From Alphaproteobacteria bacterium (GTDB taxonomy: Bacteria > Pseudomonadota > Alphaproteobacteria > UBA2966): 37,116 nt of DNA. The first letter of the stretch is position 1; each line of letters opens with the position of its first letter. This document shows, piece by piece, positions 1 through 37,116 of the stretch. The position numbers were made by a program, and so were the translations under genes. The stretch lies in contig JABIFY010000119.1 in NCBI GenBank assembly GCA_018650465.1, positions 1-37,116 on the forward strand, written 5' to 3'. The notes beneath the pieces were generated by a model. That model had not been told where the DNA came from. It worked only from the letters and a program-made list of their open reading frames with translations, and made no database searches.

Positions 1-21
1 CAAATCTGTTGCGATACTCAT
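1..21 (-). CDS. Start of a minus-strand gene cut by the window edge
   Basis: On the minus strand an ATG at 21-19 opens a frame reading M-S-I-A-T-D-L before the window ends. An AGGAG ribosome binding site lies at 35-31, nine bases upstream, which is a good spacing. Only seven codons are visible, so no product can be named. The terminator at 77-105 separates it from the S26-like pair, so it probably has its own promoter. Confidence 0.45.
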
Positions 22-76
22 AGTGTAATACTCCTGATTTTCGATTGATTTTAAAAAGGCCATGCAAATAGACACG

Positions 77-105
77 AAAAAAGCACCTTATGGCCAATAA
101 GGTGC
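77..105 (-). terminator. Intrinsic terminator of the S26-like gene pair
   Basis: A perfect 9-bp stem (83-91 with 97-105) closes a 5-base loop and is followed on the minus strand by six T residues (82-77). It lies about 120 bases past the stop codon of the 224-1012 gene and would end transcription of that pair. The stem is AT-rich in its inner half, so strength is moderate. Confidence 0.75.
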
Positions 106-223
106 TACGTGCTCGAAACGGAAATGTTCGGAGTGATATTCAGTAGTCGGTGAAGTTAAGGTCCTGACGCGTCGAGCCCCGAAACTGCTAATAGAGGGGT
201 TAGTTCAGTAGTTTGCCTGAGAT

Positions 224-1012
224 TTATCTTAAGTATGACAGGGGCGTTACCCAATCGGGCCAATTCGCTACGACTTTTGGTAAGATTCCTATCATTTGAC
301 CTTTGCGAATTATCTTCTTTTGAAAGTAAGTACCCATCTTTGTTGGCGCGCGATTGTCCGCTGAAACGAAATAATGCTCGCTCGCCAAAGCGATTTCATC
401 AGCACATACTGGCTCATCCTTTGAACCGATTTGATTTGTTGCGGGACTTGACTGGCATACAGTTTGACCCGGAATGCCTACAATGCGATTGATTACTTTG
501 TCGCGACCCAGACGATAAACAACCAGGTCGCCAACATTTGGCTTGAAGAAGTCGTCTTGTCGTCCATTATTAATTTTGTAAACCGCAATATCTCCGTAAC
601 AAAGAAGGGGGCACATATGATCGGTTCTCGTTACGGCGTAATCGTAGGGCGAAGAATTTGAGAATGCTGTAAGGAGCAAAAATAAAGCCAATGCCGCGCC
701 ACAAATTGGGGTAACACGTCTTGCTCCGATCTTTGGTAAGTCCAATACCAGGAAGGCATATGCGATCAGCAACACGAGCAAGTTAATAAGCAACAAATTT
801 GCTGAAAGCATAAAGTTCAAACGGAGAGGTCCAAAGGGAACAAAAAGGGGGAGAATTCTTACCGCAAAAAATAGAAAAACCAGTGTGTAACCAAGAGGTT
901 TTTTGCCTACTGAAATCAGGTGCAGACCTGGAACGATCATAAATAGTAAGATTTTTCCAACATATCCAAGTACTGCTGCCAAAAGTTTTTTCAAATCAAA
1001 TGATGTCATCAT
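224..1012 (-). CDS. Polytopic membrane protein with degenerate S26 signal-peptidase-like domain
   Basis: About 262 aa. Hydrophobic stretches near residues 10-34, 40-60, 66-90 and 100-118 suggest four membrane segments, followed by an exported domain that resembles signal peptidase I (family S26). The order of motifs fits: HMCPLLCYGD (132-141), VGDLVVYR, INRIVGIPG (174-182) and YFVSADNR. In LepB these are SMxPTLxxGD, KRGDIVVF, IKRVxGLPGD and GDNRDxS. The nucleophile Ser is replaced by His132 and the general-base Lys by Asn175, so peptidase activity is unlikely. Cys134 and Cys138 form a CPxxC shared with the upstream paralogue. Start: ATG at 1012 (or 1009) behind an AGGA site; a TTG at 1045 is also in frame. 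Follows the 1060-1989 gene by 47 bases and probably forms an operon with it. Function unknown. Confidence 0.72.
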   Translation of the reverse strand: MMTSFDLKKLLAAVLGYVGKILLFMIVPGLHLISVGKKPLGYTLVFLFFAVRILPLFVPFGPLRLNFMLSANLLLINLLVLLIAYAFLVLDLPKIGARRVTPICGAALALFLLLTAFSNSSPYDYAVTRTDHMCPLLCYGDIAVYKINNGRQDDFFKPNVGDLVVYRLGRDKVINRIVGIPGQTVCQSSPATNQIGSKDEPVCADEIALASEHYFVSADNRAPTKMGTYFQKKIIRKGQMIGILPKVVANWPDWVTPLSYLR

Positions 1013-1059
1013 GACTTCCTCGTGGACAATCACCTTTCTGCCCAATAGTAGTTGGCTTG

Positions 1060-1989
1060 TTATCTAGCATTTGAGATTGATTTTGGTTTTTCAGACGTTG
1101 AGGAAAAACCAAACAAATTAATATTTGTCCATTTATATATAGTCAGAAGCGTACGACCCAGGATGGCAGTGTTGTCATCAGAGACCAATTGATATTCACT
1201 GATATTGCCAATTTTCACGGACTGAATACCAATGATCCGGGTTCTTTCAATCAAGTTGACATTGCCTTTTTGTTTGGCTGGGAAGGTATATTGCCCTTTG
1301 CCGAGAACGACATAATCGAATGGGAAAAAGTCGTAGTTACTTAGACAAAAGGCGTCGTAAGGCAAATAATTCTCGATGGTCTCATCCTCTGTACAGTCCT
1401 TTCCTCGCGGTCCTGCCAATATTTTAGCAACGCCCAATTTGGTGGAGGTGTTCGGAACTGCAACATTTTCAAGTGAAACGATAACATGTTTTCCGACGGC
1501 TATTTCCCCAACCCGATGAGAGTTCAATTCATATTGAACAATGTCGTTAATGCAAAATTCAGGACAAGTCTGATTTCCTTGTTCAACAAGAATGTAACTG
1601 AAATCCCGATCATGCAGGGGCATGAAGAACATCAGAATCACAATTGACGCAGGTATAATATTGACGGGTTTTAGTGAACGGTTTTCCAGGTTGCCAAAAT
1701 CACTGGCAAGCAGAACCCATGAAATTAGCTGTGCGATAAATGGCAACTCGACATATGGGTGAACTTTGCCAAATTCATTGGCAAAAAAATCAAGTGGACT
1801 GTTAGAAACAACAAAGCTGGCAACAACGAAGAGTGCAAACAACAGGCTACCCAGAATCTTCCGATTACAGGTAATTTGATGCAGGCCAGGTACGAAGACG
1901 AACACAGCGAGTTTGGTCAGGTAGTTAAGGCTTCGCCCTAAAGTCCAGTCCCGTGAAAGCCAGGGTAATTTTGTCTGAAAGAATTCCAT
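1060..1989 (-). CDS. Paralogous polytopic S26-like membrane protein, catalytic residues absent
   Basis: About 309 aa. It shares with its downstream neighbour the N-terminal membrane motif VPGLHQI followed by a basic turn and LG (residues 33-47), four hydrophobic segments, and an S26-like outer domain. The active-site loop reads QTCPEFCIND (140-149): Gln140 replaces the catalytic Ser, and a CPxxC (142-146) matches the neighbour's CPLLC. The second box AKILAGPRG has no catalytic Lys. A further Cys pair follows (GKDC and AFCL). The two proteins are divergent but clearly related, so they look like an old duplication. Start: ATG at 1989 behind AGGTGA; a GTG at 1995 is the alternative. It is first in a two-gene unit. 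The region is AT-richer than the cox cluster, which suggests acquisition. Function unknown. Confidence 0.7.
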   Translation of the reverse strand: MEFFQTKLPWLSRDWTLGRSLNYLTKLAVFVFVPGLHQITCNRKILGSLLFALFVVASFVVSNSPLDFFANEFGKVHPYVELPFIAQLISWVLLASDFGNLENRSLKPVNIIPASIVILMFFMPLHDRDFSYILVEQGNQTCPEFCINDIVQYELNSHRVGEIAVGKHVIVSLENVAVPNTSTKLGVAKILAGPRGKDCTEDETIENYLPYDAFCLSNYDFFPFDYVVLGKGQYTFPAKQKGNVNLIERTRIIGIQSVKIGNISEYQLVSDDNTAILGRTLLTIYKWTNINLFGFSSTSEKPKSISNAR

Positions 1990-2068
1990 GCTCACCTATA
2001 TGCAGGGACCAGGGACATTTTTATGTGATCCAAGAAATTAAGAGCAATTCCCCATCACATCTTTTTGC

Positions 2069-2097
2069 ACAATATCACGTGTTTTGGGTAAACACAA
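2069..2097 (-). promoter_or_regulatory. Candidate promoter for the S26-like pair
   Basis: On the minus strand a TTGTGT (-35, 2097-2092) and a TATTGT (-10, 2074-2069) are separated by exactly 17 bases, about 80 bases before the ATG at 1989. A CACGTG palindrome lies in the spacer. An ATGTGAT/ATCACAT inverted pair (2023-2029 and 2054-2060) lies downstream and could be an operator. Inference from sequence only. Confidence 0.45.
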
Positions 2098-2142
2098 GCG
2101 TAATTTATGTTTTCTGGGTATTCTTCCCTTGTTGGCTCAAAC

Positions 2143-2237
2143 TCACCCCGCCTCAGTCCCGCCAACCGTCAATTCATCAATCTTCAGTGTCGGCTGGCCC
2201 ACGCCGACCGGCACGCCCTGGCCGTCGTTGCCGATCA
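2143..2237 (-). pseudogene. tldD: Remnant of a second tldD 3' end
   Basis: Positions 2145-2226 match the 3' end of the intact tldD (3534-3615) with six differences in 82 bases. After a GTC the match resumes with GTTGCCGATCA, which in tldD lies 39 bases further inside the gene. The fragment therefore has an in-frame 13-codon deletion between two GTC triplets. Translated on the minus strand it reads [14 protein letters not shown] and on to the normal C-terminus, ending in TGA where tldD has TAG. All base differences before the stop are at third codon positions and silent, so the fragment diverged while its parent was still coding. It is in the same orientation as tldD, and the two copies bracket the receiver/Hpt genes. 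Confidence 0.85.
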
Positions 2238-2293
2238 AAAATCTAGCCTTCATCCGCATCGAACCTCATGCAATCCCTTTTCCCGTCACTTTC

Positions 2294-2321
2294 TTGACAT
2301 CTCCTGGTCGCGCAATATGTT
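2294..2321 (+). promoter_or_regulatory. Candidate promoter for the receiver/Hpt pair
   Basis: A consensus TTGACA (2294-2299) is followed after 16 bases by TATGTT (2316-2321), about 100 bases upstream of the receiver start. The two GANTC sites just downstream would put methylation-sensitive sequence in the early transcribed region. The -10 is only a partial match. Confidence 0.4.
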
Positions 2322-2420
2322 GATTTTATGCCGATTTCGGCTTGATTCGAATCACTATAGTTCTCATTGGTACCCTGTTTATTGTGCGCAGTACGTCAAC
2401 TACGAAATAACACCGGGCTA

Positions 2421-2936
2421 ATGGCAATAAAAAGACTGGACCTCTCTGCACTCAATTTTCTGGTTATTGATGATGGTCAGTTTATGCGGCTGATCATCAA
2501 GCAGATTTTGCGTGGCCTGGGTGCCACGAGCTACAAGGAGGCGGAGGACGGGCTTGAGGGATTGGAAATCCTGGACAACTATCCTGCCGACATCATCATA
2601 CTCGATATCATGATGGAACCCATGAACGGCATCGAATTCACGCGTCGTTTTCGGGCCTCCAAGGGTGCTGCCAACCCCAAAGCACCCATTATCATGCTGA
2701 CCGCTTATTCAGATGGTCCTGCGTTGCACCAGGCGCGCGATGCAGGTGCCACTGAATTTATTAACAAGCCCGTTTCGGGCGGAACGTTATATTCGCGTAT
2801 TGAAGAAGTCATTTTAAGACCTCGGCAATTTGTTCGCTGCCGCAGCTTTGTTGGCCCGGATCGCCGCCGGCTGGCCAAGAAACATGACACGGGTGACCGC
2901 CGTCGCAAGGGTGAAGATGTCAGCAATGCCCAATAG
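2421..2936 (+). CDS. CheY-like receiver-domain protein
   Basis: About 171 aa. A single receiver domain covers roughly residues 12-130: acidic pair Asp17-Asp18, phospho-acceptor Asp62 in IIILDIMM, Thr94 in MLTAYSD and Lys116 in INKPVS. All the residues needed for phosphorylation are present. There is no DNA-binding or enzymatic output domain. The tail holds an Arg-rich FVGPDRRR motif, seen in other alphaproteobacterial single-receiver proteins. The frame extends upstream to 2367, but the ATG at 2421 gives a normal receiver N-terminus. The Hpt gene follows after 18 bases, so the two are probably co-transcribed. No histidine kinase lies nearby, so the phosphodonor must be elsewhere. Confidence 0.85.
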   Translation: MAIKRLDLSALNFLVIDDGQFMRLIIKQILRGLGATSYKEAEDGLEGLEILDNYPADIIILDIMMEPMNGIEFTRRFRASKGAANPKAPIIMLTAYSDGPALHQARDAGATEFINKPVSGGTLYSRIEEVILRPRQFVRCRSFVGPDRRRLAKKHDTGDRRRKGEDVSNAQ

Positions 2937-2954
2937 TTGGTTGCAGGAGAAAAG

Positions 2955-3476
2955 ATGAACATTAACAATTCAGGCTCTGATGGAGACGGGGATCAAGAGG
3001 ATGATTTCGAAGTCGAAATCTCCCCGCCTTCATACGAATTGATGGGCAAGGCCCCGGTGATTGAAGATAATCTCGAACCGGCTTTGCGCGAAATCAGTGC
3101 TGTTCTGCAATCGAAAAGTGACATGTACCGCAAACGTTTGTTTGAAGCGGTTGAGCGGTTGGAAGAAACCTATAAAATTCTTGTCGCTGATGCGGCGTCG
3201 CGAGAGGGTCTGACGACCTTGCGCAAATTGGCGCACAATCTGAAGGGTGAAGGGGGGACTTTTGATTATCCCATGATCTCCGAGATATGCCGGACGTTTT
3301 GCACATTCATAGAAGACATGGAGAAAGCCAGCGCTTTTGACCTGGCTGTCATCCGGCTGCACATCGATTCAATTCACATGGTCACCGCGCAAAACCTGCG
3401 GGGAGATGTCGCTAAGCAGGGCAGCGAAATTCTCGAAGGACTGCGAGCCGTTATCCAGCAGGGCGCGCGCAAGTAA
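2955..3476 (+). CDS. Hpt-domain (histidine phosphotransfer) protein
   Basis: About 173 aa, with an AGGAGA site five bases before the ATG at 2955. The core motif LAHNLKGEGGTF (residues 92-103) with His94 is the classic Hpt signature, where the histidine shuttles phosphate between receiver domains. Residues 1-40 are acidic, low-complexity and probably disordered. The rest is predicted helical, as expected of an Hpt bundle. Position directly after a receiver gene suggests the two are relay partners. The frame also reads back to 2937, but the ribosome binding site favours 2955. The target process is unknown. Confidence 0.75.
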   Translation: MNINNSGSDGDGDQEDDFEVEISPPSYELMGKAPVIEDNLEPALREISAVLQSKSDMYRKRLFEAVERLEETYKILVADAASREGLTTLRKLAHNLKGEGGTFDYPMISEICRTFCTFIEDMEKASAFDLAVIRLHIDSIHMVTAQNLRGDVAKQGSEILEGLRAVIQQGARK

Positions 3477-3482
3477 GGCTCA

Positions 3483-3526
3483 TGTTGCTCGAGACCCGTG
3501 TTGCTCGAGACCAGGGCAATACGGGT
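3483..3526. repeat. Short direct repeat and inverted repeat between convergent genes
   Basis: TGTTGCTCGAGACC occurs twice in tandem (3483-3496 and 3499-3512), and ACCCGT (3494-3499) pairs with ACGGGT (3521-3526). It sits between the convergent ends of the Hpt gene and tldD. It may fold as a weak terminator, but there is no T run. Confidence 0.5.
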
Positions 3527-3531
3527 GGCCG

Positions 3532-4968
3532 CTACCCCGCCTCAGTCCCACCAACCGTCAGCTCATCGATCTTCAGCGTTGGCTGGCCCACGCCGACCGG
3601 CACGCCCTGGCCGTCCTTGCCGCAGGTGCCGACGCCGGGGTCGAGTTCCATGTCGTTGCCGATCATGCTGACTTTGGTCAGGACATCGGGGCCGTTGCCG
3701 ATCAGGGTGGCGCCTTTGACGGCGGCACCGATTTTGCCGTTTTCGATCTGGTAGGCTTCGGTGCAGGTGAAGACGAACTTGCCGCTGGTGATGTCGACCT
3801 GGCCACCGCCAAAGTTCACGGCATACAAACCGTTTTTGACGGATTTGATGATTTCTTCCGGGTCTTGGTCGCCATTTTCCATGACCGTGTTGGTCATACG
3901 CGGGATGGGCATGTGGGCATAATCCTGGCGGCGGCCGTTGCCGGTTGGGGCAACGCCCATCAGGCGGGAATTCAGGCGGTCCTGCATATAACCTTTCAGG
4001 ATACCGTCTTCGATCAGCACGGTGCGGCTGGTCGGGGTGCCTTCATCGTCGATGCTTAAAGATCCGCGCCGATCCATCAAGGTGCCGTCATCCACCACGT
4101 TGACACCAGGGGAGGCCACGCGCTGGCCCAGCAATTCGGAAAAGGCGCTGGTTTTTTTGCGGTTAAAATCACCTTCCAGGCCGTGGCCAATGGCTTCATG
4201 CAGTAAAATACCTGGCCAGCCTGGCCCGAGCACAACAGGCACAGTGCCCGCCGGGGCGGGAACGGAGGACAGGTTCACGTCGGCCTGGCGCATGGCTTCG
4301 TCGATGGCGGCTTTCCAGGATTCCGGCTTCAGATAGTCGGCATACAGGGTGCGGCCACCTGTGCCAAAGCTGCCGGTTTCCTGGCGGTCGCCTTCGCCCA
4401 GCACGACCGATACGTTAAAGCGCACCAGGGGGCGCACGTCGCCAGCCCGGCTGCCATCGGCCCGCAGGATTTCGACCACCTGCCACGATCCAGCCAGAGA
4501 AGCAGAGACCTGGCGCACGCGGTCGTCGCTGCTGCGGGCATAGGCATCGATTTCTTCCAGCAGTTTAACCTTTTCCCCGAACGGCACATCGTTCAGCGGA
4601 TTGTCATCTATATATAAAGACTGGTTGGTGCCGGTGGGCCCGTCAGCCATGGTGCCTGAACGGCCCTGGCGCACAGACTGAACGGTGTCTGATGCGCGCT
4701 TGATGGCGGCTTCAGACAGTTCCGAAGCATGGGCATAACCGGTTGATTCGTCGGACACAGCCCGCAAACCAAAGCCTTGTGAGGTATCGAAACTGGCCGA
4801 TTTCAGACGACCGTCATCCCAGGCGAGGGCTTCGGATTGTTTATATTCCAGGAATAACTCACCATCGTCGCAGCCGCTCAAGGCACCCTCGACCAGGCCC
4901 TGAACCTTGTTTCGGTCCAGGCCGGCGCGGGTGAATAACATTTCTTCGGCTTTGCTGCTGTCGCTCAT
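3532..4968 (-). CDS. tldD: Metalloprotease TldD
   Basis: 478 aa, full length for the family. TldD forms a heterodimeric zinc protease with TldE/PmbA that degrades unfolded peptides and trims some modified-peptide precursors and antitoxins. The active-site helix HEAIGHGLEGD is at residues 257-267, giving the HExxxH zinc motif, and the conserved C-terminal [18 protein letters not shown] is intact. It diverges from the cox operon, with about 475 bases between it and ctaC. A second copy of its last codons lies at 2143-2237. No pmbA gene is in the window. Confidence 0.95.
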   Translation of the reverse strand: MSDSSKAEEMLFTRAGLDRNKVQGLVEGALSGCDDGELFLEYKQSEALAWDDGRLKSASFDTSQGFGLRAVSDESTGYAHASELSEAAIKRASDTVQSVRQGRSGTMADGPTGTNQSLYIDDNPLNDVPFGEKVKLLEEIDAYARSSDDRVRQVSASLAGSWQVVEILRADGSRAGDVRPLVRFNVSVVLGEGDRQETGSFGTGGRTLYADYLKPESWKAAIDEAMRQADVNLSSVPAPAGTVPVVLGPGWPGILLHEAIGHGLEGDFNRKKTSAFSELLGQRVASPGVNVVDDGTLMDRRGSLSIDDEGTPTSRTVLIEDGILKGYMQDRLNSRLMGVAPTGNGRRQDYAHMPIPRMTNTVMENGDQDPEEIIKSVKNGLYAVNFGGGQVDITSGKFVFTCTEAYQIENGKIGAAVKGATLIGNGPDVLTKVSMIGNDMELDPGVGTCGKDGQGVPVGVGQPTLKIDELTVGGTEAG

Positions 4969-5070
4969 AGTGGTCTCATTTGCTGGTCATATTCGGGATT
5001 GAAGGTGATTTCAGAGAATAGAGGCCACAGGCCTGCGAGAACAGGGCTGAACGGGATCAAGAACGCATTT

Positions 5071-5100
5071 TGTCGCAGCCCCTGCGACATATTGTCGCAA
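5071..5100. promoter_or_regulatory. TGTCGCA inverted-repeat cluster upstream of cox operon
   Basis: TGTCGCAG (5071-5078), three C residues and CTGCGACA (5082-5089) form a perfect 8-bp inverted repeat. TTGTCGCAA follows at 5092-5100, so the same core appears three times in 30 bases. The GNCGC cores resemble sites described for the RegA/PrrA/ActR redox regulators of alphaproteobacteria. That link is inference. The site could also serve tldD. Confidence 0.45.
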
Positions 5101-5229
5101 TTTTGTTGATCCAGGACATACTTGCCAAAGGCTGGCGAAAGTCCGACCTGCCTTGACGCTGTAAGCATTTTTCTGCCGTCTGGCCCGTTTTGCTTTGTTT
5201 TGTGAGAGTCTTTAGCTGTTTATATGGGC

Positions 5230-5258
5230 TTGTTCTAAATCTAAACAATGTGTAATCT
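5230..5258 (+). promoter_or_regulatory. Candidate promoter of the cox operon
   Basis: TTGTTC (5230-5235) and TAATCT (5253-5258) are 17 bases apart. Transcription would begin near 5265 and give a leader of about 180 bases before the ctaC ATG at 5444. The match to consensus is moderate. Confidence 0.4.
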
Positions 5259-5443
5259 CGCGCCGAATTCAGCATTTAGCCATGCTGGTCGGGGGAGGGG
5301 TCTGTCCGACAATTATTGGTTCCTGTTTCATAACTGTTTCAGGGGCCGGAATTGTCTTGGAATTATCCAGGCATATCCAGACTTATCGATCGGTTTGTTT
5401 GCCGCAGTATTATGCGGCCTATGACGAGGAGACGGAACGGATC

Positions 5444-6298
5444 ATGTCGTTCAGTAAAAATATTGCCGCTCTTGTTACCGCACTGGGCACCGGGATTGCC
5501 GCTGTCGCAGGTTTTTCTGCTGCAGCTCTGGCTTCCCAGCCGGTGCCATGGCAAACGGGTTTTCAGGCTGCTGTCACACCGGTGATGGAGCAAATTAACG
5601 ATTTTCATAATCTGCTTTTGGTTATCATCATTGTTATCACCATTTTTGTGACCGCTTTGATGATGTACGTTATGTGGCGCTTCAGTGCCAAAAATAACCC
5701 AGAGCCATCAAAGACGACGCATAACACCTTGATCGAAATCATCTGGACGGCTGTTCCAATCATGATTTTGGTAGTTATTTCGGTGCCGTCGCTGAAGCTT
5801 CTTTACCTGGAAGACAAAGCCCCGAACGCTGAAATGACGCTCAAAGTCACAGCCAACCAGTTTTACTGGAATTACGAATATCCCGATCACGGCGGTTTTG
5901 CTTTTGATGCCACCATGGTGGACGAGGCAGATCTGAAAAAAGGTCAGCCCCGCTTGCTGACCGCTGATGAAGCCGTTGTCGTGCCGGTAAACACTGAAGT
6001 TCGTGTCTTGCTGGCCGCCGCTGATGTCATTCACGCCTGGGCCATGCCGGCCTTTGGTGTCAAGACAGATGCCGTACCGGGCCGTTTGAACGAAACATGG
6101 TTCAAGGTAACAAAAGAAGGCACTTACTACGGTCAGTGTTCTGAACTTTGCGGTACGAACCACGGTTTCATGCCGATCATGGTCAAAGTTGTTTCCAAAG
6201 AAGATTTCGCCAAATGGGTTGCAAAGGCCAAGGTAGAATATGCTTCTGACGAGGCAGCTGAACCTGCGGTCAAAGTTGCGACTATCACAAAAAATTAA
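5444..6298 (+). CDS. ctaC: Cytochrome c oxidase subunit II (CuA)
   Basis: 284 aa from the ATG at 5444, which follows an AGGAG site at 5427-5431 and starts a typical signal peptide (residues 1-30, ending AAALA). Two membrane helices follow (about 58-84 and 100-125), then the periplasmic cupredoxin domain. The CuA ligands are visible: His197, Cys232, Glu234, Cys236, His240 and Met243 in CSELCGTNHGFM. It receives electrons from cytochrome c and passes them to heme a in subunit I. First gene of the aa3 oxidase operon; ctaD follows after 50 bases. No C-terminal cytochrome c domain is present, so it is the ordinary aa3 form. Confidence 0.96.
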   Translation: MSFSKNIAALVTALGTGIAAVAGFSAAALASQPVPWQTGFQAAVTPVMEQINDFHNLLLVIIIVITIFVTALMMYVMWRFSAKNNPEPSKTTHNTLIEIIWTAVPIMILVVISVPSLKLLYLEDKAPNAEMTLKVTANQFYWNYEYPDHGGFAFDATMVDEADLKKGQPRLLTADEAVVVPVNTEVRVLLAAADVIHAWAMPAFGVKTDAVPGRLNETWFKVTKEGTYYGQCSELCGTNHGFMPIMVKVVSKEDFAKWVAKAKVEYASDEAAEPAVKVATITKN

Positions 6299-6348
6299 GG
6301 CTCAATTCCGCAAACCATTAAGCGGATAGTATCAAGAGGTTACGGATA

Positions 6349-7920
6349 ATGAGCGATTCCCACGATCATACCCCCACCGGGCTGAAGCGTTGGCTTTACT
6401 CGACGAACCACAAAGATATTGGCACGATGTATATCATCTACGCTATTATCGCTGGTCTCGTCGGATCCCTGTTTTCAGTGATCATGCGCCTGGAATTACA
6501 AGAACCAGGTATGCAGTATTTCATGGACGACTTTCAGTCGTTTAACGTTGTGGTCACGGCCCATGGTCTGATCATGGTGTTCTTCATGGTCATGCCCGCC
6601 CTGATTGGTGGCTTTGGCAACTGGTTTGTGCCGCTGATGATTGGCGCGCCTGACATGGCCTTCCCACGGATGAACAACATCAGTTTCTGGCTGTTGATCC
6701 CGGCGGCAATCCTGTTGGTAGCATCGCCCTTTGTTGATGGTGGTGCCGGTACGGGTTGGACGGTTTATGCGCCTTTGTCGACGTCAGGCCATCCCGGCAT
6801 GGCTGTTGATATGGCCATCCTCAGCCTTCACCTCGCGGGTGCGTCTTCCATCCTGGGTGCAGCCAACTTCATCACCACCATCTTCAATATGCGCGCACCT
6901 GGCATGACCTTGCACAAGATGCCGCTGTTTGTCTGGTCAGTTCTGATCACCGCCTTCCTGCTGTTGTTGTCCTTGCCTGTTCTGGCTGGCGCCATCACCA
7001 TGCTGTTGACGGATCGTAACTTTGGCACAGCTTTTTATGATGCCTCGAACGGTGGCGATCCGGTTTTGTATCAGCACCTGTTCTGGTTCTTCGGTCACCC
7101 GGAAGTGTACATTCTGATCTTGCCCGGTTTTGGTATTGTCAGTCACATCATCTCGACCTTCTCGCGTAAGCCGATCTTTGGTTATCTGGGCATGGCCTAT
7201 GCCATGGTTGCCATTGGCTTTGTTGGCTTCATCGTTTGGGCGCACCACATGTATACAGTGGGTCTGGACGTTGATACGCGAGCCTATTTTGTGGCGGCCA
7301 CCATGGTTATTGCGGTGCCGACGGGGGTCAAGATTTTCTCCTGGATAGCCACCATGTGGGGCGGATCAATTACCTTCAAGACCCCGATGATGTGGGCTCT
7401 TGGCATGATCTTCCTGTTCGTGGTTGGTGGTGTGACGGGTGTTGTGCTTGCCAACGCCGGTGTCGATGTGGCGCTGCATGATACTTATTATGTTGTTGGT
7501 CACTTCCACTACACCATGTCGATGGGTGCCATGTTCTCGATCTTTGCCGGTTTCTATTACTGGATTGGCAAAATGTCGGGACGTCAGTATCCGGAAACAC
7601 TTGGTAAACTGCACTTCTGGATTACCTTCATTGGCGTGAACCTGACCTTCTTCCCGATGCACTTCTCGGGTCTGGCAGGCATGCCGCGGCGTATCCCTGA
7701 TTATCCGGATGCTTTCGATGGCTGGAACTATATCTCGTCGCTAGGCGCTTACATGTCCTTTGCCGGTGCGATCCTGTTCGTCTTCATCGTTTGGCGTACA
7801 ATGAAAGCCGGTGAGCAAGTTGCCGACAATCAGTGGGGCGAAAGCGCCAATACGCTGGAATGGACGGTATCTTCACCACCACCGTTCCACACCTTCGAAG
7901 AACTGCCGCGCATTAAATAA
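6349..7920 (+). CDS. ctaD: Cytochrome c oxidase subunit I
   Basis: 523 aa with twelve expected membrane helices. It holds heme a and the heme a3-CuB site where oxygen is reduced. Visible signatures are [15 protein letters not shown] (CuB His and cross-linked Tyr), [15 protein letters not shown] (heme ligands), [10 protein letters not shown] with the D-channel Asp, the HPE glutamate and the K-channel Lys in TGVKIFSW. All mark an A1-type heme-copper oxidase with both proton channels. A GAGG site at about 6336 precedes the ATG. It lies between subunit II and heme O synthase in one operon. Confidence 0.98.
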
Positions 7921-7957
7921 GTCCGGCATTCGGGCCCGGAAACCAGGTAAAGACATA

Positions 7958-8911
7958 ATGGCAATCCAACAGTCGATCAATTCGGCAGCGATATCAGCAG
8001 ACTCACTTCAAGGTTCAGAGCAGAGCCTTGAAGCGCGGCCTGGGGATTATATTGCGCTGCTGAAACCCAGGGTGATGTCCCTGGTTGTGTTCACAGGACT
8101 GGTGGGTTTATGGCTGGCACCGGGTGATGTTCATCCGGTGATCGGCTTTGTGGCAATTCTTTGTATCGCCATTGCTGCCGGGGCTTCTGGTGCCATTAAC
8201 ATGTGGTATGACGCTGATATCGACGCCATCATGATGCGGACCCGCAACCGACCGATTCCGGCCGGACGCGTGGCTGCCGCTGATGCGCTGACATTTGGTG
8301 TGATGCTGTCCGTTGGCTCGGTCACCGTTATGGCCCTGGCTGTGAACTGGACGGCGGCTGCCTTGCTGGCTGGGACCATCGCTTTTTATGTTTTCGTTTA
8401 TACCATGTGGCTGAAGCGTCGGACGCCGCAAAATATTGTTATCGGCGGTGCTGCCGGGGCCTTCCCGCCCATGATCGGCTGGGCCGCAGCGACAGGCAGT
8501 GTCAGCCTTGAATCCATTGCCTTGTTCGCCATTATCTTCATGTGGACGCCGCCGCATTTCTGGGCCCTGGCCTTGTATCGCAGTGGCGATTACGAGCGCG
8601 CCGGTGTACCGATGTTGCCCGTGGTTGCCGGATTGCCGGAAACCCGCCGCCAGATCATGATCTACAGTTTGCTGCTGGTGCCTGTGACCCTGCTGCCATG
8701 GTATATGGACATGTCGGGTGCTTTTTATGGCATTTCAACCGCGATCATGGGCGTTTTGTTCGTCGCCCTGGCCGGTTTGATCCTCAAGGAAGGCGACGGC
8801 CCGAACGCCACAAAATGGGCCAAGTCGCTTTTTGCTTATTCGATTTTGTATCTCTTCTCGATGTTTGTGTTGCTGGTCGCTGATCGCTTCGTCATGGACT
8901 GGATCGCCTGA
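7958..8911 (+). CDS. ctaB: Protoheme IX farnesyltransferase (heme O synthase)
   Basis: 317 aa from the ATG at 7958, preceded by AGGTAAAG. The frame is open back to 7811 inside ctaD, but conserved sequence begins only after 7958. CtaB is a UbiA-type prenyltransferase that adds farnesyl to heme B to make heme O, the precursor of heme A for subunit I. The Asp-rich motif [19 protein letters not shown] and the [12 protein letters not shown] start are typical, with about eight to nine membrane helices. The stop at 8909-8911 is one base from the next start, so translation is probably coupled. No ctaA is visible in the window. Confidence 0.96.
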
Positions 8912-8912
8912 T

Positions 8913-9023
8913 ATGCCCCCCAGCAAACATCATGAAAAACGTCGCGGCCGGAACTATCTTCTGGGCGGCGCCTTGTTGGCACTGGTCGCTTTGTTCTATG
9001 TCATCACCCTGGTGAAGTTCTAG
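8913..9023 (+). CDS. CoxF-like single-pass microprotein
   Basis: 36 aa, beginning one base after the ctaB stop and ending four bases before ctaG. The protein has a basic N-terminus (KHHEKRRGRNY) and one membrane helix (about residues 15-34), ending YVITLVKF. Small proteins of this form lie between ctaB and ctaG in many alphaproteobacterial cox operons and are called CoxF or left unannotated. The role is unknown; a part in oxidase assembly or as a small subunit is inferred from position. Easily missed because of its length. Confidence 0.75.
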   Translation: MPPSKHHEKRRGRNYLLGGALLALVALFYVITLVKF

Positions 9024-9027
9024 GATC

Positions 9028-9675
9028 ATGATCGAATCTTCACAAAAAACGAACCCCTCAGCTGTGCGCCAACCCGTACAAGTCTCTGAGCGTCGTAATG
9101 CGGCCACTGGTCTGGTGCTGGCAGGAGTGGCGTTGGGCATGGTCGGCATGGCCTTTGCCGCCGTACCGCTTTATTCGCTGTTTTGCCAGGTAACGGGTTA
9201 TGGTGGCACATCCCAGGTCGCCGTAGCGGCACCAGGTGCCGTCGAAGGCCGCATGATTACGGTTCAGTTTGACGCCAGTATTGCCAGTGGCATGCCCTGG
9301 AAGTTCAAGCCGGTCCAGCGTGAAATTACAGTTCGCATTGGTGAGGAGCATCTTGCTTTTTACAGCGCGCACAATCCGCTGAAGAGAAAAGTCATGGGCA
9401 CGGCGACCTATAATGTAACGCCGCACAAGGCGGGGCCTTATTTCAGCAAGATAGATTGCTTTTGTTTTACCGAACAAGTTCTCGAGCCTGGCCAGACAGT
9501 TGAAATGCCGGTCTCGTTTTTCGTCGACCCTGATATTCTGAACGACCCTGGTCTGGATGATGTCAGGACAATCACACTTTCCTATACCTTTTTTGAAAAG
9601 CCAATTGTCGATGCTGATCAGGGGGCCCAAACGTCGGCGCTCGCTTCTTCACCCGACAAGGCAGAAGTGAATTAG
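9028..9675 (+). CDS. ctaG: Cox11-type copper chaperone
   Basis: 215 aa. An N-terminal cytoplasmic tail is followed by one membrane anchor (about residues 24-45) and a periplasmic immunoglobulin-like domain. The copper-binding CFCF in KIDCFCFTEQ and the PLYSLFCQVTGYGG motif identify the Cox11/CtaG family, which delivers copper to the CuB site of subunit I. The C-terminal tail after SYTFFEK is unconserved. It lies in its usual place between ctaB/coxF and ctaE. Confidence 0.95.
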   Translation: MIESSQKTNPSAVRQPVQVSERRNAATGLVLAGVALGMVGMAFAAVPLYSLFCQVTGYGGTSQVAVAAPGAVEGRMITVQFDASIASGMPWKFKPVQREITVRIGEEHLAFYSAHNPLKRKVMGTATYNVTPHKAGPYFSKIDCFCFTEQVLEPGQTVEMPVSFFVDPDILNDPGLDDVRTITLSYTFFEKPIVDADQGAQTSALASSPDKAEVN

Positions 9676-9738
9676 GCCGGGAAATCGTGATGTTATTTAT
9701 TGAACCATTCATTTCAGGTTTGCGGGAGTAAGGAAACC

Positions 9739-10566
9739 ATGTCTACGCACGCTAAAGGACATGACTATCATTTGGTGGACCCAAGTCCATGGCCATTCAT
9801 GGGCGCCATGTCGGCACTTGTGCTGGCGGTTGGGGCCCTGTTGTTCATGCACGACATTACCCCCTGGGTGATGCCGCTGGGTTTTGCCCTGGTGATTTAC
9901 ACCATGTTTGTCTGGTGGCGCGACGTCATCGATGAAGCCACATTCCGGGGTGACCACACACCGGTTGTACAAATCGGCATGCGCTATGGCATGGTTTTGT
10001 TCATTGCCTCAGAAGTCATGTTCTTTGTGGCCTGGTTCTGGGCTTTCTTTGACGCCAGCCTCTATCCGGGTGGTGTTCCAGGCAGTGAAGAAATGATCGG
10101 CCGTGCCGCTCATACAGGTGGCATGTGGCCGCCTGAAGGCACCGAAACCTTCAGCCCCTGGGGCCTGCCTTTCCTGAACACGCTAATCCTGCTGACATCC
10201 GGCACCACGGTTACCTGGGCGCACCACGCGCTGAAAAAGGGTGACCAAAAGGGTCTGATCAATGGCCTTTGGCTGACGATCATTCTGGGCGCCATCTTTA
10301 CCGGTGTGCAGGCTTATGAATATTCCCATGCCGGCTTCGGTTTCGCGGACGGGATTTACAGCTCGACTTTCTACATGGCCACCGGTTTCCACGGTGCCCA
10401 CGTATTAATCGGCACCATCTTCCTGACGGTCTGCCTGGTGCGGTCCTACAAAGGTCACTTCACGCCAGAACATCACTTTGGTTTTGAAGCTGCGGCCTGG
10501 TACTGGCACTTTGTTGATGTCGTCTGGCTGTTCCTGTTCTGTGGCGTTTACTGGTGGGGTGGCTGA
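9739..10566 (+). CDS. ctaE: Cytochrome c oxidase subunit III
   Basis: 275 aa from the ATG at 9739 behind AAGGA; the frame also opens at 9700 but the family begins near [19 protein letters not shown]. Seven membrane helices are expected. [15 protein letters not shown] with its lipid-binding Glu and the C-terminal [14 protein letters not shown] are hallmark segments. The subunit stabilises the aa3 complex and supports proton uptake. A small hairpin (10579-10584 with 10595-10600) separates it from the DUF983 gene. Confidence 0.97.
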
Positions 10567-10607
10567 TTTTGCCCCTTTCCCGCATAACATAATTTGCGGG
10601 AACCAGA

Positions 10608-11012
10608 ATGTCTCATTCGGACAATCTAAACATTTCCCCTTTTCGTACCGGGTTCACCTGTCGGTGTCCTGGCTGCGGAAAGGGGAAACTTTATTCTGGC
10701 CTGCTGAATATTGCCGATAGTTGCGATACCTGCAGCCTGGACTTGAGGGCCGAAGATTCGGGCGACGGACCAGCCGTTTTTGTTATCCTGATCCTTGGCT
10801 TTATTATTGTTGGTCTTGCAGCCTGGGTTGAGTTCACCTTTTCACCGCCACTGTGGGTACATCCCGTATTGTGGTTCCCGGTCATCCTTGGCGGGTCCAT
10901 CTATTTGTTGAGAATTTTCAAGGCTACCCTGATCGCCCTGCAATTCCGGCACAAGGCAGGAACTGGCGTGCGCGATAATGCAGATGAATCAGGTGATCGC
11001 GAACTGACCTGA
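10608..11012 (+). CDS. DUF983 family zinc-ribbon membrane protein
   Basis: 134 aa. A short cytoplasmic part with CPGC (Cys20, Cys23) and CDTC (Cys39, Cys42) forms a likely zinc ribbon, followed by two membrane helices (about 57-78 and 86-103). The family is almost always found next to cox genes in alphaproteobacteria and is presumed to help oxidase assembly, but no mechanism is established. It lies between ctaE and SURF1 as usual. Confidence 0.88.
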   Translation: MSHSDNLNISPFRTGFTCRCPGCGKGKLYSGLLNIADSCDTCSLDLRAEDSGDGPAVFVILILGFIIVGLAAWVEFTFSPPLWVHPVLWFPVILGGSIYLLRIFKATLIALQFRHKAGTGVRDNADESGDRELT

Positions 11013-11026
11013 AACGTTTTGATGAT

Positions 11027-11746
11027 ATGAAAATCCGATCTCTTATTGGCCCTTTGGCTTTTACTCTTCCGGCTGTGCTGGTCTTGCTGACCATGGGTTT
11101 CTGGCAGCTTGAACGCCTGTCCTGGAAAGAGGGCCTGATTGCCGAGCGCGCTGTTGCCTTGCGAGCGGAACCCGTCTTGTTACCGCAGGATGACAAAAAC
11201 ATGGCCGACATGAATTTCAGGCGGGTTTATGTCACGGGCCGGTTTTTGCATGAAAAAACCCAGCATCTTCAAAACCGCAACCTGAATGGCGTGCGCGGTA
11301 TTGACCTGATCACACCCCTGCAACGAACAGCAGAGGAAGGCGCCGGGATTGTTCTGGTCAACCGGGGCTGGCTGCCCCTGAAAATGCTACCGCAATTCGA
11401 TGCTCTGAAAACCCGTAATGCTGAGACCACGCCTGTGCGCATTCAGGGGGTCGTGCGCAGTGGTGCCCGTGACCGCAACGCCTTCACCCCGGACAATATA
11501 CCTGAAGAATCACTCTGGTTTTCGGTCGATCCTCGGGCCATAGCGCAAATATTGAACCTTAAGATACCATCTTTGGTTATACAGGCTGATCAGGCCTCAA
11601 AACCCGGAGAATATCCAGTTTCCGGATTAAGTACTTATAATTTAAAGAATAATCATCTGTCATACGCACTGACCTGGTTTGCACTGGCAGCGGCTTTGAT
11701 GCTGATTTTCGGACTTTTTGTCAGACGGCTTCGCGATCAGGGCTGA
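11027..11746 (+). CDS. SURF1 family oxidase assembly protein
   Basis: 239 aa with the usual SURF1 layout: a membrane helix at each end (about 8-28 and 213-232) and a periplasmic domain between. GFWQLERLSWKEGLI near the N-terminus, RRVYVTGRF, VLVNRGWLP and the C-terminal NNHLSYALTWFALA are family signatures. In bacteria SURF1 binds heme A and promotes its insertion into subunit I. It is the last cox gene of the run; the peptidase gene follows after 18 bases and may be co-transcribed. Confidence 0.94.
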   Translation: MKIRSLIGPLAFTLPAVLVLLTMGFWQLERLSWKEGLIAERAVALRAEPVLLPQDDKNMADMNFRRVYVTGRFLHEKTQHLQNRNLNGVRGIDLITPLQRTAEEGAGIVLVNRGWLPLKMLPQFDALKTRNAETTPVRIQGVVRSGARDRNAFTPDNIPEESLWFSVDPRAIAQILNLKIPSLVIQADQASKPGEYPVSGLSTYNLKNNHLSYALTWFALAAALMLIFGLFVRRLRDQG

Positions 11747-11764
11747 AACGTCTAAACTACGACC

Positions 11765-13273
11765 ATGATGAAGTCCTATAATGAAATAGAAGGGCGCTTC
11801 AAGCGCCTCACGGATTTGAATGGTGCCCTCGCGGTTTTGCACTGGGATTCTGCTGCCATGATGCCGGCAGGCGGTGCCACTGCCCGGGCCGACCAGATCA
11901 CCGCCTTGTCCCTGGTCTGTCACGATATGATGGTCGATCCGGCGTTGAATGAGCTGCTGTCAAAGGCGGAGCTCGAATCCGACAAAAGCCCGGAGGATTT
12001 TGACAACTGGCATCTGGCCAATCTGGCGGAAATGCGGCGCATGTGGCAGCACGCCAATGCGGTGCCCTCCGACCTTGTTGAAGCTCTCAGCCAGGCCACA
12101 TCCGCCTGCGAAATGGTCTGGCGCGATGCCCGACCAGACAACGACTTCGCGCGGCTTGAACCTTTGCTGACCCACCTGGTGTCGCTGGTGAGGGAAGTGG
12201 CTGCGGCCAAATCCGAGGCCCTTGGTATTTCCCCCTATGACGCCTTGCTGGATGAATTTGATCCCGGCACCCGCAGTGCAGATATTGACCCTTTGTTTGA
12301 TGGGCTTGATATTTTCTTGCCGGAGTTTTTGCAACAGGTCAAAGAGGTACAGTCCAGTGGTCGCCAGCCCGAACCCCTGAACGGTTCTTTTGCTGTGGCA
12401 GATCAACGGGCCCTGGCCGAACGCTTGATGAACCAGTTGGGCTTTGACTTTGATTTTGGTCGTCTTGACGTCAGCCACCATCCTTTTACGGGCGGTGTGC
12501 CAGATGATGTGCGTATTACGACACGTTATTACGAAGATGATTTTACCCAAAGTCTGATGGGCGTTTTGCATGAGACCGGCCATGCCCTTTATGAACGCGG
12601 CCTGCCGTCACAATGGCGCCACCAGCCCGTCGGTACGGCCCGTGGCATGACCATGCACGAAAGCCAGTCCCTGATTATCGAAATGCTGGCCTGCCGATCC
12701 GAGGAATTTGTGCGTTATCTGACACCATTGGTGAAGGAGACCTTCGGCGGTTCCGGCCCAGCGTGGGAGGCTGAAAATCTGGTGCGCCATTATCGCCGCG
12801 TGCAGCCCGGCCTGATCCGTGTTGATGCGGATGAGGTGACCTACCCGGCCCATGTGATCCTGCGTTATCGTTTGGAAAAAAATCTGATTTCCGGTGACTT
12901 GACTGTCGCCGATCTGCCCGGTGCCTGGAACGAGGCCATGCAAAAGTCCCTTGGACTGACGCCGCCTGACGACCGCGACGGCGTATTACAAGACATCCAC
13001 TGGCCCAGTGGTGCCTTTGGTTATTTCCCCACATACACGTTGGGGGCCATGGCTGCGGCTCAATTATTCGATGCTGCGCAAAATGATAATGACGCTGTGG
13101 TTATCGGCCTGGAGCACGGCGATTTCGGTCCCTTGCTATCGTGGTTACGCACCCACGTACACGCCTTGGGGTCGCTGATGTCGACCCAGGATTTAATGGT
13201 CCGCGCCACGAAGAAGCCGTTGGATGTGGAAGTCTACAAGGCGCATTTGACAAGGCGGTATCTAGGTGGGTGA
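11765..13273 (+). CDS. M32 family carboxypeptidase (Taq type)
   Basis: 502 aa, the usual length. A cytoplasmic zinc carboxypeptidase. The HETGH zinc motif is at residues 269-273, and GTARGMTMHESQS and the DEVTYPAHVILRYRLE region further mark M32. ATG codons at 11765 and 11768 are both possible starts. It follows SURF1 closely and ends before an inverted-repeat element. No specific link with respiration is implied. Confidence 0.95.
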   Translation: MMKSYNEIEGRFKRLTDLNGALAVLHWDSAAMMPAGGATARADQITALSLVCHDMMVDPALNELLSKAELESDKSPEDFDNWHLANLAEMRRMWQHANAVPSDLVEALSQATSACEMVWRDARPDNDFARLEPLLTHLVSLVREVAAAKSEALGISPYDALLDEFDPGTRSADIDPLFDGLDIFLPEFLQQVKEVQSSGRQPEPLNGSFAVADQRALAERLMNQLGFDFDFGRLDVSHHPFTGGVPDDVRITTRYYEDDFTQSLMGVLHETGHALYERGLPSQWRHQPVGTARGMTMHESQSLIIEMLACRSEEFVRYLTPLVKETFGGSGPAWEAENLVRHYRRVQPGLIRVDADEVTYPAHVILRYRLEKNLISGDLTVADLPGAWNEAMQKSLGLTPPDDRDGVLQDIHWPSGAFGYFPTYTLGAMAAAQLFDAAQNDNDAVVIGLEHGDFGPLLSWLRTHVHALGSLMSTQDLMVRATKKPLDVEVYKAHLTRRYLGG

Positions 13274-13290
13274 CAGTCGCTATTGATTCC

Positions 13291-13427
13291 CGTCATGCCC
13301 GGGCTTGACCCGCTTCCTTCGGGCTGACACGTACCCACGTCTTGGCTGACTGAAACCAACGACGGGCAACTTTGATTTTGACAACCACTTGAAGACGTGG
13401 GTACCCGTGTCGAGCACGGGCATGACG
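13291..13427. repeat. Imperfect palindromic intergenic repeat
   Basis: The ends CGTCATGCCCG (13291-13301) and CGGGCATGACG (13417-13427) are perfect inverted copies. A second nested pair, GTACCCACGTCTT (13331-13343) and its complement (13392-13404), is also perfect over 13 bp. The unit lies between the convergent M32 and GST genes. It resembles the CGTCATGCCCGGG-type interspersed repeats common between genes in alphaproteobacteria. It may act as a bidirectional terminator or mRNA stabiliser. Confidence 0.75.
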
Positions 13428-13448
13428 ATATTTGGAAAGTCTGGCCCT

Positions 13449-14051
13449 TTACGCAGGCGGCGCCGTCTCCTTGAACGACTCACGCTTCGAAATTTCATCC
13501 AGCCAGGCTGTCAGGTTCGGCCGGCCATCGCGCCAGTTCATGTCGCCATGGCGGAAATCGACGTAGCCCAACGAGGCAGCAAGGCCCAGCGCCCCAAGGT
13601 TCAGGTCTGCATTTATGTCCGGCGTGTTATGTTCCAGGGCATCCAGACCGCGGCTGATCTTGTCGCGCAATGCTTGCCAGGCGGTATCTGATTGTTCGTC
13701 TGCCGGGCGGCGCCGTTCCATGGTCGATAGATAAGCAGCATCTGTAATACCATCGGCAAAAGCCAGTAGTTGCAGAACCTGAATGCGGTCTTCACCACCA
13801 GCAGGCAGCAAAGGGTTTTTGTCTGACAAACTGTCGAGATATTCACAAATGACCGGGCTGTCGAAAAGTGCTGTGCCATCGTCCCGGACCAGGGCAGGAA
13901 TTTTGCCCAAAGGATTGGCCGCAATCAAATCGGCAGGTTTGTCATAGGGCGCGGATTCGACCAATTCCACTCGATCACTCAGGCCTTTTTCGATAATGAC
14001 CATGCGAACTTTGCGGACATAAGGTGACAGTAAGCTGACAAACAGTTTCAT
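13449..14051 (-). CDS. Glutathione S-transferase family protein
   Basis: 200 aa from the ATG at 14051, with AAGGAGA at 14067-14061. The N-terminal thioredoxin-like domain begins MKLFVSLLSPYVRKVRMVI and contains NPLGKIPALVRDDG and the glutathione-binding DSPVICEYLD. The C-terminal half is helical, ending with YVDFRHGDMNWR. This fits bacterial GSTs of the SspA/YibF-like type. The likely substrate is unknown. It faces the M32 gene and diverges from thrC across about 130 bases. Confidence 0.9.
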   Translation of the reverse strand: MKLFVSLLSPYVRKVRMVIIEKGLSDRVELVESAPYDKPADLIAANPLGKIPALVRDDGTALFDSPVICEYLDSLSDKNPLLPAGGEDRIQVLQLLAFADGITDAAYLSTMERRRPADEQSDTAWQALRDKISRGLDALEHNTPDINADLNLGALGLAASLGYVDFRHGDMNWRDGRPNLTAWLDEISKRESFKETAPPA

Positions 14052-14184
14052 AAGATTGATTCTCCTTGGACGCAGGCTTTCGGCGCTTTGGTTTTGGCCG
14101 GTTTTGGTGTAAGCACAATGCTTGTGTTCGCCATGATGGCGGATCATTCATATTTTGACCATACCTGACAAGACTGAGCAAACC

Positions 14185-15600
14185 TTGCGATATATCAGCA
14201 CCCGCGGCGACGCGCCCGCACTCGGATTTGAAGACGTTTTATTGACCGGCCTGGCCCGTGATGGCGGCCTCTATTTGCCGGAAACCTGGCCGACATTTTC
14301 GCCCGATGAAATTTCTGCCATGGCGGGCCTCAGTTATCCTGAACTGGCCCTCGTTGTGATGACGCCTTTTGTAGGGGAAGAAATTCCTGAAGCAGAATTT
14401 GCCGAGCTGATAAATGAGGCCTACGCCCAGTTTGATCACCAGGCGGTGGCGCCTTTACGTCAACTGGATCACAACGAATGGCTGATGGAACTGTTCCATG
14501 GACCGACCCTGGCCTTTAAGGATTTTGCCCTGCAATTGCTGGGACGTCTGCTGGATCGCACCTTAAGCAAACGTGGCACGCGGGCCACTATTGTGGGGGC
14601 CACGTCCGGGGATACGGGGTCCGCTGCTATCGAAGCCTGCCGTGACCGGGACGCCATTGATATCTTTATCCTGCACCCCAAGGGCCGGGTCAGTGAAGTC
14701 CAGCGCCGCCAGATGACAACCGTCACGTCCGCCAATGTACATAACATTGCCATTGAAGGTACGTTTGACGATTGCCAGGCCATGGTCAAAGCCATGTTTA
14801 ATAATCTGGAATTCCGCGACGAGATTAAACTGTCGGCTGTGAATTCCATTAACTGGGCCCGGGTCATGGCCCAGATCGTTTATTATTTTCATGCCGCCAT
14901 CGCCCTGGGTGCACCTCATCGCAAGATTACTTTTTCGGTACCGACCGGAAATTTCGGAGATGTCTTCGCCGGTTATTGCGCCCGCCAAATGGGCTTGCCG
15001 ATTGAGCAACTGATTGTGGCCACAAACCGCAACGATATTCTGGCCTGTTTTTTCCAAACCGGCAGTTATGCAAAAGGCACTGTGCATCCCACATTAAGTC
15101 CCAGCATGGACATTCAGGTCTCCAGTAATTTCGAACGGTTGTTGTTTGATATGGAAGACCGCGACGGGGATCGCATTCGGGCCTTGATGGCGGCCCTGGA
15201 TCAGTCCGGGGAATTTGATGTCGATGCGGCACGCCTGGCCGATAGCCAAAAGCTGTTCACAGGTTTGGCCGTTGATGAAGAACAAACCCTGGCAGCCATT
15301 CGTCAGGTGGGCGAAACAACTGGCACTGCGGTGGATCCCCACAGCGCCATTGGCGTTGCTGCCGGACGCCTTGCCCGACGTGATGCGGCTTCTCCCATGG
15401 TGACACTTGCCACGGCCCATCCGGCCAAGTTCCCGGATGCGGTGGAAAAAGCAACGGGGTCCCGGCCTGACTTGCCTGCACGTCTGGCCGACCTGATGGA
15501 CCGCCCCGAACATTATGATGTGATGCCCAATGATTTGGCTGCCGTTATGGCAAAGGTGCGCGAAACAGCGAAAATTACCTCAAAAGGCATATCCTCATGA
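14185..15600 (+). CDS. thrC: Threonine synthase
   Basis: About 471 aa. A PLP enzyme converting O-phosphohomoserine to threonine. The PLP lysine is in HGPTLAFKDFALQLL (Lys112 from this start), with ATSGDTGSAAIEA binding the phosphate. The family begins M(K/R)YISTRG, which fits a TTG start at 14185; another in-frame TTG at 14155 would add ten residues, and neither has a strong ribosome binding site. The stop codon overlaps the start of the M16 peptidase (ATGA at 15597-15600), so the two are translationally coupled, a common alphaproteobacterial arrangement. Confidence 0.95.
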   Translation: MRYISTRGDAPALGFEDVLLTGLARDGGLYLPETWPTFSPDEISAMAGLSYPELALVVMTPFVGEEIPEAEFAELINEAYAQFDHQAVAPLRQLDHNEWLMELFHGPTLAFKDFALQLLGRLLDRTLSKRGTRATIVGATSGDTGSAAIEACRDRDAIDIFILHPKGRVSEVQRRQMTTVTSANVHNIAIEGTFDDCQAMVKAMFNNLEFRDEIKLSAVNSINWARVMAQIVYYFHAAIALGAPHRKITFSVPTGNFGDVFAGYCARQMGLPIEQLIVATNRNDILACFFQTGSYAKGTVHPTLSPSMDIQVSSNFERLLFDMEDRDGDRIRALMAALDQSGEFDVDAARLADSQKLFTGLAVDEEQTLAAIRQVGETTGTAVDPHSAIGVAAGRLARRDAASPMVTLATAHPAKFPDAVEKATGSRPDLPARLADLMDRPEHYDVMPNDLAAVMAKVRETAKITSKGISS

Positions 15601-16853
15601 GTGTGAAAATTACCACCCTGGAGAACGGCCTGCGTATTGCCACAGATCCCATGGCCGATCTGCAAACAGCGGCGGTTGGTGTTTGGGTTGATGTGGGTGC
15701 CCGCAACGAGGATGCTGAGCAAAACGGCATTTCCCATGTTCTGGAACATATGGCTTTCAAAGGCACGGAACGTCGCAATGCCTTGCAGATCGCCGAAGAG
15801 ATCGAGGCCGTTGGCGGGCATTTAAACGCCTATACATCGCGTGAGCAAACGGCTTATTTTGCCCGCATTCTCAAGGATGATCTGCCGCTGGCTGTTGATA
15901 TTCTTGCCGACATTTTGCAGCACTCAACCTTTGCGACCGAGGAGTTAGAGCGCGAACGCACAGTGATCATTCAGGAAATCGGCCAGACCAAAGACACACC
16001 GGACGATCTTGTCTTTGAATATTTCCAGCAGGCCGCCTATCCGGATCAGCCCCTGGGGCGGTCTATTCTGGGCACAGAAGAAAAGGTAGCCGGCTTTGCC
16101 CGGGCGACACTTCGGGATTATATGGGCTCGCACTATCGCGGACCGGGCATGGTGCTGGCCGCCGCAGGTGGTGTGGATCATGATCAACTCGTTGATCTGG
16201 CGACAAAGGCCTTTGACAAACTGCCGTCGGATCGCGGTCATCAATTATCAAAGGCGCAATATCAAGGCGGGGAACATTTTGAAGAACGGTCGTTGGAACA
16301 AGTCCACTACCTGATGGGTTTTGAAGGCCTTGCTTACGACGACGATGATTTTTATGCCGCGCAAATTCTGGCCACTGTGCTGGGCGGTGGCATGTCGTCG
16401 CGATTGTTCCAGGAAATACGCGAACGTCGCGGTCTCGCCTATTCGGTTTTTGCCTTTTCCTCGTCCTATGTGGATAGTGGAAATTTTGGTGTTTACGCGG
16501 GCACGGCCCAGGGTGATGTGGAAGAACTGGTGCCGGTTTTGTGCGACGAGATTAACCGCGCATCGCAAGATATCAACGACCAGGAAACCTCACGTGCCCG
16601 TGCCCAGCACAAGGCGGGTATCATGATGGGCCTGGAAGCCGCTGGTGCCCGGGCCGAACATCTGGGTCGTCAATTACATGTCTTTGGTCGGGTGATATCG
16701 CCTGCCGAACTGGTGGAAGAGATCGACAAGGTTGATGCCGCAGCCCTGCGCCGGGTTGCCACCCGCATCATAAAAACACCTTTAACAGTTGCAGCGTTGG
16801 GGCCGATCAATAAACTGGAAGCACAAAATGTGACAGCTGGCAGGTTTCGCTGA
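15597..16853 (+). CDS. M16 family zinc peptidase (processing-peptidase-like)
   Basis: 418 aa. The inverted zinc motif HVLEH (His47, Glu50, His51) and the distal Glu127 in RTVIIQEIGQ are intact, so it is an active-type subunit. It is close to the mitochondrial processing peptidase beta lineage found in alphaproteobacteria. Cytoplasmic; the substrate in bacteria is not established. It overlaps thrC by four bases and is followed after 95 bases by a GNAT gene. Confidence 0.93.
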   Translation: MSVKITTLENGLRIATDPMADLQTAAVGVWVDVGARNEDAEQNGISHVLEHMAFKGTERRNALQIAEEIEAVGGHLNAYTSREQTAYFARILKDDLPLAVDILADILQHSTFATEELERERTVIIQEIGQTKDTPDDLVFEYFQQAAYPDQPLGRSILGTEEKVAGFARATLRDYMGSHYRGPGMVLAAAGGVDHDQLVDLATKAFDKLPSDRGHQLSKAQYQGGEHFEERSLEQVHYLMGFEGLAYDDDDFYAAQILATVLGGGMSSRLFQEIRERRGLAYSVFAFSSSYVDSGNFGVYAGTAQGDVEELVPVLCDEINRASQDINDQETSRARAQHKAGIMMGLEAAGARAEHLGRQLHVFGRVISPAELVEEIDKVDAAALRRVATRIIKTPLTVAALGPINKLEAQNVTAGRFR

Positions 16854-16948
16854 CCTGACCAAAATATATGCCCGTTAACCATTTGCCAGGCATAACGAAG
16901 ACAAACTCAGCGAACCAGATCGACCGGGGAGGGTCGCAGGAGAGGTGA

Positions 16949-17551
16949 GTGGCTAGTACGTTTCTAAGCAGCATAGGCCAGCAGTTTGAGGGCCTGAAAA
17001 TCGACGGTGACCAGGTCTGGTTGCGCCCGCCCAGGGCCAGCGACTATGAAGGATGGCATCAAGTGCGTTCGGACAGCCGCGCCTTTTTGGTGCCGTGGGA
17101 GCCGACCTGGCCGTCAGATGTTCTCACCCGCGCATCTTTTCGTCGTCGCCTCAAGCGCTATGCCCGTGATGTGCGCGATGATGCGGGCTATTCCTTTTTT
17201 GTCTTTCGCCGCGGCGATGGTGCTCTGGTCGGGGGTGTCAATCTCAGCCATGTACATCGTGGGGTTTCCCAGTCCTGTTCCATGGGCTACTGGATGGGCG
17301 AAAACTATGCCCGCCAGGGGCTGATGACCGACGCTGTCCAGGCCGTTGTTGCTTTTTGTTTTGAAGACCTCGGCATTCACCGCATCGAAGCAGCCTGTGT
17401 GCCAGAGAACGTTCCCAGCCGGGATTTATTACGCAAGATCGGCTTCAAGGAAGAAGGCTACGCCCGCAAATACCTGCGCATCAACGGCAGCTGGCAGGAC
17501 CACTTGCTGTTTGGGTGGCTGTCTACGGACCGCGGCCCCTACGACAGATAG
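16949..17551 (+). CDS. GNAT acetyltransferase, RimJ/RimL-like
   Basis: 200 aa from a GTG at 16949, with AGGAG at 16938-16942 six bases upstream. A hairpin with CGACC/GGTCG arms sits just before the ribosome binding site. WLRPPRASDYEGW at the start, GYWMGENYARQGLMTDAV (acetyl-CoA loop) and NVPSRDLLRKIGFKEEGYARKYL match the ribosomal-protein N-acetyltransferase type. The target is not proven; ribosomal protein modification is the family default. It converges on the DsbA-like gene, with 13 bases between the stops. Confidence 0.9.
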   Translation: MASTFLSSIGQQFEGLKIDGDQVWLRPPRASDYEGWHQVRSDSRAFLVPWEPTWPSDVLTRASFRRRLKRYARDVRDDAGYSFFVFRRGDGALVGGVNLSHVHRGVSQSCSMGYWMGENYARQGLMTDAVQAVVAFCFEDLGIHRIEAACVPENVPSRDLLRKIGFKEEGYARKYLRINGSWQDHLLFGWLSTDRGPYDR

Positions 17552-17564
17552 CCTAACCGGCAAT

Positions 17565-18329
17565 CTAACAGGTTTTGCAGCCAGTCCGGGCCTCGGCAAT
17601 CAGGCTGCGCATTTGCTGTGCGTTGACATAGCCGGGAATAATCTTGTCGCCGATGACAAATCCTGGTGTGCCGGTGATGCCCAGGTTTTGTGCCAGATCA
17701 TAATTACTGGCCACAACTTCCTTGATCTTGTTGGCTTGCAAATTGCCTTTCAGGCGTCCGAGATCCAGACCAATTTCCTCGGCGATATCCAGAATGCGTT
17801 CTTGCGTCAAACTGCCTCTGGCTTCCATCAGGGCGACGTGAAAGGGCAGATATAGTTTTGGATCCTGAATCATGGCGGCGATGGCGGCCTGGCTGGCCAA
17901 TTGTGATTCCGGCCCCAATATCGGGAATTCTTTGTAGACCACACGCAGGTTTTTATCGGTCTTCAGCAATTCTTCCAGGACCGGATGGAATTTTTTGCAA
18001 TAGCCGCAGCGATAGTCAAAGAACTCTACCAGGGTGACATCACCATCAGGGTTACCGCCAACAAAGGAATTGGGGTCGTTACGGATACGATCCCCATTAT
18101 TGCTCAGATAGCCAATGACCTGATTTTCCTTGGCCTGCTTTTCACGCTCTTGCATGCTTTGCAGGGCCTGGACGATGATCTCCGGGTGGGCAATCAGGTA
18201 ACTCTCAATAGTCGCTTCGACAGCTTTTTTCTGGGCGGGTGTCAGTGCTTCTTCGGCCTGGGCTGGGGCCGTCAACAACAGAGCCGATAAAAACAATCCA
18301 AAAGCTGATTTGAGAAGAGTCGAAAACAA
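17565..18329 (-). CDS. DsbA-like periplasmic thiol oxidoreductase
   Basis: 254 aa from a TTG at 18329, which has GGGAG seven bases upstream and gives a classic signal peptide ending AQA (residues 1-25). The frame continues to 18410, but that extension would bury the signal. A helical segment leads into the thioredoxin fold with active site CGYC (Cys108, Cys111) in FFDYRCGYCKKFHP and the cis-Pro loop TGTPGFVIGD. The layout matches the Com1/BcfD-like DsbA family that forms or isomerises disulfides in exported proteins. The C-terminus ends CKTC, an extra CxxC that could bind metal or act in thiol exchange. Confidence 0.9.
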   Translation of the reverse strand: MFSTLLKSAFGLFLSALLLTAPAQAEEALTPAQKKAVEATIESYLIAHPEIIVQALQSMQEREKQAKENQVIGYLSNNGDRIRNDPNSFVGGNPDGDVTLVEFFDYRCGYCKKFHPVLEELLKTDKNLRVVYKEFPILGPESQLASQAAIAAMIQDPKLYLPFHVALMEARGSLTQERILDIAEEIGLDLGRLKGNLQANKIKEVVASNYDLAQNLGITGTPGFVIGDKIIPGYVNAQQMRSLIAEARTGCKTC

Positions 18330-18433
18330 GGCAGGTCTCCCGCTGGAACTAAAAGGGTAGGGCGCAATATGACGTTCGGCGACGAATGTGACAAGCGCCA
18401 CAACGGTCACTTTTTCGCCATTTCAATCCGGCT

Positions 18434-19915
18434 TCAAGTCGTGCGGGTGCGGCCCACGGCTGTTTGCCAACCTGCATAGAGGCTGGCTCGAACGTTCGCC
18501 TCCATTTTTGGTTCAAACCGCTGCTCGCATTGCCAACGCGCCGCGATTTGTTCCATGGAGGGGTAAAAGCCGCAGGCAAGACCTGCCAGGGACGCGGCCC
18601 CCAGGGCAGTGGTTTCCGTCACCACGGGTCTCTCCACCGGGATATCCAGAATGTCACTGAGAAACTGCATGCACCAGTTGTTGTCGGACATGCCGCCATC
18701 TACACGCAAGGTTGGCGGCAGCGGTGCACCGTCTGCGGTCATGGCATCCAGCAGGTCCTTTGTCTGGTAACAAACAGCTTCCAGGGCAGCACGGGTGATT
18801 TGTGCAATCCCCGTATCCCGGTTCAGGCCGACAATGGCCCCGCGGGCGTCCGCATCCCAGTAAGGCGCGCCCAGACCTGTAAAGGCGGGCACCATGTATA
18901 CGCCCTGGGTACTGGCAGCCGTGGCGGCGATGGCTTCACTCATGGCGCTGTCGGTAAAAAACTTCATCTCGTCTCGTAGCCACTGCACGGCAGCGCCTGC
19001 CACAAATATGCTGCCTTCCAGGGCATAGGTCACCTTGCCATCGAGACGCCAGGCCACGGTTGTCAGCAATCGATTGCGTGAGGCAAAGGCTTTGTCGCCG
19101 GTATTTGCCAGGGCGAAACAACCCGTCCCATAGGTGCTTTTCAGGGTGCCGGGCTGGAAGGCTGCCTGGCCAAAAGTGGCGGCTTGCTGGTCGCCGGCGA
19201 TGCCCAAAACAGGCAAGGCCCGGCCCAGCAACTCAGGATCGGTTTCGCCAAACTGGCCGGAACAATCACGTACGTCCGGCAACAAGTTGGCCGGAATGTT
19301 GTGCAGGGCCAGCAGGTCGTCATCCCAGACCTGCCTGTGAATATCAAATAATTGCGTCCGCGCCGCATTGGTGGCATCCGTGGCATGAACCCGCCCGCCC
19401 GTCAGTCGCCACAGCAAAAAACTGTCAACCGTGCCAAAGGCCAGTTCACCTTTTTCCGCACGGTCGCGCGCTCCCGGTACATTATCCAGCAACCAGGCCA
19501 GTTTAGTGGCGGAAAAATAGGGATCCAGCAGCAGGCCTGTGCGGGCCGTAATCATCTCACCATGACCCTGAGCTTCGAGTTCCTGACAGCGGGCTGCCGT
19601 GCGTCGGTCTTGCCAGACGATGGCGTTATGCAAAACTTCGCCGGATTTTCGGTCCCACAACAAGGTGGTTTCGCGCTGGTTGGTAATACCGATGGCATGC
19701 ACGGGCAGGCCATTGGCAACTACAAGACATTGTCGGCAGGCTTCCAGGGTGTCTTGCCAGATTAATTCCGGGTCATGTTCCACCCAGCCGGATTGTGGAT
19801 AGATCTGGGGTAATTCCTTTTGCGCAACGTGTTTTACATTGCAATCGCCGTCAAACAACAAGGCCCGGCTGCTGGTGGTGCCTTGGTCGATGGCCAGAAT
19901 ATAGCCGCCCGTCAT
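18434..19915 (-). CDS. glpK: Glycerol kinase
   Basis: 493 aa, full length. An FGGY-family sugar kinase that phosphorylates glycerol with ATP to sn-glycerol 3-phosphate. [18 protein letters not shown] at the start, [24 protein letters not shown] and the C-terminal [21 protein letters not shown] are the diagnostic segments. No glpF or glpD lies beside it here, so its regulation cannot be read from context. It lies between the M48 peptidase and the DsbA-like gene on the same strand. Confidence 0.97.
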
Positions 19916-19925
19916 GTTTTCTCTT

Positions 19926-21347
19926 TCATCGATTTTTCTTTTTCAGCCGTCTTTTGATCATGTCTATGGCTGAGCGCTGAATATCTTCGGCGCGCAAATG
20001 ATCAGGCGAGCCGCGGAGCAGACCGGCGAGGGCCTTAGCCGCGAAATGTCGAGCTTCCTCCGGGCGTCCGGTCAACAGGGAAAATTCAGCGCTGGCGAGG
20101 GAAGAGCGGGAGATTTCTCCACTGCGGCCATAGGCAATGGCCAGGTGCCGCCAAATCGATGCCAGGCGCGGTTCCAGCCGGGCGGCAGCTTTCAGGTGGG
20201 CAATGGCATTGTGGATCATGGCAGGCTCTTCGCTGGCAATTTCAGCCTGGCCCAGCAATGTCAGGATCAAAAAATCGTCGGGCGACAGTTTTGCCGCTTC
20301 GATCAGTACCGGCACGGCCTGCCGGGCCTTGCCGTTTTCAAACAGGAACTGCCCCTTCAGTTCCTGAATATAGGGATCGCGCGGCAATTCCTTTTCAAGG
20401 TCCGTCAAAACGCCCAAAGCTTCGTCAGTGCGGGCTTCGCGGTGAAGGGCGATGGCCCGGCCATAGCGACCAGCCACTGAACGATCACTTTCGGGGTAGC
20501 GCCGGAATGTCCGTACCGGATCTTCCATATAGGCGTAAATCTTCGCCTTCATGCGGGCCAGCATGGTTTCGAAGTGGCTGATATCCTGGCCGGGCCCGGC
20601 CTTGGCAACGGCTTCTCGCATTGTGGTAATACGATCCGACGTCAGCGGATGACTGCGCACATAAGGGTCCTGGCGCGACGTAATCAGGGTTTCCTGGCCG
20701 CGTAGTTTTTGCAGCATGGCCAGCATGCCGTCCGGGGCATAATTGGCCTTGGCCATGATCCTGATCGCCGATTGATCAGCAATGGATTCCTGAATACGGC
20801 TGTATCTCAGTAAACTGCGCTGGGCAACATGCCCGCCCCCGGAAATAACAGCGGAACCGACGTCACCCTTGCTGCCAACAATGGCCGCCATGCCCAGGAT
20901 CATGGCGATGATGCTTTGCGTGTTGGCACTTTCCATGGCTTCGCGTGTGCGAATCAGGTGGCCGCCAATTATATGCCCGCTTTCGTGGGCCAGCACGCCA
21001 AGAATTTCCGAGGCTGAATCAACGGCCAGAATAAGCCCGGTATTGATAAATATTCTTTGTCCGCCCGCAACAAAGGCATTTAGAGTACGATCATTGACGA
21101 TATGTACACTGACAGCTTTTGCGTCCAAACCGGCTGCGGCGAACAGTGGCGTCGCAAAAGCGCGGATGCTATGTTCTATTTCTGCGTCACGAATAAGCGA
21201 CACCCGGGCAACCGCCGATAAAGTCGGCAAGGCAAACACAGATACGAGTATCAAGACCATGATCTTCAGGACCCTGCGTGATCCCCAACCTGCCTGTCTG
21301 CTCCGGGCCATCGGAACATTATGTATACGTGTGATTGGCAACGCCAT
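19926..21347 (-). CDS. M48 family metalloprotease with TPR region (BepA/YfgC-like)
   Basis: About 473 aa. A basic N-terminus and hydrophobic segment ([18 protein letters not shown]) form the export signal. The zinc motif HESGH and the third ligand region [10 protein letters not shown] are intact, followed by a C-terminal TPR-like helical region (about residues 290-450). BepA-type proteins act on outer-membrane protein assembly in the periplasm. Start choice is open: ATG at 21347 (AAGG five bases before), ATG at 21311, or a TTG at 21368. With 21347 the start codon overlaps the opposite-strand start of the GGT-like gene in one CATG. Follows glpK's start by 10 bases on the same strand. Confidence 0.88.
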
Positions 21348-22959
21348 GTCTCCCTTTGGGTTTGGCAAGGTTAAGTCCAGGGCCGGGTGGCGTCAACGCG
21401 GCCGTGTCCTGTTATCACTCAGCCTTGCGGGTACGGTACTCACCGCCTGCAGTTCTGAGCCAGAAGTAACACATCTGCAACTGGGTGAAGTTATCGAAGG
21501 GTTTGTCGGCGGCGTCAGTGGGGACGAGCCCCGTTCAGCCCTGGTAGCCCAGGACGTATTGGCATCCGGAGGTACCGCTGCAGATGCGGCCACGGCCATG
21601 GCACTGGTGATGGGGGTGACCTATCCGGCGGCGGCTTCGCTGGGCGGTGGTGGTTCTTGTCTCATCTCGGATGCAGCAACGCAGACCGTGGAAACCCTGA
21701 ATTTTCTCCCCTCAGCCGCGGTTGGCGGCGGCGTCATTGCTGTGCCTGGCATGGTGCGCGGCATTGCCGCTTTGCACAGCCGCTATGGTCGTATGTCGTG
21801 GGTAGAACTGATTGCCAAGGCGGAAGAACTGGCCCGCAAGGGTCATAGTGTTTCACGTGCCCTGGCCGACCCCATGACCGCCGCCCGCCCGGTTATCCTG
21901 GAAGACCCCGGCTTAAGTTCGATTTTTATGACGGCCAGTGGCGGGGTTCTGGGGGAAGGCAGCCCACTTTCCCAGGTTCCCTTGTCGTCCGTGTTGGCCC
22001 AGTTACGGGTGCGCGGCCCGGGTGAGTTTTATTTTGGCAAGGTTGCCGCCAATCTTGTGAATGGATCGCGCGATGTTGGTGGTGCCCTGACCATGTCTGA
22101 TTTCAGGAACTATCAGCCCTCGTGGCATGAAACAGTGTCGGTGAAACGCGGTGATCTGGTTTACCACACCAGCCGTGGCCCCATGACCGGTGGCATCATT
22201 GCCGGACAGATGTGGGCCATGCTGAAAGAAGGCGGGCGCAGCGCGAAAATGGATGCAGCCCAGCGCGCCCACCTGATGGCAGAAGTCAGTCTGCGGGCCT
22301 ATGCCAAACGCGGCAGCAACGCGGCGCGACCGCTGTCTGTATTCCGTGCCCATGCCCTGATGACAGGCTATTTACCGAACCGGCATGCGCCGCTCAAGTC
22401 CGTGACCCGGCCTGCCTTGCGACCGGAACAGGGTACCCGCGGCTCGACAGCTTTTGTCGTCGTGGATCGTGAAGGCTCCGCTGTGTCCTGCATTTTGACC
22501 ATGGGCAACCCGTTTGGGGTCGGCAAGGCAGATCGCGTGACCGGGATTGTGCTGTCGTCGGCACCAAAGCATGAGGATATGGAATTTCTGGGGCCGGTGA
22601 TCATATTGAACAAACAAGGTCGTCTGGTACTGGCCGCCGCCGCCGCTGGTGGTCCTGCCGCCCCGGCTGCCCTGGCCGAAGGTGCCTTGAGCGCCACGCA
22701 AGACGGCAAGCTGGAAACAGCCCTGGATGCACCGCGCCTTTTCCATCCGGGCAATCCTGATGTTTTGTATGTCGAACCACAAACGTCATCTTCTGTCGTG
22801 ACTTCCCTGCGCCGGCGCGGCCATGCCTTGCGCGCCGCCCAGAATCTTGGCCGGGTCAACGCGATCTTTTGTCCGGGTGGTCTGGATACGGAAAACACGA
22901 CTTGTGAATATAAAGCCGACCGGCGCGGCTTTGGCCTGGCTGCCGGTGGCCAGTTCTAA
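21346..22959 (+). CDS. Gamma-glutamyltransferase-like lipoprotein with atypical nucleophile
   Basis: About 537 aa. The N-terminus has a basic stretch, a hydrophobic segment and a lipobox LTAC (Cys35), so it is probably a lipoprotein. The Ntn-hydrolase fold of gamma-glutamyltransferases is recognisable: ASGGTAADAATAMALVMGV near residue 73 and GGGGSCLI, then the small-subunit start. Where E. coli Ggt has TTHYSVVD with Thr391 as nucleophile, this protein has STAFVVVD, so the position aligns with Ser367 (Thr368 is adjacent). The usual SSMxP segment is also not evident. Self-cleavage and transpeptidation are uncertain. The frame is open upstream to 20869, but that part is antisense to the M48 gene. 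No clear ribosome binding site precedes the ATG. Confidence 0.82.
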   Translation: MSPFGFGKVKSRAGWRQRGRVLLSLSLAGTVLTACSSEPEVTHLQLGEVIEGFVGGVSGDEPRSALVAQDVLASGGTAADAATAMALVMGVTYPAAASLGGGGSCLISDAATQTVETLNFLPSAAVGGGVIAVPGMVRGIAALHSRYGRMSWVELIAKAEELARKGHSVSRALADPMTAARPVILEDPGLSSIFMTASGGVLGEGSPLSQVPLSSVLAQLRVRGPGEFYFGKVAANLVNGSRDVGGALTMSDFRNYQPSWHETVSVKRGDLVYHTSRGPMTGGIIAGQMWAMLKEGGRSAKMDAAQRAHLMAEVSLRAYAKRGSNAARPLSVFRAHALMTGYLPNRHAPLKSVTRPALRPEQGTRGSTAFVVVDREGSAVSCILTMGNPFGVGKADRVTGIVLSSAPKHEDMEFLGPVIILNKQGRLVLAAAAAGGPAAPAALAEGALSATQDGKLETALDAPRLFHPGNPDVLYVEPQTSSSVVTSLRRRGHALRAAQNLGRVNAIFCPGGLDTENTTCEYKADRRGFGLAAGGQF

Positions 22960-22980
22960 CAAAAATATCGGAGAACCAGC

Positions 22981-24138
22981 ATGAAAGTCGCAGGCCGGAC
23001 CACGGCGATTACTCCTTTTTACGCCATGGAAGTCCTGAAGGCGGCCAATGAACGAGCCGCTCAGGGCAATAACGTGTTGCACATGGAAGTTGGCGAACCT
23101 GCAGGCGGCGCACCGGCAGCGGTGTTGCAGGCAGCGAAAGAAGCTTTGGAGAATGGTCAAGGACTTGGCTACACCGAGGCTTTGGGCGTGCCTGCTTTGC
23201 GCCAGGCGATTTCCGATCATTACAAGACAACCGGCAACCTGGACGTGGACCCAGGCCATGTGGTGGTCACAACCGGATCATCAGGAGGTTTTCTGCTGGC
23301 TTTTCTGGCCGCTTTTGACGCGGGCGACCGGGTCGCCCTGGCGTCCCCTGGATATCCGGCCTATCGCAATATAATGGCAGCCCTTGGTATCGAGGCTGTC
23401 GACCTCGCCAGTGATATTGGCGATCGCTTCCAGCCCACGCCGGCGCTGTTGGATGCGGCCATTGAACAGGGCGGCAAGTTGGCTGGCTTGTTGATTGCCA
23501 GTCCCGCAAATCCCACCGGGACCATGCTGGATCATGATGCCTTGAAGGCCCTGGTGGATTATTGCCGGGCGCGCGATATCCGGATTATTTCGGACGAGGT
23601 ATATCACGGCATTACCTATGGTGCCCCGGCGGAAACCATCGTTGCCCTGGATGATCAGGCGATAGCCGTGAACAGCTTTTCCAAATATTTTGCCATGACC
23701 GGCTGGCGTCTTGGCTGGATGGTTTTGCCGGATGATCTGGTGCGTCCCATCGAAAGGCTGGCGCAAAATTTGTTTATCTCTCCGCCGACCCTCTCGCAAT
23801 TGGCGGCCGTCGCCGCCTTTGATGCGGAACCGGAACTGGACGCCAAAGTTGCAGCCTATGCCAGAAACCGCGAGATGTTGCTGCGGGAATTACCCAAGGT
23901 CGGGTTTGACAAACTGGCCCCCGCGGACGGCGCTTTTTACATTTTTGCCGACGTGCGTCATTTGACCAACGATTCGGCAGATTTTTGCAAACGCATGCTG
24001 GCGGAAACCGGTGTCGCCGCAACACCCGGCATCGACTTCGATCCCAACCGCGGCCATGCTTACATACGCTTTTCCTTTGCCGGTGCTTACGACGATATGG
24101 TCAAGGCTGTTGCCTGCCTGAAAGACTGGATGAAATAG
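22981..24138 (+). CDS. Class I/II PLP aminotransferase
   Basis: 385 aa, with GGAG ten bases before the ATG. A fold-type I aminotransferase. The PLP lysine is Lys235 in NSFSKYFAMTGWRLGW, with SPANPTGTML and SDEVYHGITYG contributing the Asn and Tyr/Asp cofactor contacts. It is closest in pattern to aspartate/aromatic aminotransferases of the AspC subgroup I-gamma, but the substrate cannot be set. It begins 21 bases after the GGT-like gene, so the two may share a transcript. Confidence 0.93.
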   Translation: MKVAGRTTAITPFYAMEVLKAANERAAQGNNVLHMEVGEPAGGAPAAVLQAAKEALENGQGLGYTEALGVPALRQAISDHYKTTGNLDVDPGHVVVTTGSSGGFLLAFLAAFDAGDRVALASPGYPAYRNIMAALGIEAVDLASDIGDRFQPTPALLDAAIEQGGKLAGLLIASPANPTGTMLDHDALKALVDYCRARDIRIISDEVYHGITYGAPAETIVALDDQAIAVNSFSKYFAMTGWRLGWMVLPDDLVRPIERLAQNLFISPPTLSQLAAVAAFDAEPELDAKVAAYARNREMLLRELPKVGFDKLAPADGAFYIFADVRHLTNDSADFCKRMLAETGVAATPGIDFDPNRGHAYIRFSFAGAYDDMVKAVACLKDWMK

Positions 24139-24177
24139 GAAACGAATATCGTCCTTTGACCCCTCGACGGGCTAAAT

Positions 24178-24373
24178 TCCTGGCACAGCCAAGCCAAATC
24201 CGGTGCCTCGCACAAGCGTCTTCGCGAAGATGCCTGGCTCCGCATTTGGCGGATGGATCAAGAACAAAAAATGTCGATGACACAACAACTGTTGTCGAAC
24301 AAGTCACAGCCTGCGGACTTTGCGAATACCGACCGGAAAAGCGGAGCCAGGCAAGAAGAATGCCAGGCACCGT
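24178..24373. repeat. Structured intergenic repeat region with nested inverted repeats
   Basis: Between the convergent aminotransferase and YqgE genes. TGCCTGGCTCCGC (24231-24243) has a perfect inverted copy at 24341-24353. A 12-bp palindrome TCTTCGCGAAGA lies at 24219-24230, flanked by GCCAAATCCGG and CCGCATTTGGC, which pair over 10 of 11 positions. CCTGGCA and CGGTGCC near 24180-24208 have inverted partners near 24361-24373. Open frames across it are poor and lack ribosome binding sites. It looks like a folded non-coding repeat. Confidence 0.6.
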
Positions 24374-24405
24374 TTTTCCTGAGTCGAAAATATTTCGGAA
24401 TCTGC

Positions 24406-24969
24406 TCAGGCGTGACCGGCTGTCGTTGAGAACAGGGAAAGATCGATGCCCAACATGGTGACGGCCTGGCTCCATTTGCCTTCCTGATCTCTGCCAAAAA
24501 CCAGCTCGTCATTTGAGGCGATATGCAGCCAGGCATTGGCCTGAATTTCGGCATCCAACTGACCGGGTCCCCATCCGGCGTACCCCAACGCCAAAAGGCT
24601 CATTTTCGGGCCTTCACCTTTTGACATGGCACTTAGCACATCAACCGATGCGGTCAGGGCCATGTTTTCATCGACCGGCATGGAACCATCCTGGGAATAG
24701 TCGTTGCTGTGCAGAACAAAGCCCCGGCTTTCTTCGACCGGGCCACCAAAATGCACCTGGATTGAATCATCAGATGCGCCGCAGGGTATGTTCAATTGTT
24801 CCAGCAAATCAGGAAAGGTCATCTGATCCGCCAGTTTATTGACAACCAGACCCATGGCCCCCTCAGGCGAGTGGGCGCACATATAGATTACGGAATGATC
24901 AAAGCGGGGATCGCCCATGCCTGGCATGGCGATCAATAAGTGGCCGTCTAGATAGTCTGCAGTTCGCAT
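24406..24969 (-). CDS. YqgE/AlgH family protein (UPF0301)
   Basis: 187 aa from the ATG at 24969, with GGAG about seven bases upstream; the frame extends to 25041 but the family begins at YLDGHLLIAMPGM. Signatures are DHSVIYMCAHSPEGAMGLVVNK, VHFGGPVE and ALGYAGWGPGQL. The family is widespread and cytoplasmic with no settled biochemical role. It diverges from the DsbD-alpha-like gene across about 150 bases that include a 7-bp perfect hairpin at 25054-25072. Confidence 0.92.
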   Translation of the reverse strand: MRTADYLDGHLLIAMPGMGDPRFDHSVIYMCAHSPEGAMGLVVNKLADQMTFPDLLEQLNIPCGASDDSIQVHFGGPVEESRGFVLHSNDYSQDGSMPVDENMALTASVDVLSAMSKGEGPKMSLLALGYAGWGPGQLDAEIQANAWLHIASNDELVFGRDQEGKWSQAVTMLGIDLSLFSTTAGHA

Positions 24970-25123
24970 GACGTGCTCCGTGGCAGAAAAAATACAGAAC
25001 TGATTACGCCCAGATAGCGGATTTGTGAAATGATAACGCATGATTTCAATTAATTCATCTTATATAGATGAAGCCATCAAAATTGATTTCAAATGAGCAT
25101 TTTGGCATATATCGGGCATTAAC

Positions 25124-25987
25124 ATGATTTTTGCAGAACCAGGTAGCAGCATCCGGCGAATATTTGTCGCCGTCGTGACGTTGTTCACAGGGATATCAGG
25201 AACCGGGACAGCTGCCTTTGCTGCCGCCACCGCCTGGGTTAACTCCGATTTTTCGCAAATCCGTTTGATCGCGGTTCCAGGCGAAAGTCGCCAGGATATT
25301 CAGGTTGGGCTACAGATCAGACTGGAGCCAGGCTGGAAAACCTATTGGCGCTCGCCTGGCGATTCGGGCGTGCCGACAATTGTGGATTGGTCCGCATCAA
25401 GAAATGTTTCGGTGTCAGGACTGCGTTGGCCGGTCCCCCATCGCAGTGTTGTTTCCGGCTATCAAAGCTTTGTCTATGACGATGAAGTTGTTCTGCCCGT
25501 TAACCTGAAAGCCCTCGATCCGGCGAAAACGGTCCATTTGAAGGCGGATGTGAACTACGCTGTCTGCAAGGAAATATGTGTGCCATTGCAAGCCGTCTTG
25601 TCGTTGGATTTGGAACCCGGTGTTGGAGGTAAAGGGGCCAATGTGCATCGGCGCTTGTTAAAAAAATATGTGGCGAAAGTTCCGGGTCCCGAAAAATCGT
25701 CCAGCCTTCGTGTGGTTTCTGTTTTGCTGTCAGGCAATGCGGATAAACAGATATTGAATGTCGTGATTGAAGGGCACAGCCGGCTTGTTGATCCGCAAAT
25801 ATTTGTTGAGGCCAAACAGCCCTTTTCATTTTCAATACCAAAAATGGTTATTTCGAAAGACAGCAGACAGGCGCATTTTACTTTTTTGGTTAACGGGGGT
25901 GCCAAGAAATCGCCCCTTGCGGGAAACCGCATTATTGTAACGGTGGCGGATGCCGGACAGGCCCTGGAAATCAGGCATCAGTTGTAA
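25124..25987 (+). CDS. Stand-alone DsbD N-terminal (alpha) domain-like protein
   Basis: 287 aa with an N-terminal export signal (about residues 1-35). The domain matches the periplasmic alpha domain of DsbD/ScsB: WKTYWRSPGDSGVPT, the VSGLRWPVP strand and the redox motif NYAVCKEICVP (Cys148, Cys152). In full DsbD this domain passes electrons from the membrane part to partner thiol proteins. Here it has neither the membrane beta domain nor the thioredoxin gamma domain, and no ccdA-like gene lies beside it. It is followed by a peroxiredoxin gene 184 bases on. A GC-rich hairpin at 26085-26099 lies between them. Confidence 0.82.
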   Translation: MIFAEPGSSIRRIFVAVVTLFTGISGTGTAAFAAATAWVNSDFSQIRLIAVPGESRQDIQVGLQIRLEPGWKTYWRSPGDSGVPTIVDWSASRNVSVSGLRWPVPHRSVVSGYQSFVYDDEVVLPVNLKALDPAKTVHLKADVNYAVCKEICVPLQAVLSLDLEPGVGGKGANVHRRLLKKYVAKVPGPEKSSSLRVVSVLLSGNADKQILNVVIEGHSRLVDPQIFVEAKQPFSFSIPKMVISKDSRQAHFTFLVNGGAKKSPLAGNRIIVTVADAGQALEIRHQL

Positions 25988-26171
25988 CAAAACTTGTTTA
26001 TTGAACAATATTCCTTTATTTGGCTGGACAAATGCCAGTGAACGGCTATCTCTCATGCAGTGGTTCAATCGTTTTGCGGCTGGCAGCCCCCCCGGGGCTT
26101 GTTCCATGCAGCTGAATGACGATAACAATATCTGCATTATAAAATAATCAATCAAGGAAGAGGAAATCTCC

Positions 26172-26654
26172 ATGACAATCCAGGTGGGGGACAAGGTCCC
26201 GGATATCGCGTTGACAACCATGACAGCTGAAGGCCCGGCTCCGGTTACCTCGGCAGAACTTTTTGCTGGCAAGAAGGTCGTGCTGTTTGCTGTACCAGGT
26301 GCCTTTACACCAACGTGTTCAGCCAAGCACCTGCCCGGCTTTGTCGGCAATGCCGATGCCATTAAAGCCAAGGGCGTCGATACCGTCGCCTGTATTTCCG
26401 TAAACGATCCTTTTGTCATGGGTGCCTGGGGCAATGATCAAAGCGTTGGCAGCAACGTGTTGATGCTGGCAGATGGATCAGCAGCTTTCAACAAGGCCAT
26501 GGGTCTTGACTGGGACCTCAGTGCCAAGGGCCTTGGTCTGCGCTCGCAGCGCTATGCGATGATCGTCGAAGACGGCACCGTAACCCACCTCGCTGTCGAA
26601 GAGGCTGGCGTTTTTGATGTCTCCAGCGCTGAAAGTGTTATGTCAGCTCTTTAG
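26172..26654 (+). CDS. Peroxiredoxin, Prx5 type
   Basis: 160 aa, preceded by AAGGAAGAGG. Reduces hydrogen and organic peroxides in the cytoplasm. The peroxidatic Cys49 lies in VPGAFTPTCSAKHLPGF, and Arg in LRSQRYAMIVEDG completes the active site. The length and motif match the Prx5/AhpE-like glutaredoxin- or thioredoxin-dependent group. A strong terminator follows the stop codon. Confidence 0.95.
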   Translation: MTIQVGDKVPDIALTTMTAEGPAPVTSAELFAGKKVVLFAVPGAFTPTCSAKHLPGFVGNADAIKAKGVDTVACISVNDPFVMGAWGNDQSVGSNVLMLADGSAAFNKAMGLDWDLSAKGLGLRSQRYAMIVEDGTVTHLAVEEAGVFDVSSAESVMSAL

Positions 26655-26673
26655 GACTGTATTTCAGAAAAGG

Positions 26674-26706
26674 CGGCGTTTGCTGAAGGGCAGACGCCGT
26701 TTTTTT
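26674..26706 (+). terminator. Intrinsic terminator after peroxiredoxin
   Basis: CGGCGTTTGC (26674-26683) pairs with GCAGACGCCG (26690-26699) through ten base pairs including one G-U, around a six-base loop, followed by seven T residues (26700-26706). It also lies downstream of the convergent trkH gene and may work weakly on that strand. Confidence 0.9.
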
Positions 26707-26740
26707 GTGCCAAAGAAGCCAAATAGGAACAGCCAGACGT

Positions 26741-28189
26741 TCAGGCCCGCCAGAACGCCGGGCTAAATAATACCAACACAGTAAACAGTTCCAGACGGCC
26801 CAAAAGCATGCCGATACTGAGAACCCATTTGGCGGCATCCGGTAGCGGCGCGAAGGTCCCTGATGGTCCGATGGTGGACCCCAAGGCCGGGCCCACATTG
26901 GCAATGGCCGTGGCGGCCCCGGAAACGGCGGTCATGAAATCCAGGCCAATCAGGGTCAGTGCCAATGCCAGAATACCAAAGACCAAGGCGAACATAAAAA
27001 AGAAACTCATAACCGCGTCGGTTACAGATTCCGGAATGGGCTTGTGATTGTAACGTGGGGAATAAACAACGTTGGGCTGCCACATGCGGCGAAACTGGAC
27101 CCGCGCATTGGCGAACAGGATTTGATAACGGAAAATCTTGATGCCACAGGATGTTGACCCGGCGCAGCCGCCTATGAACATAAAAAAGAAAAATGCCGTT
27201 ACGGGCAATACGCCCCAGGCGTTGTAATCGGCACTGGCATACCCTGTGCCTGTAATGATGGACACAACATTGAATGACGACAGACGAACGGCGTGCCACA
27301 TCGCCATGTCATTTTTTGTCACCAGCCAGACGGCAATCATAATGATGGAGACAACAACCGTGATCAGAAACCACTGAACTTGCGTGTCGCGCACCAGGGC
27401 GCGCGGATTGCCACGGATCATGGCGAAATAAAGCACAAAGGGCAGGCTGCCCAGGATCATAAAGATGATCACAATCCAGTCCATGTAGGCGCTGTCAAAA
27501 TGGCCGATGGAGGCGTCTGATGTTGAAAAACCGCCGGTGGCAATGGTTGTCATGCTGTGGGCGGCGGCTTCAAAAGGCGTCATGCCAGCGGTCCACATGG
27601 CGATCGCGCAAATCAATGTCAGCACAACATAGATAATCGCTGTGGCGGCAGAAATTTGTGCGACACGGGGAAAGGCCTTGTCGGAACTGTCGGATGACTC
27701 CATGCGGAACAACTGCATGCCGCCAACCTGCAACAGGGGCAAAATGGAAATGGCCATCACGATAATACCAATACCACCCAGCCATTGCAGCAAGGCACGC
27801 CATAACAGGATGCCGGGTGGTGCCGTATCAAGGCCGGTAATAACCGTAGAGCCCGTCGTCGTGACGCCGGACATGGCCTCAAAAAATGCATCAGTATAGC
27901 TAAGGCCCAGGTTCGAGAAGGCAAAGGGCAAGGCACCAAAGGCAGCCATTGCCACCCAGGCAAGCGTCGTCAATATAAAGGCTTGGCGTACCACAAGATT
28001 ATTGAAGCTGGCACGGGTGGTCAGAATTAATGTGCCGCCCACAAACAGGGTGACAAACGCTGAGGCCAGAAAAACAGACCAGTCAGGATTGTCCGTCGCC
28101 GCATCCGCCACAGCTGGCACCAGCATGGCCGTGCCAAGCATCGACAGAAGAATGCCGATAACAAAAAATATGGGCCGAAATTCAATCAC
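26741..28189 (-). CDS. trkH: TrkH-type potassium uptake membrane protein
   Basis: 482 aa from a GTG at 28189; no other in-frame start fits. It has four repeated membrane-pore-membrane units. The pore loops MSGVTTTGSTVI, MTTIATGGFSTSD, IITGTGYASADY and IANVGPALGSTIGP carry the selectivity-filter glycines. TrkH forms the channel and TrkA, the cytoplasmic NAD-binding gate, is not in the window. Ends convergent with the peroxiredoxin gene. Confidence 0.95.
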   Translation of the reverse strand: MIEFRPIFFVIGILLSMLGTAMLVPAVADAATDNPDWSVFLASAFVTLFVGGTLILTTRASFNNLVVRQAFILTTLAWVAMAAFGALPFAFSNLGLSYTDAFFEAMSGVTTTGSTVITGLDTAPPGILLWRALLQWLGGIGIIVMAISILPLLQVGGMQLFRMESSDSSDKAFPRVAQISAATAIIYVVLTLICAIAMWTAGMTPFEAAAHSMTTIATGGFSTSDASIGHFDSAYMDWIVIIFMILGSLPFVLYFAMIRGNPRALVRDTQVQWFLITVVVSIIMIAVWLVTKNDMAMWHAVRLSSFNVVSIITGTGYASADYNAWGVLPVTAFFFFMFIGGCAGSTSCGIKIFRYQILFANARVQFRRMWQPNVVYSPRYNHKPIPESVTDAVMSFFFMFALVFGILALALTLIGLDFMTAVSGAATAIANVGPALGSTIGPSGTFAPLPDAAKWVLSIGMLLGRLELFTVLVLFSPAFWRA

Positions 28190-28275
28190 GATTTTTCATG
28201 CAATGTCATCCGTGGCACGAATTATCGTTCCACGATATTGGTTTGTCCATGCGGTGCATGCCCAAAGGGCAATAA

Positions 28276-28902
28276 TCAAACGTTGGCGAAATTTGAGGGG
28301 CTATTGATGATAGCGAGAAATTCGCGACGGGTCATGGGGTCGTCGCGGAAGGCACCCAGCATTTTACTGGTGACCATGGAGACACCTGGTTTGCGCACAC
28401 CACGCGTGGTCATGCATTGGTGAGTGGCTTCGATGACGATGCCAACGCCCCTGGGGGCCAGGACATCGTTCAGTGACCGGGCGATTTGCGCCGTTAGTTT
28501 TTCCTGGATTTGCAGGCGCTTGCCAAAAACTTCAACCAGGCGCGCCAGCTTGCTGATGCCGACGACGCGTTTGTTGGGCAGATAAGCGATGTGGGCGTGG
28601 CCGATGATGGGCAACATGTGATGTTCGCAATGAGATTCAAAGCGGATATCCCGTAGCACGACCATTTCGTCGTAGCCTTCGACTTCCTCGAAAGTCCGTT
28701 GCAGATAAGCCACCGGATCATCACCGTAGCCGGCAAAATGTTCTTCATAGGCGCGCACGACCCTGTCCGGTGTGCCCAGCAATCCTTCGCGGGCCGGATC
28801 ATCGCCCGCCCAACGGATCAGCGTGCGAACAGCTTCTTCAGCTGCTTCCCGACCTGGTCTGTCCGTGTCGGCGACTTTGCCGTCTGGTCCCTGATAATTC
28901 AT
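28276..28902 (-). CDS. folE: GTP cyclohydrolase I
   Basis: 208 aa, with GGAG seven bases before the ATG. Converts GTP to 7,8-dihydroneopterin triphosphate, the first step of tetrahydrofolate synthesis. The zinc ligands Cys92 and His95 (HCEHHMLP) and Cys163 (HQCMTTRGV) are present, with [17 protein letters not shown] and TSKMLGAF nearby. It is a zinc-dependent FolE1. Lies between trkH and apaG on the same strand. Confidence 0.97.
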
Positions 28903-28954
28903 GGCTTTGCTCCGCTACCGGAAATTCAAAAGCGTTTTGGTGATGCGCCTTAAC

Positions 28955-28988
28955 GCAATGACTTAGTGCAATGACTTAGTGCAATGAT
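28955..28988. repeat. 13-bp tandem repeat at the apaG stop codon
   Basis: GCAATGACTTAGT occurs at 28955-28967 and 28968-28980, with a truncated third copy from 28981. The apaG stop (TAA, 28978-28976) is inside the second unit, and the next unit downstream repeats the same stop. Slippage here would alter only non-coding sequence beyond the stop. Confidence 0.85.
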
Positions 28989-29368
28989 CTGGGCTGGAAA
29001 GGGCTGTCCAGAGAAAAAGCCGGGACATCCACATCAAACAACTCGCCATCGTCTGTCGTCATTTCGTATGTGCCCAGCATAATGCCGGAAGGCGTCGCCA
29101 GCGGTGTCCCGCTAGTGTACTCAAAAGACTCGCCAGGCTTCAAAACAGGTTGCTCGCCGATGACCCCTGGACCCCGGACTTCCTGAATAAGGCCACGGGC
29201 ATCGGTAATATGCCAATAGCGGTTTTTCAGTTGCACGATCTTTGGACCCTGATTTTCAATTCGAATGGAATAGGCCCAGACGTAGTGATCTTCATCGGGG
29301 CTGGATTGATCGTCAAGGTAAGTCGGTTCAACGGTTACCTGGATGGAATGTGTTGTCTGGCTATACAT
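28976..29368 (-). CDS. apaG: ApaG family protein
   Basis: 130 aa, full length for a single immunoglobulin-like ApaG domain. Signatures are YSIRIENQGP, VQLKNRYWHITDARG, VRGPGVIGEQPVLKPGESFEYTSG and the terminal MLGTYEM. The domain also occurs in F-box proteins and the regulatory part of some polymerase partners; the bacterial role is unclear. The last codons overlap a 13-bp tandem repeat. It lies downstream of metZ on the same strand, separated by three hairpins. Confidence 0.94.
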   Translation of the reverse strand: MYSQTTHSIQVTVEPTYLDDQSSPDEDHYVWAYSIRIENQGPKIVQLKNRYWHITDARGLIQEVRGPGVIGEQPVLKPGESFEYTSGTPLATPSGIMLGTYEMTTDDGELFDVDVPAFSLDSPFQPRSLH

Positions 29369-29515
29369 GGTCGATATCTTTGTATTTTCGCGTGGCTGAG
29401 GTCATAAACTGGACCAGAACCGCTCTGAAATCAATTTTTGCAGCAGATTCTGATGTTTTGCTGTCATTCCAGAACTATATCGTGCTTTCCAGGTCAGAAG
29501 TCCAGCCCATCCAGG

Positions 29516-29609
29516 GCGATTCCGGTTTAATCGGAATCGCTTCTGCATTTGTTTTTTTGGCGCATACCTTGGGTTTGTCGCAAACCTGCGTTTCCGAAAC
29601 CGGAAACGC
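29516..29609. repeat. Three consecutive hairpins between apaG and metZ
   Basis: GCGATTCCG pairs with CGGAATCGC (29516-29524, 29532-29540). GGTTTG pairs with CAAACC (29572-29577, 29581-29586). GCGTTTCCG pairs with CGGAAACGC (29588-29596, 29601-29609). The first and third are variants of the same 9-bp arm. The first contains GATTC/GAATC sites. A T7 run at 29552-29558 follows the first hairpin on the plus strand. They probably end or process the metZ transcript. Confidence 0.7.
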
Positions 29610-29619
29610 TCCAGTATTT

Positions 29620-30834
29620 TCAGCCTTTTGTTTTTTCCAGGGCCGCCGCCATATCCTCGATCAAATCATCCGGGTCTTCCAGACCGACAGACAATCGCAC
29701 AAGGCCCGACCCAATGCCCAATACTTCCCGTGCTTCAGGCGTCAGTCGTTGATGCGTGGTTGTTTCCGGATGGGTAATCAAGCTTTTGGAATCTCCCAGG
29801 TTGTTGGAAATATCCACCAGATCAAGCGCATTCAGGAAGGCAAAGGCTGCTTCCTTGGACTGTTTGCCTGCACCATTCAGCAATTCAAAGGCGATCATGT
29901 TGCCGCCTTCAGACATCTGTTTCATGGCAATTTCATGCTGCGGATGGTCGGCATGAGACGGGTAAAGGACCTGACCTGTTTGCCCATGATCGGCCAGGAA
30001 ACGCGCTACCCTGGCAGCATTTTCACTTTGTTTATGCACACGCAGATCCAGGCTTTCCAGACCTTTCAGCATCACCCAGGCATTAAACGGGCTGAGGCTG
30101 GGGCCGGTATGCTTCATGAACGGGCCCATGGTGTCGGCGATAAATTCTTCTGTACCGAGGATCACGCCACCCATACAACGGCCATGACCATCGATATGTT
30201 TGGTGGCTGAATACATCACAATATCCGCGCCCAATTCCAGGGGATGTTGCAGAACCGGTGTAGCGAAGGCGTTGTCGACAATGACTTTGGCACCGGCCTG
30301 GTGGGCCAGGTCACAAACGGCAGCAATATCAATAACTTCCAGCGTCGGATTGGCAGGTGTTTCCATCAGCACACATTTTGCGCCTGGGGCCAGCGCCGTC
30401 CGCCACTGGTCAATGTCGGTGCCGTCGACAATGGTCACGTCGACGCCAAAGCCCGGCAGCATCTCTTCCAATATATAAAGAGATGATCCAAACAAGGCGC
30501 GTGAGGCAACGACCCGGTCGCCCCCTGTCACCTGGCTTAACAATGCTGCGTGGATGGCGGCCATGCCGCTTGCCGTCGCAACGGCGGCTTCGGCGCCTTC
30601 CAGCAAAGCCATGCGTTTCTCGAACATGGCAACAGTCGGGTTGGCATAACGGGAATAGATAAAGCCTTCTTCTTCGCCTTTAAAACGGGCCTCGGCTGCT
30701 TCGGCTGTGTCATAGACATAGCCCGACGTCATAAAGATGGCTTCACTCGTTTCGCCAAAACCACTGCGCATGGTGGCACCTCGAACCGCTTTGGTCGCAC
30801 TGCGCCAGTTTCTTTGATCAGTTGTGTCGTTCAT
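29620..30834 (-). CDS. metZ: O-succinylhomoserine sulfhydrylase
   Basis: 404 aa, with GAGG eight bases before the ATG. A fold-type I PLP enzyme of the Cys/Met metabolism family that makes homocysteine directly from O-succinylhomoserine and sulfide. The PLP lysine is Lys212 in YSATKHIDGHGR; SRYANPT and TPANPTLEVID are typical of MetZ. The SAM-II riboswitch and terminator in its leader fit a methionine-pathway gene. Confidence 0.95.
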   Translation of the reverse strand: MNDTTDQRNWRSATKAVRGATMRSGFGETSEAIFMTSGYVYDTAEAAEARFKGEEEGFIYSRYANPTVAMFEKRMALLEGAEAAVATASGMAAIHAALLSQVTGGDRVVASRALFGSSLYILEEMLPGFGVDVTIVDGTDIDQWRTALAPGAKCVLMETPANPTLEVIDIAAVCDLAHQAGAKVIVDNAFATPVLQHPLELGADIVMYSATKHIDGHGRCMGGVILGTEEFIADTMGPFMKHTGPSLSPFNAWVMLKGLESLDLRVHKQSENAARVARFLADHGQTGQVLYPSHADHPQHEIAMKQMSEGGNMIAFELLNGAGKQSKEAAFAFLNALDLVDISNNLGDSKSLITHPETTTHQRLTPEAREVLGIGSGLVRLSVGLEDPDDLIEDMAAALEKTKG

Positions 30835-30882
30835 TTTTTGGTCCTCAGCCCGCTTTGTAGGGACGTCCTATCACAGTCAGGC

Positions 30883-30911
30883 AAAAAAAATCCCCGGCCA
30901 TATAGCCAGGG
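30883..30911 (-). terminator. Leader terminator between SAM-II aptamer and metZ
   Basis: On the minus strand CCCTGGC (30911-30905) pairs with GCCGGGG (30898-30892), six Watson-Crick pairs plus one G-U, around a six-base loop, followed by A and eight T residues (30890-30883). It starts ten bases after the aptamer and lies upstream of the metZ start, so it is placed to work as an attenuator. Confidence 0.85.
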
Positions 30912-30920
30912 TTTTTATCG

Positions 30921-30980
30921 CCCCGACCTTTTAGCTATATGATTAACGTGGCTGCAAGCCGGCCGGCCCAAATCACCACG
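30921..30980 (-). promoter_or_regulatory. SAM-II (SAM-alpha) riboswitch of metZ
   Basis: The minus strand begins CGTGGTGATTTGGGCCGG and continues through CGGCTTGCAGCCACG, GTTAATC and GCTAAAAGG. This is the conserved core of the alphaproteobacterial SAM-II aptamer: GTGG pairs with CCAC in the first stem, and the later AAGG-containing strand forms the H-type pseudoknot that binds S-adenosylmethionine. Its place before metZ matches the known gene families under this switch. Recognised from memory of the consensus, not by a covariance search. Confidence 0.88.
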
Positions 30981-31008
30981 ACGCCCAATTAATTTCAGCG
31001 TGGGCCAT

Positions 31009-31037
31009 GATATATACTTCTGAATGGGTTCGGTCAA
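31009..31037 (-). promoter_or_regulatory. Promoter of the metZ leader
   Basis: On the minus strand TTGACC (31037-31032) and TATATC (31014-31009) are separated by exactly 17 bases. Transcription would begin near 31002, about 20 bases before the SAM-II aptamer, giving a leader of about 170 bases. Confidence 0.65.
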
Positions 31038-31054
31038 GCAGGGCAGGGCTTTGC

Positions 31055-31915
31055 TCACTCGGCGGCTTGTTGAATATGTCGCCAGAAACCGGGCTCGAAT
31101 GCCAGCGGGATACCTTGTTGTCCAGCCTCTGTCGCTGGCAGGATGTCGCAATTATCCCAAAGGCCCGTCGTCAGTGTCCGGGCATATTCCTCCGGTAATC
31201 CAGCCCTGGTCATATCGTTGGACGCAGCTTTAAAGTCGTAACTCAAGGGCAGGTGTTCGATGCGCAGGCTGGATTCTTCCGGGGTCAAGAGACTGAACCA
31301 GGTGCGCGGCGTGCCGTCATTGGCGGGCAAGCCGATCACCCCGGCATTGTGCCACAATCTGCCGTCTATATTTTGCGTGAAAGGCAGACCGGAATGCCCA
31401 CAGATAACGCCGTCACATTCGTTTGAGACAATTTCATCCAGCTTGTCGGCCAAAGGTGTTGATGGAAAGACAAACCGGTTTACGGCGGCAGGTGTGCCGT
31501 GCACGACCGCCAGCTTGCGATTCGCCATTTCAAAATGGATTTGCCCTGGCAGGGTCTTCATCCAGTGGGCGGCCTCAGGCGATAATTGTCGCCGGGCATA
31601 ATCAAACCATTGTGCCGACAAGCGGTCGCAGGTCGAGCCTTCTTCAAATCCACAGCCGCAATCATCGGCATTATCGCCAAAAGATATTTCACAGTTTCCC
31701 TGAACAACGTGAAGCCCTGCATCGCGAACCAGCCTGGTCGTCTCGGTCGGTGCGGCGCAATAGGCGACGACATCGCCTGTGCAAATGATCCGCTCCGGGG
31801 GGATGTTCAGGACTTTGGCCTGATGCAACAAGGCCTCGGTCGCCTGGCGGTTGCTGTAGGGGCCACCGAATACCAGGACGGGGGCGTCAATCTTCCCAAG
31901 ATCAAGAATGTTCAT
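31055..31915 (-). CDS. Calcineurin-like phosphoesterase-fold protein with altered metal motifs
   Basis: About 286 aa from the ATG at 31915; the frame extends to 31966 and would overlap the upstream radical SAM gene. The order of blocks follows the YfcE-like metallophosphoesterases, but key ligands differ. Motif I is FGGPYSN (16-22) instead of SDxHGN, motif III is QGNCE (72-76) instead of GNHD, and the last motif is CGHSGLPF instead of GHTHxPF. GD in ICTGDVVAYC (44-53) and HGTP remain. A Cys-rich stretch CGCGFEEGSTC (86-96) follows motif III. Classic two-metal hydrolysis looks doubtful. It follows the radical SAM gene by 19 bases, so the two are probably one operon. Similar proteins occur in other alphaproteobacteria without a known role. 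Confidence 0.75.
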   Translation of the reverse strand: MNILDLGKIDAPVLVFGGPYSNRQATEALLHQAKVLNIPPERIICTGDVVAYCAAPTETTRLVRDAGLHVVQGNCEISFGDNADDCGCGFEEGSTCDRLSAQWFDYARRQLSPEAAHWMKTLPGQIHFEMANRKLAVVHGTPAAVNRFVFPSTPLADKLDEIVSNECDGVICGHSGLPFTQNIDGRLWHNAGVIGLPANDGTPRTWFSLLTPEESSLRIEHLPLSYDFKAASNDMTRAGLPEEYARTLTTGLWDNCDILPATEAGQQGIPLAFEPGFWRHIQQAAE

Positions 31916-31934
31916 CGGTTTAATGTTAATCGTG

Positions 31935-32894
31935 TCAGGCACTGCAGGACGCACCACCGAGCACACAGAACTCCGAACAAAAGGGATGGTTCAGGCGAAC
32001 CGGATCTTTGGCGCTGTCCAGGGTCGTGCCCAGTTCGAATTGTGGGTCATAGGGCAGCAGGGTACAGGCGACGACTTTGGCATCGCTCTCTCCCTTGCGG
32101 TGCACGATCATGCGCGATGTGGCACACATCATGTTGTCGGGCGAAACATCCAGGATACCCCAGCAGGCTTCAGTAATCTCTGGTACGTCGCGGCCTTCGT
32201 CCATTTCCGGAAACAGAACCAGATGGCCGGGATTATGGGCATCCAGCGTCAGATCCAGATCATCAAAAAGCCCGGCAAAACCATCACGAATCTGATTCTC
32301 GGCCTCAGGCCAGCAGGTGCGACCGGCGATTTGAAGACTAAAGCCATGTTCGATCAGCCAGGTCACGCCCGGCATTGTTTTCTGCCAGGCAAAGTCGCCG
32401 CGCTCCTGGTCATGCAGGGTCGGTGAATAATGATCCAATGAAATGCGCAGCACCAGTTGTCCCGGCCATTTGCGATGCAGCGCCAGCAGATCGCCAGACT
32501 GCTTCATCATCGGGCGCATGGCATTGGTCAACACCAGAACCCGATGGCCCCGGTTCAGGCAGGCTTCCAGCATTTTGGGAAATGAGGGGTTCATGAAGGG
32601 TTCCCCCCCTGTGAAGCCGATCTCGACCGGATCTTTGTTGAGTTGATCCAACTCATCCAGAAAGCGCTCGACCTCAGCCGTTTGCAGATAGATTAAATCA
32701 TCATTTTCCGGGCTTGATTCGATATAACAATGGCTGCAGGCAAGATTACAGACTGTGCCCGTATTAAACCAAAGTGTCTCAAGGTTTCGCAGCGCTACCG
32801 ACGCCCGCCTTTCTCCCCTGGCCGTAATGACAGGGTCGACAAACTTGTCTTGTGGCACTTCTGCCAACTCTGCCACCTGCGCAATCAAAGACAT
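31935..32894 (-). CDS. Radical SAM protein with Cys-rich C-terminus
   Basis: 319 aa, with GGAG five bases before the ATG. The [4Fe-4S]-binding CNLACSHC gives Cys49, Cys53 and Cys56, and TGGEPF (95-100) binds SAM. The core barrel resembles the MoaA/SPASM group. The C-terminus carries further cysteines: CATSR, VVACTLLP and the terminal FCSEFCVLGGASCSA (Cys306, Cys310, Cys317). These could hold an auxiliary cluster. The substrate is unknown; no obvious RiPP precursor was found in the neighbouring sequence. Transcribed with the phosphoesterase-like gene that follows. Confidence 0.85.
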   Translation of the reverse strand: MSLIAQVAELAEVPQDKFVDPVITARGERRASVALRNLETLWFNTGTVCNLACSHCYIESSPENDDLIYLQTAEVERFLDELDQLNKDPVEIGFTGGEPFMNPSFPKMLEACLNRGHRVLVLTNAMRPMMKQSGDLLALHRKWPGQLVLRISLDHYSPTLHDQERGDFAWQKTMPGVTWLIEHGFSLQIAGRTCWPEAENQIRDGFAGLFDDLDLTLDAHNPGHLVLFPEMDEGRDVPEITEACWGILDVSPDNMMCATSRMIVHRKGESDAKVVACTLLPYDPQFELGTTLDSAKDPVRLNHPFCSEFCVLGGASCSA

Positions 32895-33052
32895 ACTTAC
32901 TCCGGTTCAAGCCTGAAAGGGTTTCCCATAAAATCAGTGTGTCGCTCCCTAAAGTCAACACAAGCGCCGGTTTATCACCAAGCTGTGAAGGAACGAGAGG
33001 TCAGATGTCGCCAGTATCGTATTTTGGTCCGTTGCGGATACAAATGCGGCAA

Positions 33053-33080
33053 TTGAAACTATATTTTATTCAGCTACAAT
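33053..33080 (+). promoter_or_regulatory. Candidate promoter of the single-domain response regulator
   Basis: TTGAAA (33053-33058) and TACAAT (33075-33080) are separated by 16 bases, about 88 bases upstream of the ATG at 33168. Good consensus match. The rest of the 32895-33167 spacer, which also separates the divergent radical SAM gene, shows no further gene. Confidence 0.55.
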
Positions 33081-33167
33081 CAAAACCATGAAAGGGCTGA
33101 CTGTCAGAAATACCTGCTTATTTCAGGGCTTTGGCAGATGGTTGGCAACCAGGAAGATGAAAATAAT

Positions 33168-33557
33168 ATGAGCGATACGGGCGAATCAAACGGTATTATC
33201 CTGGTTACTGAAGACAATCCGGATGTCCGGGTGACAACCTGTATGATGCTCAAAAAACTGGGCTGGATCGTTCTGGAAGCCGAAGACGGTGCCCAGGCAC
33301 TTGAGGTCCTGGCCAGCCGAAAGGATATCGATATCCTGTTGAGCGATGTGGTGATGCCCGGTGGCAGAAGCGGTTATGATCTGGCACGTGAACTTTCGGG
33401 CATAGACGATTCACCGCGCATTTTGCTGGTTTCCGGCTATCCTGATGAATTTCGCTCAGGCAACGAAGCCTCAGGCCTGGTCGTACCTTTGCTGGAAAAA
33501 CCGTTCACCATGTCCCAACTTCGCGACGCACTCGACAATTTGACCGACAATTCCTGA
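33168..33557 (+). CDS. Single-domain response regulator
   Basis: 129 aa from the ATG at 33168, with AGGAAG upstream; the frame opens at 33138. A receiver domain fills the protein: Glu15-Asp16, phospho-acceptor Asp60 in LLSDVVMPGG, Ser89 in LLVSGYP and Lys111 in LEKPFT. The VMPGGRSGYDLA stretch is typical of receivers that end hybrid histidine kinases, so it may be a detached relay receiver. No kinase or output domain is nearby. It lies directly before the tRNA-Gly integration site. Confidence 0.85.
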   Translation: MSDTGESNGIILVTEDNPDVRVTTCMMLKKLGWIVLEAEDGAQALEVLASRKDIDILLSDVVMPGGRSGYDLARELSGIDDSPRILLVSGYPDEFRSGNEASGLVVPLLEKPFTMSQLRDALDNLTDNS

Positions 33558-33639
33558 GACCACGCCCTGGACAATTCCTCGGCTTGGCGTTATTTGACCT
33601 TTAAGGCGGCGACAGCAAGTGATTTGTCGATCGCCATAT

Positions 33640-33713
33640 GCGGGCGTAGCTCAATGGCAGAGCAGAAGCTTCCCAAGCTTACGACGAGGGTTCGATTCCC
33701 TTCGCCCGCTCCA
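33640..33713 (+). tRNA. tRNA-Gly (anticodon CCC)
   Basis: 74 bases including an encoded CCA. The acceptor arms GCGGGCG and CGCCCGC pair fully with T as discriminator. The D arm is GCTC/GAGC, the anticodon loop TTCCCAA gives anticodon CCC, and the T arm is GAGGG/CCCTT with loop TTCGATT. The top pair of the anticodon stem (G-A) is mismatched. The last 14 bases are the start of an 88-bp repeat that recurs inverted at 34943-35030, and an integrase gene lies immediately downstream, so this is an attachment site. Confidence 0.95.
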
Positions 33714-33787
33714 TTCTCGACGGAACATCCGCCACAAGCCATTGATATGTAAGCATTTTATGTGATCAACTGGCATGAGGTGCGGTA
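33700..33787 (+). repeat. Left arm of 88-bp perfect inverted repeat (att region)
   Basis: 88 bases identical, in inverse orientation, to 34943-35030. It covers the last 14 bases of tRNA-Gly and the sequence up to four bases before the integrase ATG, including the integrase's likely promoter and GAGG site. The match ends sharply at both sides: 33699 and 33788 do not pair with 35031 and 34942. Confidence 0.95.
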
Positions 33788-33791
33788 CATA

Positions 33792-34964
33792 ATGCGCAAC
33801 ATATCTGACGCTAAACACATCATTTGTCGTGACGGCGTGTTTTACTATGTACGCAGAGTTCCAGCAGATATTGCTGCTCTGTATTCTAAAGAACGCTTTT
33901 ATTTTAGCCTTCGCACTAAGTCGCGTGCGATTGCATGTCGAGCAGCAAGTTCTGTGAGCCAGAAGCTTGAAGCATACTGGATGGGCATCAGACTTGAGCA
34001 GCTTGACATCCCTGAGTTGGTCGCAGCGTCTGGTGTGAAACTACATTCTTCTGATCTGCCGACGCTGAATGATGCCAAGGAACTTTACATACAGCTGAAA
34101 GGCACTGGTAAAGGTAAGACGTTCTTTCAGGCTGCTGAAAGATCAGTCAGATATGTATCTAAAGCCCTTGGGGATCGCACTCTGGACCAATACTCAAGTC
34201 AAGATGCGGCCATGTTTCGTGACTGGCTTATTGCGAAGGGCCTGAGTGTCGTCTCAGTAAAGCGGAACTTTTCAACCATCAGATCAATAGTCAATTTGTG
34301 TATTAGGGAAAATGGTCTGACTTGTAGAAATGCCTTCTCTGCAACATACATGCCTCAACATGAGGAGCGGGCAAAGCGTCAGCCGATACCCGTTGAAAAT
34401 ATCAACACCATTCAAAATAGTTGCTACGAAATTGATGATGACTTGAGGCATATCGTGGCCCTAATATCGGACACGGGCATGAGGTTAGCTGAGACGGTTG
34501 GACTTAAGCTGAGTGACATACACTTGGACGTAGACGTTCCACATGTGATGGTTCAGCCCCATCCTCACAGACATCTCAAGACAGCCGATAGTGAAAGAGC
34601 GATACCATTGACCGGGGCATCGCTGTGGGCCGCAAAAAGGGTTGTGGCGACCAGTGCTTCGTCTGAGTTTGCTTTCCCACGTTACTCTAAGAAAGGTGAA
34701 TGTTACTCTAACTCAGCAAGCGCTACATTGAACAAATGGATCAAGCCGTTTGTCCCCATCAATTGTGTGCTGCACTCGTTTAGGCACAGCATAAGAGACA
34801 GGCTCAGAGCAATTGAATGTCCTGCTGACGTAATTGATGCCATCGGAGGTTGGGCTACTGCCGGAGTTGGCCATAACTACGGCTCTGGGCATCCACTAGC
34901 AGTGAAGCATCACTGGCTTGATCAAATAGCAAAGGGTACGTCTACCGCACCTCATGCCAGTTGA
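33792..34964 (+). CDS. int: Tyrosine recombinase (phage-type integrase)
   Basis: 390 aa from the ATG at 33792; a GTG at 33762 is also in frame but has no ribosome binding site. The N-terminus (FYYVRRVPADI, FYFSLRTKSRAIA) is the arm-binding domain common in tRNA-targeting integrases, followed by a core-binding helical domain (about residues 90-185). The catalytic set is complete: Arg231 in DTGMRLAE, Lys263, His328 and Arg331 in HSFRHSIRDR, His361 and nucleophile Tyr363 in GHNYG. It catalyses site-specific recombination at the att sites. The last seven codons and the stop lie in the right arm of the 88-bp inverted repeat, so the gene is framed by the repeat on both sides. Confidence 0.93.
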   Translation: MRNISDAKHIICRDGVFYYVRRVPADIAALYSKERFYFSLRTKSRAIACRAASSVSQKLEAYWMGIRLEQLDIPELVAASGVKLHSSDLPTLNDAKELYIQLKGTGKGKTFFQAAERSVRYVSKALGDRTLDQYSSQDAAMFRDWLIAKGLSVVSVKRNFSTIRSIVNLCIRENGLTCRNAFSATYMPQHEERAKRQPIPVENINTIQNSCYEIDDDLRHIVALISDTGMRLAETVGLKLSDIHLDVDVPHVMVQPHPHRHLKTADSERAIPLTGASLWAAKRVVATSASSEFAFPRYSKKGECYSNSASATLNKWIKPFVPINCVLHSFRHSIRDRLRAIECPADVIDAIGGWATAGVGHNYGSGHPLAVKHHWLDQIAKGTSTAPHAS

Positions 34965-35030
34965 TCACATAAAATGCTTACATATCAATGGCTTGTGGCG
35001 GATGTTCCGTCGAGAATGGAGCGGGCGAAG
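34943..35030 (-). repeat. Right arm of 88-bp perfect inverted repeat
   Basis: The reverse complement is identical to 33700-33787. The arm encodes the integrase C-terminus (TAPHAS and stop) on the plus strand and contains a reversed copy of the last 14 bases of tRNA-Gly at its right end (35017-35030). The arms enclose 1155 bases. A perfect copy over this length implies a recent duplication or continuing homogenisation. Confidence 0.95.
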
Positions 35031-35433
35031 TGCTTATCACTGCTTCACTTATGCCCCAACACAAAGCCTGTGTAAGCAATATCAATAGGTTAGCAACATG
35101 TGAGTCAGCGTCAATAGGCACCTTCTGTTCTACAGTTTGTGTAGCAGTTCAGCTTACTCAGTTTCAACTGTATCAAAGCCATGCTTGTACCTGCAGCATC
35201 ATTCGCACATTACCTGTGTGACGTTGTAACGGCTGTTGAGTCTTTGCGAGTCTCTGGGGCTGTTTGATGAGGCTGATGACTCTGCAGAGGCGATCTGAGT
35301 CCATTAACAGCATGTCAAACATGCTTCTCTGTAGAAGAACTATCTACGGTCAAAGAACCCTTAAGCCTAGATTGTATGATTTCCTGTCAGGTGGGTAAGT
35401 CAGCCTGTTTCATACACATACCGGATGAGGAAG

Positions 35434-35449
35434 TGTCCAACGTTGGACA
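35434..35449. promoter_or_regulatory. 16-bp perfect palindrome, candidate operator
   Basis: TGTCCAACGTTGGACA is identical to its own reverse complement over 16 bases. It is typical in size and symmetry of a dimeric repressor site. It sits in the element's gene-poor region. No repressor gene is visible in the window. Confidence 0.55.
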
Positions 35450-35674
35450 GTTATATGTATGCATTGTCATGTAGCGTGATTGGGTGCCTTGTGTTGATCC
35501 GGTCTGTTTATGTTCTGCTTGTCATGAGCAGAGGCCCCGGGGCAGGGGCCGGTGGGGGGCTATGCGTTAGTATACTCACTCAAGCACACAGATCAGGTTT
35601 TCAGTTCCGGGTGTATCTGCCTCCTCCTCACCCTTAACGAGGGGTGGGGGGTATATATCTATTACTCTTTAAAG

Positions 35675-35774
35675 AATGACAAAATGACAAAATGACAGGG
35701 GATATGAAAAGTCTCTACGGAATATATTACAGGGAAGTTTGTAAAAACCCTGTCCGTTTTGTCATTCTGTCATT
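35675..35774. repeat. Iteron-like AATGACA repeats in inverted arrays
   Basis: Three direct copies of AATGACA at 8-base spacing (35675, 35683, 35691) are faced by two inverted copies at the same spacing (35760-35766, 35768-35774). The flanks GGG and CCC extend the symmetry, giving two 26-27 base arms that differ at a few positions around a spacer of about 47 bases. The arrangement resembles iterons or a large terminator stem. The downstream neighbour is the helicase 3' end. Confidence 0.7.
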
Positions 35775-35797
35775 GCCAGTTGCATGATCACATAAAA
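35775..35797 (-). repeat. Degenerate third copy of the integrase-proximal att sequence
   Basis: GCCAGTTG followed by GATCACATAAAA matches the right repeat arm (34956-34974) except for a four-base insertion between the halves. The 12-mer TTTTATGTGATC or its complement therefore occurs at 33756-33767, 34963-34974 and 35786-35797, and once more at 2019-2030. Within the element it may be an integrase arm-type or regulatory site. Confidence 0.55.
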
Positions 35798-35873
35798 GAA
35801 TGAGGAGGGAGCACTGTTAAGCTCCCCCCAAAAGTCGTTGTCACACATATGTGCGCTGTTGTTGTGAAGACAG

Positions 35874-37004
35874 TCAGACTGGCCCCATTACACTCTGCAA
35901 TGTGAAGCCTTGCCAGAAACGTTCAAGACCGGTTCGGGTTTGCTTGTAACCCTTTGCCTCAAGAGCCGACTTCAAACGACCCTTCGGCTGGGGTATGGCG
36001 TCATTCTCCTCACACCACTGGTTATAGATGTAAGTGACCTCAGCAATCTTGATTTTTGAGACAGACCCATCAATGCACTGATCCTCAATAAAAGCCGTAA
36101 TGGAGTCCATCTCATTGCGATACTCAGACATTGCGCTGGTCACAGAAGCTGGAGGGTTAAGGCCTTCCCTTTGCCACTTCAGGCAGCCCTCTATCAACCA
36201 GTTGAAGATACCAGACTTCTCGGCCAACAACTTGTTGGTGAGGTCCTTGTCTTGCTCCTCTGATTTGAACTGTCGCTTGAAAGGAACCTCATGCAATCGC
36301 CTCCATATACCGTCGTCACTGCCAGAGATTATTGGCCGATTGTTTGTTGTCAGCCAGATTTTACCTACAGGTTTGAAGCTTACATATCGCCCATATAACT
36401 GACGGGCAGTGATCGTATCCCCACCTGTCATGGACTTGATCCTCGCCTCCGCAAATCGTTGCCCGTGTTCAGTCTCAGCAGTTGTAATCAGTCTGGCCCC
36501 TGAGAGCCTGACAAGATCATCGCCAATCCTGCTCATGCCATCTGCCATCAAGGTATGAGCCGCAGTGTTGACAGCGTAGTCACCCATCAGGTCAGTCAAT
36601 ATGTTTACAAACGTAGACTTCCCGTTTGCGCCATTGCCAAGCAACATGAACATAACCTGTTCATCAATGCTTCCAGTCATCGTGTATCCGGCTGCCTTCT
36701 GAACGTACTCAACAAGCTCGGCATCACCATCAAATACATCGTTCACAAAGCTTCTGAAGTGAGGGCACCCAGCGTCAGAGTCAAACTGAACATCAGCCAT
36801 CTTGCTGTGATACATATCCGGTGATGGTGCAAGTAAGACGCCTGTGTTCAGATCAACAACTCCATTTGAAACACACATCTGCATTGGATGAGAGTCAAAC
36901 TGGTTTGTTTCAACGGACATCAGGGGAGCAGCCAGTCTAACTATGTTGTCCAGTTTGTTTGCAGTCAGAAATGATGACTGTCTGTCGTCATGCAATTGGA
37001 ACAA
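35874..37004 (-). CDS. P4-type phage/plasmid primase-helicase, N-terminus lost
   Basis: 376 aa visible. It carries the SF3 helicase core of the D5/P4 primase C-terminal family: Walker A LLGNGANGKSTFVN (121-134), motif B LITTAETEHG, motif C KIWLTTNNRP and GIWRRLHEVPF. A winged-helix-like C-terminus follows. These proteins unwind the replication origin of phages, satellites and plasmids. The first codon here is a TTG, and the frame stays open to 37034 into IS-like sequence, so the true N-terminal primase part is missing and the gene has probably been cut by the insertion at about 37014-37020. Likely non-functional unless restarted. Confidence 0.85.
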   Translation of the reverse strand: MFQLHDDRQSSFLTANKLDNIVRLAAPLMSVETNQFDSHPMQMCVSNGVVDLNTGVLLAPSPDMYHSKMADVQFDSDAGCPHFRSFVNDVFDGDAELVEYVQKAAGYTMTGSIDEQVMFMLLGNGANGKSTFVNILTDLMGDYAVNTAAHTLMADGMSRIGDDLVRLSGARLITTAETEHGQRFAEARIKSMTGGDTITARQLYGRYVSFKPVGKIWLTTNNRPIISGSDDGIWRRLHEVPFKRQFKSEEQDKDLTNKLLAEKSGIFNWLIEGCLKWQREGLNPPASVTSAMSEYRNEMDSITAFIEDQCIDGSVSKIKIAEVTYIYNQWCEENDAIPQPKGRLKSALEAKGYKQTRTGLERFWQGFTLQSVMGPV

Positions 37005-37013
37005 CTTGCGGCC

Positions 37014-37116
37014 TGATCTAAGAGAGGATCTGGCTCATCTGGTTAATAATATTAAGCGGCGTGTTTGCGGTATTGCAAGCGCCGGGTTTCCATTGTTTTC
37101 CGTTTGATCCTCTCTC
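37014..37116 (-). mobile_element. End of an IS3-like insertion sequence
   Basis: Past the last recognisable helicase codons the sequence changes character and encodes a transposase C-terminus (37052-37116) on the minus strand. A TG dinucleotide at 37014-37015 could be the IS3-type terminus. AGAGAGGATC (37021-37030) has an inverted copy at 37106-37115. The other end lies outside the window, so target duplication cannot be checked. Confidence 0.6.
37052..37116 (-). CDS. Transposase C-terminal fragment (IS3-like), cut by window edge
   Basis: Minus-strand frame with stop TAA at 37054-37052, reading ERIKRKTMETRRLQYRKHAA at the C-terminus. Ends of this kind (a basic ERIKR...RRLQ...HAA tail) are common in DDE transposases of the IS3 group in alphaproteobacteria. 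The catalytic core is beyond the window. Family assignment rests on the short tail only. Confidence 0.55.
   Translation of the reverse strand, partial: ERIKRKTMETRRLQYRKHAA

What the first reader, a model, noticed from the sequence alone, without database searches (positions are those of the whole stretch)
224..1989. Tandem S26 signal-peptidase-like membrane proteins with CPxxC in place of the Ser active-site motif
Both proteins keep the S26 motif order but lack the catalytic Ser (His132, Gln140) and Lys. In each, the loop that should read SMxPTL reads CPLLC or CPEFC. A shared CPxxC at the same place in two diverged paralogues suggests selection for a thiol pair, as in redox or metal-binding proteins. 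Both also have a second pair of cysteines in the outer domain and a conserved VPGLHxI membrane motif. This could be a repurposed signal-peptidase fold acting as a thiol oxidoreductase, chaperone or substrate-holding partner. The pair has its own promoter and terminator, so it is a discrete unit.
Basis: partly seen in the sequence, partly recalled or inferred. Interest (0 to 1): 0.72.

Follow-up and report, generated by a model that had tools for sequence, protein, structure and literature searches.

The report
Dead signal-peptidase family with partner proteins
A group of uncultured marine bacteria carries about a dozen copies of a membrane protein built like a signal peptidase whose cutting site has been replaced by a fixed set of four cysteines, usually next to a cysteine-free partner protein with a shared tail, which suggests a protein-handling pair that is not yet described.

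Summary
The window genes P0001 (224-1012, -) and P0002 (1060-1989, -) belong to a family found only in this genus: about 13 copies in the window's genome, 5 in a sister Saanich Inlet genome, none in 383 other class-level genomes or in a second sample of 397 Pseudomonadota genomes. Mean pairwise identity is 29%, yet six columns are invariant over 15 proteins, and five of them are C-P-xx-C plus two later cysteines. AlphaFold models of both give the signal-peptidase/LexA fold; the best hits are LepB, SpsB and the dead homologue SipA. Catalytic Ser and Lys are lost. The gene pair is not a discrete unit: most copies are followed by a partner gene with a variable N-part and a conserved ~97-aa C-terminal domain. 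The window's partner starts at base 21 and probably continues on contig C68. Nine of ten partners contain no cysteine, which argues against a thiol oxidoreductase acting on them. Best reading (inferred): a disulphide-stabilised, non-catalytic S26 domain outside the inner membrane that binds or assembles its co-encoded partner, as SipA does for pili. Loci diversify fast between the two genomes. Function remains untested.

The parts
1990..2100 (-). Shared promoter-like and leader region of the class B genes: -35/-10-like boxes around 2071-2097, then TGCAAAAAGATGTGATGGGG, then a CCTGGTCCCTGCATA motif at 1999-2013, about 10 nt before the start codon
   Evidence: Alignment of 12 class B upstream regions; exact motif hits in the genome
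1060..1989 (-). P0002, 309 aa, class B member: four predicted membrane helices (about 17-32, 44-63, 66-96, 108-122), then an S26-like outer domain (about 130-264) with C142-P-E-F-C146, C199, C215
224..1012 (-). P0001, 262 aa, class A member, closest to true S26 signal peptidases: helices about 7-26, 38-57, 64-90, 102-117; S26-like domain 121-255 with C134-P-L-L-C138, C186, C203
82..106 (-). Intrinsic-terminator-like hairpin (AGCACCTTATTGGCCATAAGGTGCT-TTTTT) between the class A gene and the partner gene; a hairpin plus T-run sits in the same place in about seven other loci
1..21 (-). First seven codons (MSIATDL) of the partner gene, cut by the contig end; window 1-135 is identical to C68:112515-112649, where the gene continues as a 365-aa Cys-free protein with the conserved C-terminal domain

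Best explanation
The two genes are lineage-specific pseudo-signal-peptidases. Four membrane helices carry an S26-type beta domain, probably on the outer side of the inner membrane. Ser and Lys of the catalytic dyad are gone, so it is not expected to cut. The four invariant cysteines most likely form two structural disulphides that hold the loop of the old active site. The domain most likely uses the remaining S26 cleft to bind the co-encoded partner protein, probably through the partner's conserved ~97-aa C-terminal domain, and so holds, delivers or assembles it at the envelope, much as dead SipA is needed for pilus assembly. Shown: fold (class A well, class B at moderate confidence), loss of the dyad, invariant Cys, the partner gene downstream, the Cys-free partners, and the genus-restricted expansion. 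Inferred: location outside the membrane, disulphide pairing, physical binding to the partner, and the assembly role.
For: Fold: P0001 model, LepB Z 9.9 and SipA Z 9.7; P0002 model, SipA Z 7.9, with the top 28 rows all S26/LexA-type or human signal peptidase complex chains. Dyad lost. Invariant Cys amid 29% identity. Conserved partner gene directly downstream on the same strand in about ten loci, and partner remnants in more. Partner C-terminal domain and S26-like family have the same distribution, the two genomes of this genus only. Long partners carry a domain homologous to the FrpC self-processing module of exported RTX proteins (E 1e-14 to PDB 6sjw), which points to export. Partners without Cys fit exported proteins and argue against redox chemistry on them. 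Precedent: SipA lacks the dyad, keeps the cleft and is essential for pilus polymerisation (PMC4049620). Purifying selection between sister genomes (dN/dS 0.23).
Against: No direct evidence of binding. Partners have no recognisable signal peptide, so how they would reach the outer side is unknown. Two sister-genome copies (L056, L057) have no partner next to them, and one partner (C83) follows a different one-helix membrane protein. SipA itself showed no pull-down with its pilin (PMC4049620). Class B fold support is only moderate (best Foldseek E 0.09).
Confidence: 0.42

Rival explanations
1. A self/non-self or conflict pair: the cassette encodes a diversifying exported effector (partner) and a membrane protein that neutralises or recognises it; the multi-copy loci diverge under an arms race.
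For: About 13 cassettes per genome; at matching loci the S26-like protein diverges sharply while flanking genes do not (34.8% vs 89.6% aa identity at the atp locus, 45.3% vs 93.7% at the proC locus); decayed and partial copies; a domain from exported RTX proteins in some partners.
Against: Polymorphic toxins usually vary at the C-end and have the immunity gene downstream; here the C-end is conserved and the membrane gene is upstream. No toxin domain was found.
Confidence: 0.22
2. A redox or metal protein: the CX3C pair, with or without the second Cys pair, is a working thiol pair or binds Zn or Cu.
For: The four Cys are the most conserved residues of the family; CX3C spacing also occurs in CuA (CSELC) and Sco proteins (own knowledge).
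Against: No His is invariant in the outer domain. The spacing is not CX2C and the best-matching folds are S26/LexA. Partner proteins have no Cys to act on.
Confidence: 0.14
3. A still-active peptidase with a changed catalytic group, for example a Cys nucleophile.
For: The Cys sit in the loop that carried Ser; the S26 fold is kept.
Against: The Ser position itself is His in P0001 and Gln in P0002; the Lys position is Asn in P0001 and Ser in the L043 copy; neither Cys is at the Ser position.
Confidence: 0.06
4. Surface-variation families: both proteins are simply exposed, diversifying surface proteins (phage or host evasion), with recombination among copies.
For: Low dS of the cassette (0.34) against the flanks (about 1.0) at the C62/C115 locus suggests exchange between lineages; 135 identical bases followed by abrupt divergence at the window/C68 junction.
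Against: The S26-like domain keeps its fold and Cys under purifying selection (dN/dS 0.23). The partner tail is well conserved (65% mean column identity).
Confidence: 0.1

Closest known systems
SipA of Streptococcus pyogenes, catalytically dead S26 homologue (PDB 4n31; PMC4049620)
   Same: S26 fold (Z 9.7 and 7.9 to the two window models), Ser-Lys dyad lost, encoded next to a putative exported partner
   Different: SipA has one N-terminal anchor and sits in a sortase pilus locus of a Gram-positive, and no conserved tetra-Cys is reported for it; here four helices, invariant Cys, a Cys-free partner with a new C-terminal domain, and a multi-copy family in an alphaproteobacterial genus
Type I signal peptidase LepB/SpsB (Pfam PF10502, TIGR02227)
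   Same: P0001 passes the Pfam cut-off; motif order and beta fold kept
   Different: Ser and Lys absent; CX3C and a second Cys pair added; a separate true LepB is present in the genome (C94:36596-37243)
FrpC self-processing module of RTX exoproteins (PDB 6sjw/6sjx; PMC7078468), for the partner proteins
   Same: A long partner matches it with E 1e-14 over about 160 aa
   Different: The Asp of the Asp-Pro cleavage bond is Phe here (GFPIVLDLDGDG); only some partners carry the domain; a unique C-terminal domain follows

Membership tests
Type I signal peptidase (S26) | S26 beta fold | tested here: met
   P0001 Z 9.9 to LepB; P0002 Z 7.9 to SipA and 7.1 to LepB, moderate confidence
Type I signal peptidase (S26) | Catalytic Ser in SMxPTL | tested here: not met
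   His132 in P0001, Gln140 in P0002 at that position
Type I signal peptidase (S26) | Catalytic Lys before the Arg of box D | tested here: not met
   Asn in P0001 against K of KRIVGLPGD in LepB
Type I signal peptidase (S26) | Sequence profile above the curated cut-off | tested here: inconclusive
   P0001 26.5 vs 22.9 bits in Pfam, but 29.2 vs 47 in TIGR02227; P0002 no match
SipA-type dead S26 assembly factor | S26 fold without the dyad | tested here: met
SipA-type dead S26 assembly factor | Encoded with sortase and pilins | tested here: inconclusive
   Recurring neighbour is a different partner gene; the partners tested match no Pfam or NCBIfam family above its cut-off; flanks were not scanned for sortases by profile
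SipA-type dead S26 assembly factor | Required for assembly of the partner into a polymer | not testable with these tools
   Needs genetics or biochemistry
Thioredoxin/DsbA-type oxidoreductase | CX2C motif | tested here: not met
   Spacing is CX3C in all 15 aligned members
Thioredoxin/DsbA-type oxidoreductase | Thioredoxin fold | tested here: inconclusive
   Both models rank S26/LexA folds on top; absence from such a list does not exclude a fold
FrpC self-processing module (partners) | Sequence homology to the module | tested here: met
   phmmer E 1.2e-14 to 6sjw
FrpC self-processing module (partners) | Asp-Pro bond at the module's N-end | tested here: not met
   Phe-Pro in L043 and L055 partners
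Polymorphic toxin-immunity system | Variable C-terminal toxin domain with the immunity gene downstream | tested here: not met
   The C-end is the conserved part and the membrane gene is upstream

The most novel reading that the evidence does not exclude
A new C-terminal-signal display or assembly system: diverse exported proteins share a ~97-aa C-terminal domain that is recognised by a family of four-helix, tetra-cysteine pseudo-signal-peptidases, with about a dozen fast-diverging cassettes per genome under a shared promoter.
Probability: 0.27. Interest if true: 0.8.

Novelty: new variant of a known kind. Interest (0 to 1): 0.52.

Why it matters
Dead signal-peptidase folds with a job other than cutting are rarely described (SipA is the worked example found here). 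A second case, in Gram-negatives and with a co-encoded partner family, would let one ask whether the S26 cleft is a general peptide-recognition module. It would also give a name to two protein families of which only P0001 passes a curated family cut-off among the members tested, and offer a natural set of fast-evolving cognate pairs in which specificity can be read.

Tried and rejected
Searching for P0002 in GTDB contigs with single-sequence patterns found nothing; the alignment query found only the sister genome JABILA01. Viral contigs and plasmids hold no relative; PADLOC and PHROGs give no informative name for the S26-like proteins. Thiol oxidoreductase was judged unlikely on spacing, fold and the Cys-free partner. 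CuA- or Sco-like copper sites were considered and judged unlikely because no His is invariant in the outer domain. Direct hhalign of the class B domain against LepB failed (E 0.59) and works only through class A. The leader motif CCTGRTCCCTGCATA was first taken for a family signature, but it also precedes unrelated genes. No thioredoxin, sortase or pilin fold appeared in the structure lists. The model coordinates could not be opened, so Cys-Cys distances were not measured.

Full report
What was checked. P0001 has a Pfam S26 match above the curated cut-off over residues 110-205; P0002 has none. In a BLAST of the two, the similarity covers the membrane part and the CPxxC loop (E 3e-12).

A family, not a pair. 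A search of the window's own genome found about 13 related genes on 11 contigs, some split by contig ends, and five in the one other genome of the genus. Aligned searches of 385 genomes of the class and a second sample of 398 of the phylum found no further carrier; distant relatives could be missed by the first look. The sister genome is a Saanich Inlet metagenome bin (SI054_bin61; the place name is own knowledge of that series). A tree splits the family into class A (P0001 and two others) and class B (P0002 and eleven others) with support 100/99.

The cysteines. Over 15 members with mean pairwise identity 29%, six columns are invariant, and five of them are C, P, C, C, C. The same four cysteines can be read in the second, helix-less S26-like domain fused into the C129 copy and in the copy split between C27 and C114. 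One sister copy (L057) has lost most of the membrane part but keeps all four. The spacing of the first pair is CX3C.

Fold. The AlphaFold model of P0001 (pLDDT 77.5) matches E. coli LepB (Z 9.9), SipA (9.7) and SpsB (8.7), then LexA-type domains (Foldseek E 1e-4). The model of P0002 (pLDDT 75.1) has SipA on top (Z 7.9), then SpsB and LepB; its first 28 rows are S26/LexA-type or human signal peptidase complex chains, but no Foldseek E-value is below 0.001, so class B rests on moderate structural support plus its clear profile match to class A (hhalign E 7e-14). In the class A/LepB alignment, SM-x-P-T-L-x-x-G-D pairs with HM-C-P-L-L-C-Y-G-D, and the catalytic Lys pairs with Asn. Catalysis by the usual dyad is therefore not expected; other chemistry is not excluded.

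The missing third gene. Comparing neighbours of all copies showed one recurring gene directly downstream, on the same strand: a protein with a variable front (coiled-coil-like, or a Gly/Ser-rich stretch plus a domain homologous to the FrpC self-processing module, E 1e-14) and a conserved C-terminal domain of about 97 residues. This domain matches 11 places in the own genome and 3 in the sister genome, and no other genome among 29 relatives or 397 others searched. In the window only its first seven codons are visible (1-21, -). Bases 1-135 are identical to C68:112515-112649, where the gene runs on as a 365-residue protein ending in the conserved domain; upstream of those 135 bases the two contigs differ completely. 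The join is therefore likely but not proven; a strain variant or a paralogous cassette would look the same.

Cys-free partners. Nine partners hold 0 Cys in 2816 residues; 33 would be expected at the rate of the window's long ORFs. A tenth has two Cys, in a tail that looks frameshifted. This makes it unlikely that the CPxxC pair does thiol chemistry on the partner.

Control region. Twelve class B genes share an upstream region with promoter-like boxes, TGCAAAAAGATGTGATGGGG and a CCTGRTCCCTGCATA motif some 10 nt before the start. A terminator-like hairpin plus T-run lies just before the partner start in the window and about seven other loci, often after a mini-ORF of one to six codons with a good ribosome-binding site. 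This looks like an attenuator that sets the partner's level (inference). In the window alone the pattern scan finds no more terminator- or promoter-like sites than shuffled sequence; the weight comes from the recurrence across loci.

Diversification. At matching loci of the two genomes the S26-like proteins are 34.8% identical where atpG is 89.6% identical, and 45.3% where proC is 93.7%. At the glyQ/RND locus the cassette has dS 0.34 against about 1.0 for its flanks, which suggests more recent exchange; dN/dS there is 0.23 for the S26-like gene and 0.43 for the partner.

Mechanism. The best-supported reading is a non-catalytic S26 receptor or assembly factor for a co-encoded exported protein. 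Steps shown: fold, loss of the dyad, fixed cysteines, partner linkage, Cys-free partners. Steps inferred: domain outside the membrane (helix count and charge pattern), two disulphides, binding of the C-terminal domain, and an assembly or display role. SipA is the precedent: dead dyad, kept cleft, essential for pilus polymerisation, though its binding partner has not been caught (PMC4049620).

Limits. Two draft genomes only, the sister one a metagenome bin; shallow alignments (14-15 rows) behind the models; no coordinates to measure Cys distances; no functional data.

Noticed in passing
window 2145-2233 and 3534-3622: An 89-nt, 92% identical direct copy of the 3' end of the tldD-like gene lies just upstream of the class B promoter; a response-regulator gene and an Hpt-like gene (2367-3476, +) lie between the copies, as after an insertion or duplication at that gene end.
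   Followed up: partly
genome-wide; e.g. L085, L093, L102, L107: The motif CCTGRTCCCTGCATA (26 hits with up to one mismatch, 6 for the reversed control) also precedes unrelated genes that I read as a glycine-zipper protein, a DUF4019-like protein, a REP-type transposase and a YifB-like protein; what it does is unexplained.
   Followed up: partly
L042, L053, L043, L047, L048, L049, L055 between S26-like gene and partner: Mini-ORFs of a few codons (MNEQ, MSMN, MIGN, MTVNK, MSNNND) with strong ribosome-binding sites precede the partner, in several loci in frame with it.
   Followed up: partly
L046:59-1447 (-), contig C129: A class B protein fused to a second S26-like domain without membrane helices, again with all four cysteines.
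   Followed up: no
L127 / L103, contig C83 near 51-53 kb: A partner with the FrpC-like domain follows a different one-helix membrane protein that has the same leader motif; the membrane component seems to have been swapped.
   Followed up: partly
L043 near 14700-14932 and L048 near 8000: Remnants of decayed cassettes: the C-end of a class B protein upstream of the C62:43k partner, and a partner tail fused to a mini-ORF at C68:100k.
   Followed up: no

Follow-up and report, generated by a model that had tools for sequence, protein, structure and literature searches.

Genomic islands at tRNA genes, tycheposons included, combine a tyrosine integrase gene beside the tRNA with direct repeats of the tRNA 3' end and variable cargo (transporters, defence, sugar use), and all these features recur in the elements described here. 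Inverted attP sites are not described for such islands in the portion of that literature available to us, and the control integrase family considered below lacks them. Integrons offer, in attC, a precedent for the exchange of one strand completed by replication, with the choice of strand given by unpaired bases. In the 2-micron plasmid of yeast the recombinase gene abuts one inverted repeat. Recombinase targets within long inverted repeats divide that circle in two, as is the case here; however, the 2-micron circle is a plasmid and not an integrative element, and its FLP/FRT isomers occur in equal amounts (PMC3147054), in contrast to the strongly biased direction reported below. In bacteriophage CTXphi, the sites attP1 and attP2 have opposite orientation and hybridise into a folded single-stranded attP, at which XerC exchanges one strand (PMC3089051). 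The elements analysed in this work likewise contain two opposite att copies and employ tyrosine recombinase chemistry, with single-strand insertion as a prediction. Unlike CTXphi, which uses the host XerCD at dif, they have an integrase of their own and a tRNA target; the CTXphi sites are non-identical and ~90 bp apart, while here they are identical over hundreds of base pairs, and int would occupy one loop of the folded form and the cargo the other. Finally, the SE elements (SE-6945) of marine bacteria are copy-out-like, strand-biased circularizing tyrosine-recombinase elements (PMC10782965). They share with the present family the marine proteobacterial hosts and the tyrosine recombinase, and possess inverted end motifs, but differ in the intA-tfp-intB-srap gene set, the short imperfect C/C' repeats and the 6-bp footprint, and tRNA targeting is not described for them (PMC10782965). 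No intA-tfp-intB-srap set was recognised among the ORFs and annotations of the complete elements described below, in which a single integrase lies beside the att sites.

The window, i.e. the whole stretch of DNA that was analysed (37,116 nucleotides), is an entire contig (C157, one of 163) of a 4.8 Mb draft alphaproteobacterial genome. An intact tRNA-Gly(CCC) gene at 33640..33713 on the plus strand (ARAGORN; Rfam RF00005, 66 bits) is the predicted integration target (attB). Its final 14 bases (33700..33713, plus strand) constitute the attL core and are common to the inverted copy; relatives share 14-17 tRNA bases in the same place. The left arm (33700..33787, plus strand) comprises the core and the P' arm, which is also the int leader, and the right arm (34943..35030, minus strand) comprises the P' arm and the inverted core (att-). 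The repeat finder and a direct letter-by-letter string comparison agree that the arms are 88 nt long and 100% complementary, with 1155 nt between them; the bases bordering them differ on both sides, hence the limits of the repeat are exact. This pair is the sole inverted repeat of at least 25 bp within the window, and a perfect inverted repeat of such length is not due to chance. The int gene (33792..34964, plus strand) encodes a tyrosine recombinase with a DUF6538 N-terminal domain. The left arm ends 4 bases short of ATG 33792, which is likely the start of int, just inside the repeat, while GTG 33762 opens the same frame too. The end of the ORF at 34964 places the last seven codons and the stop of int in the right arm. 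Thus, the anatomy proposed by the sequence-only reading, i.e. exact reverse complements over 88 bases, with the tRNA end and the int leader in one arm and the int C-terminus in the other, was reproduced in all these parts. So was its claim that int stays whole in either orientation: when 33788-34942 is inverted in silico, an identical Int protein is encoded on the opposite strand. The geometry preserves the tRNA as well.

The window is predicted to contain the left end of an integrative element that targets a tRNA. As judged from complete relatives, the P arm and the start of the cargo are expected at 35031..35873 (no strand assigned), followed by a 5'-truncated P4/D5-type primase-helicase gene (D5_N and DUF5906 in Pfam; 35874..37004, minus strand). 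This gene is cut by a multi-copy repeat (36979..37116, no strand assigned), probably the end of an insertion sequence, at which the contig stops; this genome has near-identical copies of it on contigs C125, C59 and C52. In the window itself the P' half of attP alone is visible, and no inverted partner of the P arm is present on this contig; the partner and attR are expected to lie outside it. The corresponding site is empty in a congener (G001), where an MFS transporter gene follows within ~90 bp of the same tRNA-Gly, which has the same genes upstream. In the window's genome the MFS gene is on a separate contig (C34), as expected for an insertion at tRNA-Gly. The tRNA core is absent before the MFS gene on C34, where the end of a response-regulator-like gene is found instead, and no further exact copy of the core was detected in the window's genome, i.e. 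attR was not found there. Elsewhere in the window, a direct 89-bp repeat (2145-2233 / 3534-3622, 92% identical) reflects a duplication of the terminal part of a TldD-like gene (3532-4968, minus strand); the two copies are ~1.4 kb apart, and the interval is occupied by response-regulator and Hpt-like genes.

The Pfam analysis of the window Int identified PF20172 (4.5e-16) and PF00589 (1.6e-11). The protein has the catalytic R, K, HxxR, H/W and Y of tyrosine recombinases, and R231, K263, H328, R331, W354 and Y363 are invariant in an alignment of 8 family members (A1). In the window and in relatives alike, int adjoins the tRNA 3' end. A sequence search of the PDB with the window Int revealed no relative, single-protein scans of genome contigs and viral contigs gave no match, and no literature on DUF6538 integrases was found among open-licence PMC papers.

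A search of 385 alphaproteobacterial genomes identified 18 homologues (44-53% identity) in 8 other genomes, most of which have an exact inverted copy behind int that begins in the tRNA 3' end, at differing tRNAs. In a first set of loci, composed of the 8 genomes from this class-wide search and a family of 61 genomes rich in homologues, with longer flanks, the inverted arm is present at 50 of 62 int loci (at least three of the 12 loci without it end ~110 bp or less from int), and the tRNAs used are Gly, Leu, Arg, Thr, Phe, SeC and Asn. When GTDB contigs were scanned with a profile, 381 relatives were obtained from alpha- and gammaproteobacteria, represented by isolates, MAGs and single cells, and 80 of these relatives were kept; together with four loci from the viral collection they form a second set, overlapping the first, in which the arm occurs at 63 of 84 loci. 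Among the loci of the GTDB scan with at least 3 kb of downstream sequence the arm is found in 27 of 32. The genuine number is slightly lower, since the repeat of L203 is sequencing adapter and L234, one of the 27, is probably an amplification chimera. Ruegeria sp. TM1040, strain BAL199 and gammaproteobacterium HTCC2207 also possess the arm. As a control, an unrelated tRNA-Arg integrase from the same 61 genomes was analysed, and the arm was found in 0 of 30 loci (27/32 versus 0/27, Fisher p ~8e-12). The presence of the arm in most relatives and its absence from the control indicate that it belongs to the integrase family and not to the assembly. The earlier interpretation of the inverted copy behind int as an att site, and of its absence as the ordinary state of such elements, is thus borne out; the lack of the arm in related elements, which the sequence-only reading had named as evidence against itself, was looked for with the opposite outcome.

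The same reading had warned that the repeat could be an artefact of assembly or amplification. Single-cell amplification does yield inverted chimeras. The window's genome is a draft of 163 contigs, most of the other genomes searched are drafts too, and locus L234 from the single-cell genome AG-343-K16, where a 361-bp inverted copy (1945-2305 / 7514-7874) includes tRNA-Leu(taa), looks like such a chimera, probably produced by MDA. The 19-bp inverted repeat of L203 was rejected as an artefact, since this public MAG contig opens with a Nextera adapter (L203 1-63). However, the same architecture at differing tRNAs is seen in isolate genomes, a complete megaplasmid (TM1040), MAGs and SAGs, and a simple chimera would require the sequence past the right arm of the window to be the reverse complement of the region upstream, which it is not. 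For the family an artefact is refuted, and we regard it as an extremely improbable explanation of the repeat.

Complete elements revealed that the inverted pair seen in the window is one half of a larger arrangement. Behind int, a further and longer inverted repeat (197-1148 bp, mostly 96-100% identical) encloses the cargo and terminates at a direct copy of the core (attR). The P' and P repeats overlap solely in the tRNA 3' end (14-17 tRNA bases in nearly all cases), and the order of parts is tRNA-core-P'-int-P'(inverted)-core(inverted)-P-cargo-P(inverted)-core-chromosome, so that each element also has the ordinary direct attL and attR. The P' inverted pair described earlier for the window thus stands, but was incomplete as an account of the structure, because the second repeat doubles the whole attP. 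As deduced from this arrangement, the element circle would hold two complete identical attP sites, which face opposite ways and flank int; the two attP of an element are identical over ~390-1217 bp.

The clearest complete element is that of Ruegeria sp. TM1040, located at tRNA-Phe on the megaplasmid NC_008043.1 (L189), with the P' repeat at 598870-598786 / 597528-597612 (85 bp, 100%), the P repeat at 597544-596397 / 586101-587248 (1148 bp, 100%), direct cores near 598867 and 586114, and the inverted core at 597544. Its P repeat holds a whole duplicated BRO-family gene, i.e. the repeat can extend far past the att site. The BAL199 element has a P' repeat of 85 bp and a P repeat of 733 bp (99.5%), that of HTCC2207 an 80-bp P' repeat and a 247-bp P repeat (96%), and about ten to a dozen further cases were identified in genomes G225, G391, G395, G404 and G447 (P repeat 197-394 bp). 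The direct core copy at the far end (attR) is present in the elements of TM1040, BAL199, G225, G391, G395 and G447. It lies beyond the cargo, which rules out the core-int-core segment alone as the mobile unit. The elements are ~3-16 kb in size, and tandem arrays are found in G391, G395 and G225. In the arrays L123, L117, L060 and L066 direct cores at one tRNA are common to successive elements, and the array of G225 has a different tRNA-Arg integrase (L066 14848-15828) at the next copy of the core. No description of natural inverted attP pairs of this kind was found among open-licence PMC papers; apparently, these elements represent a widespread, undescribed tRNA-targeting family of marine bacteria.

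The cargo is varied and includes ABC and TRAP transporters, GH32, a glycosyltransferase, a Z1/HATPase/cytosine methylase group and BRO proteins (families beyond the Pfam-tested ones were assigned by reading the sequences), while the cargo of TM1040 is a type I restriction-modification system. In most complete elements no relaxase or gene for ssDNA processing was found among the cargo genes inspected. In the int modules of G122C48, G406C29, G445C114, G391d, G314C22, G405C35 and G447C3 a second gene lies alongside int between the short arms; it is nearly always convergent with int and tracks the int lineage while the cargo segment differs.

The direction of int is nearly constant. In the GTDB and viral set the 5' end of int is at the tRNA in 57 loci and the reverse holds in 2 (binomial p 6e-15 versus 50:50); in the first set the ratio is 42:1, and six array members point the same way. 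These counts bear on the proposal, made by the sequence-only reading, that inversion switches the orientation of int, and on the related view of a double-stranded inversion system resembling 2-micron or an invertible switch, in which Int would flip int or the cargo, either to amplify the excised circle or to act as an on/off control. Several features agree with such a system: two target sites in long identical inverted repeats split the circle, the recombinase gene abuts one repeat, int survives the flip in silico, a primase-helicase is present in some elements, and two loci are possibly reversed. Of these two, L203 starts in adapter sequence, and in the better case, G416C5/L222, the arms no longer match past the core. 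Inverted targets in repeats flanking the recombinase gene are found as in an FLP-type system, but the equal orientations are not. A cargo gene common to three diverged elements retains a constant direction relative to int. Furthermore, each segment brings its own flanking arms, hence a flip would alter no local promoter, and the expression switch proposed earlier would produce little local change. A replication gene in every cargo, required by a strict 2-micron model, was rejected, as it was recognised in some elements only and most complete elements have none among the ORFs inspected. Inversion of the whole cargo between related elements was likewise rejected, because the few inverted matches (G314C22/G391d, G122C48/G406C29 and G314C47/G391h) are single genes or diverged operons and not clean inversions. 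On balance, we consider the inversion system unlikely.

Two identical attP sites are indistinguishable on a double-stranded circle, and unbiased double-strand integration should therefore insert int equally often in both directions (50:50). The bias points either to strong selection against reversed insertions or to a strand-specific reaction; we favour the latter, as the 57:2 bias is not explained by identical attP sites on a double-stranded circle.

The evolution of the sites is also relevant here. The choice of tRNA is random with respect to the int tree, on which it changes 40 times against a shuffled mean of 39.9, while P' arms are shared within int lineages. The core next to the tRNA and the inverted core both correspond, in every element, to the tRNA used there. 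Comparison of 13 pairs of related elements showed 113 of 138 arm substitutions (82%) to be mirrored in both arms. The mirrored substitutions and the matching cores indicate concerted evolution of the two sites, which are adjusted anew whenever the tRNA changes. Gene conversion would account for the mirrored substitutions and for the variable length of the P repeat (197-1148 bp), and the direct end cores are those of ordinary islands. Both observations agree with an ordinary double-stranded circle that integrates via attP1, in which the inverted attP is mostly passive, is kept identical by homologous recombination and may serve as a backup or as a template for updating the core at a new tRNA, with reversed insertions lost by selection or the second site shielded by its surroundings. 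On the other hand, two attP sites identical over such lengths should both be active, a passive copy should decay and yet is found across two classes, and the direction bias would demand strong selection. This explanation appears to us somewhat doubtful.

From the anatomy, the spread, the identity of the arms, the retargeting and the fixed direction of int, all read directly from the sequences, we infer a strand-specific route in which the two inverted attP sites would work as a pair. The source DNA may be a single strand released by excision, or may already be single-stranded on its entry into the cell. In ssDNA, annealing of the two attP sites could create a single folded, double-stranded attP, whose two loops would contain int and the cargo, respectively; Int would then exchange one strand with the tRNA, and replication would finish the insertion. 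If the same strand is released and inserted each time, the direction of int would be kept. Mismatch repair in the annealed stem could maintain the identity of the arms and transfer the core of a new tRNA to the inverted site. That the pair of twin inverted attP sites anneals in this manner is our preferred reading, held with a little less than even confidence. The fuller proposal, that these own-integrase elements move via ssDNA, with the annealed stem rewriting the core for each tRNA and the donor keeping its copy, is more tentative and is put forward as a possibility. Several considerations count against the single-stranded route: the cargo genes inspected include no relaxase or ssDNA-processing gene in most complete elements, the fixed direction could be due to selection against a reversed int (because of antisense transcription reading through into the tRNA, or because int is silenced), the identity of the arms could be maintained by ordinary RecA gene conversion, and the folded stem would be fully paired, lacking the unpaired bases by which integron attC selects its strand.

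Scores of genomes of marine alpha- and gammaproteobacteria share this architecture, and its cargo is ecologically relevant (sugar and TRAP transporters, restriction-modification, glycosyltransferases), hence these elements may contribute importantly to gene flow in the surface ocean. Three questions become directly testable with them: by what means islands devoid of conjugation genes move, what allows one integrase family to exchange its tRNA target with such ease, and whether integration of a single strand occurs beyond filamentous phages and integrons. The family would also provide a recombinase with an apparently reprogrammable att core. If the proposed route is true, one integrase lineage can colonise many tRNA genes, with the donor retaining its copy.
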